DNA of 64,000 bases from Chryseobacterium sp. 36-9. GTDB taxonomy: Bacteria; Bacteroidota; Bacteroidia; Flavobacteriales; Weeksellaceae. The translations under genes and the position numbers were made by a program. The stretch spans positions 1 through 64,000 of the forward strand of contig MKVE01000022.1 in assembly GCA_001898785.1 (NCBI GenBank), read 5' to 3'. The notes under the pieces are model-generated. The model was given only the letters and a program-made list of their open reading frames with translations. It ran no database searches and was not told where the DNA came from. Of the stretch, positions 1 to 64,000 are shown piece after piece (within the stretch, counting starts at the first letter, position 1; each line of letters starts with the position of its first letter).

Positions 1-1
1 T

Positions 2-2056
2 AATAAATCTGCGCCAATCGTGGTTTTGCCAACAGTCTGGTACAGAAATAACTGGATGTGGGGTTATAATGATTATAAAGCGAAACTTGGCTTTTCTAAG
101 CCGGGCGAAATTGATGTTCATCACGATAGTCTGAGCATCAAAAAATTATATTCCCGAAACCGAAATGTGGATGCTTTGTTTTGTGAAAATGAAACGAATC
201 GTTCAAGACTCTTCAATCTTCCGAAGACAGAAGGTTTTTTCAAAGATGGAATCAATCAATATATTACAAAAGGTCTTGACACCGTTAATCCGTCTAAAAC
301 CGGAACAAAAGCTGCTCTTCATTGTGAAGAAATCATAGAAGCGAACAGCAACAAGGTTTTCGAATTCCGATTGTCGCCTCATATGATGGATGATGCGTTC
401 TGGGATTTTGATGAAATTGTCTCGAGACGAAAACAGGAAGCCGACGAATTTTACGCTAACATCCAGAAAGACATCGATAATGAAGATGAGAAAAATGTTC
501 AAAGACAAGCTTTTGCCGGTTTGCTTTGGAATAAACAATTTTATCACTACAACATCGGAAAATGGCTGAAAGGTGACCCTAATTTCCCGATCCAAAGAAA
601 AGGTTTCGTACGAAACAGCGACTGGGAACATCTTCATAACAAAGACATCATCTCGATGCCCGATAAATGGGAATATCCCTGGTATGCAACCTGGGATTTG
701 GCATTCCATTGTGTAAGTTTTTCTGTAATTGATTCGGAATTTGCAAAGAATCAATTAGTTACGTTAACCAAAGAATGGTATATGCATCCGAATGGGCAAT
801 TACCTGCCTATGAATGGAATTTTGATGATGTGAATCCACCGGTTCACGCCTGGGCAACATTCCGTGTTTTTAAAATCGATGAAAAAAATAATGGAAAACC
901 GGATTTAGCTTTTCTGGAAAGAGTTTTCCAGAAGTTATTGTTGAATTTCACCTGGTGGGTTAACCGGAAGGATTACAACGGAAATAACCTTTTCGGAGGC
1001 GGATTCCTTGGTCTGGATAATATCGGAGCGTTCGATAGAAATATGGAATTGGGCGACGGCGAACATCTTGAACAAGCCGATGGAACCAGTTGGATGGCGA
1101 TGTATGCCTTGAATATGATGCGTATTGCAATGGAACTGGCAACTTACAATCCGGTTTATGAAGATATGGCCATTAAGTTCTTTGAGCATTATCTTTATAT
1201 CGCTGAAGCTATGGAAAACATTGGTGATGCCAAGCAAGGACTTTGGAACGAAGAGGACGGATTTTTCTACGACTTACTCCAGCTTTCCAATGGAGACAGT
1301 GTGAATCTGAAACTGAGAAGCATTGTTGGATTGATCCCGATGTTTGCTGTGGAAGTTGTGGAACATAGTCTCTTGGAAAAGCTCCCGGAATTCAAAAAAA
1401 GAATGGAATGGATTCTGAAAAATAAGCAAGAACTGACAAAACTGGTTTCCCAATGGTATGTTGAAGGTGAAGGAAACAAACATCTTTTAAGTATTCTCAG
1501 AAAAACAAGATTGACCAAAGTTTTGACAAGACTGGTTGATGAATCTGAATTTCTAAGTGATTACGGAATCCGTGCGATGTCCAAGGTTTATGAGGAAAAC
1601 CCTTTCCGATTTACTGTTCACGGACAGGAACACGTGGTTTATTATACACCTGCGGAAAGCGACAGCCGAATGTTCGGTGGAAACAGCAATTGGCGCGGAC
1701 CGATTTGGTTCCCAATCAATTTCCTGATTGTTGAGAGTTTACAGCGTTTTGATTTCTTTTTCGGTGATTCCTTAAAAATCGAATATCCAAAAGGAAGCGG
1801 CGAGTACAAAAATCTGGATGAAGTTTCAAAAGATATCAGTAACAGGCTTTGTAAGATCTTTCTGAAAGATGAAAATGGAAATCGTGCTTTCAATGGTGGT
1901 GTTGAAAAATTTAATAATGACCCGCATTTCAAAGATTACATTATGTTCTTCGAATATTTCCACGGTGATAATGGTCGCGGTGTTGGTGCTTCCCATCAAA
2001 CCGGATGGACTTCTACGGTGGCGAAGTTGATTCAGCCGAGACTTTCTAGTCGATAA
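2..2056 (+). CDS. MGH1-like glycoside hydrolase (glucosidase), 5' end outside the window
   Basis: This is the C-terminal part of a large alpha-helical glycoside hydrolase of the MGH1/GH63-like (alpha/alpha)6-barrel type, expected to act on alpha-glucosides or mannosylglycerate-like sugars. Reading frame 2 is open back to the first bases, and GTG at position 20 is only an internal valine codon, so the gene starts upstream. At least 684 residues are present. Aromatic and acidic patches typical of such barrels are visible: WYATWDLAFH near residue 230, EQADGTSWMAMYALNM near residue 355, and NWRGPIWFPIN and HQTGWTSTVAKLI near the C terminus. The acidic residues of WDLAFH and GTSWMAMY regions are candidates for catalysis. 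A strong hairpin follows the stop. The family call is good; the substrate is not visible. Confidence 0.8.
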   Translation, partial: NKSAPIVVLPTVWYRNNWMWGYNDYKAKLGFSKPGEIDVHHDSLSIKKLYSRNRNVDALFCENETNRSRLFNLPKTEGFFKDGINQYITKGLDTVNPSKTGTKAALHCEEIIEANSNKVFEFRLSPHMMDDAFWDFDEIVSRRKQEADEFYANIQKDIDNEDEKNVQRQAFAGLLWNKQFYHYNIGKWLKGDPNFPIQRKGFVRNSDWEHLHNKDIISMPDKWEYPWYATWDLAFHCVSFSVIDSEFAKNQLVTLTKEWYMHPNGQLPAYEWNFDDVNPPVHAWATFRVFKIDEKNNGKPDLAFLERVFQKLLLNFTWWVNRKDYNGNNLFGGGFLGLDNIGAFDRNMELGDGEHLEQADGTSWMAMYALNMMRIAMELATYNPVYEDMAIKFFEHYLYIAEAMENIGDAKQGLWNEEDGFFYDLLQLSNGDSVNLKLRSIVGLIPMFAVEVVEHSLLEKLPEFKKRMEWILKNKQELTKLVSQWYVEGEGNKHLLSILRKTRLTKVLTRLVDESEFLSDYGIRAMSKVYEENPFRFTVHGQEHVVYYTPAESDSRMFGGNSNWRGPIWFPINFLIVESLQRFDFFFGDSLKIEYPKGSGEYKNLDEVSKDISNRLCKIFLKDENGNRAFNGGVEKFNNDPHFKDYIMFFEYFHGDNGRGVGASHQTGWTSTVAKLIQPRLSSR

Positions 2057-2060
2057 ACTA

Positions 2061-2090
2061 AAAACCTTATCAGATTTTTGATAAGGTTTT
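2061..2090. terminator. Bidirectional intrinsic terminator
   Basis: An 11-bp perfect stem, AAAACCTTATC (2061-2071) with GATAAGGTTTT (2080-2090), encloses an 8-nt loop and is followed by T-rich sequence on both strands. It separates the glycoside hydrolase gene from the convergent osmC-like gene that ends at 2101. Confidence 0.85.
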
Positions 2091-2100
2091 TTAAATTTTA

Positions 2101-2523
2101 TTATTCTACGATAATTCCATTAACGCTGACTTCATAAGAAATCTCAACATTCGGTTCCAGAGTCTTGGAAACAGAGCAATATTTTTCGAAAGATAATTCT
2201 GCTGCTTTTTTTGCTTTTTTCGGATCGATTTCACCTTCTAGGAAAAATTTCACTGTGATAGATTTGAAAGGCTTTGCTTCATCAACCTGAACTCTTTCGC
2301 CTTCAACTTCGGCTTTGAAATCTGTAATCGTCTGACGTTGTTTTTTTAGGATCGAAACCACATCGATTCCGCTGCAACCGGCAACCGCCATTAACAAAGA
2401 TTGCATTGGCGAAACACCTTTTGCGCCTGGCAGAGTCGTGTTGTCTAAAAGGATTGAGTTGCCTTGTTCATTGGAACATTCGAATAAAAAGTCGTCGTTG
2501 ATTCTATTAAGTGTAATTTTCAT
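2101..2523 (-). CDS. OsmC/Ohr family peroxiredoxin-like protein
   Basis: This 140-residue protein belongs to the OsmC family of thiol-dependent hydroperoxide reductases, which detoxify organic peroxides in the cytosol. Two conserved cysteines are visible, C50 in AVAGCSGIDVV and C116 in EKYCSVSKTLE, in the positions of the reactive pair. ATG at 2523 is preferred because it begins the conserved MKITLNRIND strand. The open frame continues 35 codons further upstream, but that extension is repeat sequence (see the solo repeat at 2531-2610). The protein lies 107 bp beyond the DUF58 gene on the same strand. It resembles the YhfA-like branch (disulfide-related OsmC) as much as Ohr, so the exact substrate is open. 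Confidence 0.85.
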   Translation of the reverse strand: MKITLNRINDDFLFECSNEQGNSILLDNTTLPGAKGVSPMQSLLMAVAGCSGIDVVSILKKQRQTITDFKAEVEGERVQVDEAKPFKSITVKFFLEGEIDPKKAKKAAELSFEKYCSVSKTLEPNVEISYEVSVNGIIVE

Positions 2524-2530
2524 TTTTAAT

Positions 2531-2610
2531 TTTTTTAACACAAAGCGCACAAAGATTTTTCTACTTAATTTAATGCTTTTAAGTTCATAAAGACGCTTCG
2601 CTTGGATAAG
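2531..2610. repeat. Solo copy of the two-block repeat that borders the GxxExxY gene
   Basis: The outer block at 2531-2560 contains CAAAGCGCACAAAGATTTT and the inner block at 2587-2610 reads ATAAAGACGCTTCGCTTGG. They are separated by about 26 nt. Order, spacing and wording match the left end of the element at 20279-20360 (outer CAAGG...ACAAAGATTTT, inner ACAAAGCCGCTAAAGCTTA). No gene and no second end are present here. Confidence 0.6.
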
Positions 2611-2630
2611 ATTTGTAATTAAATTCAAAT

Positions 2631-3953
2631 TTACAAAATTCCTCTTGCTTTTATCTCCAGATATTTATTAATCACTTCTATATTGAGATTTTCCGGAAGT
2701 GTGTAAATGCTGTAAATCCCATATTTTCTGAGTTCCTGAATAATCAGTTTTTTTTCAAATTCAAATTTCTCAGCAATGATTTCGTCATAAATTTCCTGCA
2801 TATTTTCCGGATTGATATTCAGCAATTTGTGAACCTCAGAATTCTTGAAAAATACGACTACCAAAAGATGATTTTTAGCGATGCCTCGCAGATATTTCAT
2901 TTGACGATTGAGGGCGTCCAACGTTTCAAAATTGGTAAAAAGCAAAATAAAACTTCTTTGATTCAAATGGTATTTCGTATCCTGATACAGCCTTCCGAAA
3001 TCACTTTCGAAGAAATCGGTTTGAACGTTGTACAAAGCTTCGGAAATCTTTTTTAATTGTCCGGATTTATTATCTGCAGCAACCTTATTTTCTGTCTTTT
3101 TAGCGAAAGTCATCATTCCGGCGCGGTCGCCCTTTTTCAGAATAATATGTGACAAAGCCATAGTTGCATTGATCGAATAATCCAGCAAACTTAAGCCATT
3201 GAAAGGCATTTTCATTGTCCTGCCTTTATCAATCAACATCATAATCCGTTGTGATTTTTCATCCTGAAACTGATTGACCATTAATCTGTTGGTCTTGGAT
3301 GTCGCTTTCCAGTTGATACTTCGGATGTCATCGCCCTGAACGTAATCCCGGATTTGCTCAAACTCCATCGTGTGTCCCAGCTTTCGGATTTTCTTGATTC
3401 CGCCCAACAAAAATTCGTTTTGAAGCGCCATCAATTCATATTTTCTGAGATGGATAAATGATGGATAACTTGGCAACTTCGCGTCTTTTTGAAATGCAAA
3501 TCTTCTGGAAACCAATCCGATCGGCGAATTAACATAAATATTCAGATTTCCAAAACTGTATTCACCACGCTCTTTTGGTTCCAGAATATATTCGAACAAT
3601 GAATGATTTCCACTTTCGATATTTTTCTTGATCAGGAAATCCCGTTTTTGAAACTGGAACGGAATTTCGTCAATGATCTTAGTATTGATATTAAAATTAT
3701 AGTTGTTCCGGACATCAATTTTCACCGAATTTTCATCGCCATTGGAAAGTTTTTCCGGCAAGATTCTCTGCGCATTGATTCCTTCTTTGTTTTGAAATAA
3801 AATTAAAGCATCCAAAATCGTTAACAACAAAACAAAAACCAGTAACGAATTGGCTATCCACATCATCACCGGAAAGAAAAATGCCAAAACATAGCAGATT
3901 CCGACACCGAATAATGCAAAGAAGAATTTGTTATTGAGATATAAGGATTTCAT
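2631..3953 (-). CDS. DUF58 domain-containing membrane-anchored protein
   Basis: This 440-residue protein has two N-terminal membrane segments (about residues 10-50) followed by a cytoplasmic or periplasmic DUF58 module. The signature DIRSINWKATSKTN lies near residue 207, and a von Willebrand A-like segment (MMLIDKGRTM) follows. DUF58 proteins are habitual partners of MoxR AAA+ ATPases and are thought to be their substrates or adaptors. It is the last gene of the minus-strand MoxR operon and is separated from moxR by the four-helix-bundle gene. The function is inferred from family and context only. Confidence 0.85.
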   Translation of the reverse strand: MKSLYLNNKFFFALFGVGICYVLAFFFPVMMWIANSLLVFVLLLTILDALILFQNKEGINAQRILPEKLSNGDENSVKIDVRNNYNFNINTKIIDEIPFQFQKRDFLIKKNIESGNHSLFEYILEPKERGEYSFGNLNIYVNSPIGLVSRRFAFQKDAKLPSYPSFIHLRKYELMALQNEFLLGGIKKIRKLGHTMEFEQIRDYVQGDDIRSINWKATSKTNRLMVNQFQDEKSQRIMMLIDKGRTMKMPFNGLSLLDYSINATMALSHIILKKGDRAGMMTFAKKTENKVAADNKSGQLKKISEALYNVQTDFFESDFGRLYQDTKYHLNQRSFILLFTNFETLDALNRQMKYLRGIAKNHLLVVVFFKNSEVHKLLNINPENMQEIYDEIIAEKFEFEKKLIIQELRKYGIYSIYTLPENLNIEVINKYLEIKARGIL

Positions 3954-3954
3954 C

Positions 3955-4368
3955 GAGGTTTTAGGTTGTAGGGTTTGAGTCTTTGAGAGAATTGATTAAA
4001 CCACTTAACATTTTAGAAATTTCAATAATATTAAAACTAAGTTCCTCAAAGCTATTTTCATCGATAAATCCTAAGTTTTTGGAGATAATGATTTGAGTTT
4101 CTACTTCGCTACAACTTCCTCTCGCTATTCTTAAAAACTGTACATAATCAGCTTTACTTCGTCTGGTATTTCCTTCAGCGATATTACTTGGGATTGATAC
4201 TGATGCTCTTCTTAATTGAGAAGTCAAACCATAGATTTCGTTTGACGGAAATTTCTCCGTCACTTTATAAATTTTCGTTACCAAATCAATCGATTTTTGC
4301 CAAACAATTAATTCTTTAAAATGTGCCATAACTGAAGCCTATTTCCTAAAACCTATTACCTAAAATTC
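3955..4368. repeat. Heptad-repeat-bordered unit carrying the four-helix-bundle gene
   Basis: The gene at 3961-4329 is framed by inverted repeats built on a 7-nt period. On the left, TTTTAGG and TTGTAGG run from 3959 to 3972. On the right, four exact heptads CCTATTT, CCTAAAA, CCTATTA, CCTAAAA run from 4338 to 4365. Read outward to inward, both ends give TTTTAGGT..TAGG. The left repeat covers the stop codon of the small gene and lies 2 bp from the DUF58 start; the right one abuts the moxR stop. The unit of about 410 bp looks inserted between moxR and DUF58. Confidence 0.55.
3961..4329 (-). CDS. Four helix bundle protein (S23 / 23S rRNA intervening-sequence family)
   Basis: This 122-residue, all-helical protein has the family hallmarks: an FKELIVWQKSIDLV start, the central SQLRRASVSIPSNIAEG motif, and a final helix. 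Members are often encoded in intervening sequences of 23S rRNA genes in other bacteria, but many Bacteroidota carry free-standing copies. Their molecular role is not established; nucleic-acid binding has been suggested. Here it lies between moxR and DUF58, genes that are normally neighbours, and is bordered by inverted heptad repeats, so it looks like an inserted cassette. Confidence 0.9.
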   Translation of the reverse strand: MAHFKELIVWQKSIDLVTKIYKVTEKFPSNEIYGLTSQLRRASVSIPSNIAEGNTRRSKADYVQFLRIARGSCSEVETQIIISKNLGFIDENSFEELSFNIIEISKMLSGLINSLKDSNPTT

Positions 4369-5363
4369 TATCTCGGAACTTCGATGCTTTCTAAAATTTG
4401 CCTGATGATTTCGTCCGCTGTCAGACCTTCCATTTCACGTTCCGGAGACACAATAATTCTGTGTCTTAAAACCCCAAACGATGCTTCTTTAATATCTTCC
4501 GGTGTTACAAAATCACGAGCCCGGATTGCAGCAAAAGCTTTACTTGCTGCCAACAAAGCCAAACTTGCTCTTGGTGAAGCGCCAAGATATAAAAACTGAT
4601 TTTCTCTTGTATTGATAATGATTTTTGCAATGTATTCCAGAAGGTTTTGCTCGACAATGATATCTTTTACCAATTGCTGATATTGCTTCAATTGCTGCCC
4701 GGAAATCACGGTTTGAACCACATCCGTTTTGTCTTCTAACTTATTATGATGTTGATTTTTGATGATTTCAATTTCCTGTTCCAGGTTTGGGTAACCCACT
4801 TCTATTTTGAAGAGAAAACGGTCGAGTTGCGCTTCCGGCAGTCTGTAAGTTCCTTCGTGTTCGATTGGGTTTTGAGTAGCAACCACCAAGAATGGCTCTT
4901 CCATTGGATATTTGATGCCGTCCATTGTGATTTGACGTTCTTCCATCACTTCGAACAATGCCGATTGCGTTTTCGCTGGTGAACGGTTAATCTCATCAAT
5001 CAAAACAAAATTTGAGAAAATGGGACCTTTTTTATATTTGAAATCTGCTTCCTTCACATTAAAAACCGATGTTCCCAAGATATCAGACGGCATCAGATCC
5101 GGTGTGAACTGTATTCTGCTGAAATCGACCGAAATTGTTTTCGCCAACAGCTTTGCAGTAATGGTTTTGGCGACGCCCGGAACGCCTTCTATCAAAACGT
5201 GACCGTTCGAGAGCAGTGCTGCGAGCAAATGTTCAATCATATTCTCCTGACCGATAATCACTTTGGCGATTTCTGCTTTTACGCGTTCCAGATTATTTCG
5301 TAATTCCGTCATATCCAGCCTGGACTGGAATTCGGGCGCCTGATCTTGATATTGTTCTTCCAT
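4368..5363 (-). CDS. MoxR-family AAA+ ATPase
   Basis: This 331-residue protein is an AAA+ ATPase of the MoxR class, a chaperone-like ATPase that remodels or matures partner proteins, often von Willebrand A or DUF58 proteins. Walker A is GVPGVAKT (residues 60-67), Walker B is FVLIDEINR (about 119-127), and sensor/arginine-finger regions (ATQNP, YRLPEAQLDRF) follow, with a C-terminal lid domain. It lies 5 bp downstream of the DUF4350 gene. The operon order SpoIIM-like, membrane protein, DUF4129, DUF4350, MoxR, DUF58 is typical of Bacteroidota. Confidence 0.93.
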   Translation of the reverse strand: MEEQYQDQAPEFQSRLDMTELRNNLERVKAEIAKVIIGQENMIEHLLAALLSNGHVLIEGVPGVAKTITAKLLAKTISVDFSRIQFTPDLMPSDILGTSVFNVKEADFKYKKGPIFSNFVLIDEINRSPAKTQSALFEVMEERQITMDGIKYPMEEPFLVVATQNPIEHEGTYRLPEAQLDRFLFKIEVGYPNLEQEIEIIKNQHHNKLEDKTDVVQTVISGQQLKQYQQLVKDIIVEQNLLEYIAKIIINTRENQFLYLGASPRASLALLAASKAFAAIRARDFVTPEDIKEASFGVLRHRIIVSPEREMEGLTADEIIRQILESIEVPR

Positions 5364-5368
5364 AATTA

Positions 5369-6538
5369 TTATTTTAAAATTTGATCCAGAAGCTGATTCA
5401 TCTTTATCAAATCCTCCTTCATCACACTGGCGTAAGGGTCTTGTCCTTTTTTCACCAATGCAACAGCTTCTTTTATAAGTTCTATGTTTTTTCCGGTTTT
5501 CAAATGTAATTTATTAATGAATTGCTCATCCAGATGCTGCGTATCGATCAGCAAATCCATTCTTATTCTGTTCAAAAAGTATTGAGCTTTTTTGGCCATC
5601 ATCTCGTGAAAATCTCCTTCCTGAAGGTAAAGATTCCCTATGCTTCTGATAAAATCGAGAGATGTGTTTTTTAATGGTTCGATCACTGGAACAATCCGTT
5701 GTTTTCTTTTCGCATTGAATAGCACAAAAATTAACAATCCCAGCAATAACAAATACCAGGCATATCTCAACGGTGGATTGTTGAGAATAAAACGCATCGG
5801 CGACATAGACAACGGCGTGTCTGTTTCCACAAACCAAACCGTCTGTCTGTCTGGGAGATATGACAAAACGTTTTCCAGGTATTTATTTTTTGACTTAAGG
5901 AAATAGTAATTTGTCAAAATCAATGGCTCCGAATGAACATAAAAATGTCCTTTTCCAAAATTGATTTTAACAAAATCTGCACTTATCGAAGATTCGTTAT
6001 TACTTTTTTTATGCAAAGTTTTCCCAAGAATTTCAATGTCACTTCTGATGTAAGAAAAACCCTGATTATCCGGAAGCTTATCAATCAGTAACCGACTGCC
6101 TGTTAATTTCTTATCCGTTAGCTGAAGGTAATAATTGTCCTCGAAACTCACTGTTTTGAATCGAAAACCCAGCGTATCTCTCAATTTGGCGGTTGTGTCG
6201 TTGGTGAACCACATTACATCGGAACCGTTAGCCACTTCATTCATAATATATTCCCAGGAAACATCGTCTAGTTTTTTCTGAATGATTAAAATATTATGTG
6301 GTTTTTTATACTGATTTTTTTGATAATAAGCATAAGGTGATATTCTTGCTTTTTCCAATTTGCCTTTGAATAAAGAGGTTGATTCCTGATCAAAAACATA
6401 AAGTCCAAAGGGTGTTTTTTTCTCTACATTATAATTTTTCCGCCAGTCCAAAACCGGCTTTTTGTTCATCTCAAACATACCCATCACAATCAGAATGATG
6501 ATGAAAATGACAGCGTATATTTTGAAAGTTTTACTCAT
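5369..6538 (-). CDS. DUF4350 domain-containing membrane protein
   Basis: This 389-residue protein has one N-terminal membrane segment (about residues 6-22), a large extracytoplasmic part, and a second membrane segment near residue 259 (YAWYLLLLGLLIFVLF), followed by a charged cytoplasmic tail. DUF4350 proteins accompany MoxR/DUF58/DUF4129 proteins. The family has no established biochemical role. The gene lies between DUF4129 and moxR with short spacers, so co-transcription is likely. Confidence 0.8.
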   Translation of the reverse strand: MSKTFKIYAVIFIIILIVMGMFEMNKKPVLDWRKNYNVEKKTPFGLYVFDQESTSLFKGKLEKARISPYAYYQKNQYKKPHNILIIQKKLDDVSWEYIMNEVANGSDVMWFTNDTTAKLRDTLGFRFKTVSFEDNYYLQLTDKKLTGSRLLIDKLPDNQGFSYIRSDIEILGKTLHKKSNNESSISADFVKINFGKGHFYVHSEPLILTNYYFLKSKNKYLENVLSYLPDRQTVWFVETDTPLSMSPMRFILNNPPLRYAWYLLLLGLLIFVLFNAKRKQRIVPVIEPLKNTSLDFIRSIGNLYLQEGDFHEMMAKKAQYFLNRIRMDLLIDTQHLDEQFINKLHLKTGKNIELIKEAVALVKKGQDPYASVMKEDLIKMNQLLDQILK

Positions 6539-6565
6539 TGATGTCGAATTGATAAAATCGTTTTA

Positions 6566-7354
6566 TCAGAATTTGTTAAAATAAGCTTTATAATGTTGAT
6601 AGTCTTTTTCTTCGGTTTTAAATTCTCCGTACCAGATGTAATCATAGATGTAAATGATGCGTCTGAAATCTTCCTTCAATTGATTGTTTTTCAATTCCCG
6701 CAGATAATCCCGATTGGTTTTTTCAGGATTCCAGGTAATGAGATTTTTATCTGATAATTTTTTCAGCGCCTGTAGAAAATGATAGCGGATTGCCGAACGG
6801 TAATCGTGTTGTTTCTCTAATTTCAAAATAGCTTCCGGAAAGTTGATTTCGTGGATATTTTCTTCCAGATCCTGATTCTTGATATTGATTTTCCTATTCT
6901 TCTTTCCAAACAAGAAATTCCCATCTTTAGACATCAGATACCGAACTAAAAGAAACAGCAAGGTTCCTATAATAACGATTCCAAAAAAACGCAGGATATT
7001 GACTGTATAATCATTCGCCTTGTTGGGATCGATATCTTTAAAAATCTTTGATAATAGTTTAGCAATCTGTCTTTTGACTTTATCCCAAATAGATTCTTTC
7101 GGTTTCAGGACTTCATAATCAAATTCGTTTCCTTTGTATTTGCTTTTATAATTAGGTTCAAAATTTTTAGGATAAAGCGTATTATCTGTAGAGTAATGGC
7201 TTTTGACTAATGAATCTGTCAGAATAAACTCTTGTCCTTGATCTGAATAATTTGCAGAATCGGTCACAACAACCTCTTCCACCTCTTCGTACTGAGAAAA
7301 AACAGGCGTTGCTAATGAAAAAGAAAACAGTAAAATAAAAAATCTAAATCTCAC
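6566..7354 (-). CDS. DUF4129 domain-containing protein
   Basis: This 262-residue protein has a signal peptide ending near VFSQ (residue 21), an extracytoplasmic stretch, one membrane segment (about residues 121-142), and a C-terminal cytoplasmic DUF4129 module with the conserved HDYRSAIRYHFLQALKKL and TNRDYLREL motifs. DUF4129 occurs at the C terminus of some transglutaminase-like proteins and in MoxR operons. The start codon is GTG at 7354, and the first 11 nt overlap the upstream gene, which implies translational coupling. Confidence 0.82.
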   Translation of the reverse strand: MRFRFFILLFSFSLATPVFSQYEEVEEVVVTDSANYSDQGQEFILTDSLVKSHYSTDNTLYPKNFEPNYKSKYKGNEFDYEVLKPKESIWDKVKRQIAKLLSKIFKDIDPNKANDYTVNILRFFGIVIIGTLLFLLVRYLMSKDGNFLFGKKNRKINIKNQDLEENIHEINFPEAILKLEKQHDYRSAIRYHFLQALKKLSDKNLITWNPEKTNRDYLRELKNNQLKEDFRRIIYIYDYIWYGEFKTEEKDYQHYKAYFNKF

Positions 7355-8315
7355 CCTGTCCTATTGTATCAATTTCATTGAGATCCAAATTTCTGTGCAG
7401 ATCCGTACGGCTGTCATAATATTGCAGCCCGGCATTAACATACATCACATTATACAAAACAAAGGTCACCAGTATCGATATCCCATACATCAGGAACATA
7501 AATATCCCAAATCCTCCGGAAAAAAGCTGCGTCGGATCTTGCTGCGTTCCCATCTGTGGAATTGTAGCAAAACCGAAAATCATTATCATATATGGGATCA
7601 TCGTGAAAATGGTCAAAACTACATAAACTACCAGAAAAGTGATAACCGTAGATCCCCAATATTTCCAAAACTTGGCTTTACGGGAATCAAACATATCTGC
7701 AAAATTGACTCTCATTGCATAGCTCAGAGAATCGAAAAAGCCTCTTTTTGTACTCAAATAATCGAACAATGTATGATTAACGACATTAACAAACGCCGGC
7801 ATCAGCAAAATCAATAAGAAAAATCCAATAATGATAATCATTAGAAAAGACGAAATCGCCATCATAATGAGCATCAAAGGTGTGATAATGAATAGCATTC
7901 CCAAAAAGAAAATGATCATTTTCCCCACATTCTTTCGGATATCAGACAACATTTGATCCGGTTTAACATTTTTATTTCCGGTTTCTGCAACCCGCTTCAT
8001 ATATAGCACAGGAAAAGCGTACATAATAATACTAAGTGCAAGAATTAATATAAAAAAAATTGCGAAACCTAAAATCAATAATAAACTGTTATTCTGGAAA
8101 TAAGCCTGAAAAAAATAAGTGTCTCCATTGACATTAGCGTTCATCAACTGTAAAAAGAATTCCCGATAACCAAATATGAAAATGATGACGAACAACAGCA
8201 GCAAAACACCATTAAGCGTAAAATAGTTCTTAAAATAATTTTTACCATATTCTTTGAAAAAGGTAAAAGTATCACTAATCAAATTACCGAATTTTCTCTC
8301 CTGGTACAGCTGCAT
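7344..8315 (-). CDS. Polytopic membrane protein of the MoxR operon
   Basis: This 323-residue protein has about six hydrophobic helices, for example near residues 35-53, 75-105 and 130-175, with a soluble QERKFGNLISDTFTF start and a charged tail ending in NEIDTIGQGEI. I recognise no catalytic motif. Its position between the SpoIIM-like gene (32-nt overlap) and DUF4129 (11-nt overlap) matches the unnamed membrane protein of Bacteroidota MoxR clusters. A membrane scaffold role is an inference. Confidence 0.7.
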   Translation of the reverse strand: MQLYQERKFGNLISDTFTFFKEYGKNYFKNYFTLNGVLLLLFVIIFIFGYREFFLQLMNANVNGDTYFFQAYFQNNSLLLILGFAIFFILILALSIIMYAFPVLYMKRVAETGNKNVKPDQMLSDIRKNVGKMIIFFLGMLFIITPLMLIMMAISSFLMIIIIGFFLLILLMPAFVNVVNHTLFDYLSTKRGFFDSLSYAMRVNFADMFDSRKAKFWKYWGSTVITFLVVYVVLTIFTMIPYMIMIFGFATIPQMGTQQDPTQLFSGGFGIFMFLMYGISILVTFVLYNVMYVNAGLQYYDSRTDLHRNLDLNEIDTIGQGEI

Positions 8316-9273
8316 AGTTTAGTTTTTTGAATACAATATAAGGATATATAAAATAATAAAAGGCAATAACGGATAATGTTCCAAAAATGATAATAATGTT
8401 CAGCATCAAAGGCATTGTCTGTGCATATCTTGTCACAAAACCTTCTATCAGCCCTGCAAATATGGTAAATGGAACTGTACTGAGATAGATTTTGAAACTA
8501 TTTCTGAAACCCTGTTTAAAAGATTCTGATCTTGATAAAGTTCTGGGAAACAAAATGGAAGCTCCCAAAACAAGTCCGGCCATCGCTTCCACAACCATAC
8601 CGAAAATCTCGAACGCACCGTGAAGCCAAATTCCTTTTGCACTTTCTAATAGAACATTCTGTGTTTTGAAAAAAAACTGAAATGCTCCTAACATAATGCT
8701 GTTCTGCATCAATGCATACAAAGTTCCGATTCCTCCGAAAATCCCGTAGATATACAGCTTTGTGCCAACCACAAGGTTATTAATGATAATCATGAGAGAG
8801 GTGCTCCAGTTAGCTCCTGTTCCATAGATAGCTGTCGGATCTCCTTTTTTGATATTTTCCAACGTCTGATTCACATAACCTTCACCCAATATAAGCGTAG
8901 CAAAATCCTTATCATAAACAGACGAAATAACACCAATTCCTACGAATAAAATAAAGAAAACAAATGCATAATACAGATAACGTCTATATTGGTAAACTGT
9001 CAGTGGCAATTCTGTAGTAAAAAAGTATTTGATCCGGTTCTCCTCTATCCTTTTAGTTTTATAGATCTTCTGAAAAATCTGCGAGGAGAGAAAATTGAGG
9101 TAAACCGTTGTTTTACTTTTCGGATAATAGGTTTGTGAGAATGAGAGATCATTAATCAGATTGATGTAAAGCGACGAAAGATCATCCGGATTTTTTTTCA
9201 TTTTTCCGTTGATCACCTGCTCGATTTCCAACCATTTTGCTTTATTTTGCTTTATAAAAGCCACTTCTCTCAT
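8284..9273 (-). CDS. Stage II sporulation protein M-like (SpoIIM/DUF95) membrane protein
   Basis: This 329-residue protein has a cytoplasmic N-terminal helical region of about 95 residues and then five or six membrane helices. The signatures of the DUF95/SpoIIM family are visible: NNLVVGTKLYIYG, the glycine-rich GGIGTLYALMQNSIMLGAF, and GIWLHGAFEIFG. In sporulating Firmicutes SpoIIM works with peptidoglycan hydrolases; non-sporulating Bacteroidota keep a homolog beside RDD and MoxR genes with unknown function. It is the first gene of the minus-strand operon and is divergent from the RDD gene, with 20 bp between start codons. Confidence 0.85.
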   Translation of the reverse strand: MREVAFIKQNKAKWLEIEQVINGKMKKNPDDLSSLYINLINDLSFSQTYYPKSKTTVYLNFLSSQIFQKIYKTKRIEENRIKYFFTTELPLTVYQYRRYLYYAFVFFILFVGIGVISSVYDKDFATLILGEGYVNQTLENIKKGDPTAIYGTGANWSTSLMIIINNLVVGTKLYIYGIFGGIGTLYALMQNSIMLGAFQFFFKTQNVLLESAKGIWLHGAFEIFGMVVEAMAGLVLGASILFPRTLSRSESFKQGFRNSFKIYLSTVPFTIFAGLIEGFVTRYAQTMPLMLNIIIIFGTLSVIAFYYFIYPYIVFKKLNYAAVPGEKIR

Positions 9274-9293
9274 AATGCTAAAATAATAAAAAT

Positions 9294-10046
9294 ATGAATC
9301 AGATTGCCATTAATACTTCGCAAAATGTGAATGTTAATTTCACATTGGCCGGTGTTGGAGAAAGGATCTTAGCTTTTTTTATTGATTTGCTGATCAAGGG
9401 ACTTTATGTATTTATTATATTTTGGCTGATTCGTAATCTTTTTGATTTCGCAGGTTTTGTTAATGGTATGGATGGATGGTCTATCGGCGCCATCATATTT
9501 ATTATCACATTACCGGTTCACATTTATACTTTAGTTTTGGAAAGCATAATGGAAGGTCAAACCGTAGGAAAAAAATTAATGAAGATCAAGGTGGTGAAGA
9601 TTGATGGTTATCAGGCTGGCTTTGGTGATTACCTGATGAGATGGATTTTTCGGTTAGTTGACATCTATACCAATTCCGGAATTGTTGCCATCTTAAGTAT
9701 GATTATTTCTAAAAATCATCAGCGTCTTGGCGATATCGCAACAGGAACGGCAGTTATTTCCCTTAAAAACAATGTGAATATTTCGCACACTATTCTGGAG
9801 CAATTGAAAGAAGATTATGTCCCGACTTTCCCACAGGTTATTTTGTTAAGTGATAATGATGTAAGAATCATCAAAGAAAACTTCCAAAAAGCAGTCAGGG
9901 CAGATGACCGTCAAATAATTAATCGATTAACTCTTAAAATTGTAGAAATCCTCAAACTAGATCCCGATTCTATAAAGCTTACCCAAAGACAATTCATCAG
10001 CATTGTCATCAAAGATTACAATTTCTATACAGGGAAAGATTTTTAG
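9294..10046 (+). CDS. RDD family membrane protein
   Basis: This 250-residue protein has an RDD domain in its first 160 residues. The family arginine is in AGVGERILAFFIDLLIKG, and the paired motif is in MEGQTVGKKLMKIKVV and NHQRLGDIATGTAVI. It has three or four membrane helices and a soluble C-terminal tail of about 90 residues. RDD proteins have been linked to ion or solute transport in some bacteria, but the role here is unknown. It is divergently paired with the SpoIIM-like gene, an arrangement common in Flavobacteriia. Confidence 0.88.
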   Translation: MNQIAINTSQNVNVNFTLAGVGERILAFFIDLLIKGLYVFIIFWLIRNLFDFAGFVNGMDGWSIGAIIFIITLPVHIYTLVLESIMEGQTVGKKLMKIKVVKIDGYQAGFGDYLMRWIFRLVDIYTNSGIVAILSMIISKNHQRLGDIATGTAVISLKNNVNISHTILEQLKEDYVPTFPQVILLSDNDVRIIKENFQKAVRADDRQIINRLTLKIVEILKLDPDSIKLTQRQFISIVIKDYNFYTGKDF

Positions 10047-10066
10047 TAGATTTTGAATCCAATAAC

Positions 10067-10074
10067 TATATTTG
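10067..10074 (+). promoter_or_regulatory. Bacteroidota -7 box before the TonB-C-like gene
   Basis: TATATTTG fits the TAnnTTTG consensus, about 20-30 nt before the possible starts at 10094 and 10103. No well-spaced -33 TTG is visible, so this is a partial match. Confidence 0.45.
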
Positions 10075-10093
10075 CAGTAATAACCAACTTAAA

Positions 10094-10513
10094 TTGAATC
10101 ACGTGAAGAAATATCTTTTTCTCATTTTTTGCTTATGTTCCGGCTTTCATTTTTCCCAGACTAAAGAACAGACTGAAGCTGCACAACTAAATCAACAGGC
10201 GGAATTTCCAGGTGGTGAAAAAGCTTTCCGAGATGAGTTCATGAAAATGGTTCATGCTTATTTTGATATAACAGCTTACGCCGTCAACGGAAAATTTTCA
10301 TTTATCATAACTATTGACGAAAAAGGAAAACCGAGTGATCTGCAAATCTACCCGAAAGTAAAATACGACGAAGAATTTCGTCAGGATATGACTTTCGCAA
10401 TGAAGCGAATCAAGAAAAAATGGGAACCAGCAATGAAAGATGGTGTTCCTATCAGTTCCAACCGGATTATCGAAATCAACTTTTCATCTGACCATGCAGA
10501 TCATGGGGAATAA
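10094..10513 (+). CDS. Secreted TonB-C-terminal-like protein
   Basis: This protein of about 139 residues has a signal peptide (KKYLFLIFCLCSGFHFSQ) and one small domain that starts with AEFPGGEKAFRDEF, the motif that opens the C-terminal domain of Bacteroidota energy-transducer TonB proteins. A strand pair (SFIITIDEKGKPSDLQI) and an RIKKKWEPAMKDGVP segment follow. There is no inner-membrane anchor and no proline-rich linker, so it is not a full TonB. The start may be TTG at 10094 or GTG at 10103; both keep the signal peptide. The next gene carries the same domain. Confidence 0.65.
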   Translation: MNHVKKYLFLIFCLCSGFHFSQTKEQTEAAQLNQQAEFPGGEKAFRDEFMKMVHAYFDITAYAVNGKFSFIITIDEKGKPSDLQIYPKVKYDEEFRQDMTFAMKRIKKKWEPAMKDGVPISSNRIIEINFSSDHADHGE

Positions 10514-10525
10514 ACTAAAAACACA

Positions 10526-11263
10526 ATGAAATTTAAATTAACAACTTTTTTTCTATTATTATTAATGCAATTTTCAAATGCTCAAGAAACTATTATTTAT
10601 GACGCATATCCATACGGACAGGAAGCATATCTGGGAGGCAAGAAAAAACTTTATAATGACATTCATCACGCCTTGATTAATAATAAAATTCAAAAATGTC
10701 AAGACTCAGCACAGAGCTATAAAGTGAAGCTTATTGTAAAACAAGATGCATCAATATTATTTGTTAAAAATCCAGACACAACATATATCAATAATAATAA
10801 ATGTGCTTACGAAATGTCCAAGAATGTTCTTAAATATCTAAAAGACTGGAAAGCAGCAGAGCATAAAACTGGAAAATTAAATGCTATTTATGAGTTTGAT
10901 TTTTTTCCTATAGACTTATTTGATGACTATAATGAAAATTACATTGGAATTCATATAGACAAAAACATTCCTCAATTCCCAGGTGGTTTAAATGAATTCA
11001 GAAATCAATTTCAAAAAGCATATAAATATCCTAATTCTGATTTTAAAGGATTAATAAAATGTGACGTTTACTTTATGATAGATAAAGAAGGGTTAATGAC
11101 AAGCCTAATTGTTAAATCATCTCCTTACAATTCAGATATAGAGAAAAGCGTTACAAACGCATTACAAAAATTAAAAAAATCAAAATGGATTCTTCCGAAT
11201 AATTATTCTTCTTTGAAAGAATTATATCGTGTAAGATTTCCAGTATCATTTAACTCACATTAA
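10526..11263 (+). CDS. Secreted protein with two TonB-C-like repeats
   Basis: This 245-residue protein has a signal peptide cleaved near FSNAQ. The second half (from about residue 152) shows the TonB-C-like pattern [14 protein letters not shown], then a strand region with [17 protein letters not shown] and a LKKSKWILP segment. The first half has the same layout in degenerate form: [32 protein letters not shown] and LKDWKAA. This suggests internal duplication. It follows the related gene by 12 nt. It is visibly more AT-rich than its neighbours. The function is unknown. Confidence 0.6.
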
Positions 11264-11291
11264 TAAACTGCCATTCTGTCACAATATTTTG

Positions 11292-11299
11292 TATCTTTG
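11292..11299 (+). promoter_or_regulatory. Bacteroidota -7 box before miaB
   Basis: TATCTTTG fits TAnnTTTG exactly. It lies 44 nt before the GTG start at 11343 and overlaps the more upstream TTG at 11289, which argues against that codon being the start. The -33 element is not obvious. Confidence 0.55.
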
Positions 11300-11342
11300 C
11301 AAATTAAACTCAGAAGCTATTCTGAAAATTAAGTTTACAAAA

Positions 11343-12776
11343 GTGCAGGAAAAATATATAGACGAAACGAAACAAGGAGAGGCATTTGCCATTGCAGAAA
11401 AACCCGAAAACAGCAAAAAATTGTTTTTGGAAAGTTATGGTTGTCAGATGAACTTCTCCGATTCCGAAATCGTTGCATCCATTCTTAACGAACAGGGCTA
11501 CAATACGACCTTGAATCAGGAAGAAGCTGATTTGATTTTGCTAAACACTTGTTCCATCCGTGAAAAAGCAGAGCAAACAGTTCGTATGCGTTTGTCTCAG
11601 TTCAAAAGTCTTAAAAAAGAAAAACCAAATCTTACCGTTGGTGTTCTTGGCTGTATGGCTGAACGTCTTAAAACCAAATTCCTGGAAGAGGAACAATTGG
11701 TTGATTTGGTTGTTGGTCCGGATGCTTACAGAGATCTTCCAAATCTCCTTAAAGAAACCGAAGACGGCAGAGACGCCATCAACGTTATTCTCTCAAAAGA
11801 AGAAACTTATGCTGACATCAATCCGGTTCGTTTAGGCGGAAATGGCGTTACAGCTTTCGTAACGATCACAAGAGGCTGTGATAACATGTGTACTTTTTGC
11901 GTGGTTCCTTTTACAAGAGGCCGTGAAAGAAGTCGCGATCCGCATTCTATTATTGATGAATGTAAAGATCTTTGGAATAACGGTTATAAAGAAATCACAT
12001 TACTTGGACAGAATGTTGACTCTTACCTTTGGTATGGCGGCGGCCCGAAAAAGGATTTTGCCAAAGCTTCAGAAATGCAAAAAGCAACCGCTGTTGACTT
12101 TGCGCAATTACTAGAGCTAGTTGCCAATGCAGTTCCGGAAATGAGAATCAGATTCTCGACTTCCAATCCTCAAGATATGAACATCAATGTTTTTGAGGTG
12201 ATGGCAAAGCACAAGAATATCTGCAAATATGTTCACTTGCCTGTTCAAAGCGGAAGCGACAGAATTCTTCAATTAATGAATCGTCAGCACACGCGCCAGG
12301 AATATCTGGATCTGATTAAAAAAGCTAAAGAAATTGTTCCGGACATTTCTTTTTCACAAGATATGATCATCGGATTCTGTACAGAAACGGAAGAAGATCA
12401 CCAGGATACGCTTTCATTGATGAGAGAAGTGGAATATGACTACGGCTATATGTTTGCTTATTCCGAAAGACCGGGAACACCGGCTCACAAAAAAATGGAA
12501 GACGACATACCCGCAGATGTCAAACAAAGACGTCTGGCAGAAGTCATTGCTTTACAAGGTGAACTATCCAGAAAAAGAATGACTTCTTATGTTGGCAGAG
12601 TTCACGAAATACTAATTGAAGGGGTTTCCAAAAAGAATAAAAACCAATGGAAAGGCAGAAATTCTCAAAATGCTGTTTGCGTTTTTGATATGCTGGAAGG
12701 ACAAAAAATTGGTGACATTGTTTCCGTTTTCGTTCATGGAAACACACAAGGAACGCTTTTGGGGGAAACGGTTTAA
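11343..12776 (+). CDS. miaB: tRNA-2-methylthio-N6-dimethylallyladenosine synthase MiaB
   Basis: MiaB is a radical-SAM methylthiotransferase that adds the 2-methylthio group to i6A37 in tRNAs reading UNN codons. The protein is 477 residues from GTG at 11343. The N-terminal UPF0004 domain holds the auxiliary cluster cysteines ([26 protein letters not shown]). The radical-SAM motif is [15 protein letters not shown], and a TRAM domain ends the protein ([11 protein letters not shown]). The length is normal for the family. GTG is chosen because a -7 box covers the earlier TTG codon. It requires Fe-S clusters, which the suf genes downstream would supply. Confidence 0.95.
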
Positions 12777-12829
12777 TCATTCATAACCTAGAATTTTTAA
12801 ACTCAAATTTCAAAAACATCAATTAAACA

Positions 12830-14116
12830 ATGGCAGACTTACAATCTATAAAAAACCGCTTCGGAATCATCGGGAACTTTCCTGCGCTTAACCGTGCTCT
12901 GGAAAAAGCTATTCAGGTAGCGCCAACCGATATTTCCGTTCTTGTAATTGGAGAAAGTGGTGTCGGGAAAGAATTCATCCCGAAAATCATTCATTCAGAA
13001 TCAAGAAGAAAACATCAGCCTTATATTGTTGTCAACTGTGGTGCAATCCCGGAAGGAACCATTGACTCCGAGTTATTTGGTCACGAAAAAGGAGCATTTA
13101 CAGGCGCAACTTCTACCAGAAAAGGTTATTTTGAAGTCGCTGACGGCGGAACGATTTTCCTTGATGAAGTCGGTGAATTGCCTTTGCAAACTCAGGTTCG
13201 GCTTTTGAGAGTTTTGGAAAGCGGCGAATTTATGAAAGTCGGTTCTTCGCAGGTCCAGAAAACCAATGTAAGAATCGTAGCGGCTACAAACGTTAATATG
13301 ATGAAAGCCATTCAGGACGGGCGTTTTCGTGAAGATCTGTATTACCGTTTAAACACCGTACAGATTGATATGCCTGCTTTGCGAGAAAGAAAAGGCGACA
13401 TCCATTTGTTATTCAGAAAGTTTGCGATTGATTTTGCTGAGAAATACAGAATGCCTGAGCTAAGACTGACTGATGATGCAGTTTCATATTTGGAAAACTA
13501 TTCATTCCCGGGAAACGTTCGTCAGTTGAGAAATCTGGTAGAGCAAATGACTGTTGTTGAGCAGAATCGTGAAATCAATTCTGTGAAATTAGCAGAATAT
13601 ATCCCGATGAACGCCAACTTACCTGCTGTTGTCCAGAAAAATTCCGGCGGAAACTCCGGGTCAGACTTCAGTTCTGAAAGAGAGATTATGTATAAGATCC
13701 TTTTCGATATGAGGAGCGATATTAATGATTTAAAATCCTTAACTTCGGAACTAATTAAAAACAGAGGAAACAGCGATCTGAGTTCTCAGGAAAAAAATCT
13801 GATCAACAGAATCTACACACCGGAAACTCAAACGGCTAATCCTAATTCTTTGTTATATTTCGAAAATAATAACCAGAATGAAGTTCATCATCCGACAATC
13901 ATTTCGGACAACGATGATCATCATTACAATGATGTAGAAGATATCGAAATTGAAGAAGCTAAACCAGAATCCTTGTCACTTCAGAACAACGAAAAAGATT
14001 TGATTATCAAGGCCCTGGAAAAGCATAAAGGCAGAAGAAACAGGGCTGCGGATGAGCTGGGAATTTCGCAAAGAACACTTTACAGAAAAATTAAACAATA
14101 TAATCTTGAGGATTAA
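12830..14116 (+). CDS. Sigma-54-interacting transcriptional regulator without receiver domain
   Basis: This 428-residue protein is a bacterial enhancer-binding AAA+ protein. Walker A is GESGVGKE (41-48), the sigma-54-contacting GAFTGA loop is at 88-93, Walker B is GGTIFLDEVGE, and the sensor region is FPGNVRQLRNL. The C-terminal 40 residues form a Fis-type helix-turn-helix (RRNRAADELGISQRTLYRKI). An acidic linker, rich in E, D and H, joins the two. There is no N-terminal sensor or receiver domain, so activity may be controlled by level or by a partner. It heads a run with lptE and the TPR-like gene (14-nt and 3-nt spacers). Confidence 0.92.
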   Translation: MADLQSIKNRFGIIGNFPALNRALEKAIQVAPTDISVLVIGESGVGKEFIPKIIHSESRRKHQPYIVVNCGAIPEGTIDSELFGHEKGAFTGATSTRKGYFEVADGGTIFLDEVGELPLQTQVRLLRVLESGEFMKVGSSQVQKTNVRIVAATNVNMMKAIQDGRFREDLYYRLNTVQIDMPALRERKGDIHLLFRKFAIDFAEKYRMPELRLTDDAVSYLENYSFPGNVRQLRNLVEQMTVVEQNREINSVKLAEYIPMNANLPAVVQKNSGGNSGSDFSSEREIMYKILFDMRSDINDLKSLTSELIKNRGNSDLSSQEKNLINRIYTPETQTANPNSLLYFENNNQNEVHHPTIISDNDDHHYNDVEDIEIEEAKPESLSLQNNEKDLIIKALEKHKGRRNRAADELGISQRTLYRKIKQYNLED

Positions 14117-14130
14117 AAAGACTCAGAAAA

Positions 14131-14682
14131 ATGATTCCAATATATCATCGTAATTTATTATTAAGGGCATTCAAAACTTGTATACTGTTATTTGTCTCGT
14201 CTTTCTTGATTTCCTGTTACAGTTTCTCAGGTTCTTCTTTGCGGGAAGATATGAAGACGATAAAAATCAATCCGTTTCCAAATAACGCTGCGAACAACCT
14301 ACCAAGTCTGAGCCAGGATTTTACGGTGGCTTTACAGAACCGTTTTCTACAAAGGTCAGGCTTGAAAGGCGCAATAGAAAATCCGGATCTTTTGATAGAA
14401 GGAGAAATTACGGATTACAACATTACACCTACGAGTGTTGGAGCTTCCACAACCACGACAACAGGAAATATCATCCAGGCACAGCAAAATAAACTGACCA
14501 TTACGATAAAAGTTCACTACGAGAATATTAAAGATCCGACTTTAAATTTTGACCGAACTTACAGTGATGAAGCAGTTTTCAACAGTGATCTCGACCTGAA
14601 TGCAATTGAAACGGCACAGGTTAAAATTGTAAATGAAAGAATCATCAACAAGATTTTCAATGATATTGTAGCCAACTGGTAA
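14131..14682 (+). CDS. lptE: LptE family LPS-assembly lipoprotein
   Basis: This 183-residue outer-membrane lipoprotein has a lipobox LISC with the lipidated cysteine at residue 29. The mature part opens with YSFSGSSLREDMKTIKI, the Bacteroidota LptE hallmark, and continues with the fold LSQDFTVALQNRFLQRSGL and EGEITDYNITPTSV. LptE plugs the LptD barrel and helps place lipopolysaccharide in the outer leaflet. The order sigma-54 regulator, lptE, TPR-like gene is common in Flavobacteriia. The secG gene that often follows is absent here. Confidence 0.88.
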   Translation: MIPIYHRNLLLRAFKTCILLFVSSFLISCYSFSGSSLREDMKTIKINPFPNNAANNLPSLSQDFTVALQNRFLQRSGLKGAIENPDLLIEGEITDYNITPTSVGASTTTTTGNIIQAQQNKLTITIKVHYENIKDPTLNFDRTYSDEAVFNSDLDLNAIETAQVKIVNERIINKIFNDIVANW

Positions 14683-14685
14683 AAT

Positions 14686-16452
14686 ATGAATACAAGAGTT
14701 TTAGAATTAATCAAAAATCCGAAAATAATTACCGAAAACGACCTCCGGATTTTGGAATCGGAGTCGGCAAAAATGCCTTATGCACAAAGTTTAAGAGCGC
14801 TTTACCTCTACGGAATCAATCTTTATCAATCAGAAAATTATAAAGAAAATCTTTCTAAAACCGCTGCTTACACAACTGATAAAAAAATACTTTATCACTT
14901 CATTAATTCGGAAAAGAATTCGAAAAAAGAGGAAATTCCAGCTCTAATTACTCCAGAAGAAAGCACTGAAAATCCAACAGTTAATAATACGATCCCGGAA
15001 GAAATAAAACCCGCAGAACCTGAATTAATTGCTGAAATTGAAAATGAAGAAAAGCCAGTTCTGAACAAATTCGATGTTGAGAAAATCATCGAAGTTGAAG
15101 AAAAGAATCAGAGTCCGGAATTTGTAGTAGTTGACGGCGAAAAGAATCGTCTTCTGTATGAAGGTGAAGAAAATTTTTTGGAAGAAAAAGCGCCAGAAGT
15201 CGATCTTGAAGCAAGCAAGGAGTCGGGTCAATTAATTCTTAAGCAAGAAATTAAGGACATCAACGCTCAGATCGAAGTTGATGAAAACCGGTCAGAAGAA
15301 TCGATTGCTGTACAAGAAGAACCAATTGTTGAAGAAATCAAAACACAACAATCTGTTGAGAAAGCTGAGTTGGAAACTTCTAACGATATCAGTTTCGGCG
15401 GCATTCAGGATTTTCTTCCAGATGTCAAATTCTCGGTCCCAAAAAACCATTTGGATTATCTCAATCCTCCTAAAAAAGAGAAAAAAGAAGAGAAACCGTT
15501 TGAAGTAAAAATCAATTCTGAATCTGAAAAGAAGGAAGTTTTCGTTGATAAAATTCCGGAAAAAGAATTAGAAATTGATGATGCTAATGGAATCAGTTTT
15601 GAAAACACTCAGGCTTTTGAAATCGAAGCAAATAAAAATCAAAACATTGATTCTGAAATTTTAGAAAAAACTCAGGGAATCTTCGAAAACACAACAACTT
15701 TTGAGACAGAAGAAGCTAAAATTGAAGAAACGGATCAACTTGAACCGGAAATAATTTCTCAAACTCCAGAAGTTAAAATTGAGGAAACAATTGAAGAACC
15801 TGTTTCTGAATGGAAACCGATGCAATTTTCCAATAATATTCCGGATGCTTTAATCGGAAAAACGGAAGAAAGAGAAATCCCGAAAATTATAGAAAAGACC
15901 GAAGTTACTGCATCAATTGAAGAGATAAAACCTCAAATTGTATCAAAGCCAATTGTTGAAGAAGAAATAGAATCAATCATAGAACATAAAAACGAAACAG
16001 ATTCGGAAAGACCTGTTTTCAATGTTTCATTTTTTGGAAATGAAGTTTCTAAAATCGAAGAGAAAAAAGAAGCTCCGGCAATAGAGGAAAAAACCGAGGA
16101 AACCACATCAAAAGAAAGTAATGTAGGAACTTTCATCAATACCTGGCAAAGCTGGCTGAAAATCGAAAGACCTGCTGAAGACACTTCAAAAGTAAAAGAA
16201 AAAATCATTGATAATTTTATCGAGAATAATCCTAAGATCTCTCAGTTAAAAGAAGAAAGCAACTATGTTGTAAAAGAGAAAAAAGACGATATTTCTCACC
16301 TGATGACAGAGACTTTGGCAAAGTTATACACAGAACAAAAACTGTATTCCAAGGCCATAAAAGCTTACGAAACACTTTCTGAGAAACATCCCGACAAGAA
16401 AAATTATTTCGAAGAAAAAATTGAAGAGATTAAAGAAATTAGAAAATCTTAA
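14686..16452 (+). CDS. Acidic low-complexity protein with C-terminal TPR-like region
   Basis: This 588-residue protein has a helical start (about residues 1-75), a very long glutamate- and lysine-rich middle (about 80-480) with many IEE, EIKP and EEK runs, and a conserved C-terminal end (about 530-588). The end, MTETLAKLYTEQKLYSKAIKAYETLSEKHP, fits a tetratricopeptide unit. No signal peptide or membrane segment is seen. It starts 3 nt after the lptE stop. Flavobacterial homologs occupy the same place, with no assigned function. The middle is probably disordered and fast-evolving. Confidence 0.7.
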   Translation: MNTRVLELIKNPKIITENDLRILESESAKMPYAQSLRALYLYGINLYQSENYKENLSKTAAYTTDKKILYHFINSEKNSKKEEIPALITPEESTENPTVNNTIPEEIKPAEPELIAEIENEEKPVLNKFDVEKIIEVEEKNQSPEFVVVDGEKNRLLYEGEENFLEEKAPEVDLEASKESGQLILKQEIKDINAQIEVDENRSEESIAVQEEPIVEEIKTQQSVEKAELETSNDISFGGIQDFLPDVKFSVPKNHLDYLNPPKKEKKEEKPFEVKINSESEKKEVFVDKIPEKELEIDDANGISFENTQAFEIEANKNQNIDSEILEKTQGIFENTTTFETEEAKIEETDQLEPEIISQTPEVKIEETIEEPVSEWKPMQFSNNIPDALIGKTEEREIPKIIEKTEVTASIEEIKPQIVSKPIVEEEIESIIEHKNETDSERPVFNVSFFGNEVSKIEEKKEAPAIEEKTEETTSKESNVGTFINTWQSWLKIERPAEDTSKVKEKIIDNFIENNPKISQLKEESNYVVKEKKDDISHLMTETLAKLYTEQKLYSKAIKAYETLSEKHPDKKNYFEEKIEEIKEIRKS

Positions 16453-16455
16453 AAC

Positions 16456-16482
16456 AAAAAGTCCCAAATTTGGGACTTTTTT
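16456..16482. terminator. Bidirectional intrinsic terminator
   Basis: A continuous palindrome of AAAAAGTCCC with GGGACTTTTT around a central AAATTT gives a strong stem with A and T tracts on either side. It serves the plus-strand TPR-like gene and touches the stop codon of the convergent GLPGLI gene at 16482. Confidence 0.85.
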
Positions 16483-17303
16483 CATTTCAATTCGATTGGA
16501 TTATTTCTGCTTTTGATTTCAGCTTCCATTTGTTTTTGTCTTTCCTGCTGTTGCTTCGGATCAAAAGAAGGTCCGCGTCCGCCACCACCGCCAGCCGGCC
16601 CTCTTCCACCTCCGCCTTGGGCATTAAAAAAGCTCACAGGATCTTTCTGGAATTTTTTCTCCATATCCGCATACTTATTTTTCGGAAGGTTAATAAACTG
16701 ACCTCTGGTTTGTGGCTGCTGAACTTCCGCAATTTTTTTAGTCTGCATCAAGTCAAAGGAATAATCGCCTTTTGCATCCTGAACTTTTACGATCAGACCT
16801 GGTAATCCGGAAAATTTATACGGTCCATCCTGCAAAGGAACTTGTTGAGTAAACCAGGCATACCAAGTTCTTCCTCCGAATTTAGTCTCGGCTTTTTGGG
16901 TTTGATAATCTCCGATTTTCACCGTTTCCGGCAAGATTTTCCAGTCAAAAGCAGGCGATTCGTTATAAGAATATTGATCTCTTCCGATTCTTGATTTATA
17001 AACCAAACTTTGATTGGTCAGATCTTTTTCAATCGTGAATTGCATATTACTCCGCAAATTCTGCATCTGGGTTCTGTCAAAATTTTTGGTCGCTCTCATT
17101 CTTTCCATCAGAGAATCTCTCTTCAAAGTGTTTTCTGCGTAGAAAAAAGATTTTTTACCATCCGTATCCAGATAGGCCTGTTCGGTTTTCTTTTCTGTGT
17201 TGGTAGAATCCGGCGTTAATGTTACCTGATAAACAAAACGTGTGCTTTGCTGGGCCATCAGCATTGGCATTGCTAAAACACTTAGTATTTTTAATAATTT
17301 CAT
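16482..17303 (-). CDS. GLPGLI family secreted protein
   Basis: This 273-residue protein has a signal peptide ending at MLMAQQ and carries the family-defining motif FSGLPGLIVKVQDAKGDY in the middle, preceded by FGGRTWYAWFTQQVPLQDGPYKF. GLPGLI (TIGR01200) proteins are Bacteroidota-specific and exported; their function is unknown. The C-terminal 60 residues are unusual: a glycine/arginine/proline-rich run (GGGGRGP, GGGGGRGP), then a charged helix and a terminal NNPIELK. The paralog upstream also ends in NPIEL. The two genes are 3 nt apart and surely co-transcribed. Confidence 0.85.
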   Translation of the reverse strand: MKLLKILSVLAMPMLMAQQSTRFVYQVTLTPDSTNTEKKTEQAYLDTDGKKSFFYAENTLKRDSLMERMRATKNFDRTQMQNLRSNMQFTIEKDLTNQSLVYKSRIGRDQYSYNESPAFDWKILPETVKIGDYQTQKAETKFGGRTWYAWFTQQVPLQDGPYKFSGLPGLIVKVQDAKGDYSFDLMQTKKIAEVQQPQTRGQFINLPKNKYADMEKKFQKDPVSFFNAQGGGGRGPAGGGGGRGPSFDPKQQQERQKQMEAEIKSRNNPIELK

Positions 17304-17306
17304 ATC

Positions 17307-18269
17307 TTATTTATTACTTAATTCTATTGGGTTTGTATTTCCAAAACTCATCATATTACCATTTCCTGTAGAACTTCTTGGCATATTTCCCATTTGCATA
17401 TCGGGAGTTCGCATTTCTCCATTAGGCATTCCACCATTCATCTCCTGTCCGGGTTGGCCGCCGAATCTGCCGTTCATTTCATTTCTTTGATGCATTCCTC
17501 TTCCACCACCAGGATTGAAATTATCCAAATCAATTTCAGCATCTTTATTCTTTGCCATTTCCATTTTTACAGAAGCTTTATCACCTTGGAAATTAATTCT
17601 TGTCGATTTTCTCGCATCCGGTTTTATATCTTCAGTAAAAGAATTTGGAATTGATAATTTTTTGACGAAATTAAATTTGTAATCGCCTTTATCATCTTCC
17701 AATTTCAAAATAAGGCCTGGCAATCCTGATAATTTGTAAGGTCCGTCAGAGATTTTGATTTCCGGCCCAAACCAAGCTGTCCAGATTCTTCCTCCAAAAT
17801 TGATCGTTGCCTTCTGAACTTTGTAACCATTATAATCCGAGGTTTGCGGAGAAATATTCCAATTCAATTTCCTGTCTTCCTGATAATACACCTGCTTAGA
17901 ACCAATATTTTCAACAAAATTTATCGTTTTATCAGCGTAATCTTTTGTAATAAAGTATTCAAAAAAAGTCGGCTGAATTGATTTTCCATTTGCTAGTTTT
18001 GGAAATTCCGGTTTATCCTTTTTTGATTTTTTGATTTCCGGCTTTTCCTGCTGCCTCAAAACTGTTTTCAAAGAATCCCGCAACAATTTGCTTTCACTAA
18101 TGAATAATGATCGATTATTTCTCACATCAAGAAAAGTGGTTTCAACCTTCATATCGACAAGATTGATCGTATCCGGATTCACTTCCGTACGATAAACATA
18201 TCTTTCGGTCTGACTCATCATTTTTCCCAAAAAGGAAAACAGCATCATCAAAATAAAAATCTTCTTCAT
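17307..18269 (-). CDS. GLPGLI family secreted protein
   Basis: This 320-residue paralog has a signal peptide, then KLSGLPGLILKLEDDKGDYKF in the conserved core, with INFGGRIWTAWFGPEIKISDGPYKL before it. A K/E/P-rich insert (about residues 75-95) precedes the core. The tail (about 245-320) is rich in G, N and M, and the protein ends in TNPIELSNK, almost the same ending as its neighbour. The tandem pair probably arose by duplication. Function unknown. Confidence 0.85.
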   Translation of the reverse strand: MKKIFILMMLFSFLGKMMSQTERYVYRTEVNPDTINLVDMKVETTFLDVRNNRSLFISESKLLRDSLKTVLRQQEKPEIKKSKKDKPEFPKLANGKSIQPTFFEYFITKDYADKTINFVENIGSKQVYYQEDRKLNWNISPQTSDYNGYKVQKATINFGGRIWTAWFGPEIKISDGPYKLSGLPGLILKLEDDKGDYKFNFVKKLSIPNSFTEDIKPDARKSTRINFQGDKASVKMEMAKNKDAEIDLDNFNPGGGRGMHQRNEMNGRFGGQPGQEMNGGMPNGEMRTPDMQMGNMPRSSTGNGNMMSFGNTNPIELSNK

Positions 18270-18434
18270 AAACTAATGGTTTGATTAACAAATCTCAGCA
18301 AAGTTAATTATAAGAACAATCAGAATTAATAATTGTTTCTTTTTTGACAACGATTTAACATTAACAAACTGTAATTCATTATAAAACGAAATGATAAAGT
18401 CTATTTAAAAATCGTTAAAATAGATGCCGTCGAT

Positions 18435-18465
18435 TTGAGATTGCGGAAATTAGTTCGTACTTTTG
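18435..18465 (+). promoter_or_regulatory. Promoter of the suf operon
   Basis: A -33 TTG (18435-18437), a 20-nt spacer and a -7 TACTTTTG (18458-18465) match the Bacteroidota consensus TTG-N17-23-TAnnTTTG. The sufA start follows 28 nt later. The upstream 160 bp hold no gene and no obvious operator palindrome. Confidence 0.75.
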
Positions 18466-18493
18466 TAGACTAAAATCAGTCTAAATAAAAACA

Positions 18494-18823
18494 ATGATAC
18501 AAGTAAGCGATCAGGCAAAATCCAAAGCAGCTCAGTTGATGACTGAAGAAGGCTTCAATCCTGAGACTGACTATATAAGAGTGGGTGTAAAAAGCGGCGG
18601 TTGTTCCGGGCTGGAATACGTTCTGAAGTTTGATAATGTAAAAGGCGAAACCGACCAGATTTTTGAAGACAATGGTGTAAAGATCGTTGTTGACAAAAAG
18701 TCAATCCTTTATCTTGCAGGAACCACGCTGGAATATTCCGGAGGATTGAACGGGAAAGGTTTTGTTTTTAATAATCCAAATGCGGCAAGAACTTGCGGCT
18801 GTGGAGAATCTTTTAGTTTATAA
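18494..18823 (+). CDS. sufA: SufA/IscA-type Fe-S cluster carrier
   Basis: This 109-residue A-type carrier holds a Fe-S cluster and passes it to apo-proteins. The three conserved cysteines are present: C37 in SGGCSGLEY, and C101 and C103 in TCGCGESF at the C terminus. It is the first gene of the suf operon, directly behind a consensus promoter, and is followed by sufB after 3 nt. Confidence 0.93.
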   Translation: MIQVSDQAKSKAAQLMTEEGFNPETDYIRVGVKSGGCSGLEYVLKFDNVKGETDQIFEDNGVKIVVDKKSILYLAGTTLEYSGGLNGKGFVFNNPNAARTCGCGESFSL

Positions 18824-18826
18824 AAT

Positions 18827-20275
18827 ATGTCTAAATACACCGAAGACGACCTGAGAGTCGATCTCGAAAATCAAAAGTATGAATTCGGATTCGAAACGGA
18901 TATCGAATATGAAGATTTCCCGATAGGTCTGAATGAAGATATCATCCGTGCGATTTCTGCTAAAAAAGAAGAACCGGAATGGATGACCGACTGGCGTTTG
19001 GAATCTTTCCGAATCTGGCAAAAAATGGAAGAGCCGAATTGGGCCAACATCAAATATCAAAAACCTGATTTCCAAGCTATCCGATATTATGCTGCGCCAA
19101 AGGCAAAACCAGAATTGGCAAGTCTTGATGAAGTGGATCCGGAATTACTGAAAACTTTCGCAAAATTGGGAATCAATATCGAGGAACAAAAAAGATTAGC
19201 GAATGTTGCGGTTGATATTGTTGTAGATTCAGTGTCTGTAAAAACAACGTTTCAGGAAACTTTGAAGGAGAAAGGTATTATCTTTTGCTCTATTTCCGAA
19301 GCGATCAAAGAACATCCGGAATTGGTAAAACAATACATCGGGAAAGTCGTTCCAAGAGGCGATAATTTCTACGCCGCTTTGAACTCCGCAGTTTTCTCTG
19401 ACGGAAGTTTCTGCTACATTCCAAAAGGTGTAAGATGTCCAATGGAACTGTCAACTTATTTCCGTATCAATCAGTCTGGAACAGGACAATTCGAAAGAAC
19501 TTTGGTCATTGCTGACGAAGGAAGTTATGTTTCATATCTTGAAGGTTGTACAGCGCCATCGAGAGACGAGAATCAGCTACACGCTGCTGTTGTTGAATTG
19601 ATTGCTCTTGACAATGCTGAAATCAAATATTCTACCGTTCAAAACTGGTATCCCGGAGATGAAGAAGGAAAAGGTGGTGTTTTCAATTTTGTGACTAAAA
19701 GAGGACTTTGCGAAAGAAATGCAAAGATTTCCTGGACTCAGGTTGAAACAGGTTCTGCTGTAACCTGGAAATATCCGAGCTGTATTTTGAAAGGTGATAA
19801 TTCGGTTGGTGAATTTTATTCCATTGCGGTTACCAATATGCACCAATATGCAGATACAGGAACGAAGATGATTCATATTGGAAAGAATACTAAATCAACC
19901 ATTATTTCTAAAGGAATTTCTGCCGGAAAATCTAATAATTCTTATCGTGGATTGGTAAAAGTAATGCCGACCGCAAAAGGAGCGAGAAACTTTTCTCAAT
20001 GTGATTCTTTACTAATGGGTAACGAATGTGGTGCTCATACTTTCCCTTACATAGAAATCAAAGACCCGACTGCACAACTGGAACACGAGGCAACGACTTC
20101 GAAAATCGGAGAAGACCAGATTTTCTATTGCAACCAAAGGGGAATCGACACAGAAAGAGCAATTGCATTGATTGTGAATGGATTCAGTAAAGAAGTTTTG
20201 AATAAGCTTCCTATGGAATTTGCCATTGAAGCTCAGAAGTTGTTGGAGATTTCTCTGGAAGGTTCAGTTGGATAG
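18827..20275 (+). CDS. sufB: Fe-S cluster assembly scaffold protein SufB
   Basis: This 482-residue scaffold subunit of the SufBCD complex shows family blocks such as [61 protein letters not shown] and the C-terminal [19 protein letters not shown]. Nascent clusters form on SufB with SufD, driven by the SufC ATPase. Length is normal. A repeat-bordered GxxExxY gene now separates it from sufC. Confidence 0.95.
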
Positions 20276-20396
20276 ATTTTTATCGCAAGGTTAAACAAAG
20301 ATTTTCTTTGATTGTTTGAAAAAATTTTAAAGAAATACAAAGCCGCTAAAGCTTAGGAAAGTAATACAAGTTTTAAATTTCTACAATTAACTTGTT

Positions 20397-20404
20397 TATC
20401 TTTG
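20397..20404 (+). promoter_or_regulatory. Bacteroidota -7 box inside the cassette
   Basis: TATCTTTG fits TAnnTTTG and lies just before ATG 20411. It would give the GxxExxY gene its own, nearly leaderless transcript, and could also feed sufC and sufD. No good -33 TTG is seen. Confidence 0.45.
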
Positions 20405-20410
20405 CGAAAA

Positions 20411-20812
20411 ATGACACAAATGACAGAGAATGAAATTTCAAAGATTGTCTTTGAAAGTGGGTTAAAGATTCATAGAAAATTGGGTATAGGCTTATATGAA
20501 AGTATTTACGAAGAATGTCTTTTCTATGAATTGAAAAAAGCAGAAGTAAAAGTCGAAAGACAAAAACCTCTGAATATCCAATATGAAGAATTGTTGCTGG
20601 AAAATGCTTTTAGAATGGATTTATTAATTGAAAACAAGGTTGTTTTAGAAATTAAATCTGTTGAAAGTTTAAATAATTTTCACGCATCACAATTAAAAAA
20701 TTATTTAAGACTAGGAAATTATAAGTTAGGAATGCTTATTAATTTTAATTCTCAACTATTTAAAAATGGTGTAATGAGAATTGCAAATGGTCTTGATTAT
20801 AATACAAAATAA
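20411..20812 (+). CDS. GxxExxY protein (PD-(D/E)XK nuclease-like fold)
   Basis: This 133-residue protein carries the defining GLYESIY at residues 27-33. It also has a PD-(D/E)XK-like pattern: D70 in RMDLLI, E80-x-K82 in VLEIKS and QLKNY (94-98), which is the QxxxY motif seen in RecB-type nucleases. Family members are abundant in Bacteroidota and Planctomycetes; none has a settled function, and nuclease activity is only inferred from the fold. ATG 20411 is chosen because the earlier TTG overlaps the -7 box; ATG 20420 is also possible. It is embedded between sufB and sufC within inverted repeats. Confidence 0.85.
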   Translation: MTQMTENEISKIVFESGLKIHRKLGIGLYESIYEECLFYELKKAEVKVERQKPLNIQYEELLLENAFRMDLLIENKVVLEIKSVESLNNFHASQLKNYLRLGNYKLGMLINFNSQLFKNGVMRIANGLDYNTK

Positions 20813-20916
20813 GAAACAATAGTATTTCATTGATAAGCGTTAGCGCCTTTGTTTCACTTAAAAAAGCAAAGGAAGATAAAAAAATCTTTGTCTAGCCTTG
20901 CGATAAATTTAAAAGT

Positions 20917-21663
20917 ATGTTAGAGATAAAAAACTTACACGCCAAAATTGAAGACGGCGACAAAGAAATTTTAAAAGGAATCAATCTTGAAATAAAACCG
21001 GGCGAAGTTCACGCGATTATGGGACCGAACGGAGCTGGAAAATCGACTCTTTCTTCTGTGATTGCAGGAAAAGAAGATTATGAAGTAACGGATGGCGAAA
21101 TTCTTTTCGAAGGAGAAGAAATCGGCGAAGATGCACCCGAGGAAAGAGCACACAAAGGAATTTTCCTTTCTTTTCAGTATCCTGTGGAAATACCTGGCGT
21201 TACTGTTACCAATTTTATCAAAGCCGCTCTTAATGAAACCAGAAAAGCCAACGGATTGGAAGAAATGGGCGCTAAAGAAATGTTGGGATTAATTCGTGAA
21301 AACTCTGAAAAATTAGGAATCAGAAAAGATTTCCTTTCTCGTTCTTTGAACGAAGGTTTCTCCGGAGGTGAAAAGAAAAGAAACGAGATTTTCCAAATGA
21401 TGATGCTGAACCCGAAACTGGCAATTCTTGACGAAACCGATTCCGGATTGGATATCGATGCTTTAAGAATCGTCGCTGATGGTGTGAACCAATTCAAAAA
21501 TGAGGGCAACGCTGTTTTATTAATCACGCATTATCAAAGACTTTTAAATTATATTCAGCCAGATTTCGTTCACGTTTTGGCAGATGGAAAAATCATAAAA
21601 ACAGGAGATAAATCTTTAGCACTTGAATTGGAAGAAAAAGGTTACGATTGGCTTTTGAACTAA
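20917..21663 (+). CDS. sufC: Fe-S cluster assembly ATPase SufC
   Basis: This 248-residue ABC-type ATPase powers the SufBCD scaffold in the cytosol. Walker A is GPNGAGKST (near residue 36), the signature is [10 protein letters not shown], and Walker B with the SufC-specific follow-up is [16 protein letters not shown]. Its start lies 9 nt after the right end of the GxxExxY cassette. A palindromic repeat separates it from sufD. Confidence 0.96.
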
Positions 21664-21682
21664 TTTGAATATTAAATATAAT

Positions 21683-21745
21683 TGTCATTTTGATTGCAGT
21701 GCAACGGAATGAAGAATCTAGATTCCTCGTTCTTCAGAATGACAA
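21683..21745. repeat. Palindromic interspersed repeat between sufC and sufD
   Basis: The outer arms TTGTCATTTTGA (21683-21694) and TCAGAATGACAA (21734-21745) pair with one G-T wobble. The centre holds the perfect palindrome GAATCTAGATTC (21714-21725) with GGAATGAA and CTCGTTC shoulders. This is the shape of small REP/MITE-like repeats found dispersed in many Bacteroidota. It opens the reading frame upstream of sufD and would mislead start calling. Confidence 0.65.
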
Positions 21746-21780
21746 AAACCACTCAACCGATGCAAAATCAAACCATTACA

Positions 21781-23088
21781 ATGGCTTTATTTGAACAAAC
21801 AATAAATCAACATTCAGATTTTTTGGAATCGCTTCGTCATACTTTTTTGAATGAAGAAAGAAAAAACGCTCTTCAGAAATTTGAAGCAAAAGGTTTTCCG
21901 ACCAAAAAAGATGAAGAATACAAATACACGAATCTGAAGGAAATCACGGAGAAAGATTACAATTTTTTCCCTTCAGAAGCGCATCACATTACCAAAGAGC
22001 AATTGGACGAATTGCATCTTGGAGAGGAACATTTTGACTGGATTGTCTTCATCAACGGAAAACTTCACAAAGAATATTCTAATATTTCTATTGAAAATGC
22101 AGAATTCCTGACGCTGAATGAAGCTCTTAATGACTCAGCAAAAAGAGAAACGTTCAACCAATATTTCAATACGATTGCGAGCAAAGAATTAGCGTTTACC
22201 AACCTGAATCTAGCTTATTTCAACGAAGGGTTTTTCTTGAAAGTACCTAAAAACATTGTTATCGAAAAACCGATTCACGTTTTTTATATCTCTGACAGTC
22301 AGGAAGAAAATACTTTCTATAACACAAGAAATCTTCTGATTGTAGAAGCTGGTGCAAAAGTAGAAGTGATTGAAAGCCATCACAATTTTGACGATTCTTT
22401 CGTTTTCACTAATTCTGTGACGGAGATTTTCACTTACCAAAATGCAAAAGCAGACTGGCACAAATTACAGAATGACAGTGATACATCTTACCTTGTAGAT
22501 CACACATTTGCGAAGCAGGAAAGAGACAGCTTAACGACTGTGAACACCTTCTCTTTCGGAGGAAAATTAGTTCGTAACAATCTGGATTTCATCCACAACG
22601 GAGAAAATATCAATTCGTTTATGAACGGCATCACGATTATCGGGAAAGACCAATTGGTAGACCACCACACCGCTGTTCATCACAATACGCCAAACTGCGA
22701 ATCTTACCAGAATTACAAAGGGATTTTCAAGGACAAATCGCACGGTGTTTTCAATGGAAAAGTGTTTGTGAATAAGATTGCTCAGAAAACCAACGCTTAT
22801 CAGCAGAACAACAACATTTTGCTGGACGAAGGCGCAACGATTGATACAAAACCTCAGCTAGAGATTTTCGCAGATGATGTCAAATGTTCACACGGCTGTA
22901 CCGTTGGTCAGTTGAACGAAGATGCGATGTTCTACCTTAGAGCTCGTGGAATTTCCAAGAAAGAAGCAAGAGCATTATTGCTTTATGCTTTCGCCAACGA
23001 TGCGATGCAGAATATTGACATTGAGCCACTCAAAGTAAAAGTTTCCAAACTTCTGGCAGAAAAACTGGAAGTACAAATGGAATTCTAA
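21781..23088 (+). CDS. sufD: Fe-S cluster assembly protein SufD
   Basis: This 435-residue SufB paralog completes the SufBC2D scaffold. Conserved parts include KDEEYKYTNLKEI near the start, LVDHHTAVHHNTPNCESYQNYKGIF, GKVFVNKIAQKTNAYQQN, and CSHGCTVGQLNEDAMFYLRARGISKKEARALLLYAFA near the end. ATG 21781 is chosen because the frame upstream consists of the palindromic repeat. sufS and sufE, which often follow in Flavobacteriia, are not in this window. Confidence 0.95.
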   Translation: MALFEQTINQHSDFLESLRHTFLNEERKNALQKFEAKGFPTKKDEEYKYTNLKEITEKDYNFFPSEAHHITKEQLDELHLGEEHFDWIVFINGKLHKEYSNISIENAEFLTLNEALNDSAKRETFNQYFNTIASKELAFTNLNLAYFNEGFFLKVPKNIVIEKPIHVFYISDSQEENTFYNTRNLLIVEAGAKVEVIESHHNFDDSFVFTNSVTEIFTYQNAKADWHKLQNDSDTSYLVDHTFAKQERDSLTTVNTFSFGGKLVRNNLDFIHNGENINSFMNGITIIGKDQLVDHHTAVHHNTPNCESYQNYKGIFKDKSHGVFNGKVFVNKIAQKTNAYQQNNNILLDEGATIDTKPQLEIFADDVKCSHGCTVGQLNEDAMFYLRARGISKKEARALLLYAFANDAMQNIDIEPLKVKVSKLLAEKLEVQMEF

Positions 23089-23095
23089 ATAAAGT

Positions 23096-23125
23096 AAATC
23101 GCATCTCAATCAGGTGCGATTTTTT
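23096..23125 (+). terminator. Intrinsic terminator after sufD
   Basis: AAATCGCA (23096-23103) pairs with TGCGATTT (23115-23122) and is followed by a T run. It closes the suf operon. Confidence 0.75.
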
Positions 23126-23126
23126 A

Positions 23127-23226
23127 TGGGCGGACATTTCGCGCTATCCACTCCTACTCCTCACTCGGCGTCTCCACTGCGTTCCGCCGCCTCGCTGCGG
23201 GGTAACCGTTACTATCGCGGCCGCAG
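23127..23226. repeat. GC-rich non-coding island
   Basis: By hand count 65 of these 100 bases are G or C, against roughly a third in the surroundings. It contains CGCCGCCTCGCTGCGG and GCGGCCGC and no sustained reading frame with family features. Such GC-rich blocks recur as dispersed repeats in flavobacterial genomes; a second copy is not present in this window. The rest of the 259-bp gap before the toxin-antitoxin genes is AT-rich leader. Confidence 0.5.
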
Positions 23227-23317
23227 ATTCAACTTCTTTTGAAATATTTGTCCAAAAACAACAAATTTACTGATATTTAAGACCGCTACTTATCACGAAA
23301 CAAATCAGGAATTTTAT

Positions 23318-23325
23318 TAACTTTG
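23318..23325 (+). promoter_or_regulatory. Bacteroidota -7 box before the toxin-antitoxin operon
   Basis: TAACTTTG fits TAnnTTTG and lies 22 nt before the antitoxin ATG. No well-placed -33 TTG is seen. Confidence 0.5.
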
Positions 23326-23347
23326 AAACTATCAAATCCAAAACAAA

Positions 23348-23584
23348 ATGGACGCAAGTGTAAAACTCAGAAAAAAAATACACGATTTCATAGACGAAGC
23401 CGATGATAGAATGTTACAGATTTTTAATGCAATTATTTCCAAGGAAAACTCTGAAGAAAAAGGTCTTACAAAAGAACATCAAGAAATATTAGATAAGCGT
23501 TTGCAAGAACATCTATCCAGTCCGGAATCAGGAAAACCTTGGACTGATTTTGTCAATGAGCTTAAAAAAGAATATGGTTTATAA
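23348..23584 (+). CDS. Antitoxin of a ParE-type toxin-antitoxin pair
   Basis: This 78-residue protein resembles the addiction-module antitoxins of the PF09720-like group. It has a helical N-terminal half and the C-terminal pattern LDKRLQEHLSSPESGKPWTDF, where the SP..GxxW segment is typical. It would bind and neutralise the toxin encoded next and repress their shared promoter. The last 11 nt overlap the toxin gene. Confidence 0.78.
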   Translation: MDASVKLRKKIHDFIDEADDRMLQIFNAIISKENSEEKGLTKEHQEILDKRLQEHLSSPESGKPWTDFVNELKKEYGL

Positions 23585-23873
23585 GCTGATAATCAAACCA
23601 AAATCGCAACAAGACATTAGAGAAGCGATGGAATGGTATAAAAATCAAAACATTAGCCTTCCTGAAAAATTTCTAGAAAAAATTGATGAGTCATTACTTA
23701 AGATTCAGAAAAGTCCACAGCATTATCAGAAACGATATAAAGAAATAAGGATTATCTTTACGAAAAAATTCCCATACGGGATTTATTATACTGTTGAAGA
23801 TAACACGGTTTATGTTCACGCAGTCCTACATACGAAACAAAATTCTGATATTGTTGAAAATCGTATCAAATAA
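23574..23873 (+). CDS. RelE/ParE family toxin
   Basis: This 99-residue protein from ATG 23574 shows the ParE/RelE superfamily layout: KLIIKPKSQQDIREAMEWY, a central helix ending in SPQHYQKRYKEIRII, then TKKFPYGIYYTVEDNTVYVHAVLHTKQNS. ParE members poison gyrase and RelE members cut mRNA; the FPYxIYY form is closer to ParE. The start overlaps the antitoxin stop, which supports coupled translation. The open frame reaches 8 codons further upstream, but that would lie inside the antitoxin. Confidence 0.85.
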   Translation: MVYKLIIKPKSQQDIREAMEWYKNQNISLPEKFLEKIDESLLKIQKSPQHYQKRYKEIRIIFTKKFPYGIYYTVEDNTVYVHAVLHTKQNSDIVENRIK

Positions 23874-23882
23874 AAAACACAA

Positions 23883-24410
23883 ATGAACTACGAACAATTA
23901 CACTTCAACCTAAAAGCTTACAAAGAAACCGGCGAAATACTGGAGGCTGCAAGATTCCTCATCCACGAATTCGAATTGCATGATGATAATTTTTTAGGAT
24001 TTGGTTTTAGGGAAGAATTAGAAAAGCATTCGATATTATTGACTGCTAATGGGGAAATCGGGGATATGCAGGAAGTGATGATTCCAAAAAACTTATTCGA
24101 TTTTGATTTGACATTAGTTCTCAATCTTCTGGCTCACGAGATGCTGCACGTTCGTCAAAAATCACCAAAAATGATGATTACGGACAAGAACGAACGCGAA
24201 TGGCAGGCTTACTACGAAATGTTATTTCACACCAATTTTCCGCAGATTCCGGAGCTTTCCGATTATTACAAAAACTTCTTTGGCGAAAAAGCTTTGATCT
24301 ATTATGGAAGAATGGGCGAAGGAAGTGAACTTCAATCAAAATATTTGGAGCAAAAACTTGAAGTTGAAAAGCTTTTGCAAGACATTAAAAATAAAACCAA
24401 TCAACGATGA
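23883..24410 (+). CDS. Putative zinc-metallopeptidase-like protein with HExxH motif
   Basis: I do not recognise a named family for this 175-residue protein. It holds LLAHEMLHVRQ, an HExxH zinc-binding motif at residues 85-89, and a downstream acidic segment NEREWQAYYEM (103-113) whose E106 or E112 could be the third ligand, as in gluzincins. There is no signal peptide and no membrane segment, so it is probably cytosolic. The final ATGA overlaps the start of the CsaA-like gene by 4 nt, indicating co-translation. Confidence 0.6.
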   Translation: MNYEQLHFNLKAYKETGEILEAARFLIHEFELHDDNFLGFGFREELEKHSILLTANGEIGDMQEVMIPKNLFDFDLTLVLNLLAHEMLHVRQKSPKMMITDKNEREWQAYYEMLFHTNFPQIPELSDYYKNFFGEKALIYYGRMGEGSELQSKYLEQKLEVEKLLQDIKNKTNQR

Positions 24411-24751
24411 CAAAACCTGAAATATCCTGGAGTGATTTTGAGAAAATCGACATCAGAGTCGGAACCATTATTTCTGTGAATGATTTTGAAAAAGCCAGAA
24501 ATCCTTCTTATAAACTGGAAATCGATTTTGGAGATTTAGGAATCAAAAAATCTTCTGCACAAATCACTGCTTTATATCAAAAAGATGATCTGATTGGAAA
24601 ACAAATTCTCGCCGTGGTTAATTTCCCAAAGAAACAAATCGCCAACTTTTTTAGCGAATGTCTTGTTCTGGGAGTTTATGGCGACAATAAAAGTGAAGTG
24701 ACTTTGTTGAGTCCAAGTTTACCCGTGAAAAATGGGCTGGAAGTTGGATAA
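24407..24751 (+). CDS. CsaA-like tRNA-binding domain protein
   Basis: This 114-residue OB-fold protein belongs to the CsaA/Trbp111 group, which binds the outer corner of tRNA and has been described as a secretion-related chaperone in Bacillus. Characteristic pieces are FEKIDIRVGTIISV near the start, the ITALYQKDDLIGKQILAVVNFPKKQI core and SECLVLGVYG. It overlaps the upstream HExxH gene by 4 nt. Its stop is 3 nt from the stop of the convergent DUF1801 gene, with no terminator between. Confidence 0.88.
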   Translation: MTKPEISWSDFEKIDIRVGTIISVNDFEKARNPSYKLEIDFGDLGIKKSSAQITALYQKDDLIGKQILAVVNFPKKQIANFFSECLVLGVYGDNKSEVTLLSPSLPVKNGLEVG

Positions 24752-24754
24752 AAT

Positions 24755-25099
24755 TTATTTGATATAAGTTTTTACCTCATCAAGAATACTGAAAATCAAT
24801 TCCATTGGTAAATCATCATCCATATTAAGAAGCAAGATTTTAAACTTTTTTCTGCCTTCGGATAAAAGCTCGGGATAATCTAATCTATCACCGTGATAAA
24901 AACTTAAGTAATGTTTCTGATGCTGTTTGCTGTAATAGAAATAGCAGAGCATTTTCTTTTTATATTTCAAAAAAGGAAGTCCAAAACTGAAAGTCTCGGT
25001 AATCAGTTCATCTGAATTGAGAATTTTTTCCCAGATAAACAAAAGCGTACTTCTCGCAGGTTCATCAATCCAGTAAAAATATTCCTGAATGGGATTCAT
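24755..25099 (-). CDS. DUF1801 domain-containing protein
   Basis: This 114-residue protein has the YdhG/DUF1801-like pattern: YFYWIDEPARSTLLFIWEKI, then TETFSFGLPFLKYKKKMLCYFYY and YHGDRL. The family is related to the frataxin-like fold and has no firm function. Its ATG overlaps the ABC transporter stop codon by one base (TAATG), so the two are translated together. Confidence 0.75.
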   Translation of the reverse strand: MNPIQEYFYWIDEPARSTLLFIWEKILNSDELITETFSFGLPFLKYKKKMLCYFYYSKQHQKHYLSFYHGDRLDYPELLSEGRKKFKILLLNMDDDLPMELIFSILDEVKTYIK

Positions 25100-26937
25100 T
25101 AATCAAAATTCTGCAGCTCGACAAGCTTTCTGTATGTCCCGTCTTTTTCCATCAATTCTTGGTGAGAACCTTGCTCTATGATATCGCCTTTTTCCATCAC
25201 AACAATATGATCCGCTTTCTGAATGGTTGATAATCTGTGCGCAATTACCAAAGATGTTCTGTTCTCCATCATTTTTTCTAATGCATCCTGAACATATCTT
25301 TCAGATTCTGTATCCAATGCAGAAGTTGCCTCGTCCAGAATCATAATTGGTGGATTTTTGAGAACCGCTCTCGCAATAGAAACACGTTGTTTCTGTCCTC
25401 CCGAAAGCTTGTTTCCATCGTCTCCAATATTGGTATCATACCCTTCAGGAAGGCTTTCTATGAATTGATGGGCATTGGCTATTTTAGCAGCTTCGATGAT
25501 TTCTTCTCTCGTTGCATTCTCTTTACCCATTGCAATGTTGTTGTAAACGGTATCATTGAAAAGAACGGATTCTTGTGTTACCATTCCCAAAAGAGAACGA
25601 TAGTCCTTCAGGTTTAAGTTCTTAACATTTTCTCCGTCAATCTCAATACTTCCTTCGGTTACGTCATAGAAACGTGTCAGAAGATTGGCAATGGTTGTTT
25701 TTCCACTTCCGCTTTGCCCAACCAGTGCTACAGTTTTCCCTTTTTCAATTTTTAACTCAAAATTTTTAATGATCGTTCTATCCTGATTATAATAGAATCC
25801 AACATCTTTGAAATGAATATCAGACTTCAGATCGCGGATCGGAACTGGATTTGCGATTTCATCCACACGAACATCTGCATCCAGAATCTCCATAACTCTT
25901 ACCAAAGAAGCTTCGGCTTTCTGGACATTAGAAATGGAGGAAGACAAACTCTTAATTGGAGGAAGAATCTGGAAGAATACCCCTAAGAAAACCAAGAAAT
26001 CTTCCGGTCTGATACTTTGATTCACAATAATTTCTTTCCCTCCATACCAAGTGATTATCAGGAAAGTAACTGCCCCGAGAAACTCACTCATTGGCGAAGC
26101 TAATTCTTTTTTTCGGCCAAGATTTATAGAGTTACTAATCCATTTTGACATAGAATTGGAAAACCTATTACTCAGTAATTTCTCTGCATTGAATATCTTG
26201 ATAATTTTAGAAGACTTCAAAGTTTCATCAACAATAGAAAAAATATTTCCCAACTCGTGCTGAGCTTCGTGAGAATCTTTCTTAAGGCTTTTTCCAATTA
26301 ATGAAATCATTGTTCCCATCACCGGCAGAACAATTAAACTGAATAAAGTCAATTGAGGACTGAGATAAAATAATGTAACCAATGTACTGATCAGCATAAA
26401 CGGAGAATTGATAAGATCTACCAAACTTCCCAGGATATTACCTTCAACTTCTCCAACATCATTCGACATTCTCGACATCATATCACCTTTTCTCTGTTCT
26501 GTGAAAAACGAAACAGGCAAAGCCAAAACCTTATTATACATTGCGCTTCTCAAATCTTTGGTAACACCAACTCTGTAAAAAATCAAAAGATAAGCGCCAA
26601 AATACCGGAAGACATTCCTCAAGAAAAATGTAAATGCCGTAATGACACAAAGCCAGGCCAAAACTGTTAATGCTCCTTTTTGATTAACCTCTGATTGGAT
26701 AAAATAATAAGAATATTCTTTAATATACCCGAAAAAATTAGTGATATCGCCGTCATAAACAGGTTTCACCAGGTTGGCATCCATTTTTACACTTCCGAAC
26801 AACATTCCCAAAACCGGCAAAATAGTTCCTAATGATGCTATTTGGAATATTGAATACAGAATATTAAAAAATAAACTGGCGTAGATATATTTTTGATGCG
26901 GTCTGGCAAATTTTAGAATTCGTCGATATAAATTCAT
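25099..26937 (-). CDS. ABC exporter, fused permease and ATPase (MsbA-like)
   Basis: This 612-residue half-transporter has six membrane helices (about residues 15-330) and a C-terminal ATPase domain. Walker A is GQSGSGKTT near residue 408, the signature is LSGGQKQRVSIARA, and Walker B is PPIMILDEATSALD. The closest relatives are the lipid A/multidrug exporters of the MsbA type, which act as homodimers in the inner membrane. No essential-lipid-A context is present here, so the substrate is open. Confidence 0.88.
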   Translation of the reverse strand: MNLYRRILKFARPHQKYIYASLFFNILYSIFQIASLGTILPVLGMLFGSVKMDANLVKPVYDGDITNFFGYIKEYSYYFIQSEVNQKGALTVLAWLCVITAFTFFLRNVFRYFGAYLLIFYRVGVTKDLRSAMYNKVLALPVSFFTEQRKGDMMSRMSNDVGEVEGNILGSLVDLINSPFMLISTLVTLFYLSPQLTLFSLIVLPVMGTMISLIGKSLKKDSHEAQHELGNIFSIVDETLKSSKIIKIFNAEKLLSNRFSNSMSKWISNSINLGRKKELASPMSEFLGAVTFLIITWYGGKEIIVNQSIRPEDFLVFLGVFFQILPPIKSLSSSISNVQKAEASLVRVMEILDADVRVDEIANPVPIRDLKSDIHFKDVGFYYNQDRTIIKNFELKIEKGKTVALVGQSGSGKTTIANLLTRFYDVTEGSIEIDGENVKNLNLKDYRSLLGMVTQESVLFNDTVYNNIAMGKENATREEIIEAAKIANAHQFIESLPEGYDTNIGDDGNKLSGGQKQRVSIARAVLKNPPIMILDEATSALDTESERYVQDALEKMMENRTSLVIAHRLSTIQKADHIVVMEKGDIIEQGSHQELMEKDGTYRKLVELQNFD

Positions 26938-26954
26938 TGAAAAAAATTGAAATG

Positions 26955-26962
26955 CAAAAATA
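26955..26962 (-). promoter_or_regulatory. Bacteroidota -7 box before the ABC exporter
   Basis: On the minus strand TATTTTTG fits TAnnTTTG, 17 nt before the start codon. No -33 TTG is seen at the right distance. Confidence 0.4.
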
Positions 26963-26993
26963 CGTAAAATAAATAGCTTACTTTATCAGGACG

Positions 26994-27920
26994 TTAGAAA
27001 TCGTATTTTACCTTATTGTTATACTTTGGCTGGAAATTTTTGGTATTGAATTTCTCAATGGTCTTTGCAAAGTTGTTGATAATATTTGTCAAATTATCGG
27101 CATCAACAATATTAATATCATCATTCACAGCGTGATAATGAAACGCTTTATTCATATCAACTGTTGAAATAGAATGCGCAATGATTTTCTTTTTCACAAA
27201 ATTGACATTATCAGATCTATAGAATAATTGCTGCCCTTGATATGGATCGGGATAAACTTTCAATCCATTAACTGCATTAGCATTAATCAATTCATCGAAG
27301 TCAGAAAACTCATCGCCTGTCATAAATACAGCATTTTTCCCAAATTGAGATTCGGTCGCCAGCATTTCGAAATTGAAAAGTGCTTTGATATTATTGAAAA
27401 CAGGATTAAGATTTTGATTTTCGGACAAAGCTTTTGAACCCACCAATCCGATTTCTTCCGCATTGAATGCCATAAAAACCATCGAGAAATCAGTTTTTTT
27501 ATCTTTAAAATAATCCGCAAGACCAATTACCGTAGAAACGCCGCTTGCATCGTCATCTGCACCGTTATAGATGTTATCACCTTCTTTATTATTAGTTCCG
27601 ATATGGTCAAAATGTGCAGAAAAAGCTAAACTCTGTTCTGATTTTCCTTTCTTGATGCCACAAACATTATAACCTTTTTGTCCTTTGTATTCGAAAGGAA
27701 TTAAGTAAGAATCTCCGAAGCAGTAATCCAGGTTATTTTGTTTAAATTCTTTAGCAATATACTCCGCCGCTTTATCATTTTCAGGCGTTCCGAACTTTCT
27801 GCCTTTCATCTCATCGGAAGCTAAAGTTGAAACGACAGCCACAACTTTTTCTTTGGAAATATCCTGAGCAAAAGAAAATAAAGAATTTGCCGCTAAAACA
27901 AAAAAGATTACTTTTTTCAT
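26994..27920 (-). CDS. Secreted M28 family zinc peptidase
   Basis: This 308-residue protein has a signal peptide ending near LFSFAQ and a co-catalytic zinc aminopeptidase fold. Expected zinc ligands and catalytic residues are visible: H in FSAHFDHIG, D in GADDDASG, E-E in AFNAEEIGL, and H in AIAHSIST-type sequence (KIIAHSISTVD). No T9SS sorting domain follows, so it is likely periplasmic or surface-released by another route. It would cleave N-terminal residues from peptides. Confidence 0.88.
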   Translation of the reverse strand: MKKVIFFVLAANSLFSFAQDISKEKVVAVVSTLASDEMKGRKFGTPENDKAAEYIAKEFKQNNLDYCFGDSYLIPFEYKGQKGYNVCGIKKGKSEQSLAFSAHFDHIGTNNKEGDNIYNGADDDASGVSTVIGLADYFKDKKTDFSMVFMAFNAEEIGLVGSKALSENQNLNPVFNNIKALFNFEMLATESQFGKNAVFMTGDEFSDFDELINANAVNGLKVYPDPYQGQQLFYRSDNVNFVKKKIIAHSISTVDMNKAFHYHAVNDDINIVDADNLTNIINNFAKTIEKFNTKNFQPKYNNKVKYDF

Positions 27921-27980
27921 ATGTAGATTTTGTTGATTAAAGAATTATAAGTAGATTTTTTATTCTATTTGTTACGATAA

Positions 27981-28559
27981 TCAAGCATAAAGGTAATATC
28001 GCTTATAAATAAAGAAAATCTCAAATAAAATAAAAAAGATCAAAACACCTGCATAATAGATATTCTTTTTAGATTTAATAAAAACCAAAGCCAAGCTCAA
28101 CGGAATATGTGTTATTACCCGAATACCATACAGCGGCATCAATGATTCCAGATAATCTTTGCCTTTGTAAAGCGTATCGACCAGATCCAGGCAAAACATC
28201 ACGGCGAGAAATCCGAAAAGCCACTTTCTGCGAGAGAAAAAGTAAGTTTTGTAATCGTTGTTATGGTCTTTCAAATCGGCAGGATAGAGCAGTGTACACA
28301 ATACAAAAAATAAAATAATATAACCAATAATGAAAATGTACTGAGTAAAAGTCCATGATGTAATAGCACGCAATCGGTATTCCCACCACCAAAAATGAAT
28401 CATCAAAATAAAAATATAAAGTACAAATAGCAGGTGGATCCAGAATGGCTTGTTCCTGCCCGGATGTTGTATAAATTTGACACTGCCATTCAGCAAAGTT
28501 CCAATTCCTAAACTTAGGATAATACTGATGATTGTTTTTAAGTGATTGAATGTGTCCAC
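27981..28559 (-). CDS. Polytopic membrane protein of unknown function
   Basis: I recognise no family. The protein of about 192 residues has five or six membrane helices, a short start MDTFNHLKTIISIILSLG, and charged loops such as HPGRNKPFW and YPADLKDHNNDYK. GTG 28559 is chosen because it gives a compact start; TTG 28577 in the same frame is the alternative. It lies between the M28 peptidase and the DUF4293 terminator, so it is probably a single gene. Confidence 0.55.
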   Translation of the reverse strand: MDTFNHLKTIISIILSLGIGTLLNGSVKFIQHPGRNKPFWIHLLFVLYIFILMIHFWWWEYRLRAITSWTFTQYIFIIGYIILFFVLCTLLYPADLKDHNNDYKTYFFSRRKWLFGFLAVMFCLDLVDTLYKGKDYLESLMPLYGIRVITHIPLSLALVFIKSKKNIYYAGVLIFFILFEIFFIYKRYYLYA

Positions 28560-28589
28560 GTTATAAGCTTTTAACAAATCTATTAAAAT

Positions 28590-28619
28590 AAAAAACAGCC
28601 TCCAAAAAGGAAGCTGTTC
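28590..28619 (-). terminator. Intrinsic terminator after the DUF4293 gene
   Basis: On the minus strand AACAGCTTCC pairs with GGAGGCTGTT (one mismatch) around a T5 loop and is followed by TTTTTTATTTT. It lies 25 nt past the DUF4293 stop. Confidence 0.8.
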
Positions 28620-28643
28620 TCACTCAAAAAAATCGTCGTAAGT

Positions 28644-29033
28644 CTAACGAAGTCTGTCTACAGATTTTACGAGCCTCTCATCTTTCTTGATGTAAACATT
28701 TGCCAAAAGCAAACATACTACCGAGATTAACGGGAAAATCGGCTCAATACCCTTCTCAGGAATTTGCATTCCTCCGGATAAGTTTAATAGCCAGTAAGCC
28801 AAAAGACCAATCAACAAAGCGTTTATAAAAATGCTGATACTGTTCAGCAAGATTTGTCTTTTACGGTTTTTGAAACTAAAAATACTCAGCACTCCGAATA
28901 ATATTAAAATCACTGTGGAAGCATTAATTGTCAGATATTTGCCAAGGATATCAAAATCCTGCGCGGTGATGTTCAGGAAAACACTTCCTAAAACGGCTAA
29001 AAATATCCAGACTGTCTGTATTCTTTGTAACAT
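28644..29033 (-). CDS. DUF4293 family membrane protein
   Basis: This 129-residue protein has four membrane helices and the family start MLQRIQTVWIFLAVLGSV. DUF4293 is Bacteroidota-specific and repeatedly lies next to rho, as here, but its function is unknown. It is divergently transcribed from rho, and the two promoters interleave between 29075 and 29121. Confidence 0.85.
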   Translation of the reverse strand: MLQRIQTVWIFLAVLGSVFLNITAQDFDILGKYLTINASTVILILFGVLSIFSFKNRKRQILLNSISIFINALLIGLLAYWLLNLSGGMQIPEKGIEPIFPLISVVCLLLANVYIKKDERLVKSVDRLR

Positions 29034-29074
29034 CTTTGTTATAAATTCTTTATAAAAAAGCTTAAAATCGTCTG

Positions 29075-29104
29075 CAAAAATAAAATAATTTTTGCGTAAT
29101 TCAA
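29075..29104 (-). promoter_or_regulatory. Promoter of the DUF4293 gene
   Basis: On the minus strand, -33 TTG (29104-29102), a 19-nt spacer and -7 TATTTTTG (29082-29075) match the Bacteroidota consensus. It overlaps the rho promoter. Confidence 0.65.
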
Positions 29105-29121
29105 AAATTAATGTAGATTTG
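29092..29121 (+). promoter_or_regulatory. Promoter of rho
   Basis: TTG (29092-29094), a 19-nt spacer and TAGATTTG (29114-29121) match TTG-N17-23-TAnnTTTG. The predicted leader to ATG 29208 is about 80 nt, long enough for autoregulation, which is known for rho in other bacteria. Confidence 0.7.
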
Positions 29122-29207
29122 CACTATAATCACCTATTTAGAAATGGTAACCTCCTGGTTTTCATTCTTACATACACAAATAAAAAAATTACCCTTTACG
29201 TATTTAT

Positions 29208-30956
29208 ATGTTTAACATTGAAACGCTACGGTCAAAATCCGATGAGGAATTGGCTCAACTTTCTAAAGATTTAGGCGTTAAATTGGCAAAGAAAAGCTCT
29301 CCGGAAGATACAGTTTTTGCAATTCTGGATTATCAGGCTTCTAATCCAAAAATCATTAAAGATTATTTAAACGCCACTCAAAAGAATATGACGAAAAAAA
29401 CAGAAGAGAATTCTACTGAAAAAGCTTCTCCTGCCAAAAAAAGAGGCAGAAAACCTGCAGAAAAACCGCAGGAACAGATTGAAGTGTCTCCAGTTGCAGA
29501 AGCACCTGTAAAAGAAGAAACACCAGCTGAAGAAAAAAAGACACAAAGTCCTCCCAAGAAAAAGCCAAGAGCAAGAATCAATCAAAACCAGTCAGAGGAA
29601 ACAACAGCTTCTGAAACCGCTCCTAAAGCTGAAGAAGCAACAGAGGAAGTCAAAGCACAACAGCAGCAACCTCAACAACAAAACAATCAGCAGCAAAAGG
29701 CAAATCACAACAAAGGCCAGCAAAAAACACAAAGACCTCAGCAACAGCAGGCGAATCATCCTCAACAAAATAATTCGCAGCAAAATAATCAACCTACAGA
29801 AACGCAACAACCACAGGAAGCACCGAAAAAAGAATTCAACTTTGACGGAATTGTAACCATTGAAGGTGTTTTGGAAATTCTTCCTGATAATTACGGATTC
29901 CTTCGTTCTTCAGATTTTAGTTATATCTCTTCTCCGGACGACGTTTATGTTTCTACCAATCAAATCAGAAATTATGGTTTGAAAACCGGAGACACTGTAA
30001 AAGGAATCGTAAGATTGCCGAAAGAAGGTGAAAAATATTTCTCTCTTCAGAAACCTACAGAAGTTAACGGAAGAGATTTGGCTTTTATCAAGGACAGAGT
30101 TGCTTTTGAATATCTGACACCGCTTTTCCCTCAGGAAAAATTCAATTTGGCGGGTAAAAACTCAACACTTTCTACAAGAATCGTTGATCTGTTTGCGCCA
30201 ATCGGAAAAGGGCAAAGAGCAATGATTGTTGCACAACCTAAAACCGGTAAAACTATTTTACTAAAAGATATTGCTAATGCTATTTCTGCTAATCATCCGG
30301 AAGCTTATATGATGGTTCTTCTCATTGATGAAAGACCGGAAGAGGTTACCGACATGCAAAGAAGCGTGAATGCGGAAGTGATTGCTTCAACTTTTGATGA
30401 AGCAGCTGACAAACATGTAAAAGTAGCGAATCTGGTTTTATCAAAAGCACAAAGAATGGTAGAATGTGGTCACGATGTTGTGATTCTTTTGGATTCCATT
30501 ACACGTCTGGCAAGAGCTTATAACACGGTAACGCCTGCTTCCGGGAAAATACTTTCCGGTGGTGTGGATGCAAATGCGCTTCACAGACCGAAACGTTTCT
30601 TTGGTGCAGCGAGAAAAATTGAAAATGGCGGTTCTTTAACCATTATCGCAACAGCTTTGATTGATACAGGTTCTAAAATGGATGAAGTGATCTTTGAAGA
30701 ATTCAAAGGAACCGGAAATATGGAATTACAATTGGATAGAAAAATCGCTAACAAGAGAATTTATCCGGCTGTAGATCTAGTTGCATCCAGTACAAGACGA
30801 GATGATCTTTTACAGGATGAGGCAACTCAGCAGCGTATGTGGATTATGAGAAAATATCTGGCTGATATGAATCCTCTGGAAGCTATGGAATTTGTTCAGA
30901 AACAAATGAAGGTGACCAGAAACAATGAAGAGTTTCTGATGTCAATGAACAAATAA
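29208..30956 (+). CDS. rho: Transcription termination factor Rho with long disordered insert
   Basis: Rho is the hexameric RNA helicase that ends transcription. At 582 residues it is about 160 longer than the E. coli protein. The N-terminal helical domain ([20 protein letters not shown]) is followed by a basic then glutamine/asparagine-rich segment (about residues 60-205). Next come the RNA-binding OB domain ([15 protein letters not shown]) and the ATPase with Walker A PKTGKT near residue 344, [12 protein letters not shown] and the Q/R-loop region ([14 protein letters not shown]). Long insertions of this kind are known in Bacteroidota Rho and have been tied to phase separation in Bacteroides. 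Confidence 0.97.
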
Positions 30957-30970
30957 TCACAATATTTACA

Positions 30971-31008
30971 AAAAAGCTCGGCTCGCATATGCGAGCCGTA
31001 ACTTTTTT
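30971..31008. terminator. Bidirectional intrinsic terminator after rho
   Basis: CGGCTCGCATATGCGAGCCG (30979-30998) is a perfect 20-nt palindrome. It is preceded by A-rich and followed by T-rich sequence, so it can stop both rho and the convergent GNAT gene. Confidence 0.85.
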
Positions 31009-31034
31009 ACTACCAAGGTAATAAAATTTATTTT

Positions 31035-31328
31035 TTAAGCAACGAAAACATCTTCTACATCTGTTTTCCTGCTAAGAACTGCATGAGCATAAGAACAGTG
31101 CGCTTTGATTGACCATCCATTTTTTCTTGCAAAATCTACAGATTTCTCAACAAGCATTTTACCAAGACCTTTCCCTTCGAATTTTGGAAAAACCATCACA
31201 TAGCTTACAATCAGTTTCTTGAGTTCAGGAACGATCGTGTAAGTCAGCCTGCCAATTTCTTCCTGTTGATTCTTCATTGAGATAAAACCGCCATTTCCAG
31301 ACTTTTTATTTTCGAAGAGAAGCTCCAT
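31035..31328 (-). CDS. Small GNAT-type N-acetyltransferase (YjdJ/COG2388-like)
   Basis: This 97-residue protein has the compact GNAT fold of the COG2388 group: EIGRLTYTIVPELKKLIVSYVMV, the acetyl-CoA loop FEGKGLGKMLVEKSVDFARKNG, and a short C-terminal YAHAVLSRK. ATG 31328 is preferred over the in-frame TTG at 31343. Substrates of this group are not known. Confidence 0.82.
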   Translation of the reverse strand: MELLFENKKSGNGGFISMKNQQEEIGRLTYTIVPELKKLIVSYVMVFPKFEGKGLGKMLVEKSVDFARKNGWSIKAHCSYAHAVLSRKTDVEDVFVA

Positions 31329-31421
31329 AAAATTTATTTTCAAAATTATTAGCTAAAATTATTCCAAAAAACCAGATTATTAGCAATGAATTACAAATTA
31401 AATTATAATTCTATCAAATAA

Positions 31422-32633
31422 TCATCTCACCGGTGTCCTAAACTCTCCATAGCCAATCAATCCATCGAAATTTCTTCCAAAAGGTGTGTAGTATAAAAAT
31501 GCCTGATAAAGATTCTCTGTCTGCCAAAAGTTTCCATTCACTTCACCATAATTTAGTTTGCCATCAGAATCTTTTGTAGCAATGATATAATTATAAAATC
31601 CTTGTTTCAGGTAGATTTTGGCGATATACTTCTGGGCTTTCTCATCATATTGCATTTGGCTGATTTTATCGGCTTTATAATCATTGAACATCCCAAGAAC
31701 ATAGAATTCTTTATCTGATTTTTGACTGTCTAGTGCAAAATAAACCCAGGAATAATCGCCCTCTCTGTCTGCGTTTCTTTCGATTCCAAGATCATTCCTT
31801 CGGAAATAGAAGGCTCCATTCACGTCCGGCTGATATTGGTAATCACCAGGATAAGCCCACACCGGATAGAGGTAAGTATAGTTTCTCCCATCAATGTTTT
31901 CTGTATTGGCGACCATGTCCATCGGCTGATTCATAATCTTGTTGTCAAAATAATAGAACTCATTATTTCCGGGAAAAGCTAAACTTAACTGCTGAAATAA
32001 AATCTGATTGCCGATCGTTGTACTTGGGCGGATATTATTGAGCGAAATTCCCCAGTTATTATTCTGAATCACACTCAAAGTCAAAGAAGAAAGATTATTG
32101 GTAATACCTGCGCCATTTCCGGTGCCTTGAATTTCAATCCTTTGTTTTGCAGCGGGATTTTTAGCATCAATAAATCTTGTTACATTAATCCCAAGATTAG
32201 CGCCGTCCTCATAGATTGAAAATCTTTTAGTAAAGAGAGGTTTTTCCTGAGAATCTTTATAAACAATGATTTCATAATTCCCGGAAATCTTTGGCTGGAT
32301 TTTCTCATTAGGAAACACCAATTCGTAATGCGTGTATTTTTGATACGTGTTGAATGAATATTGAAAATTCTCAATCAAAGCGTTCATGCTTCCATTGGCA
32401 TATTCGGTGAAAAACAAACCGTCTTCTTCCCAGTTTCTATTATAATGTTTATATGTGTAACGATATAATTGACTACTATTGGAAAGATCATCGAACCTCA
32501 AAATCAACTGCTCATCCTTCCCAATCACGGGCGTTTCGTCATTGGTCTTAGGATTGAAAACCTGAATACTTCTGATCTCCTGAGCAAAAGAAATAATACT
32601 TAAAAAAACGAAAAGTAGTCTAGTTAGCTTCAT
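31422..32633 (-). CDS. Type IX secretion system plug protein (DUF5103)
   Basis: This 403-residue protein has a signal peptide ending near ISFAQ and DUF5103 features: an N-terminal Ig-like part beginning EIRSIQVFNP, a middle with NWGISLNNIRP and YPVWAYPGDYQYQPD, and a C-terminal end YTPFGRNFDGLIGYGEFRTPVR. DUF5103 corresponds to the plug protein that seals the SprA translocon pore in Flavobacterium johnsoniae. Its presence agrees with the T9SS-sorted protein at 43051. Confidence 0.85.
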   Translation of the reverse strand: MKLTRLLFVFLSIISFAQEIRSIQVFNPKTNDETPVIGKDEQLILRFDDLSNSSQLYRYTYKHYNRNWEEDGLFFTEYANGSMNALIENFQYSFNTYQKYTHYELVFPNEKIQPKISGNYEIIVYKDSQEKPLFTKRFSIYEDGANLGINVTRFIDAKNPAAKQRIEIQGTGNGAGITNNLSSLTLSVIQNNNWGISLNNIRPSTTIGNQILFQQLSLAFPGNNEFYYFDNKIMNQPMDMVANTENIDGRNYTYLYPVWAYPGDYQYQPDVNGAFYFRRNDLGIERNADREGDYSWVYFALDSQKSDKEFYVLGMFNDYKADKISQMQYDEKAQKYIAKIYLKQGFYNYIIATKDSDGKLNYGEVNGNFWQTENLYQAFLYYTPFGRNFDGLIGYGEFRTPVR

Positions 32634-32762
32634 CTGCTGATGTTGATTTTTATATTGGTGAGACGGAACGTTCAGAACATTTCTAGTTTTACCGAAAATT
32701 TGTCAAAAACGTTTCATAATGCTAAGTTAATGTTTTATATTTTTACATCTAAATTAAAAAGA

Positions 32763-33401
32763 ATGTTGCACGTAAAATCCTTTGCATTTAATCCATTTTC
32801 TGAGAATACATACATCATTTATAACGATGAAAAGGAGGCTTTTCTTATAGACCCCGGAAATATGCCCGAAGCCGAGACCGAAACTTTGCATAATTTCATC
32901 AAAACCAATGAGCTTAGTATCAAAAATATTCTGCTGACGCACGCACACATCGACCATATTCTTGGTTTGCAATGGGCTTTTGACACGTTTGCCATTCCCG
33001 TTCTGATGCATTCTGATGAAAAGGAAATCCTTGGCAGCGCTTCTTTCACGGCGAAGAATTACGGCTTTTTCTTTCCTGCATTCAAAGGAGAAATCCAATA
33101 TATCAAAGAAGGCGATAAATTAAATTTAGGCACTGAAATCTTTGAGATTTATGATGTTCCGGGACATTCGCCGGGAAGTGTAGCTTTTTATAATGAAAAT
33201 AATGGATTTGTGATTTCCGGCGATGCATTGTTTATGATGAGCATTGGAAGAACCGACCTTTACAAAGGTGATTACGAACAATTGATTTCAAGCATTAAAA
33301 ATAAATTATTGACTTTACCAGAAAATACAAAAGTCTACAGCGGACACGGAGAACCAACATCGATTGGTTTTGAAAAAGAGTATAATTCTTTTTTGAAATA
33401 A
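32763..33401 (+). CDS. MBL-fold metallo-hydrolase (glyoxalase II-like)
   Basis: This 212-residue protein holds the metallo-beta-lactamase zinc motif LTHAHIDHILG and further ligands in VPGHSPGSV, ISGDALF and SGHGEPTSIG. The size and motifs resemble the YcbL branch of glyoxalase II-like thioester hydrolases. ATG 32763 is chosen because the frame upstream encodes no conserved sequence and overlaps the promoter area shared with the divergent plug gene. Confidence 0.88.
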   Translation: MLHVKSFAFNPFSENTYIIYNDEKEAFLIDPGNMPEAETETLHNFIKTNELSIKNILLTHAHIDHILGLQWAFDTFAIPVLMHSDEKEILGSASFTAKNYGFFFPAFKGEIQYIKEGDKLNLGTEIFEIYDVPGHSPGSVAFYNENNGFVISGDALFMMSIGRTDLYKGDYEQLISSIKNKLLTLPENTKVYSGHGEPTSIGFEKEYNSFLK

Positions 33402-33450
33402 TAAGATTAAGAGATGTCAGTCTGAGGCTCTCAAAGCCTTTCAAATAAAA

Positions 33451-33476
33451 AAACGCTTCCAAAATTGGAAGCGTTT
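33451..33476. terminator. Bidirectional intrinsic terminator
   Basis: AAACGCTTCCAA pairs with TTGGAAGCGTTT around a two-base centre, with A and T tracts outside. It lies between the convergent metallo-hydrolase and pckA genes. Confidence 0.85.
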
Positions 33477-33482
33477 CTATTT

Positions 33483-35096
33483 TTAATCCTGATGAACTTC
33501 TGACAATATCGGTCCCGAAGAAACCAATTCCAGAGCTTCTTCATTATCTGTAAACTGCTCAAAATATTTGATATATCTCGCAGCCAAATCTTTAGCTTTA
33601 GCTTCCCAATCAGAGCTATTCTCATAAGTATCTCTCGGATCAAGGATATTTTCGGAAACATTCGGCAATGCAACAGGGAATTCCAGATTCATTACAGGAA
33701 CTTTGTTGGTTTTGGCTTTATCAATACTTCCGTCAATGATCGCATCGATAATTGCTCTCGTATCTTTGAGAGAAATTCTCTTTCCGGTTCCGTTCCAGCC
33801 TGTATTTACCAAATAAGCTTTTGCTCCGTGTTCTTTCATTTTTCCAATCAACGTTTTGGAATACATTGTTGGATGAAGTGTCAAAAATGCTTCTCCAAAT
33901 GCGGGAGAAAAAGAAGGTGTCGGCTCTGTAATTCCGCGTTCTGTTCCTGCTAATTTTGATGTATAGCCGCAAAGGAAATGATATTGCGCCTGTTGGTCTG
34001 TCAGGATAGAAACCGGGGGTAAAACCCCGAATGCGTCAGCCGACAAATAAATGATTTTACTCGCGTGACCAGCTTTGGAAGGCAGAACAATTTTGCTGAT
34101 ATGATAAATTGGATAGGAAACCCTTGTATTTTCCGTAATCGAACCATCAGCATAATCTACATTCCCTTCGTCATCCGTAACCACATTTTCCAATAATGCA
34201 TCTCTTCTGATTGCACCATAGATATCTGGTTCTTTTTCTTTACTAAGGTCAATCACTTTGGCGTAGCAACCTCCTTCATAATTGAAAACACCATTATTAT
34301 CCCAACCGTGCTCATCATCACCAATCAGATAACGTTTCGGGTCAGCAGAAAGTGTAGTTTTCCCCGTCCCGGAAAGTCCGAAGAAAACAGCAACATCGCC
34401 GTCCTCGCCTACATTGGCAGAACAATGCATAGAAGCCATTCCTTTCAGAGGAAGGTAATAATTCATTATCGCGAACATTCCTTTCTTCATTTCTCCGCCG
34501 TACCAAGTTCCACCGATAATCTGCATTTTCTTGGTCAAATCGAACATTACAAACACTTCAGAATTAAGTCCGTGTTGCTCCCAATTGGGGTTTACAGATT
34601 CGGAAGAATTGATGACCACAAAATCCGGTTCTCCATAATTCTGAAGGTCATAGTGAGAAGGACGAATGAACATATTCATCACAAAATGAGCCTGCCAAGC
34701 CACTTTTGTGACAAATCTCACTTTCAATCTTGTATCCTCATTAGAACCACAAAATGTATCGATAACGTAGATTCTGTCGCCAGAAAGGTCTTTGGTTACG
34801 ATATCTTTTAACTCATCAAAAACTTCGACTGTAGTTGGGCGATTGATGTTTCCGTCCCACCAAATCGTATCCTGAGTAATATTGTCTTTTACAATATATC
34901 TGTCTTTTGGAGACCTCCCGGTAAAAATTCCCGTTTTTACAGCCACAGCTCCCGACTTTGTCAAAACGCCTTTAGCAAATCCGGAATTGCTTGGGTCCAT
35001 TTCTGCCTGAAAAATTTCTTCGTAAGTTGGATTGTGGATAATCTCTTTCGGATTGAAAATACCTTGACGTTCAAGATAAGACTTTAACTTGTCCAT
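33483..35096 (-). CDS. pckA: Phosphoenolpyruvate carboxykinase (ATP)
   Basis: This 537-residue cytosolic enzyme converts oxaloacetate and ATP to phosphoenolpyruvate and CO2, the first committed step of gluconeogenesis. Diagnostic motifs are the kinase loop [17 protein letters not shown], the metal site [23 protein letters not shown], and the substrate-binding RSPKDRYIV near residue 60. Length is normal for the ATP-dependent class. It has its own promoter. Confidence 0.97.
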
Positions 35097-35130
35097 TTTT
35101 AATTTTTTTTGAAGATTAAGGGTGTTGGGA

Positions 35131-35159
35131 CAAATGTAAAAATATCAGCGAATTATCAA
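35131..35159 (-). promoter_or_regulatory. Promoter of pckA
   Basis: On the minus strand, -33 TTG (35159-35157), an 18-nt spacer and -7 TACATTTG (35138-35131) fit the Bacteroidota consensus, about 35 nt before the start codon. Confidence 0.7.
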
Positions 35160-35214
35160 AGTTTTAATTAAATGACTTTCATCAGTTCAAATAAAATTGA
35201 TAATTAATTAATAA

Positions 35215-36117
35215 TCAATTAATTAAATCTGACCAGGAAAAAATTTTAGAGAAACCTTGGTTTTTGAAATAGTTAACATAATCTCCAAATTTGGACGTCA
35301 GAACGAAATCTCCACCCCAAGCTCCTAAACTTTTGACAAAGCTTGGGCAATTTTGAAAATATTTTTCTTTCACAGTTGGGATTCCGAGAAAATCGGACAG
35401 TTTTTGCTCGTGAATGGTCATTAATTCTGAAAATTCTTCCAAATTCTGACTATTCACAATCAATTTGGTTAATTCAGAATATTGATTGATTAATTCCGTT
35501 GAAGTTGGCTTAGACTTGTAAAGAGAAATTCCCTCTCTTGTATCTTGCTTTTGATTGAGATGAATGAAAATCAACTCATCTTTGAAATTTGGGTCGAAAT
35601 TTATTTTATAATAAACTCTTTCAGGAAAACGACTGTATAGAACGGCAGATTTTTCTTTGGCAACAGCAACATCGTAACCACTTCCACCAAGACTTATTTC
35701 GTTAAGAATAAAAGCGTCAATATCCGCCCATTCTGCAAGATTGGCCATCAATGTAGAACTACTTCCTAATCCGAAGTCTGAAGGAAACTGAAGATTGGTT
35801 TTGATGTGATACGAAATGTCACTTTTTAGTTTGATTTCAGAAAGATTCTGAACATTTTTGAGTGTTTTAAGAATGAATTCAGCCGCTTTGGAATCATTGG
35901 TTTCAAGGATTTCCCAATTTTTATAATCGATGACAGCTTTGAGCCATAATTGATTCTGATGATAGGCTTCCCAAACAATTATTGACTTCTGGTCGTCATT
36001 CTCTGTATAAAAAAGCTCTTGTCCCAGCTTCGTTGGAACAGCCAGGACAAGAGCACCATCAACAGCAACATATTCTGAGGTAAGCATTAACTTGCCTGGT
36101 GAAAATATCCTGCTCAT
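35215..36117 (-). CDS. GHMP-superfamily small-molecule kinase
   Basis: This 300-residue protein starts with SRIFSPGKLMLTSEYVAVDGA and carries the GHMP ATP-binding motif FGLGSSSTLMAN near residue 118 and the third motif region LGAWGGDFVL. The GGSGYDVAVA segment places it in the GYDIA-type group of Bacteroidota GHMP kinases, whose substrate may be a mevalonate-pathway intermediate. Flavobacteriia use the mevalonate pathway, so this fits, but no other mevalonate genes lie here. Confidence 0.8.
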   Translation of the reverse strand: MSRIFSPGKLMLTSEYVAVDGALVLAVPTKLGQELFYTENDDQKSIIVWEAYHQNQLWLKAVIDYKNWEILETNDSKAAEFILKTLKNVQNLSEIKLKSDISYHIKTNLQFPSDFGLGSSSTLMANLAEWADIDAFILNEISLGGSGYDVAVAKEKSAVLYSRFPERVYYKINFDPNFKDELIFIHLNQKQDTREGISLYKSKPTSTELINQYSELTKLIVNSQNLEEFSELMTIHEQKLSDFLGIPTVKEKYFQNCPSFVKSLGAWGGDFVLTSKFGDYVNYFKNQGFSKIFSWSDLIN

Positions 36118-36164
36118 TGTTGATTGTTTTATTTTTTAATAATCGTTTTTTTGAACGTTGAATC

Positions 36165-36273
36165 GCAGCTGCCCGACTTGAGCGGAAATCCTTTTTGCTT
36201 TTTTGCTAAGAAGTAAAAAAATTGGGAGCCCTTTGACTTCGCTCAGGATAAACTACAGGCGGATTAAGCTGCC
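36165..36273. repeat. Dispersed hairpin repeat, copy A
   Basis: This copy shares CCCGACTTGAGCGGAAATCC, a T-rich/A-rich hairpin and ATTGGGAGC with copy B at 40941-41022. It ends in AGCTGCC and starts with GCAGCT, an inverted terminal match. Unlike copy B it carries about 28 extra bases (CTTTGACTTCGCTCAGGAT and following) after ATTGGGAGC. Confidence 0.75.
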
Positions 36274-36288
36274 TTAAAAATTCTATTC

Positions 36289-37164
36289 TTAGATTGCAGA
36301 AGCAACTGTTACTTCTGGATTGATTTTCTTAATCAAACCTTGAAGCGTTTTTCCGGGACCAACTTCTACGAAGTTACTTGCGCCATCTTTTATCATATTT
36401 TGCACACTTTGCGTCCATTTTACAGGACCTGTCAATTGGGCAATCATGTTTTTCTTGATTTCTTCCGGGTCGGAAACAGCTGTTGTCGTGATGTTCTGAT
36501 AAACCGGAATCGTTGCTTTTCTGAACTTTGTATTTTCAATCGCCGCAGCCAATCTCTCCTGAGCAGGCATCATCAAAGGTGAATGGAAAGCACCATTTAC
36601 AGGCAACAGTAAAGCTCTTTTTGCACCAGCCGCTTTCAAAGCTTCGCAGGCTTTTTCCACAGATGCAGTTTCACCGGAAATTACCAATTGTCCGGGACAG
36701 TTGTAATTGGCAGGAACTACAATACCTTCGATTTCTGTACAGATTTCTTCAACTTTCGCATCTTCCAGACCAAGAATTGCAGCCATAGAACTAGGATTAA
36801 TATCACAAGCCATTTGCATTGCCTGTGCTCTTTCGGAAACTAATTTCAGTCCGTCTTCGAAAGACAAAACACCGTTAGCAACCAAAGCAGAAAACTCGCC
36901 TAAAGAATGTCCGGCAACCATCTGAGCGCCTAAACCGTTCGCTACTTTTACAGCAGCAACCGAGTGCAGGAAAATAGCTGGTTGAGTTACGCTGGTTTTT
37001 TTAAGGTCATCGTCTGTCCCATTGAACATTACTGAGACAATATCAAAACCAAGAATATCATTGGCAGAATCCATCAGGTCTTTCACATCCTTTCGGGAAT
37101 TGTAAAGTTCTTTTCCCATCCCGACAAACTGTGAACCCTGCCCAGGAAATACAAGTGCTTTCAT
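36289..37164 (-). CDS. fabD: Malonyl-CoA:ACP transacylase FabD
   Basis: This 291-residue enzyme loads malonyl groups onto acyl carrier protein for fatty-acid synthesis. The nucleophile S87 lies in GHSLGE, the oxyanion-site FPGQGSQFVGMGK is at the start, and the catalytic histidine lies in GAFHSPLM. ATG 37164 starts the conserved MKALVFPGQG; the frame upstream of it is heptad-repeat-like AT-rich sequence, not coding. Confidence 0.96.
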   Translation of the reverse strand: MKALVFPGQGSQFVGMGKELYNSRKDVKDLMDSANDILGFDIVSVMFNGTDDDLKKTSVTQPAIFLHSVAAVKVANGLGAQMVAGHSLGEFSALVANGVLSFEDGLKLVSERAQAMQMACDINPSSMAAILGLEDAKVEEICTEIEGIVVPANYNCPGQLVISGETASVEKACEALKAAGAKRALLLPVNGAFHSPLMMPAQERLAAAIENTKFRKATIPVYQNITTTAVSDPEEIKKNMIAQLTGPVKWTQSVQNMIKDGASNFVEVGPGKTLQGLIKKINPEVTVASAI

Positions 37165-37170
37165 ATATTT

Positions 37171-37288
37171 ATAAATGATAAATTGATGAATTATAAATGA
37201 TTGATTCATCAATGTTTTAAATTTTATTTTATTTCTACGGGTGAAAGTGCGAATCCTGAATCAATTATCATTCATCACATATCAACTA
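37171..37288. repeat. Heptad-period AT-rich arrays upstream of fabD
   Basis: Four exact heptads TCAATTA, TCATTCA, TCACATA, TCAACTA run from 37261 to 37288. A looser TGAT/TTATAAA array of 7-8 nt period runs from 37171 to 37207, next to the fabD start. The gap between fabD and the LysM gene (127 bp) holds nothing else recognisable. Confidence 0.5.
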
Positions 37289-37291
37289 TAA

Positions 37292-39292
37292 TTATTGCAT
37301 CAATCTCACCACTCTGTAACCGTTGTTGATGTAAGCGCCGTTTGGTTTTGCTTTTACAAACTCGAATTTGGTAGCCAGTTGTGTTTGTGATTTTCCGATT
37401 TGTTTGAAGATTTCTCCTTTTTTATTTTCTCTCGTTAGCATATCATTCATCACGTCGAAACCGATTACCGCATATTTTGAAGGTGTTTTGCAGTATTTTG
37501 CTTTGTAAGCAGCAAGAATTTCTTTTTCAAAATCGCCGTCATAATTAATTTTTCTGTCCATCAGATAAACCAGACTTGCTCTGGAAAGGTCATCCACATT
37601 TTTCTCAAAACTTGGACTGTAGAACATACTGAATGCTTTTACACCTTCTGTTTGTTTTCCAAGATTAATGATTTTGGAAGCAAAAGCCGCACCTGCAGAC
37701 TCGTCATCGTCCGCAAGAATGGCAATCACAGGAACCGATTGTCCAGTCATCATATTATTTTCCAGCTGAATTTCTGATGAGGAATTAACAATAACTACAT
37801 TCGGTTTTGATAAAGATTTTTCCAACCCGGCTTTAATTGCGTTAGCATTCGCTTTGGAATTGTCTGCAACGATATAGATTTTCTGGTCCTGATAAACCTG
37901 ACCAACTTCTTTTACGATTCTGTCAGAATAAACCGAATTTTCAGTTTCGACTATAATCAGATTGCTGTAATCAAAAAGGTCTTCGGAGTTAGCAAATGGT
38001 GCAACCACAGGAATCTTTTTGTCATTAACAAACCTTAGAACTTCCAGAACACTTGATTTGAAAAAAGGCCCAACAATCAAATCTGTATTATCCGGATTGA
38101 TTTGGGAAAGGCTGTTTTTGAAAGTTGTTTCGTTTCCGGCATCTACCACTTTGATGTCCAGTTTTTGTCCGTTGGTTGCATTTCTTTCCGCAGCTAATTT
38201 CGCACCCGTCAGGAAATCCATAGACATTGTTCTGTACTTCGCATCGTTGGCATCAAACCCAAAAGGCAACATCAACACAACACTCAAAACATCGCCGCTC
38301 TTTTTAGAATACATTGGGTCTTGCTTCTTGATTTTCAAAGTCATCCCGGCCTTCAGTCCGTCAGCAAGATTTGGATTAAGGCTAATCAACTGGTCCAGCG
38401 TCACATTGAATCTGTTCATAATACTGAACATTGTATCGCCACTTTGAACTGTGTAAGTTACATAATCATCTTCTGAAGAAGCTGTGTTTGACGAGTTTTT
38501 CACAGATTCGGAAACCGTAGTCTGTCTTGTCGTTTCCGTCACCGGAGCCGAAGTTGTATTGCTTTGAGAATTATCTTCAACCTTGATAGAATTATTAGAA
38601 GAAGTTGCAATAGAATCAGAACCCGAAACTCTGATTGCTTCACCTGGCTTCAAACCAGAAGATTCCAATCCCGGATTCAATGCGAATAACTGCTTCTGAG
38701 TCAGGTTGAACTGTCTCGATATTTTATAATAATTGTCTTTTGCCTGAACAACATATAAACCTTTGTCAGAAGAAGTCGTTTCAGTTTTCGTTACCGTTTT
38801 TACTTCCGCAGGTTTTTCTGTATTTGTCTGAACAACTGCTGTTGCTGCAGGCGCAGAACCACCAAATTTCTGAATATTATCTAAAGGCAAAGTAATCTTA
38901 TCCCCTATTTTCATATGAGAATCCAGTTCAGGATTCAGTTTTCTAAGATCAGCCTCAGAAATTTGATATTGTTTTGTAATGCCGTAAATGGTTTGCTTTG
39001 GCTGCAACGTAATGGTTCCTGTTTTTCCTGTTTTAGCTACAGAATTTGTAGAAGCAGGCGTGGATGCTACATTTTTTGTACCGCTACTACCTTTTGAAAC
39101 GACAATAACATCGCCGATTTTCAGCCCATTATCTTTTGCGGAAGGATTCATCCGATACAATTCATCTACCGTCAAACCATATTGTTTGGAAATCCCGTAA
39201 GGCGTTTCCTTAGCTAAAACGGTGTGGGTTTTCTGCGCAGAAAGCCCTAAAAAGCTGATAAGTCCCGATAAAATGAAAATCTTTTTAATCAT
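37292..39292 (-). CDS. Four-LysM protein with periplasmic-binding-protein-like domain
   Basis: This 666-residue secreted protein has a signal peptide ending near FLGLSAQ. Four LysM repeats follow, starting near residues 21 (THTVLAKETPYGISKQYG), 93 (ITLQPKQTIYGITKQYQ), 178 (YVVQAKDNYYKISRQF) and 279 (VTYTVQSGDTMFSIMNRF), separated by S/T/A-rich linkers. The C-terminal half (about 330-666) looks like a type I periplasmic binding fold (VVLMLPFGFDANDAKY, DLIVGPFFKSSVLEVLR, KIPVVAPFANSEDLF). LysM binds peptidoglycan; the second domain may sense a ligand, which is inference. Confidence 0.85.
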   Translation of the reverse strand: MIKKIFILSGLISFLGLSAQKTHTVLAKETPYGISKQYGLTVDELYRMNPSAKDNGLKIGDVIVVSKGSSGTKNVASTPASTNSVAKTGKTGTITLQPKQTIYGITKQYQISEADLRKLNPELDSHMKIGDKITLPLDNIQKFGGSAPAATAVVQTNTEKPAEVKTVTKTETTSSDKGLYVVQAKDNYYKISRQFNLTQKQLFALNPGLESSGLKPGEAIRVSGSDSIATSSNNSIKVEDNSQSNTTSAPVTETTRQTTVSESVKNSSNTASSEDDYVTYTVQSGDTMFSIMNRFNVTLDQLISLNPNLADGLKAGMTLKIKKQDPMYSKKSGDVLSVVLMLPFGFDANDAKYRTMSMDFLTGAKLAAERNATNGQKLDIKVVDAGNETTFKNSLSQINPDNTDLIVGPFFKSSVLEVLRFVNDKKIPVVAPFANSEDLFDYSNLIIVETENSVYSDRIVKEVGQVYQDQKIYIVADNSKANANAIKAGLEKSLSKPNVVIVNSSSEIQLENNMMTGQSVPVIAILADDDESAGAAFASKIINLGKQTEGVKAFSMFYSPSFEKNVDDLSRASLVYLMDRKINYDGDFEKEILAAYKAKYCKTPSKYAVIGFDVMNDMLTRENKKGEIFKQIGKSQTQLATKFEFVKAKPNGAYINNGYRVVRLMQ

Positions 39293-39330
39293 CCCTTTTT
39301 TTATATTGTTACAAAAATAATGCTTTCAAT

Positions 39331-40905
39331 TTAAATGGGCGAAATAATCAATTCCGATTTTTGAACATCCATTTGTTGATAAGTTTCGGCAATCCATTCT
39401 TTTCCTAAATCTGCGTAGAACACGCTGAAATTGAGCACTCTTTCCTGCCAGGTTCCACCCGGATGGACTTTCAGAAACAAATTTTGCATCTGGTCCAATT
39501 TCTCCGATTGTTTTATCTTTTCGGCTTTCAGAAGACGTTTTTGCATTCTTTTGAATGATTTTAATTGCCTGTTTTCTTCTGCATTCACAAGATTAGCAAA
39601 GGTTTTATCTGTCTGTTCCGCTTTTGTTTTTATTTCCGAAAACGAATGAATCAAATCCTGTTCTTTCTGTTCAAGAAGTGACTTGATTTCGTTGTTGTCT
39701 AATATTTTTTTGTTGATGGCCTCTGCAAAGTTCCCGAAGAAATCTTCAATCTTCAATCCTAAATTTTCAATTTTTCTGAAGGTTTTTTCTTCCAGAAACA
39801 ACATCGAGTTTCTCGGAATCAAAATAGGAAAAGGAAGATTGATGGATTCGAAATAATCTTTCAACTCTATCCAATACATAATCTCAGCGTTTCCGCCAAC
39901 ATAAGCCAGATTTGGCATAATCGTTTCCTGGTAAGCCGGACGAAGAACTGCGTTGGGACTGAATTTTTCGGGATGATTTTCCAGTTCGTTGAGAATCTCT
40001 TCTTCTGAAAATTTCAAATCCGTATCAAGAATGAAATAATCATCGTTGATTTTCTCAATCCGGTTTCTGGTTTCTGTCAGGTAAAAGAGATTGATTTCTC
40101 TTGGATTGACCTGAACTTTGTGATATTCTTTCTCGAGGAATTCTCTTTGATTTTTAGTTGTTTCGAAAAGCTGATTGGATAATAATTCTTTTCGGAAGAT
40201 ATTTTTAACCTGACTTTTCAGCTCTTTTTCGTTTCCGTCAATCGTCAGTAACCCATAATCTGCAAATAATTGATTGACCAGATATCTGATGGCTTGCGTG
40301 TGGGTTTTCCCTTGTTGATAGGCTTTTTTAATCCAAAGAATCAATTCGGTTCCATAAACATTATCTTTGAATTCTTTCTCAAATTCCTGAACAAAAAAGT
40401 TCTCATCGATTGTAATCCTACCAACATCGCCACCAGCATTACCTTTGATTTCGTAGTAATGGTCACGTGTTTTGAAGTGGTTGATTTCTTCAAAATCGTG
40501 GTCTTCTGTCGCCATCCAAAAAACAGGAACAAAATCATACTCCGGAAAATTGGATTTCAGAAATTCTGCAGTTTTGATGGTCTGCAAAATCTTATAAACA
40601 AAGAAAACCGGACCTGTAAACAGATTGAGCTGATGACCTGTTGTAATGGTGAACGTATTGTTATCTTTCAAAGAAAACAGATGTTCCAATTGTTTAGGTG
40701 ATAATTGCTCTTCCTGATTCTGAGAAAAGACTGCATTGTAAAGCAATTCTCTTTTGTCATCAGAATACGAATTTTGTTTCTCTGAAATTTGATTTTTGAA
40801 GTTGTCTAAATCGAATGTTTTATTCTGAAATCCGTCCAGTTTTTTTCCTAAGAAATCTTTTACAAGCTGTGGAATACTGTGTATATGTTCGAAACCGATG
40901 GTCAT
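39331..40905 (-). CDS. bshC: Bacillithiol biosynthesis cysteine-adding enzyme BshC
   Basis: This 524-residue protein matches BshC, which adds cysteine to glucosaminyl-malate to finish bacillithiol, a low-molecular-weight thiol. Conserved blocks include ITTGHQLNLFTGPVFFVYKI, PVFWMATEDHDFEEI, LRPAYQETIMPNLAYVGG, AEIMYWIELKDYF and the C-terminal HPGGTWQERVLNFSVFY. Length is normal. bshA and bshB are not in the window. Confidence 0.93.
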   Translation of the reverse strand: MTIGFEHIHSIPQLVKDFLGKKLDGFQNKTFDLDNFKNQISEKQNSYSDDKRELLYNAVFSQNQEEQLSPKQLEHLFSLKDNNTFTITTGHQLNLFTGPVFFVYKILQTIKTAEFLKSNFPEYDFVPVFWMATEDHDFEEINHFKTRDHYYEIKGNAGGDVGRITIDENFFVQEFEKEFKDNVYGTELILWIKKAYQQGKTHTQAIRYLVNQLFADYGLLTIDGNEKELKSQVKNIFRKELLSNQLFETTKNQREFLEKEYHKVQVNPREINLFYLTETRNRIEKINDDYFILDTDLKFSEEEILNELENHPEKFSPNAVLRPAYQETIMPNLAYVGGNAEIMYWIELKDYFESINLPFPILIPRNSMLFLEEKTFRKIENLGLKIEDFFGNFAEAINKKILDNNEIKSLLEQKEQDLIHSFSEIKTKAEQTDKTFANLVNAEENRQLKSFKRMQKRLLKAEKIKQSEKLDQMQNLFLKVHPGGTWQERVLNFSVFYADLGKEWIAETYQQMDVQKSELIISPI

Positions 40906-40940
40906 TTGGTTGTCAGTTGTTGGTTGATCGTTGCTGGCAC

Positions 40941-41022
40941 GCAGCCCGACTTGAGCGGAAATCCTTTTTGCTTTTTTGCTAAAAAGTAAAAAGATTGGGA
41001 GCGGAAGGCGGAAATAGCTGCC
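40941..41022. repeat. Dispersed hairpin repeat, copy B
   Basis: It starts GCAGCCCGACTTGAGCGG and ends AGCTGCC, an inverted GCAGC/GCTGC end pair. The centre AATCCTTTTTGCTTTTTT-GCT-AAAAAGTAAAAAGATT folds into a long hairpin. Copy A lies at 36165. The repeat fills most of the gap between bshC and the porin gene. Confidence 0.75.
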
Positions 41023-41040
41023 ATAATTATTCTAACAAAA

Positions 41041-42963
41041 TTAATGGAAAAGATACCAAACCACACCTAAATTAAGACGAAAATCGTAAATCGGGTAATC
41101 TGGAGCCGTGAAAGATTTGTTCTGCATAAAGGTCTGGTTGATGTGCTGTCCTTCCACATAGAAAAACATTCTCTTTACTTTCATATTAATGTAAACATCA
41201 GCAATCGGCTGACCTCCAATAGAATAAGAATTAGCCCCCGGCAGAATATACTCGTTAAGAATTGGTGAAAATTCCCGTGACGCAAATTTGGTAAAGTAGT
41301 ACAATTTCACTCCAGCCTGGATTTCTGCTGCTTTTTTGAATGCAGGGGTCTGATAATAAATATTTAATCTTCCGATAAAATCGGGCATCGGTAGCAAATC
41401 AGTGTTGGTCAATGCTTTTTGAAACAGTACTCTTCCGTTAAAATTGAATTTGCCATATTTCAATGTTGCATCTCCTCCAATCTGAGAAATGTTAAGTGAA
41501 GATGAACTTTGTTGTGGTTTTGCCGAATTATCAAAATAGGTATAATTATCAATTCTGTAATAATCTACAAAAAGCTGCGTGTTGAACCATTTTGCTAATC
41601 TCAGAGTTCCGCCGATTTGAGTAACAGCTTCGTTGTTGGGGTTTTGCAGATAATAGTTGTAGTTGAGATAATGTGAAGAATTGACCAAATAATTAAAACT
41701 CGGATAAGCGGACTGGAAGTTAATTCTGCCTTCTATCAAATAGTCTTTAATCGGTTCAAAAACCAGTTCGTTGGTGGTTTTGATGTAATTTCCGAACTCT
41801 GAACCTTTGGAAATTTCTAAGAAAGACTTCAGTTGAATCTTATCTAGCAATTTGATTTGTAAATTCCCCACTGCTCCAAATCTCTGTTCTTTGAAATAAC
41901 CCGGAATTTGTAACAATGGAAAAGCATTTTTGTTCCCGAATGTGATGTACTGATGTCGGAATCCTGCATCCAACTTGAATTTCTCATTATCCCAAACCAA
42001 GCTGAAAGTGTTGCTAAGATTGTTGGAGAACTTTTTATTAGTTAATGGAAATCCTGAAATATCTATTCCACCAAAAAAATCTGCATCCGAAGCCGTTTCC
42101 GAGAAATAATATTTATTACCCTGATGATAAATCGTATGTCTTAGCTTGAATGGATATTTTGTTGGATCAAAAGGTGCGAATTCCTGACTGAAATAATATC
42201 TTCTGTAAGAATATCGGGATTCGGCGCCCGATAAATTGGTTTCGAGGTTCTGACGGTTATTAAATCTGGAATCCCCACTTAAAAACACGTTCAAATCTGC
42301 AACTCCCCCATTTTCCTGATTGTTCACATTCTGATGAATGTAATGGGCGTAGGCTTCATATTTGTTATTCTTAGAAATATAATGCCCACTAAAAATGGTA
42401 TTATTGCTCGAAGCCAAACTATTCCGGTAAAGTCCCTGAGACCTTAATCCCATATACTCTATGGCAAAATTGAAATTCTTTCCTATATTCTGAGTATAAG
42501 TTGTATGCAGCTGCCCTCCGTTTTTCATTGCGTTGTTATAGAAAAATGTGGTTGTCGGTGTTTTTACGTCATAATAGTTGATATCATTTTCCCCTAAAAG
42601 ATAAAAAGATTTGTTTTCAGGAAGGAGTGTCAGATTCTGTTCCGAGTTCTTTTCATAGACTAAATTCTGAAATCCCGAACCGATATTGGCATACTGAATT
42701 TTTCCGAAATTATCCTTTTTGTTATACTGTGTTACAACATAAGATTTCTGAATCGCAAAGGCGGTGTCAAAAATTTTCTTTTCTGAAAATCTTTTCTTGG
42801 CCTGATAATCGTATATGGTCGGCTTGTATATCTCTAATGAATCTTTCTCCCCAGAGTCTATTTTCAATGTATCTGAAGGCAGCTTATTAGAGTCGGTTTT
42901 GTTGACTTGTTGTGCATTAATCAAAACACAAAAAACAAGGAACAGTATTGATAAATATTTCAT
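41041..42963 (-). CDS. Putative outer-membrane porin (Porin_10-like)
   Basis: This 640-residue protein has a signal peptide (MKYLSILFLVFCVLINAQ) and a long series of alternating beta strands with aromatic girdles, ending in a strand with a terminal aromatic (RLNLGVVWYLFH), as expected for an outer-membrane barrel. The pattern matches the Bacteroidota Porin_10 family. ATG 42963 is preferred to the TTG one codon upstream. The cargo is unknown. A 25-bp inverted repeat lies just upstream. Confidence 0.82.
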   Translation of the reverse strand: MKYLSILFLVFCVLINAQQVNKTDSNKLPSDTLKIDSGEKDSLEIYKPTIYDYQAKKRFSEKKIFDTAFAIQKSYVVTQYNKKDNFGKIQYANIGSGFQNLVYEKNSEQNLTLLPENKSFYLLGENDINYYDVKTPTTTFFYNNAMKNGGQLHTTYTQNIGKNFNFAIEYMGLRSQGLYRNSLASSNNTIFSGHYISKNNKYEAYAHYIHQNVNNQENGGVADLNVFLSGDSRFNNRQNLETNLSGAESRYSYRRYYFSQEFAPFDPTKYPFKLRHTIYHQGNKYYFSETASDADFFGGIDISGFPLTNKKFSNNLSNTFSLVWDNEKFKLDAGFRHQYITFGNKNAFPLLQIPGYFKEQRFGAVGNLQIKLLDKIQLKSFLEISKGSEFGNYIKTTNELVFEPIKDYLIEGRINFQSAYPSFNYLVNSSHYLNYNYYLQNPNNEAVTQIGGTLRLAKWFNTQLFVDYYRIDNYTYFDNSAKPQQSSSSLNISQIGGDATLKYGKFNFNGRVLFQKALTNTDLLPMPDFIGRLNIYYQTPAFKKAAEIQAGVKLYYFTKFASREFSPILNEYILPGANSYSIGGQPIADVYINMKVKRMFFYVEGQHINQTFMQNKSFTAPDYPIYDFRLNLGVVWYLFH

Positions 42964-42990
42964 CAAGAAAATTTGAGTACAAAAGTACTA

Positions 42991-43045
42991 ATTATCCTCA
43001 AATAAAAACCCCCGCAGATTGCGGGGGTTTTTATTTGAGGATAAT
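42991..43045. terminator. Terminator with a 25-bp perfect stem
   Basis: Arms at 42991-43015 and 43021-43045 are perfect reverse complements around the 5-nt loop AGATT. The core CCCCCGC/GCGGGGG with flanking A5/T5 is an ordinary terminator; the arms continue through ATTATCCTCAAATAA. It ends the T9SS-sorted gene on minus, and lies 27 bp from the porin start. Confidence 0.85.
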
Positions 43046-43050
43046 CTAGA

Positions 43051-44415
43051 TTATTTTTTGATGAATTTTGTATTCTCAACAGAACCATTACCATAATAAG
43101 CTTGCAGGATATAAGTTCCTTTTGCTAAATTAGAAACATTGATTTGTTTTGCATCATTAACGGATTTAACTTTTTTACCGGATAAATCATAGATATTAAC
43201 AGATTTGATTTCTTTGTTAGCAGTAAGATTTACTACATCCACAGCCGGATTAGGATAAACCTGTAAGTTAGCTTTAGCAGAAGCTTCATTAACTGCCAAT
43301 GATAAATCACCTACAAATTTAAAAATACCAGCAGAACCTGTAGGACCATCACTAAAGAATCCACACCATCCTGTAGTTGAGTTTAAGAAGCTGACAGTAC
43401 CTCTTTGTCCGCCACTTGCACCGGCAATATTATCAATAATAGTCCAAGTTAAACCACCATCTCGAGTGTAAGCAGAACCTGTACCTTGTGCTGCATTAGA
43501 ATTGATACCCGTAGTAACATAAGTATTTGCTGTTCCCGGCACATACGTCAGATCTCCAAAAAACCAAGTTCCTGTAGCTTCAACCGGATTCCAATTAGCA
43601 CCACCATCTGTAGTAGAATACATTACAGCATCAACTTCATTATCAATAGCAATCAATAATCCGTTATTAGCATCTTTGAAGGCCATTTTAGCAGATGATC
43701 CGTCAACACCACCACCAGCAGAACCTCCTCCAAAATCTAAAGCAGGAGTAACGTGAGCAGTCCAAGTTGCACCTCTGTCATTTGATCTAAGGATTCTACC
43801 TTTAGTTGTTCCCAACCAAACACTATTGCCAGTCACAGTTTTTACACCTGTTAAACCATATTCAACGCCAGCAAGAGGAGCAGGAGCATTTGCAACTGCA
43901 GTCCATGTAGTTCCGCCATTGGTAGTTCTGAAAATTTGGAATGCGGAACCTACTGGATCTCCGGCTGTGAAGCCTTCATTAGCATCCCAGAAATATATTA
44001 CGTTAGCAAATGAAGCAGATGAATAAGGCGCAGATGTGGTTCCCTGTCTTGTCCAAGCAGCACCTCCATTAGTTGTTTTCCAGATACCGTTTCCATTAGT
44101 TCCGGTAGATGGCGCAGTCACTACCCAAGCTGTGTTTGCATCTACAGCAGATATATCGCCGACTAATGCTGCAGATACCGGACCTGTAACTGTTCCCGAA
44201 GTCCAGTTGGTGCCGTCTACCGTTTTAGAAAAAGTTTTTGGATACGTATTTGCTCCAGAGCCATCATAAATACTGATCCATACTGTATTTGCGTCTACAA
44301 TTGATATTTCTCTAGGAGCAAAGCTTGTTGCCTGTTTGATTCCCTGAGGAGTCCAAGATTGTCCAGAAGCTAACGAAAGAGAAATTAAACTTAAAGAAAG
44401 TAAAACTTTTTTCAT
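43051..44415 (-). CDS. Secreted beta-propeller (YCF48/BNR-like) protein with T9SS type A sorting domain
   Basis: This 454-residue protein has a signal peptide ending near LASGQ and repeated blades of the form WKTTNGGAAWTRQG, FRTTNGGTTWTAV, LRSNDRGATWTAH and YSTTDGGANWNPV, typical of sialidase/YCF48-like propellers. A C-terminal sorting domain begins at NLQVYPNPAVDVVNL and ends NTKFIKK, the signal for export by type IX secretion. It is probably surface-bound or released. The gene is noticeably richer in GC than SusD and SusC behind it. Confidence 0.9.
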   Translation of the reverse strand: MKKVLLSLSLISLSLASGQSWTPQGIKQATSFAPREISIVDANTVWISIYDGSGANTYPKTFSKTVDGTNWTSGTVTGPVSAALVGDISAVDANTAWVVTAPSTGTNGNGIWKTTNGGAAWTRQGTTSAPYSSASFANVIYFWDANEGFTAGDPVGSAFQIFRTTNGGTTWTAVANAPAPLAGVEYGLTGVKTVTGNSVWLGTTKGRILRSNDRGATWTAHVTPALDFGGGSAGGGVDGSSAKMAFKDANNGLLIAIDNEVDAVMYSTTDGGANWNPVEATGTWFFGDLTYVPGTANTYVTTGINSNAAQGTGSAYTRDGGLTWTIIDNIAGASGGQRGTVSFLNSTTGWCGFFSDGPTGSAGIFKFVGDLSLAVNEASAKANLQVYPNPAVDVVNLTANKEIKSVNIYDLSGKKVKSVNDAKQINVSNLAKGTYILQAYYGNGSVENTKFIKK

Positions 44416-44446
44416 AATAAAATTTTTAATAATTAATAACTTTATG

Positions 44447-44454
44447 CTAAGATA
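44447..44454 (-). promoter_or_regulatory. Near-consensus -7 box before the T9SS-sorted protein gene
   Basis: The minus strand reads TATCTTAG, one base off TAnnTTTG, about 30 nt before the start codon. Confidence 0.35.
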
Positions 44455-44487
44455 ATAAAATTTAATGACTAAAATAATTTTTTTTAT

Positions 44488-44529
44488 CTAATAAAAAGGG
44501 CAATTTATAAAAATGACCCTTTTTATTAG
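44488..44529. terminator. Hairpin terminator downstream of susD
   Basis: CTAATAAAAAGGG (44488-44500) and CCCTTTTTATTAG (44517-44529) form a perfect 13-bp stem around a 16-nt loop, with T-rich sequence following on the minus strand. It closes the SusC/SusD operon. Confidence 0.75.
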
Positions 44530-44562
44530 AGGAATTACATGTGTGAATATTTCACTTAAAAA

Positions 44563-46005
44563 CTACCACCCTGGATATTGCTTTATATTTGGATTAATAT
44601 TTATTTCATAATAAGGAATTGGTATTACCATTAATCTATTATTTGCTGGCACATTACAATTAGTGTCACAATTAGAATCTTTAATAATCGGAAGCCCATT
44701 ACGTTTTAAATCAAAATATCTATAACCTTCTGCAAAAAACTCTTTACGTCTTTCATCAAGAATTTTTTCAATAGAAATCGTAGAACTAAGAGTTTCCCCT
44801 CTACGTTGCTCAAATTCATTTAGAAAAATCAAAGCTTGAGGCGTTTGTCCCATTTTAAATAATGCCTCAATTCGATTAAGATATGCTTCAGAAAACCTTA
44901 ATAATCTAATATTTGTAGCGTAATTCCCCTCATTTGTAGTTCTCACCCACTTCTTACTAAAATAACCTTGTGGGGTATCCTGATTGGAACCTAAAACTCC
45001 AACTAATGAACTTCTCCAATCCGATGTATTATTTTTAAGTGGGACCATAAAACTTTGTCTAAATAAAATACTTTTATGGGATCCATTATTTGCATAAAAT
45101 GTTGCGGGATGTGCATTACCTCCAGTATTAAATATTGCTGTCTGTTCAATCTCAAAAACAGTTTCACTTTTGTTATCTATATTATCTGAGGAAGAGCTAC
45201 TAAAATAATTAGTATAAGATGTTTTATTGGTAATAGCAGCAAAGCTAATTGGAGACTTATTTATTACATCATTTGCATAATCTACAGCTTTTTGATAATC
45301 TCCACTACTACCTCTTGTTAAATATACTCTAGAAAGCAGTAGTTTTGCTGCTACTGGAGTTAAACACGATTTATTTTCTGGATAAGTATAATCATTACTT
45401 AATTGGTTAATAGCACTTACCAAATCATTTATGATATAATTATAAACTTCATTAACACTAGATCTTGCAAGCTTATTATTGGGATTATATTCTTCCGGTT
45501 GGATAGGAACACCATATTCTTGATTAACGCCAGATTTTGGGTCTGGAGAATAGAAGCATAATAAATAGAAATATGACATTGCTCTAGCAATTTTTGCTTC
45601 TGCCTTGTAATTTAATACAGTTTTTGATTCTTTTAATTTTCTATCTCCAATTACCATATTCGCTTGCTGAATTACATCGTAAAAAGAATCATACATGCCA
45701 AAATCGGAAATTTCCGGACTATATGACATTCTAGAAGTATTTAAAAAATAACCATCATTAGCCGTACTAACAAATGCATTATCTGACAATAAGTCCCCAA
45801 AAATAGAAATAGCAGCTCCGAACCCAGTGGAAGAACTCATCTGAGTATATACGCCATTCAATACTAACCTCATGTCATTTTCAGTATTGATAGCTTCTTC
45901 AAGTGGAGATCCAATTTCTGGTAATAATTGTAATCTTTCTTCACTACATGATGCTGTAAAGAGAATAGCACCAAGTGATAATATATATATAATTTTTTTA
46001 GTCAT
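44563..46005 (-). CDS. RagB/SusD family nutrient-uptake lipoprotein
   Basis: This 480-residue outer-membrane lipoprotein has a lipobox ending FTASC near residue 20 and a SusD-type helical scaffold. Family markers are AEAKIARAMSYFYLLCFY, a TPR-like core and the C-terminal ILDERRKEFFAEGYRYFDLKR. It would cap the SusC barrel and bind a glycan or peptide before import. It follows susC after 11 nt. The ligand cannot be told, since no degradative enzymes sit beside it. Confidence 0.9.
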   Translation of the reverse strand: MTKKIIYILSLGAILFTASCSEERLQLLPEIGSPLEEAINTENDMRLVLNGVYTQMSSSTGFGAAISIFGDLLSDNAFVSTANDGYFLNTSRMSYSPEISDFGMYDSFYDVIQQANMVIGDRKLKESKTVLNYKAEAKIARAMSYFYLLCFYSPDPKSGVNQEYGVPIQPEEYNPNNKLARSSVNEVYNYIINDLVSAINQLSNDYTYPENKSCLTPVAAKLLLSRVYLTRGSSGDYQKAVDYANDVINKSPISFAAITNKTSYTNYFSSSSSDNIDNKSETVFEIEQTAIFNTGGNAHPATFYANNGSHKSILFRQSFMVPLKNNTSDWRSSLVGVLGSNQDTPQGYFSKKWVRTTNEGNYATNIRLLRFSEAYLNRIEALFKMGQTPQALIFLNEFEQRRGETLSSTISIEKILDERRKEFFAEGYRYFDLKRNGLPIIKDSNCDTNCNVPANNRLMVIPIPYYEININPNIKQYPGW

Positions 46006-46016
46006 AATTTCTTATT

Positions 46017-48932
46017 TTAAAAATCTATAATTGTACCTATAGAAAAAGTTTTAAGAACAGGAGTAGTATAATCAAACAAACCTTTTGCCTCCCACCCAGA
46101 ATAGTTATATACTGATGCATTTGATTCCGGATCAAAGTTTAATTTTTTGTCAAAAGCATACATCCATAAATTTGTTCCCTTTATATATAAAGTAATATTA
46201 GTAACTCCTATGGATTCTTTTAGAGTATTTCCTAAAGAATAGGATAACTTTGCTTCTTTTAACCTTATATGATCACCTTTTCTCATCCAAAGTGTCGATG
46301 GAAATCCTCCTTGTGTAGCATTTCCAGCAATTTGCATCGGGTAAGTTGCATCTGTATTTTGAGGTGTCCAGCTATCATACAAAGCATCCGCAAGTTGATT
46401 CACATTGGTTGATGACCCCATATTCATCATATAGTTTTGATATAAATTGTGAACTGCATAATCAAATTGCCCCGTAAAGAATAAACTTAAATTAAAACCT
46501 TTATATCGAAACTCCGATCTAAAACCTGCTGTGTATTTAGGAAAAGGAGAAACATCTTGCCAAACTCTTTTTGCCTTAGTTCTGTCATTGGTTGTTGCGG
46601 TATGAGTTTCATCGGTCCAAAACAGACCTGTTCCTAATGGAAGATTTGGGTTTTGTCCATTATTTACTCCCGCCCAATCAAATGTATAATATTCACCTAA
46701 TAAATGTCCGCTTGCTAATGCTCTCATATTGTTTCCAGACTTTAATAGTGGCTCATCATAGTACTTTAAGTTATCTACAATGTTTTTATTATAAGAAAAA
46801 TTCCCTTCAATAAGCCATTTAAATTCTCCATTGAATGGCTTTGTTGATAAAACCGTTTCGATTCCTTTATTAGATATATCCGCAATATTCGCTAAATAGC
46901 TATTTGGGCCGCCATTTTGATAAGAAATTGGTGATTGGAATATCGCATCAGAAGTTTTTTTATTATATACATCTATTGATCCTGAAAACTTCCCATTAAA
47001 TAAACCAAAATCTAACCCTATATTTAATTGTTTTGCTACTTCCCATTTTAAATCTGGATTTCCAGCAACAGAAATTGTTGTAGCATTTTGATCGGCATAA
47101 TTTGTTGGTGCTACTGAAGAAAACTGATTATACTGTTGTCCCCAAGAATCTGCATAAGGTATATTTCCAATTTCTCCATAACTTCCTCTTAGAACTAATT
47201 CTGAAAAAATTGATGGTAAAAAATTTTCATTAACAATATTCCATGATGCTGCAGCTGACCAAAAAATTCCATTTTTTTCATTGGCGCCTAATGTAGAATT
47301 TGAATCTCTTCTTAGCTGTCCAGAAATAGTGTATTTATTATTGAATGTATAGTTTAGTCTTGAAAAATAAGATATTTGAAGCCATTTATAAAATGAATCT
47401 CCAACTTGTGCAAAATCAGGATTTCCATAAGAGAGATATGGCTTATACACTTCGAACCCTCTTATGTAAGAATCAAATGATTTTCTAGTATGTTCTTGAT
47501 ATTCCATCCCTAAATAGACTTGAAGATCATGTCTTTTATCAAATACCTTTCTATAGCTTATTGAATTACTCCAGTTCCAATCGAAAACTTTAGTTGTAGA
47601 TTTTTGTAATTGTCCTTGAGGTTCTATAAAAGTTCCATCTCCAACACCAGGTTGATCCCAATGCATTTCATCTAAAGCTTGGTATTGACTTCCAAATAAT
47701 GAATAGAAATACCAATTTTTAACAAATTCATAATCTGCAAAAGCAGATGCAATCCAAGTTTGAATTTGACCTGCTTCATAATTTGACTTTCTAACAGCAA
47801 CAGGATTATAGAAACTAGTCACACCTCCCAAATTTCCCATATTATAGCCTCCATCAGAATTATAAACTGGATAAATTGGAGCCAATCTCAAAGCAGTAAA
47901 CCAAGGGTTTGAAGAATAGCCTGTATCCAAAAAAGTATTCCTATTAACTGATGTAAAGTTGCCATCAAATCCTAATTTTACTTTTTCTGTTTTATGATTT
48001 ATTGCTGCATTGAAACTGTATCTATCAAATCCACTATTAATTACGAGCGGTTTATTTTGGTAATAATTAGCCCCTAATCTAAACGATGTATTTTCACCTC
48101 CACCGGCTGCTGAAATATTATATGTGTTAACATATGATTGATTTCTCATAATTGCCTTTTTCCAATCTGTATTGGTATAGCCATCATATGGTGTTACTTC
48201 GCCATTTTCATTTACAAAAGCTGTATTTGTAAAATCAGTTACCGCAGCTCCTAAAGAAGAATATGCACTTGGATTAGCATTATATTTTGCAAGCCCTCCC
48301 CACTGTAGATACTCGCTTGCATTCAACCATTTTTGTTTATCAAAGGCAACTTCTTGAAAAGCCATATCTGATGAAAACGTATAAGCTGTCTTCTGGTTAT
48401 ATTTTCCTTTCTTGGTAGTAATTACAATAACACCATTTGCTCCTCGAGAACCATAAATAGCTGTTGCAGAGGCATCCTTCAATACAGAAACACTCTCAAT
48501 TTGATTTGGATCTATGCTTGCTAAAGGATTCCAAGAGGCCATTATACTAGCATTATCACTCCCTTTTCCAACCACTACACCATCAATAACATACAAAGGG
48601 TTTGGCGTTCCAATTAAAGAACCAACCCCCCTTATAGTTATTAAATTTGATGATCCAGGGTCTCCACCATTAGATGAAAATGTCAATCCTGCAACTCTAC
48701 CATTTAAAACCTCATCTACAGAAGAAAAAGGTGTTGATTCGAAATTGGCTTTAGAAACAACATTGTAAGATCCTACCTTTTGTGCTGGGTCTAATTTTAC
48801 ACCACCAACTAAAACCACCTCTTCAATATCTTTGGTTTTTGTGGTAGTATCGCTTTTCTTCTTTTGTGCCATTAATGCTTGTCCCGTAAAGAACAATACG
48901 CCAACGGATAACAATCGTAATTTTACATTCAT
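46017..48932 (-). CDS. SusC/RagA family TonB-dependent outer-membrane transporter
   Basis: This 971-residue protein has a signal peptide ending near ALMAQ, a TonB box DIEEVVLVG (about residues 35-43), a plug domain with ITIRGVGSLIGTPNPLYVIDGV and SVLKDASATAIYGSRGANGVIVITTKKG, and a C-terminal barrel. The usual N-terminal carboxypeptidase-regulatory-like domain is absent. It imports a ligand bound by the SusD lipoprotein, energised by TonB. The pair is more AT-rich than its neighbours, and no anti-sigma or sigma gene lies beside it. Confidence 0.93.
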   Translation of the reverse strand: MNVKLRLLSVGVLFFTGQALMAQKKKSDTTTKTKDIEEVVLVGGVKLDPAQKVGSYNVVSKANFESTPFSSVDEVLNGRVAGLTFSSNGGDPGSSNLITIRGVGSLIGTPNPLYVIDGVVVGKGSDNASIMASWNPLASIDPNQIESVSVLKDASATAIYGSRGANGVIVITTKKGKYNQKTAYTFSSDMAFQEVAFDKQKWLNASEYLQWGGLAKYNANPSAYSSLGAAVTDFTNTAFVNENGEVTPYDGYTNTDWKKAIMRNQSYVNTYNISAAGGGENTSFRLGANYYQNKPLVINSGFDRYSFNAAINHKTEKVKLGFDGNFTSVNRNTFLDTGYSSNPWFTALRLAPIYPVYNSDGGYNMGNLGGVTSFYNPVAVRKSNYEAGQIQTWIASAFADYEFVKNWYFYSLFGSQYQALDEMHWDQPGVGDGTFIEPQGQLQKSTTKVFDWNWSNSISYRKVFDKRHDLQVYLGMEYQEHTRKSFDSYIRGFEVYKPYLSYGNPDFAQVGDSFYKWLQISYFSRLNYTFNNKYTISGQLRRDSNSTLGANEKNGIFWSAAASWNIVNENFLPSIFSELVLRGSYGEIGNIPYADSWGQQYNQFSSVAPTNYADQNATTISVAGNPDLKWEVAKQLNIGLDFGLFNGKFSGSIDVYNKKTSDAIFQSPISYQNGGPNSYLANIADISNKGIETVLSTKPFNGEFKWLIEGNFSYNKNIVDNLKYYDEPLLKSGNNMRALASGHLLGEYYTFDWAGVNNGQNPNLPLGTGLFWTDETHTATTNDRTKAKRVWQDVSPFPKYTAGFRSEFRYKGFNLSLFFTGQFDYAVHNLYQNYMMNMGSSTNVNQLADALYDSWTPQNTDATYPMQIAGNATQGGFPSTLWMRKGDHIRLKEAKLSYSLGNTLKESIGVTNITLYIKGTNLWMYAFDKKLNFDPESNASVYNYSGWEAKGLFDYTTPVLKTFSIGTIIDF

Positions 48933-48957
48933 ATTAACACTATTTAATTATAATTTG

Positions 48958-48988
48958 CAAATATGTTAAAAAAAATTAACACCAACAA
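48958..48988 (-). promoter_or_regulatory. Promoter of the susC-susD operon
   Basis: On the minus strand, TTG (48988-48986), a 20-nt spacer and CATATTTG (48965-48958) match the consensus except for the first -7 base. It is 26 nt before the start. The remaining gap up to 49183 shows only AT-rich sequence. Confidence 0.55.
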
Positions 48989-49183
48989 ATTGACAAATTA
49001 AATGATGCAACAAAATTTAATTTTAATTACAAACTATATATTTCAATAAGCATTATTATTAGAAATTGATTCAATTTTATTGCTAAAAATAACAATATCG
49101 AAAACCATACATTGTTAAAGTATTGAATACTTGAAAATGATAAAAAAATTATTTAGAATAAATACAAATAAAGTGTTTACATA

Positions 49184-49209
49184 AAAAAACCTGCTAATCA
49201 GCAGGTTTT
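49184..49209 (-). terminator. Intrinsic terminator after infB
   Basis: On the minus strand AAAACCTGCT pairs with AGCAGGTTTT around GATT, followed by a T tract. It begins 5 nt past the infB stop. Confidence 0.85.
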
Positions 49210-49213
49210 GATA

Positions 49214-52060
49214 TTATTTCAACTTTTTCTTAACAGCTACTTCTTCGTAGACTTCAAGAATATCGCCTACTTCTATGTCGTTATAGCCTTTGATATTAAG
49301 ACCACATTCATAACCCTTGGTTACCTCTTTGACGTCGTCTTTGAAACGTTTCAAACTTTCCAGTTCACCATCGAATTTCACAATACCATCTCTTAAAAGT
49401 CTAATCTTAGAATTTCTCGTTACTTTTCCTGTAAGAACCATACATCCTGCAATCGATCCAACTTTAGAAATCTTAAATACTTCTCTGATCTCAACATTAC
49501 CAATAACTTGTTCTTGTATCTCCGGAGAAAGTAATCCTTCCATCGCTTCCTTAACTTCATCAATTGCTTTATAGATAATAGAGTAAGTTCTGATTTCAAC
49601 TTCTTCTTTATCAGCAATATCTTTTGCATTAACGCTAGCTCTTACATTAAATCCGATAACAATCGCATCCGATGCTGCAGCTAATAGAATATCACTTTCT
49701 GTAATCTGTCCAACACCTTTGTGAAGGATGTTAACCTGAATTTCCTCAGTTGACAATCTCTGCAACTGATCAGATAATGCCTCTACAGATCCGTCCACGT
49801 CACCTTTAAGAATAATATTCAATTCTTTGAAATCTCCTAAAGCGATACGACGTCCAATCTCATCCAACGTAAGATGTTTCTTAGTTCTGATAGATTGTTC
49901 ACGTTGAAGTTGTTCTCTCTTATTAGCAATAGTCTTCGCTTCTCTTTCGTCAGCAAAAACCCTGAATTTATCACCCGCAGTTGGCGCTCCGTCCAAACCA
50001 AGAATGGTAACAGGAATTGATGGTCCTGCTTTTTCCATTGGTTTACCTCTTTCGTCCAACATAGCTTTCACTTTACCGTGATTTTTCCCAGCAAGTACAT
50101 AATCACCAACAGTTAAAGTTCCATTTTGAACTAACATTGTAGCAACATATCCACGACCTTTATCCAAAGCTGCTTCAATGACTACTCCACTTGCTTGTTT
50201 GTTTGGATTGGATTTCAATTCCAAAAGTTCAGCTTGTAAAAGAACCTTTTCTAATAACAATTCAACATTGTTACCAAATTTAGCTGAAATTTCTTGCGCT
50301 TGAACATTTCCACCCCATTCTTCAACCAATACATTCATAGCAGAAAGCTGCTCTCTGATTTTATCAGGATTAGCATTTGGCTTATCCACTTTGTTGATGG
50401 CGATAATCATCGGAACGCCAGCAGCCTGTGCGTGCGCAATAGCTTCTTTGGTTTGCGGCATTACGTCATCATCGGCAGCCACTACAATAATCGCAATATC
50501 GGTAACCTGCGCACCTCTCGCTCTCATCGCTGTAAAGGCTTCGTGACCTGGTGTATCTAAGAATGTAATTCTTTGTCCATTTTCCAGCTTCACATTATAT
50601 GCACCAATGTGCTGAGTAATTCCTCCGGATTCGCCGGCAATAACATTTGTTTTTCTAACATAATCCAGCAATGATGTTTTACCGTGGTCAACGTGTCCCA
50701 TCACCGTTACGATAGGTGCTCTTGGCAACAAATCTTCTTCTGCATCCGGTTCTTCTTCGGCTGCAGCCTCTTCGATGTCAGCATCCGAGAATTCGATTTT
50801 ATAACCAAATTCGTCAGCTACCAATGTTAAGGTATCAGCTTCCAAACGCTGGTTCATTGTTACCATCACGCCTAATGAGAAACAAGCAGAAATAACTTCA
50901 GTTGCACTTACATTCATTAATGAAGCCAACTCACTTACTGTAATGAATTCTGTAACTTTTAAAGTTCTGTCTTGTGCGTCAATCTCTTGTTGAAGCTCGT
51001 CTTGCTCTCTTCTCCAGGTTCTCTTTTCTTTTCTATGTTTGGAACCTTTAGACTTACCTCCTTTGTTAGTCAGTTTTTCTAAAGTTTCTTTAATTTGATT
51101 TTTAACCTGCTCATCCGTAAGTTCAACCGGCATTACACGAGCTTGGCCTCTGTTGTTTCCACCACGGTTGTTGTTATTGCCTCGGTTGTTATTATTTCCG
51201 CCACGGTTTCCGCCTTGGTTATTGCTACCTTGGCCCTGCGGACGGTTTTGACCGCCTTGGCCTGGTCTGTTTCCTCCTCCTTGCTGATTGTTACCTTGAC
51301 CCGCATTATTCTGTCCTGGAACATCCTTAGTAATACGCTTTCTTTTCTTTTTGGCCGCGTTATTATTAGAATTACCAGAAGGTTTTGGTTTGTTAAACTG
51401 AGAAAGATCTACAGTTTGTTTCAAAATTTTTGGTCCGTCTAATTTTTGATAAACCGTTTCAATTTTTTGAGGTTCATCTGATTCTGGAGCAGAAGTTACA
51501 ACAGGTTCAGGTGCTTTTTCAACTTTCGCTTCAGGTTTTTTTTCTTCCTGAACGGCTGGAGCTGACGTTTCTTTAACTTCTGCTTTTTCTTTAGAAGCTT
51601 TTGGTTTGTTGCTTTCAAGTTTTGATAAATCAATTTTATCCAAAACTTTGAACTCTTGTTTCTCCTCCTTCTTTATAATTTCCGGCTTTTCCTCATGAAC
51701 CTTTTCCTGTACTGGTTCTACTGGAGCTACCTCTTCAGACGGTTTTGCAGGATTAAGATCTATTTTTCCTAGAACCTTGGTTTCAGGTTTTAGATTTGCT
51801 TTGGCTCTTATTACCTCAGGAGCTTTTTCTTCAATTGCTAATTTTTCATCAGGAACTTTAGAAATCACTACCTCATGAGAAGCTTTTCTTTGTTCTCCAT
51901 CTTTTCGGAACTCAGCTTCCAATGCAGAAAATGCCTGGTCTTCTAATAGAGCGTTAGGATTACTGTCCACAGCTATGCCTTTGCTCTGGAGATATTCCAC
52001 AGCTCTGGGTATAGATATGTTCAGTTCTTTAACGGCTTTATTTAATCTTATTTTTGGCAT
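49214..52060 (-). CDS. infB: Translation initiation factor IF-2
   Basis: IF-2 is the GTPase that places initiator tRNA on the ribosome. The 948-residue protein starts with the IF2-N fold ([20 protein letters not shown]), then has a long disordered region (about 85-320) rich in K, E and P and then in N, G, Q and R (NNRGG, GGNRGG runs). A second IF2-N part follows, then the G domain with GHVDHGKT near residue 453, DTPGHEAF and NKVDKPN, and C-terminal domains II-IV. It is the last gene of the rimP-nusA-infB operon. Confidence 0.97.
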
Positions 52061-52168
52061 AAATATTAATTTGCTTTTGGCTTTTAGCGTTTTAAGCTTT
52101 CAAGCTTCTATTTTTCTTTTTATTAAGTTATTTGATTCTCAGAATTAATTCTGAAATAAATTTCAATC

Positions 52169-53401
52169 TTATTCTAATTCTTCTCTTAGAATATTTTTCA
52201 CTTCTTCAATTGTTTCCTCTTCCAGGTCAACAATATTCAGCAACGCTTCTGTATCTTTATCAAGAACACTTCTTGCAGTATTCAATCCGACTTTTTTGAA
52301 CTCATCGATAATCCAAGATTCGATCTCGTCATTGAACTCTACTAATTCAACATCATCATCTTCCGAAGTTTCTCTGTAAACATCGATCTCATATCCTGAC
52401 AACCATGATGCCAATTTGATATTCTGACCTTGTTTACCTATCACTTTAGAAATCTCGTCAACCGGTGTATAAACCAAAGCATAATTAGTTTCCGGATTAA
52501 CCTCAATCTTATTAATTGTAATATTTCCTAAAGCTCTTTTCACAAGAATCTCAGGATTCTTAGACCATTGGATCACATCGATATTTTCGTTTCTTAATTC
52601 TCTTACAACCCCGTGGATTCTTGAACCTTTCACACCAACACAAGCTCCAACCGGATCAATTCTATCATCATAAGCATCTACGGCAATCTTCGCTTTTTCA
52701 CCTGGGATTCTAACTACTTTTTTCAAGATAATTGTTCCATCCTGGATCTCCGGAATCTCAAGCTCTAATAATTCTTCAAGGAATTTAGGCGCTGTTCTGG
52801 AAACCATAATCTGAGGTTTTGATCCTCTGAAATCCACACTTTCCACAATCGCTCTTACATTATCACCTTTTTTGAAAAAATCAGAAGGGATTTGATTTTC
52901 TTTTGGAAGAATGAATTCATTCCCTTCATCATCCAACAAAATCACGTGCTTGTGACGGATATGGTGAACCTCTCCAACTACCAATTCTCCAATCTTGTCA
53001 CGGAACTGATCATATAAAGCAGCATTAAAATGCTCTTGGATTTTTGTAGCCAAGATCTGCTTAAGTGTTAAGATATTTCTTCTTCCTAATTTGGAAACAG
53101 GAATCTCTTGCGTATATTCTTCACCTACTTCAAAAGTCGGGTCAATTTTTCTAACTTCAGAAATCTCGATTTCCAGGTCATCATCCTCAGACATCTCATC
53201 CTCAACAATCACTTTGTTCAAAAAGATCTGAAAATCTCCTTTATCAGGATTCACAATCACATCAAAATGGTCATCAGAATCATATCGTTTTCTAAGAAGA
53301 GTCTTAAGAGAATCTTCGATAATAGCCATTAAATCTATTTTGCTGATATTTTTTATTTCTTTAAAATCACCAAAGGCTTCTATTAAAGCTAAATTATCCA
53401 T
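52169..53401 (-). CDS. nusA: Transcription elongation/termination factor NusA
   Basis: NusA binds RNA polymerase and tunes pausing, termination and antitermination. The 410-residue protein has the N-terminal polymerase-binding domain, an S1 domain (GELVVGEVHHIRHKHVILL), and two KH domains (DPVGACVGVKGSRIHGVVREL and VIGKQGQNIKLASWL). ATG 53401 starts the conserved MDNLALIEAFGDFKEIK; the frame upstream is a heptad repeat array. The gene lies 67 bp after rimP. Confidence 0.96.
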   Translation of the reverse strand: MDNLALIEAFGDFKEIKNISKIDLMAIIEDSLKTLLRKRYDSDDHFDVIVNPDKGDFQIFLNKVIVEDEMSEDDDLEIEISEVRKIDPTFEVGEEYTQEIPVSKLGRRNILTLKQILATKIQEHFNAALYDQFRDKIGELVVGEVHHIRHKHVILLDDEGNEFILPKENQIPSDFFKKGDNVRAIVESVDFRGSKPQIMVSRTAPKFLEELLELEIPEIQDGTIILKKVVRIPGEKAKIAVDAYDDRIDPVGACVGVKGSRIHGVVRELRNENIDVIQWSKNPEILVKRALGNITINKIEVNPETNYALVYTPVDEISKVIGKQGQNIKLASWLSGYEIDVYRETSEDDDVELVEFNDEIESWIIDEFKKVGLNTARSVLDKDTEALLNIVDLEEETIEEVKNILREELE

Positions 53402-53408
53402 ATTTAAT

Positions 53409-53443
53409 TTATAAATGATAATTGATGATTGATAATTGATCGT
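53409..53443. repeat. Heptad array upstream of nusA
   Basis: TTATAAA, TGATAAT, TGATGAT, TGATAAT and TGATCGT follow one another with an exact 7-nt period. They end 8 nt before the nusA start, inside the rimP-nusA spacer. Confidence 0.55.
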
Positions 53444-53472
53444 ATAACAAGTCAATATCTTTCATCATATTG

Positions 53473-53940
53473 TTAAAATTTTATTACTACTAATGCTTTT
53501 TTGATTTCGGAATAAGGAATCTCTTTATCTTCAACCACATCTTCTTTTCCTTTTCCAATTAATTTAGGTCTTCTGTATTCTAGTCGGATTACAATTTTTT
53601 CTTCATCCACATTCACCAATTCTCCTTCAACTTTGGAATCATCACTTAACAATATATCAATTGATCTTCCAATATTCTTTCTGAATTGTCTTGGAAATTC
53701 CAATGGCTCACTCAATCCAGCAGACATTACCTGCAAACTAAAATCGTGCTCTTCACGATCCATATTAAATTCAATTGCTCTGCTTGCATCCAAACAATCC
53801 TGAAGCGTAACACCATTGTCACCATCCAAAATCACTGTAATATCCGAAGATGCAGAAATTTTAAGATCTACTAAAAAAAGATCCGGTCTTGTTAAAAGAA
53901 ACTCGTTGAGTAAACGATGTATTTCCGTTTTAAAATCCAT
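53473..53940 (-). CDS. rimP: Ribosome maturation factor RimP
   Basis: RimP assists assembly of the 30S subunit. The 155-residue protein has the two-domain layout: an N-terminal alpha/beta part ending DGDNGVTLQDCLDASRAIEFNMD and SLQVMSAGLSEPLEFPRQFRKN, and a C-terminal SH3-like barrel (SKVEGELVNVDEEKIVIRLEY). ATG 53940 is preferred to the GTG three codons upstream. It heads the operon with nusA and infB. Confidence 0.93.
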   Translation of the reverse strand: MDFKTEIHRLLNEFLLTRPDLFLVDLKISASSDITVILDGDNGVTLQDCLDASRAIEFNMDREEHDFSLQVMSAGLSEPLEFPRQFRKNIGRSIDILLSDDSKVEGELVNVDEEKIVIRLEYRRPKLIGKGKEDVVEDKEIPYSEIKKALVVIKF

Positions 53941-53967
53941 AATTATCACCAGCTAATTACATCTACG

Positions 53968-53993
53968 AAAAAAGGCATTCTTGCGAAAGCCTT
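53968..53993 (-). terminator. Terminator-like hairpin in the rimP leader
   Basis: On the minus strand AAGGC-T-TTC pairs with GAA-T-GCCTT around a GCAA loop, with a T-T mismatch, and six T residues follow. It lies between the predicted transcription start and the rimP ATG, where it could act as an attenuator. Confidence 0.5.
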
Positions 53994-54017
53994 CCCATTT
54001 TTCCCGTAAATCTTTTG

Positions 54018-54048
54018 CAAAGATAATTATTTTTTCTTTAATATACAA
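54018..54048 (-). promoter_or_regulatory. Promoter of the rimP-nusA-infB operon
   Basis: On the minus strand, TTG (54048-54046), a 20-nt spacer and TATCTTTG (54025-54018) match the Bacteroidota consensus exactly. The leader to rimP is about 70 nt. Confidence 0.75.
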
Positions 54049-54092
54049 GAAACCAATTATTTCAATTATACATACTGCAAGTAATTTTTTCT

Positions 54093-54100
54093 TATTTTTG
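54093..54100 (+). promoter_or_regulatory. Bacteroidota -7 box of the polysaccharide operon
   Basis: TATTTTTG fits TAnnTTTG, 24 nt before the GTG start of ugd. No clear -33 TTG is present. It is divergent from the rimP promoter 45 bp away. Confidence 0.5.
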
Positions 54101-54124
54101 CCAGAATTTTAAAACTTATTCTTT

Positions 54125-55291
54125 GTGAATATTACAATTGTTGGAACCGGATATGTTGGGCTGTCTAATGCTGTTTTGCTAGCACAACATCATAATGTGA
54201 TTGCCCTGGACATTATTCCGGAAAAAGTTGAAATGCTCAATAATAAGCAATCTCCAATTGATGACCCCGAAATTACGGAATTTCTAAAAACCAAAAATCT
54301 GAATCTAAAGGCAAGTCTTGATAAAGACGAGGCCTATAAAAATGCGGACTTTATTATAGTAGCCACCCCAACAGATTACGATCCTTCTACCAATTACTTC
54401 GACACCAGTAGTGTTGAAAATGTGATAAAAGAGGTTAAAACCAATAACCCAAAAGCAGTTGTCATTGTAAAATCTACTGTACCTGTTGGCTTTACAGAAA
54501 ATCTGAAAAAAGATTTAGAGTTTGACAATATTATATTTTCTCCGGAATTTTTGAGGGAAGGAAAAGCACTTTACGATAATCTCTACCCATCGAGAATTAT
54601 TATTGGTGAACAAAGTGAGCGGGCAGCGGTTTTTGCGGATCTTTTGAAAGAAGGCGCTATAAAAAAAGATATCCCCACTCTTTTTACCAATGCAACAGAA
54701 GCAGAAGCTATCAAATTATTCTCGAATACCTATTTGGCAATGCGTGTAGCTTACTTCAATGAGCTGGACAGTTATTCCCAAATCCATGGATTGGACAGCC
54801 GTCAGATTATAGAAGGTGTAGGACTGGATCCAAGAATCGGTTCTCATTATAATAATCCATCTTTTGGTTATGGCGGTTATTGTCTTCCAAAAGACACTAA
54901 GCAATTACTTGCTAATTATAATTCGGTTCCCAATAATCTTATCCAGGCTATTGTAGATGCTAATCGCACAAGAAAAGATTTTATTGCGGACTCTATTTTG
55001 GAAAAAAAACCAAAGAAAGTCGGTGTTTATCGATTAATAATGAAATCCGGATCAGACAATTTCCGGGCATCTGCAATACAAGGTATTATGAAAAGAATCA
55101 AAGCAAAAGGCGTGGAAGTAGTTGTTTATGAACCTGTTCTGAAAGAAGAAACTTTTTTCGGTTCGAAGGTTACTCGGGATTTAGATGCTTTTAAACTAGA
55201 ATGTGACATTATCATATCCAACCGAAATACACCAGAATTGGAGGATGTAAAAGAAAAAGTATACACTAGAGATTTATTCGGAAACGATTAA
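54125..55291 (+). CDS. ugd: UDP-glucose 6-dehydrogenase
   Basis: This 388-residue enzyme oxidises UDP-glucose to UDP-glucuronate with two NAD+. The start is the Rossmann motif [15 protein letters not shown], followed by [25 protein letters not shown], and the catalytic cysteine C253 in [12 protein letters not shown]. The length and C-terminal pattern match the short bacterial Ugd rather than WecC-type UDP-ManNAc dehydrogenases. GTG is the only sensible start. It opens the polysaccharide operon. Confidence 0.88.
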
Positions 55292-55320
55292 AATTAAAAG
55301 TTATTTTTATAAAAACATTT

Positions 55321-56400
55321 ATGAAGAATATTATTATCACCGGAGGAGCCGGCTTTATTGGGTCGCACGTTGTAAGAGAGTTTGTAAAAAACAATCCTGA
55401 AACAACGATCATCAATCTTGATGCTCTTACCTACGCAGGAAATCTTGAAAACCTTAAGGACATTGAAAATGAGCCTAATTATGTTTTCGAAAAAGCCGAC
55501 ATCACCAAACCTGAAGAATTAAGAAAAGTTTTCGAAAAATATAACCCGGATGCAGTTGTGCATTTAGCCGCAGAAAGTCACGTGGACAGAAGTATTACCG
55601 ATCCGATGGCATTTATCAACACAAATGTAAACGGAACTGCGAATCTTTTGAATCTTTGTAAAGAATTCTGGGCATTAAATCCTGATCATACCCATGGAAG
55701 ATTTCCGGACGAAAAAAGAACAAATCTTTTCTATCATGTTTCTACAGATGAAGTTTACGGAAGTTTAGGAGAGACAGGATTCTTTTTAGAAACAACAGCC
55801 TATGATCCGCAATCGCCATATTCAGCTTCGAAAGCAGCTTCCGATCATTTGGTAAGAGCTTATGGAAATACGTACGGAATGCCGTTTATTATTTCAAATT
55901 GCTCTAACAATTACGGACCGAATCATTTCCCTGAAAAACTAATCCCTCTTTGTATTTCAAATATTATTAATGAAAGGCCTTTACCTATTTATGGTGACGG
56001 AAAATATACAAGAGACTGGTTATTCGTAATCGACCACGCAAAAGGAATCCATCAGATTTTTAATGAAGCTAAAACGGGTGAAACTTACAATATCGGAGGT
56101 TTCAACGAATGGCAGAATATTGATCTTGTAAAAGAACTGATCAAACAAATGGATGCAAAACTAGGAAGACCGGAAGGCTATTCTGAAAAGCTGATCACCT
56201 TTGTAAAAGACAGACCGGGTCACGACAAACGTTATGCAATTGATGCTACAAAACTTAATTCTGATCTTGGATGGAAACCATCTGTAACGTTCGAAGAAGG
56301 TTTGGCAAAAACCATCGACTGGTATCTTGAAAATAAAGAATGGCTGGAGAATGTAACAAGCGGAGATTACCAGAAATATTACGAAAAGCAATACAATTAA
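55321..56400 (+). CDS. rfbB: dTDP-glucose 4,6-dehydratase
   Basis: This 359-residue extended SDR enzyme makes dTDP-4-keto-6-deoxyglucose, the precursor of rhamnose and related sugars. NAD binding is by GGAGFIGSHVVREF, the catalytic TDE is in HVSTDEVYGSLGE, and the YxxxK pair is in SPYSASKAASDH. A typical NCSNNYGPNHFPEKLIPL follows. rfbC and rfbD are not in the window, so the final sugar is uncertain. Confidence 0.96.
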   Translation: MKNIIITGGAGFIGSHVVREFVKNNPETTIINLDALTYAGNLENLKDIENEPNYVFEKADITKPEELRKVFEKYNPDAVVHLAAESHVDRSITDPMAFINTNVNGTANLLNLCKEFWALNPDHTHGRFPDEKRTNLFYHVSTDEVYGSLGETGFFLETTAYDPQSPYSASKAASDHLVRAYGNTYGMPFIISNCSNNYGPNHFPEKLIPLCISNIINERPLPIYGDGKYTRDWLFVIDHAKGIHQIFNEAKTGETYNIGGFNEWQNIDLVKELIKQMDAKLGRPEGYSEKLITFVKDRPGHDKRYAIDATKLNSDLGWKPSVTFEEGLAKTIDWYLENKEWLENVTSGDYQKYYEKQYN

Positions 56401-56410
56401 ATAACACAAG

Positions 56411-57271
56411 ATGAAAGGTATAATTTTAGCCGGAGGTTCCGGAACAAGACTTTACCCTCTTACCATTGCTGTCAGTAAGCAGCTGATGCCTGTTTACGAC
56501 AAACCGATGATCTATTATCCGCTATCCACTTTATTATTAGCAGGAATTAAAGATATTTTGATAATTACAACTCCACATGATCAGGCAGGATTCGTTAAAC
56601 TTTTAGGTGACGGTTCTCAAATCGGCTGTAATATTGAATATGTGGTACAACCAAGTCCTGATGGTCTCGCACAGGCATTTATTTTAGGAGATCAATTTAT
56701 CGGAGACGATGCCGCTGCATTGGTTTTAGGCGACAATATTTTCTACGGTTCCGAAATGGGAACTTTGCTTAAAAATAAGACAAATCCTGATGGAGGTGTA
56801 GTTTTCGCTTACCACGTTTCGGATCCGGAAAGATATGGTGTTGTGGAATTTGATGATGAATTTAAGGCCGTTTCTATTGAAGAAAAGCCTTTACAGCCAA
56901 AATCAAATTACGCTGTTCCCGGATTATATTTTTACGACAACGATGTTGTGGAAATTGCCAAAAACATTAAACCTTCTGCAAGAGGAGAACTTGAGATCAC
57001 TGATGTGAACAATGTTTATCTTCAAAATGGAAAACTGGAAGTAGGCGTATTAGACAGAGGTACTGCTTGGCTCGATACGGGAACTTTCGATTCTTTAAAT
57101 GATGCTTCCGAATTCGTAAGCGTAATCGAAAAGAGACAAGGCTTCAAAATCGGGTGCATAGAAGAAATTGCTTTCAGGAACAAATTCATTAATGAAGAAA
57201 AACTTCTGGAAACAGCCGCAAAATATGGTAAAAGCGGATATGGTGAATATCTGAAAAACCTTATAAAATAA
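56411..57271 (+). CDS. rfbA: Glucose-1-phosphate thymidylyltransferase
   Basis: This 286-residue nucleotidyltransferase forms dTDP-glucose from dTTP and glucose-1-phosphate. The signature [11 protein letters not shown] sits at the start, with [28 protein letters not shown] and the sugar-binding [20 protein letters not shown]. It follows rfbB after 10 nt, placing both dTDP-sugar steps together. Confidence 0.96.
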
Positions 57272-57289
57272 AACTAAATACAAGCACAA

Positions 57290-58141
57290 ATGAGTGATTC
57301 TCATAAACATCAATGGACAGAAACGATAGAATCCAGTCATTCTCTTTTCGATCTTAATCTGAAAGAAGTTTGGCGCTACAAGGATTTGGTTTACATGTTC
57401 GTTAAAAGAGATTCTGTCTCCAGCTTTAAGCAGACTATTCTGGGACCAATTTGGTTTTTTATTAATCCTATTTTTACAACAATCGTTTATCTTGTTGTAT
57501 TTGGTAATATTGCTAAATTATCAACAGACGGCGCTCCTAAAATTTTGTTTTATCTGGCGGGAATCACTTTGTGGAATTATTTTTCAACTTGTCTTAATTC
57601 CACTTCTAATGTTTTTACGGCTAATGCCAGCATTTTTGGAAAAGTTTACTTTCCAAGACTCGTAATGCCTATATCCATTGTATTTTCTAACTTAATGAAA
57701 CTCGGCGTACAAATGGCATTATTCCTGGTTGTTTTCTTTTACTATTTATTTCAAGGAGAAGTACAACCCAATTGGTGGATTCTTGCAACGCCTTTTTTAA
57801 TTGCACTAATGGCAATCTTTGCATTGGGATTAGGAATGATATTCTCTTCTTTAACGACTAAATACCGTGATCTTCAGATGCTTCTAAGCTTCGGGATCAG
57901 TTTGTATATGTATGCTACTCCTGTCATTTATCCTGCTTCCAGTTTGAAAGGAATTTTCAAGACGATTGCATTTTATAATCCATTAACCGGAATTTTTGAA
58001 TGTTTCAAATATGCTTGGTTAGGAGTTGGAGATTTCAGCCCAATGATGTTGATCATAAGTACTGTTATTATTTTCATTATTCTGGCAATCGGAACGGTGA
58101 TCTTTAACAAAGTTGAAAAAGGCTTCATGGATACCGTATAA
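57290..58141 (+). CDS. Polysaccharide ABC exporter permease (Wzm/KpsM-like)
   Basis: This 283-residue ABC-2 type permease has six membrane helices. The start DLNLKEVWRYKDLVYMFVKRDSVSSFKQTILGPIWF is characteristic of O-antigen and teichoic-acid export permeases. It would move a finished, lipid-linked glycan across the inner membrane together with the ATPase at 58739. The two subunits are separated by an acetyltransferase gene. Confidence 0.9.
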   Translation: MSDSHKHQWTETIESSHSLFDLNLKEVWRYKDLVYMFVKRDSVSSFKQTILGPIWFFINPIFTTIVYLVVFGNIAKLSTDGAPKILFYLAGITLWNYFSTCLNSTSNVFTANASIFGKVYFPRLVMPISIVFSNLMKLGVQMALFLVVFFYYLFQGEVQPNWWILATPFLIALMAIFALGLGMIFSSLTTKYRDLQMLLSFGISLYMYATPVIYPASSLKGIFKTIAFYNPLTGIFECFKYAWLGVGDFSPMMLIISTVIIFIILAIGTVIFNKVEKGFMDTV

Positions 58142-58151
58142 ATCTGAACTG

Positions 58152-58742
58152 ATGAATTGGATCAAATTTTTCAAAACATTAAAAAAATACTATTATCTGG
58201 AACCTGCTTTCGATAATATTATTACAGATTTCAGAAAAGTCGAAAACCTTAAAAAAAAATATAATTGTAATATCGATTATCGTGTAAGAATCTCCTATGA
58301 TGATATAGATAATTTTGAAATTGGAAAAAATGTTTACATCGGCGCTTATTCAGTCATTTTTGTGACGAATGAAAATGATAAAAGAGATTGCAAATTAATC
58401 ATCGGGGAAGATACTTATATCGGTGAACAAAATAATATCAGAGCAGCCGGCGGAACAATCAAAATCGGAAAAAAATGCTTAATATCTCAACAGGTAAGCA
58501 TTATAGGATCCGACCATACTTATAAAAAAGGGATATACATCCAGGATCAGCCATGGAAACAGGAAAACGGAGGCGTTGAAATTGGCGATGATGTTTGGAT
58601 TGGCTGTTCGGTACAAATAATGGCAGGCGTCAAAATAGGAAACGGAGCAGTCATTGCAGCCGGAAGTGTTGTCACAAAAGATGTTGAAGAGAATACAGTA
58701 GTCGCAGGAGTTCCCGCAAAATTTATAAAACACAGAGAATGA
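58152..58742 (+). CDS. Hexapeptide-repeat acyltransferase (LbH fold)
   Basis: This 196-residue protein has left-handed beta-helix hexapeptides: IGEDTYIGEQNNIR, IKIGKKCLISQQVSI, VEIGDDVWIGCSVQIM, and VKIGNGAVIAAGSVVTKDVEENTVVAGVPAKFI, with a catalytic-type histidine in SDHTYKKG. Such enzymes O-acetylate sugars. ATG 58152 is chosen because the upstream frame lies in the permease gene. It overlaps the ATPase start by 4 nt (ATGA), tying its expression to export. Confidence 0.87.
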   Translation: MNWIKFFKTLKKYYYLEPAFDNIITDFRKVENLKKKYNCNIDYRVRISYDDIDNFEIGKNVYIGAYSVIFVTNENDKRDCKLIIGEDTYIGEQNNIRAAGGTIKIGKKCLISQQVSIIGSDHTYKKGIYIQDQPWKQENGGVEIGDDVWIGCSVQIMAGVKIGNGAVIAAGSVVTKDVEENTVVAGVPAKFIKHRE

Positions 58743-59992
58743 AACCTATCGCAATAAAAGCAGAAGATATTTCGAAACAATACCGCCTTGGACAGGTCGG
58801 AACGGGAACTTTGTCTCACGATCTTAACCGTTTTTGGCACAGAATCAGGGGAAAAGAAGATCCTTATTTAAGAATTGGTGAAGTTAATGACAGAACAACA
58901 AAGGGTAACAGTGACTATGTCTGGTCTCTCAGAGATATTAATTTCGAAATAGAACAAGGTGATGCCGTAGGAATTATAGGAAGAAACGGAGCCGGAAAAT
59001 CGACTTTGCTAAAATTATTAAGCAAGGTTACAAAACCAACCACCGGAAAAATATATACCAACGGGAGAATCGCTTCATTGTTAGAAGTAGGAACAGGCTT
59101 TCATCCTGAAATGACAGGTCGTGAAAATGTTTTTCTGAATGGTGCTATTCTTGGAATGACAAGAAAAGAAATCACGAGAAAATTTGATGAAATTGTTAAC
59201 TTTTCCGGTGTTGAGAAATATATTGACACGCCGGTAAAACGATACAGTTCCGGAATGTATGTCCGCCTGGCATTTGCTGTTGCGGCACATTTGGAATCAG
59301 AGATTTTGATTGTTGATGAAGTTTTAGCGGTTGGAGATCTGGAGTTTCAGAAAAAGTGTCTCGGAAAAATGGGAGATGTAAGTAACGGCGAAGGAAGAAC
59401 TGTTCTTTTTGTAAGCCATAATATGGCTTCGATAAAACAGCTTTGTAATAAAGGAATTTTTCTAGAAAAAGGAAATATAAGATATGACGGCAATATTGAC
59501 GAATGTATCAATCTTTATTCTAACGATAATATCTCTGCAGATTCGTCAATTCTGGATGTGCTGAACATCAAAGATCCAAACTTAAGTATTTCACATTTTT
59601 CGGTTAACGGAATCAATGGAACAATGATTCCAATGAATTTTGATGACAATAAATTGAGTATAAGAGTTGAAGGCGAATTGAAAGAAGAAGCTGAGTTTGA
59701 GTTGGAATCTTTATTTTTCAATAACTTTGACATTCCGATGATGTTCTACGCACCAGGTCATTACCAAGGTGCTAAAAAATATCCTAAAGGTAAATTTGTA
59801 GTGGAAAAAACCATTCACCTTCCGGAAGGAATGAACAAAGGGAATCTATATATGCACGCTTATCTTGCAGATCCCGGAAAGAAAATGTATACCGATCTGA
59901 AAAATAAGATCAGAATTGAGTTTGAAGGAACCAGAATGCAGACAGGCTGGGTTTTTCAAATAGATAGTGCAGGAATTTTATATTTGAAATAA
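58739..59992 (+). CDS. Polysaccharide ABC exporter ATPase with C-terminal recognition domain (Wzt-like)
   Basis: This 417-residue protein has an ABC ATPase domain (about residues 1-250): Walker A GRNGAGKST near residue 81, signature YSSGMYVRLAFA near 171, and Walker B ILIVDEVLAVGD. A C-terminal beta-rich domain (about 275-417) follows, like the Wzt domain that recognises the modified non-reducing end of O-antigens. The insert PYLRIGEVNDRTTKGN near the start is common in this subfamily. The neighbouring acetyltransferase could make that end mark. Confidence 0.92.
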   Translation: MKPIAIKAEDISKQYRLGQVGTGTLSHDLNRFWHRIRGKEDPYLRIGEVNDRTTKGNSDYVWSLRDINFEIEQGDAVGIIGRNGAGKSTLLKLLSKVTKPTTGKIYTNGRIASLLEVGTGFHPEMTGRENVFLNGAILGMTRKEITRKFDEIVNFSGVEKYIDTPVKRYSSGMYVRLAFAVAAHLESEILIVDEVLAVGDLEFQKKCLGKMGDVSNGEGRTVLFVSHNMASIKQLCNKGIFLEKGNIRYDGNIDECINLYSNDNISADSSILDVLNIKDPNLSISHFSVNGINGTMIPMNFDDNKLSIRVEGELKEEAEFELESLFFNNFDIPMMFYAPGHYQGAKKYPKGKFVVEKTIHLPEGMNKGNLYMHAYLADPGKKMYTDLKNKIRIEFEGTRMQTGWVFQIDSAGILYLK

Positions 59993-59995
59993 GTT

Positions 59996-60820
59996 TTGAA
60001 AAAAAAATTCATCACATACGGAAGCAATCAGTTTCTTCAGTCTGCCAAAAGAATTATTGAAGAAGCCAAATCATTAAATATCTTTGATGAAACGCAGCAC
60101 TACGATTATCCGGATCTCCCACTCACAATACAATCTTCTCCCCTTTTTATGGATGACAGAAAAGGAGGTTATTGGTTATGGAAAGCTTATGTGATTTATC
60201 ATAGCCTTAAAAAGCTGAATGATGGAGACGTGCTTGTTTATTCTGATTCTGGCTGTGAATTGAAAAAAAATGATGACGGCTGGAATGAGCATTTTAATTA
60301 TCTTAAAAATAATGATGCTATTTTTTTTCAGTACAGAAGTGATAAAAATTATGGCTGGAGTCAGTTTAATTCTGATTTTCAAGACAGCCCAAAATTGAAG
60401 TTTTGGGTAAAAAAAAATACTATCGACCACTTTAGGCCTATTTTCAAGGATGATGAAACTTGGTTAGACAAAAACAAACTGATGGCCGGGTTGATTTTCA
60501 TAAAAAAAAACCAGCAAACGTTACAATTGATAAAAGACTGGCTGGATGTGATGCAATTCCATCCGGAACTGGTAATAGATCCAATGATTGAAGAGCGGAA
60601 TCATCAAATGAGCGGATTTTCTTCGCACAGGCACGATCAGAGTATTTTGTCAATCATCGTAAGATTTTATGAATCAACGATGGATCTAAAGATTATTGAT
60701 GAATGCAGCGAAGGTGATTATCCCAATCAAATTGCCAAAGCGTCAAGAAGATTAGACAAAATTGAAAAAAATAAAATAACCGATTTTCTTAAGAAAATTT
60801 ATTACAAAATCAATGGATAA
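59996..60820 (+). CDS. Putative glycosyltransferase
   Basis: This 274-residue protein starts at TTG ([12 protein letters not shown]). It shows a GT-like layout: [18 protein letters not shown], then [10 protein letters not shown], where D-x-G could bind metal and nucleotide sugar, [16 protein letters not shown], and a late [12 protein letters not shown]. This matches uncharacterised capsule-cluster transferases, but I cannot name a family with certainty. The end overlaps fcl by 8 nt. Confidence 0.6.
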
Positions 60821-61739
60821 AAATTCCAAAATATATGTTGCCGGACACCGCGGATTGGTAGGCAGCGCCATTTTCAGAGCTTTGGAAAAACAAGGCTTTA
60901 CCAACATTATTACAAGAACTTCTGATCAGGTGGATTTGCGTGATTATCAACAAACCGCAGATTTTTTTGCAGAGGAAAAACCAGAATATGTATTCCTGGC
61001 AGCAGCAAAAGTTGGCGGAATTCAGGCTAATAATACTTACAGAGCAGAGTTTCTCTATGACAATATGATGATCCAGAACAATGTGATTCATCAGGCTCAT
61101 GTCAATGATGTGAAAAAATTACTGTTCTTAGGATCAAGTTGTATTTATCCAAAAATGGCACCTCAGCCTTTGAAAGAAGACTCTCTTCTTACAGGAACTT
61201 TGGAACCGACGAACGAACCTTATGCGATTGCTAAAATTGCAGGAATCAAAATGTGTGATGCTTACAGGAGCCAGTATAATTCTAATTTTATCTCGGCAAT
61301 GCCAACCAATATGTATGGACCGAATGATAATTATGATCTGAATAACTCTCACGTTTTACCGGCTTTGTTGAGAAAATTTCACGAAGCGAAAGAACAGAAT
61401 CATCCCGAGGTTGTTGTTTGGGGAACAGGAACTCCACTTCGCGAATTTTTACACTCCGATGATCTTGCAGAAGCTTGTATCTTTCTGATGCAGAATTATG
61501 ATGATTTCGGACACGTGAATGTGGGAATTGGAGAAGACATCAGCATCAAAGATTTGGCACTATTAGTGAAGAAAATTGTCGGTTACGGAGGTAATTTGGT
61601 TTGGGACACTTCAAAGCCGGACGGAACACCACGAAAACTAATGGATGTTTCTAAAATCAATGCAATGGGCTGGAAAGCAAAAATAGGTTTGGAAGAAGGT
61701 ATCAGAGACGTTTATGAAAAGAAATTTAAAAACAAATAG
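60813..61739 (+). CDS. fcl: GDP-L-fucose synthase
   Basis: This 308-residue bifunctional epimerase/reductase converts GDP-4-keto-6-deoxymannose to GDP-fucose. The Rossmann motif is [13 protein letters not shown], the serine loop is [18 protein letters not shown], the catalytic Y-K pair is in [13 protein letters not shown], and [18 protein letters not shown] is typical. gmd, which makes its substrate, follows directly. Confidence 0.96.
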
Positions 61740-62813
61740 ATGAAAACAGCATTAATAACAGGAGTAACAGGACAGGATGGTTCTTATTTGGCAGAACTGC
61801 TTTTAGAAAAAGGCTATAACGTTCACGGGATCAAAAGAAGAGCTTCTTCATTTAATACGCAAAGGATTGATCACCTTTATGTAGATCAGCATGAGAGCCA
61901 CGTTAATTTTAAACTGCATTACGGCGACCTGACAGATTCTACCAATATTATCAGAATCATCCAGGAAGTTCAGCCGGATGAGATATATAATTTGGGAGCA
62001 ATGTCACACGTGAAAGTTTCATTTGACTCTCCTGAATATGTTGCAAATGTTGACGGAATCGGAACTTTAAGAATCTTGGAAGCTGTTCGTATTCTTGGTT
62101 TGGAAAAGAAAACCAGAATCTATCAGGCATCAACTTCTGAATTATATGGAGGTTTGGAAGAGAACAAAAATGCAGCGGGTTTTTATGATGAGAATTCGCC
62201 TTTCTATCCTCGTTCACCTTATGGTGTTGCAAAAATCTATGGATTTTGGATTACGAAAAATTATCGTGAAGCTTACGATATCTATGCCTGCAACGGCATT
62301 CTTTTCAACCACGAATCCCCGAGAAGAGGCGAAACATTCGTAACCAGAAAAATTACAATGGCAGCGGCTGCAATTGCAAAAGGAAAACAGGAGGTTTTAT
62401 ATCTTGGTAACCTTGATGCTCAAAGAGACTGGGGACACGCCAAAGACTATGTAGAAGCCATGTGGAGAATTCTGCAGCAGGATGTCGCTGAAGATTACGT
62501 CATTGCTACAGGAAAAACGACTTATGTAAGAGATTTTGTAAGAATGGCTTTTGCAGAAGCTGGAATTGAATTAACTTTTGAAGGAGAAAACGAAAATGAA
62601 GTTGCAAAAGTTACGAAATGTAACAATCCAGAATATCAGTTAGAAATTGGAAAGATTGTTGTGAAAATCGATCCTCAATATTATCGTCCAACTGAAGTTG
62701 ACTTATTAATTGGAGATCCTACAAAATCAAAAACAAAACTCGGTTGGGAACCAAAATATGATCTTGCAGGCCTCGTGAAAGAAATGATGCAGGAAGATCT
62801 GAAAATAATGTAG
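61740..62813 (+). CDS. gmd: GDP-mannose 4,6-dehydratase
   Basis: This 357-residue enzyme makes GDP-4-keto-6-deoxymannose. Conserved sequence includes [62 protein letters not shown] and [17 protein letters not shown]. Its ATG directly follows the fcl stop. The usual operon order is gmd then fcl; here it is reversed. Confidence 0.96.
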
Positions 62814-62849
62814 ATCAAAGTTCTCGTTTTAAACAGTTTTAATAATTTT

Positions 62850-63668
62850 ATGGAAAATCGTCCTTTGATTTCTGTCATCACAGTAGCCTATAATAATAAG
62901 TTTGGATTGGAAGAAACCATCAAAAGCGTGGTAAGCCAAACCTTTAAGGATATAGAATTTATAGTCATTGATGGCGGCTCCACTGATGGCAGTAAAGAAT
63001 TATTAGAATCCTATTCTTCGCAAATCAATTTCTGGATCAGTGAGCCCGACAAAGGGATCTACAACGCTATGAATAAAGGGATTGCAAATGCTAAAGGAGA
63101 ATACTTGATCTTTATGAATAGCGGAGACCGTTTTTCTTCACCCGAAATTCTGGAAAGCATTGCACCTCATTTTAATAATGAAGATATCGTTTACGGAAAT
63201 GCATATTATGAACTGGAAAACCGTAAAAAATATGAATACAGAATCCCATCTAGAATAACTATCGGAAGTCTTTTAAAAGAACCGATTTGTCATCAGTCAG
63301 CGTTTTTTAGAAAAGAACTTTTCGATAAGTACGGCATGTATGATGAAAACAATAGAATTGCTTCTGACTGGACTTTTATGATGGATTTGTTCATTCATCA
63401 TAATATTTCTCAGAAGTATGTTAACGAATTTATCAGCATCTTCGAAAAAACCGGCATCAGTAACACCAATACGGATTTGAGTTTCTCTGAACAAAAAAAA
63501 TATCTGGCGGAAAACGTTTCCGAAGAAATCCAGAATATGGCAAAATATTTTGATGAATATTCCAAATTCTACAATGGGAAACCAGGAACAATACTGAGAC
63601 AATTCAAGGACAAAATCTATGGGTTAATTTATAGAAAAAGTAATTACGAAAGAAAATATATCGATTAG
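62850..63668 (+). CDS. Family 2 glycosyltransferase
   Basis: This 272-residue cytosolic protein begins with the GT-A fold PLISVITVAYNNKFGLEETIKSVVSQTFKDIE and has the metal/nucleotide DGGSTDGSKELL and GIYNAMNKGIANAKGEYLIFMNSGDRF blocks, then ICHQSAFFRKELFDKYGMYDE. It would add a sugar to the growing glycan. Its stop overlaps that of the opposite-strand gene by 4 nt. Confidence 0.93.
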   Translation: MENRPLISVITVAYNNKFGLEETIKSVVSQTFKDIEFIVIDGGSTDGSKELLESYSSQINFWISEPDKGIYNAMNKGIANAKGEYLIFMNSGDRFSSPEILESIAPHFNNEDIVYGNAYYELENRKKYEYRIPSRITIGSLLKEPICHQSAFFRKELFDKYGMYDENNRIASDWTFMMDLFIHHNISQKYVNEFISIFEKTGISNTNTDLSFSEQKKYLAENVSEEIQNMAKYFDEYSKFYNGKPGTILRQFKDKIYGLIYRKSNYERKYID

Positions 63669-64000
63669 AGTTTCAAAAGAGGATTGATATATTTTGGGAA
63701 TTTCCCATACAGGAAAAAGTCTTTGTCAAACTTCATTTTATAAAGATAGTAAGCCAAAATCGAATTAAGTGAGAACAAATCTTTTTCAGGGAAGTTCTTT
63801 TCAAACTCCTTTCCTATTCTCTTATAGAAACTTTTGAAAATCCCAAAATCCATTTTGCAGACATTACTCAGAATCGTAAAGTTTGCAAAATTCTTAAGAT
63901 ATTTTTCAACCAGATTTGTTCTTGTATAAAGATGTTTTTCCTTAGCAATCTCCAACTTTTTTGCCAGGATAATAAGATAATGTTCTATGTTTTTCAGTCC
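63665..64000 (-). CDS. Unidentified protein, N-terminal part outside the window
   Basis: The minus-strand frame is open to the last base, so only the C-terminal 111 residues are present. The visible part is helical and rich in K, F and N: HYLIILAKKLEIAKEKHLY, NFTILSNVCKMDFGIFKSFY, a middle EFEKNFPEKDLFSLNSIL and end FPKYINPLLKL. I recognise no family; in this setting it could be the tail of another glycosyltransferase, a low-confidence guess. It is convergent with the glycosyltransferase at 62850. Confidence 0.55.
   Translation of the reverse strand, partial: GLKNIEHYLIILAKKLEIAKEKHLYTRTNLVEKYLKNFANFTILSNVCKMDFGIFKSFYKRIGKEFEKNFPEKDLFSLNSILAYYLYKMKFDKDFFLYGKFPKYINPLLKL

Follow-up and report, generated by a model that had tools for sequence, protein, structure and literature searches.

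A Palindrome-Bounded Cassette with a Predicted GxxExxY Nuclease Gene between sufB and sufC of Chryseobacterium, and Its Gene-Less Relatives

A small insert carrying a GxxExxY gene between two inverted arms lies between sufB and sufC of Chryseobacterium sp. 36-9. The unit exchanged between species consists of the cassette and little flanking DNA, and it occupies the same intergenic slot in each. A gene-less palindrome, type C in our naming, is most abundant where the cognate GxxExxY lineage is present. We regard it as just probable that this insert is a selfish cassette bounded by palindromes, with a Cas4-like nuclease that promotes the spread both of itself and of gene-less copies. The window, by which we mean the whole stretch of 64,000 nucleotides analyzed, belongs to a genome of 3.48 Mb. 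Its features around the cassette are as follows, with the names sufB and sufC taken from ORF translations.

18827-20275, plus strand: sufB, the upstream neighbor, an ORF 91-98% identical across 13 named suf loci
20279-20367, plus strand: left arm, with outer block 20279-20308, an AT-rich spacer, and inner block at about 20340-20367
20397-20404, plus strand: TATCTTTG box, 6 bases 5' of the ATG, read from the sequence
20411-20812, plus strand: GxxExxY/PDDEXK_3 gene, 133 aa, with PF13366 and TIGR04256 matches
20822-20907, minus strand: right arm, an inverted copy of the left arm, with inner block at about 20822-20850 and outer block 20878-20907
20917-21663, plus strand: sufC, the downstream neighbor, an ORF whose start lies 9 bases past the right arm

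The outer inverted repeat (20279-20308 and 20878-20907) is 30 nt long and 90% complementary, and the full-length arms of 86-89 nt match each other at 73% (20279-20367 against 20822-20907). Because the arms match along their whole length, each arm is a single unit that has the outer block at one end and the inner block at the other. These arms confirm an earlier note on this DNA, which had described two-block inverted repeats framing a GxxExxY gene between sufB and sufC. The inverted-arm score of the window, 57, compares with a maximum of 37 in 770 dinucleotide shuffles (ten per locus, 77 loci), which places the arms beyond chance. An arm profile (R1) built from 16 arms, those of the window among them, recovered the left unit at 20279-20360 (E = 1.9e-11) and the right unit at 20830-20907 (E = 7.7e-14). 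The TATCTTTG box resembles what we take to be the Bacteroidetes -7 consensus. A promoter and terminator scan of 20200-21000 gave nothing above shuffles and no terminator-like site, in agreement with the earlier claim that the cassette brings no terminator.

The window protein matches PF13366, the only PF model to do so, at 131.7 bits (cut-off 22, E = 2.1e-38), and TIGR04256 (GxxExxY) at 131.4 bits (cut-off 35, E = 1.9e-38). Residues D70, E80, and K82 are kept in all 73 GxxExxY proteins and Q94 and Y98 in 72 of 72; the window protein has all five, which we take to form an intact PD-(D/E)XK active site. Its AlphaFold2 model has a mean pLDDT of 93.5. Searched against the PDB with Foldseek, the model gave three matches with E values of 0.001 or less, all to Cas4 SSO0001 (best 1.3e-4, TM-score about 0.5), followed by the weaker lambda exonuclease and RecE (E = 0.002-0.01). 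Fold and QxxxY motif together presumably indicate the Cas4/lambda-exonuclease branch, and a nuclease of this branch is what we predict the window protein to be. Such genes are common in the group, as PF13366 matches occur in 35 of 59 genomes (the window's included), with up to eight per genome when fragments and weak matches are counted. In one paper the name GxxExxY serves only to label a gene that neighbors a reverse transcriptase, and no paper among the matches listed in our literature search links GxxExxY or PDDEXK_3 to repeats.

Inverted arms proved to be a general feature of GxxExxY loci. The test set comprised 77 loci, namely, the window and 76 fetched loci, with orthologues and a minority of the PF13366 matches outside the genus included. 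Inverted arms scoring at least 30 were present in 55 of these, against 2.5% of shuffles, and arms paired with an arm from another locus reached 30 in 8.2%. Direct repeats also exceeded chance (24 of the 77 loci) because some loci contain extra arms. When 73 proteins were grouped at 85% identity into 30 clusters (L107, L112, L127, and L134 were dropped, as their proteins fall outside the 80-200 aa limit), the best member reached an arm score of 30 in 23 clusters, and in 18 of those the left arm paired best with the right arm of its own locus. Among named loci (the best 80 of 288, mostly Flavobacteriia), inverted arms of at least 30 occurred in 55 of 80 and direct ones in 23 of 80, while 3 of 400 shuffles reached this score. 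The earlier note had suggested testing whether paired blocks enclose other GxxExxY genes, and related arms are indeed found around them. It had also considered that the same gene at the same place in all relatives, with no similar repeats elsewhere, would speak against mobility; the gene does stand at the same place in relatives, yet similar repeats occur elsewhere too.

Arms sort into types by their words: type A has CGCAAAG-NN-CGCAAAG with the inner word GCGCTTCGCTCA, type C has CCACATAGRCACATAG, and type D has CCACAAAAGNNACAAAAG, where the labels A, C, and D are our own. The window arms are a variant of type A; no near-identical gene-less copy of this variant was found in its own genome, though relatives exist there. 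A further type A unit lies at 2536-2603 of the window (E = 2.1e-8). The type A profile (16 arms) detected at least 22-86 units in each of 23 congeners, counts that are lower bounds, with 150 candidates scored per genome. In the one-contig genome G004, 6 of 61 type A units by our count have an opposite-strand partner within 1 kb, so most type A units stand alone. Types C and D occur as facing word pairs. Twenty gene-less type C copies from genome G017, chosen because their words came as facing pairs, span 62-122 nt, and none lies within any ORF found in 300-nt flanks. Each of the 20 begins and ends with the outer word, and most contain inner blocks resembling those next to the type C GxxExxY gene.

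The numbers of type C palindromes follow the presence of the cognate gene. Type C words, counted on both strands with at most one mismatch, number 22-60 in 7 carriers versus 0-21 in 16 noncarriers (Mann-Whitney p = 9.5e-5), and the association holds in a phylogenetic regression on a tree built from sufB, sufC, and a thiolase (p = 1.5e-4). The reversed type C pattern, used as a control, gave 0. Types D and A show weak trends only: type D words number 28-84 versus 3-46 (p = 0.011; 0.09 with phylogeny), and type A gave p = 0.08 with ten carrier genomes, a value left unchanged by adding the suf and G002 carriers. In crossed tests, type C words by the D gene gave p = 0.05 (0.14 with phylogeny), type D words by the C gene gave 0.11 (0.47), and type A words gave 0.83 by the C gene and 0.34 by the D gene. 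Later typing of seven further in-genus genes (six new ones and L055) yielded no type C gene; the G006 gene is accompanied by type D words, but its genome had been included in the counts before. Eight further in-genus matches, weak ones in proteins about 360 aa long, lay outside this typing. Outside the genus, 36 genomes from the same order were compared: 12 of the 13 that are PF13366-positive have the A/B word pair, versus 1 of the 23 that are negative (p = 1.3e-7 by Fisher's test, uncorrected for relatedness), the one exception among the positives being G032, whose match is weak.

Since gene-less palindromes exist and type C is most numerous alongside its cognate gene, the gene-bearing form looks like a helper. 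The earlier note had called the insert a non-autonomous mobile cassette, and the term non-autonomous may not fit with such a role. The word mobile fares better: the sufB-sufC sites of congeners are occupied, differently occupied, or near-empty, in six congeners the cassette is much younger than its flanks, and related arms recur at other GxxExxY genes.

Across 23 congeners, the sufB-sufC gap holds the window's cassette in six and, in one, a version that is 80% identical and has one more pair of arms. In two it holds another GxxExxY gene, only 33-35% identical and flanked by arms of a different kind, and in nine other DNA; the remaining five are near-empty (about 40-60 nt). A junction in the paa operon was compared in 21 congeners. 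It is occupied by a GxxExxY cassette in five, by palindromes of type C in two and of type A/B in another two, and by other palindromes of two kinds in nine; in three it is short (39-53 nt). At a third junction, type C palindromes occur in four of 23 congeners, all of them carriers of the type C gene. With three junctions variously filled in this way, the same gaps evidently receive different palindromes, with or without a gene. The comparison of sufB-sufC spacing proposed in the earlier note thus produced near-empty sites, but a target duplication could not be recognized by eye; the same holds for a clean duplication at the paa and third-junction sites.

Divergence data support the mobility of the cassette between species and its being much younger than its flanks in six congeners. 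In all 15 pairs of these, fourfold divergence of the suf cassette is 0-0.10 versus 0.20-0.46 for sufB and sufC pooled. Noncoding parts of the cassette diverge by 0-2.8% on the right and 0.7-7.5% on the left, with fourfold values of 22-54% for sufB and 16-38% for sufC with some DNA beyond. Within Chryseobacterium, suf cassette divergence is about equal to that of sufB and sufC, and across 16 genomes the cassette is less diverged than these genes in 89 of 120 pairs. More broadly, 87 of 100 pairs from 15 clusters show lower divergence in the GxxExxY gene than in the ORFs beside it, although only near-zero divergences are decisive here, as the clusters were picked by protein similarity and the genes are AT-rich. 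Two clusters without overall recent exchange have a lower value for the gene in 7 of 15 and 2 of 6 pairs.

The edges of the exchanged DNA fall at or near the arms in the suf and paa loci. In suf, divergence drops within the left arm from about 10% to 4% or less and climbs again some 90 nt past the start of sufC; in four pairs, the sequences begin to differ again 4-58 bases beyond the left arm and 30-102 bases beyond the right. The paa cassettes of G004, G017, and G006 have one or two gene differences, with flanks that differ by 11-13%. Differences on the left resume at -77, -77, and -124, that is, 1, 1, and 48 bases outside an outer block that begins at -76, and on the right at +142, +142, and +160, or about 6, 6, and 24 bases outside a block that runs to about +136; one difference (+39) lies within the cassette. 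These paa outer blocks were recognized by eye, as the arm test gets the inner blocks only (score 22-27). The tract shared by L072 and L128 extends some 180 and 260 bases past the arms, and a clear divergence step at the arms is absent in most other pairs profiled. The suf and paa edges thus place the arms at or near the borders of exchanged DNA, with short flanks included in some pairs.

Alternatively, GxxExxY might be passive cargo that does something else (e.g., defense), with natural transformation swapping permissive operon gaps and an unknown transposase moving the palindromes. We consider this unlikely. The slots do contain many unrelated inserts, other genes included, the extra direct-orientation arms suggest repeated insertion, and in G014, which has no PF13366 gene at all, 39 type A units persist. 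However, passive swapping fits poorly with exchange edges that lie near the arms in suf and paa and with a type C gene-palindrome association that survives phylogeny. Among transposases, the Y1/RAYT type was surveyed as a candidate mover and rejected: it has 0-4 matches per genome, its numbers do not follow those of type C (rho = -0.09) or type D words, and two genomes that lack Y1 (G005 and G016) have many units.

Site fidelity bears on how the gene-bearing form spreads. All 15 multimember clusters (58 loci, one of them compared on a single flank) keep one site, so that the proof of transposition that one lineage at two sites would have offered was not found in them. Likewise, among the best 80 of 288 named loci, all 13 that are at least 78% identical (from Epilithonimonas, Chryseobacterium, and Cloacibacterium) lie between sufB and sufC, and neither gene was seen in the flanks of the other 67 (at most 66% identical), some of which end at contig ends. 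One site per lineage argues that, over this span of time, the gene-bearing form has not transposed freely, and favors a spread that is site-specific or resembles homing. In a homing-like process, the nuclease would cut the cassette-free allele and double-strand-break repair would copy the cassette in; the arms would then be borders or landing DNA, and the palindromes would be moved otherwise. The adherence of one lineage to one site across three genera suits this reading, as do the near-empty alleles, the conserved active site, and same-site exchange, in which the flanking DNA carried along reaches about 100 bases in suf and exceeds that in L072/L128. Edges that far from the arms shift some weight from the palindrome-cassette model toward homing. 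The nearest folds, however, are Cas4 and, more weakly, lambda exonuclease rather than homing enzymes, and homing leaves unexplained the abundance of matching gene-less palindromes alongside the gene. We judge it unlikely.

The selfish cassette that we favor would work as follows. The two inverted arms, each with an outer and an inner block, would mark the cassette ends around the nuclease gene. The nuclease may recognize the outer words as double-stranded DNA and may cut or trim there, and the cell's own repair would then finish the transfer. With one helper enzyme, both the cassette and the gene-less palindromes could spread. We propose action on double-stranded DNA because the tests for RNA pairing and compensatory change lent no support to RNA. 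An element acting at the RNA level, as 23S rRNA intervening sequences do, with arms that pair in the transcript and are processed and the gene in the loop, would account for inverted arms around one small gene within an operon, and a 23S-IVS-type family, PF05635, has inverted arms in the same genomes (13 of 30 loci, from about 110 matches). Nevertheless, arm mismatches are not biased toward sense-strand G-U pairs (26 versus 33, p = 0.43, 23 loci), the 20 gene-less type C elements have no excess of compensatory changes (6 cells versus 7.4 in shuffles), and sixteen arms gave no consensus fold, all of which makes an RNA-level element very improbable.

By analogy, the cassette appears to work most like REPIN-RAYT, a system of palindromic mobile repeats with a partner gene, minus the defining enzyme. 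REPIN-RAYT systems comprise short intergenic palindromes in tens of copies, with a partner gene nearby and each palindrome family paired with a gene lineage (PMC3116915, PMC8266576). Similarly, the GxxExxY gene has on its two sides inverted copies of a palindrome, or of the arms of one, that is dispersed between genes. The partner in the cassette, however, is a predicted PD-(D/E)XK nuclease, whereas that of REPIN-RAYT is an HUH tyrosine transposase (Y1); in addition, the type C elements give no covariation signal, the arms give no fold, and GxxExxY lineages are site-faithful between species. Insertion sequences and MITEs are another instance in which gene-bearing and gene-less forms share ends, as GxxExxY cassettes and gene-less palindromes do, but the cassette has no transposase, no target duplication was found by eye, and no lineage of the gene-bearing form was observed at a second site. 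Free-standing homing endonucleases are small intergenic nuclease genes that spread into the same site in other species. The GxxExxY cassette does the same, but differs in its inverted two-block arms, its dispersed gene-less relatives, and its Cas4/exonuclease-like fold. Finally, the 23S rRNA intervening sequence with its S23 gene, called a selfish element acquired horizontally (PMC4990558), is also an insert with a small gene, but the cassette lies outside rRNA, encodes an unrelated protein, and was negative in the RNA-pairing tests. It is rather an analogue for the PF05635 four-helix-bundle genes of these genomes.

If the association of type C palindromes with their gene is causal, the GxxExxY family would supply the enzyme for a mobile system that is based on palindromes and has an exonuclease-like partner, a system not described among the literature matches listed, and many anonymous intergenic palindromes in these bacteria would be explained. 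A broader generalization is tentative, and we consider it less likely than not: GxxExxY proteins may serve as helpers for mobile DNA of a new class, in which a lone Cas4/lambda-exonuclease-like nuclease recognizes type-specific end words of two-block palindromes and drives their spread, with or without its own gene, and with no transposase, integrase, or reverse transcriptase. In the same proposal, PF05635 genes might be helpers of sister palindromes in the same slots.

Several further observations concern these neighboring elements. The window has a PF05635 four-helix-bundle gene of its own (4000-4317, minus strand), with an arm score of 25 and no arms that stood out. PF05635 matches occur in all 23 congeners, at 1-9 each, and some adjoin sufB or sufC by coordinates. 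Solo type A arms lie directly before genes, some before seemingly the same gene in several genomes. At 58 solo-unit loci (L194-L251; orthologues included, a few cut at contig ends), 52 of the 55 adjacent genes that could be assigned are transcribed in the direction leading away from the unit, an orientation that may reflect either a regulatory role or oriented insertion. In G013 (contig C1, 53873-54915), type A units form a tandem array with a period of about 96 nt. At the paa junction, the palindrome CTTCGACTCCGCTCAGCGTGACA and its inverse, with variants, occur in five congeners (L337, L338, L346, L350, and L351). An Rfam search of six type A loci gave no match on the units themselves, but Flavo-1 RNA matches lie near the units in two of the six, at 1312-1379 in L233 and, below the cut-off, at 1334-1453 in L204.
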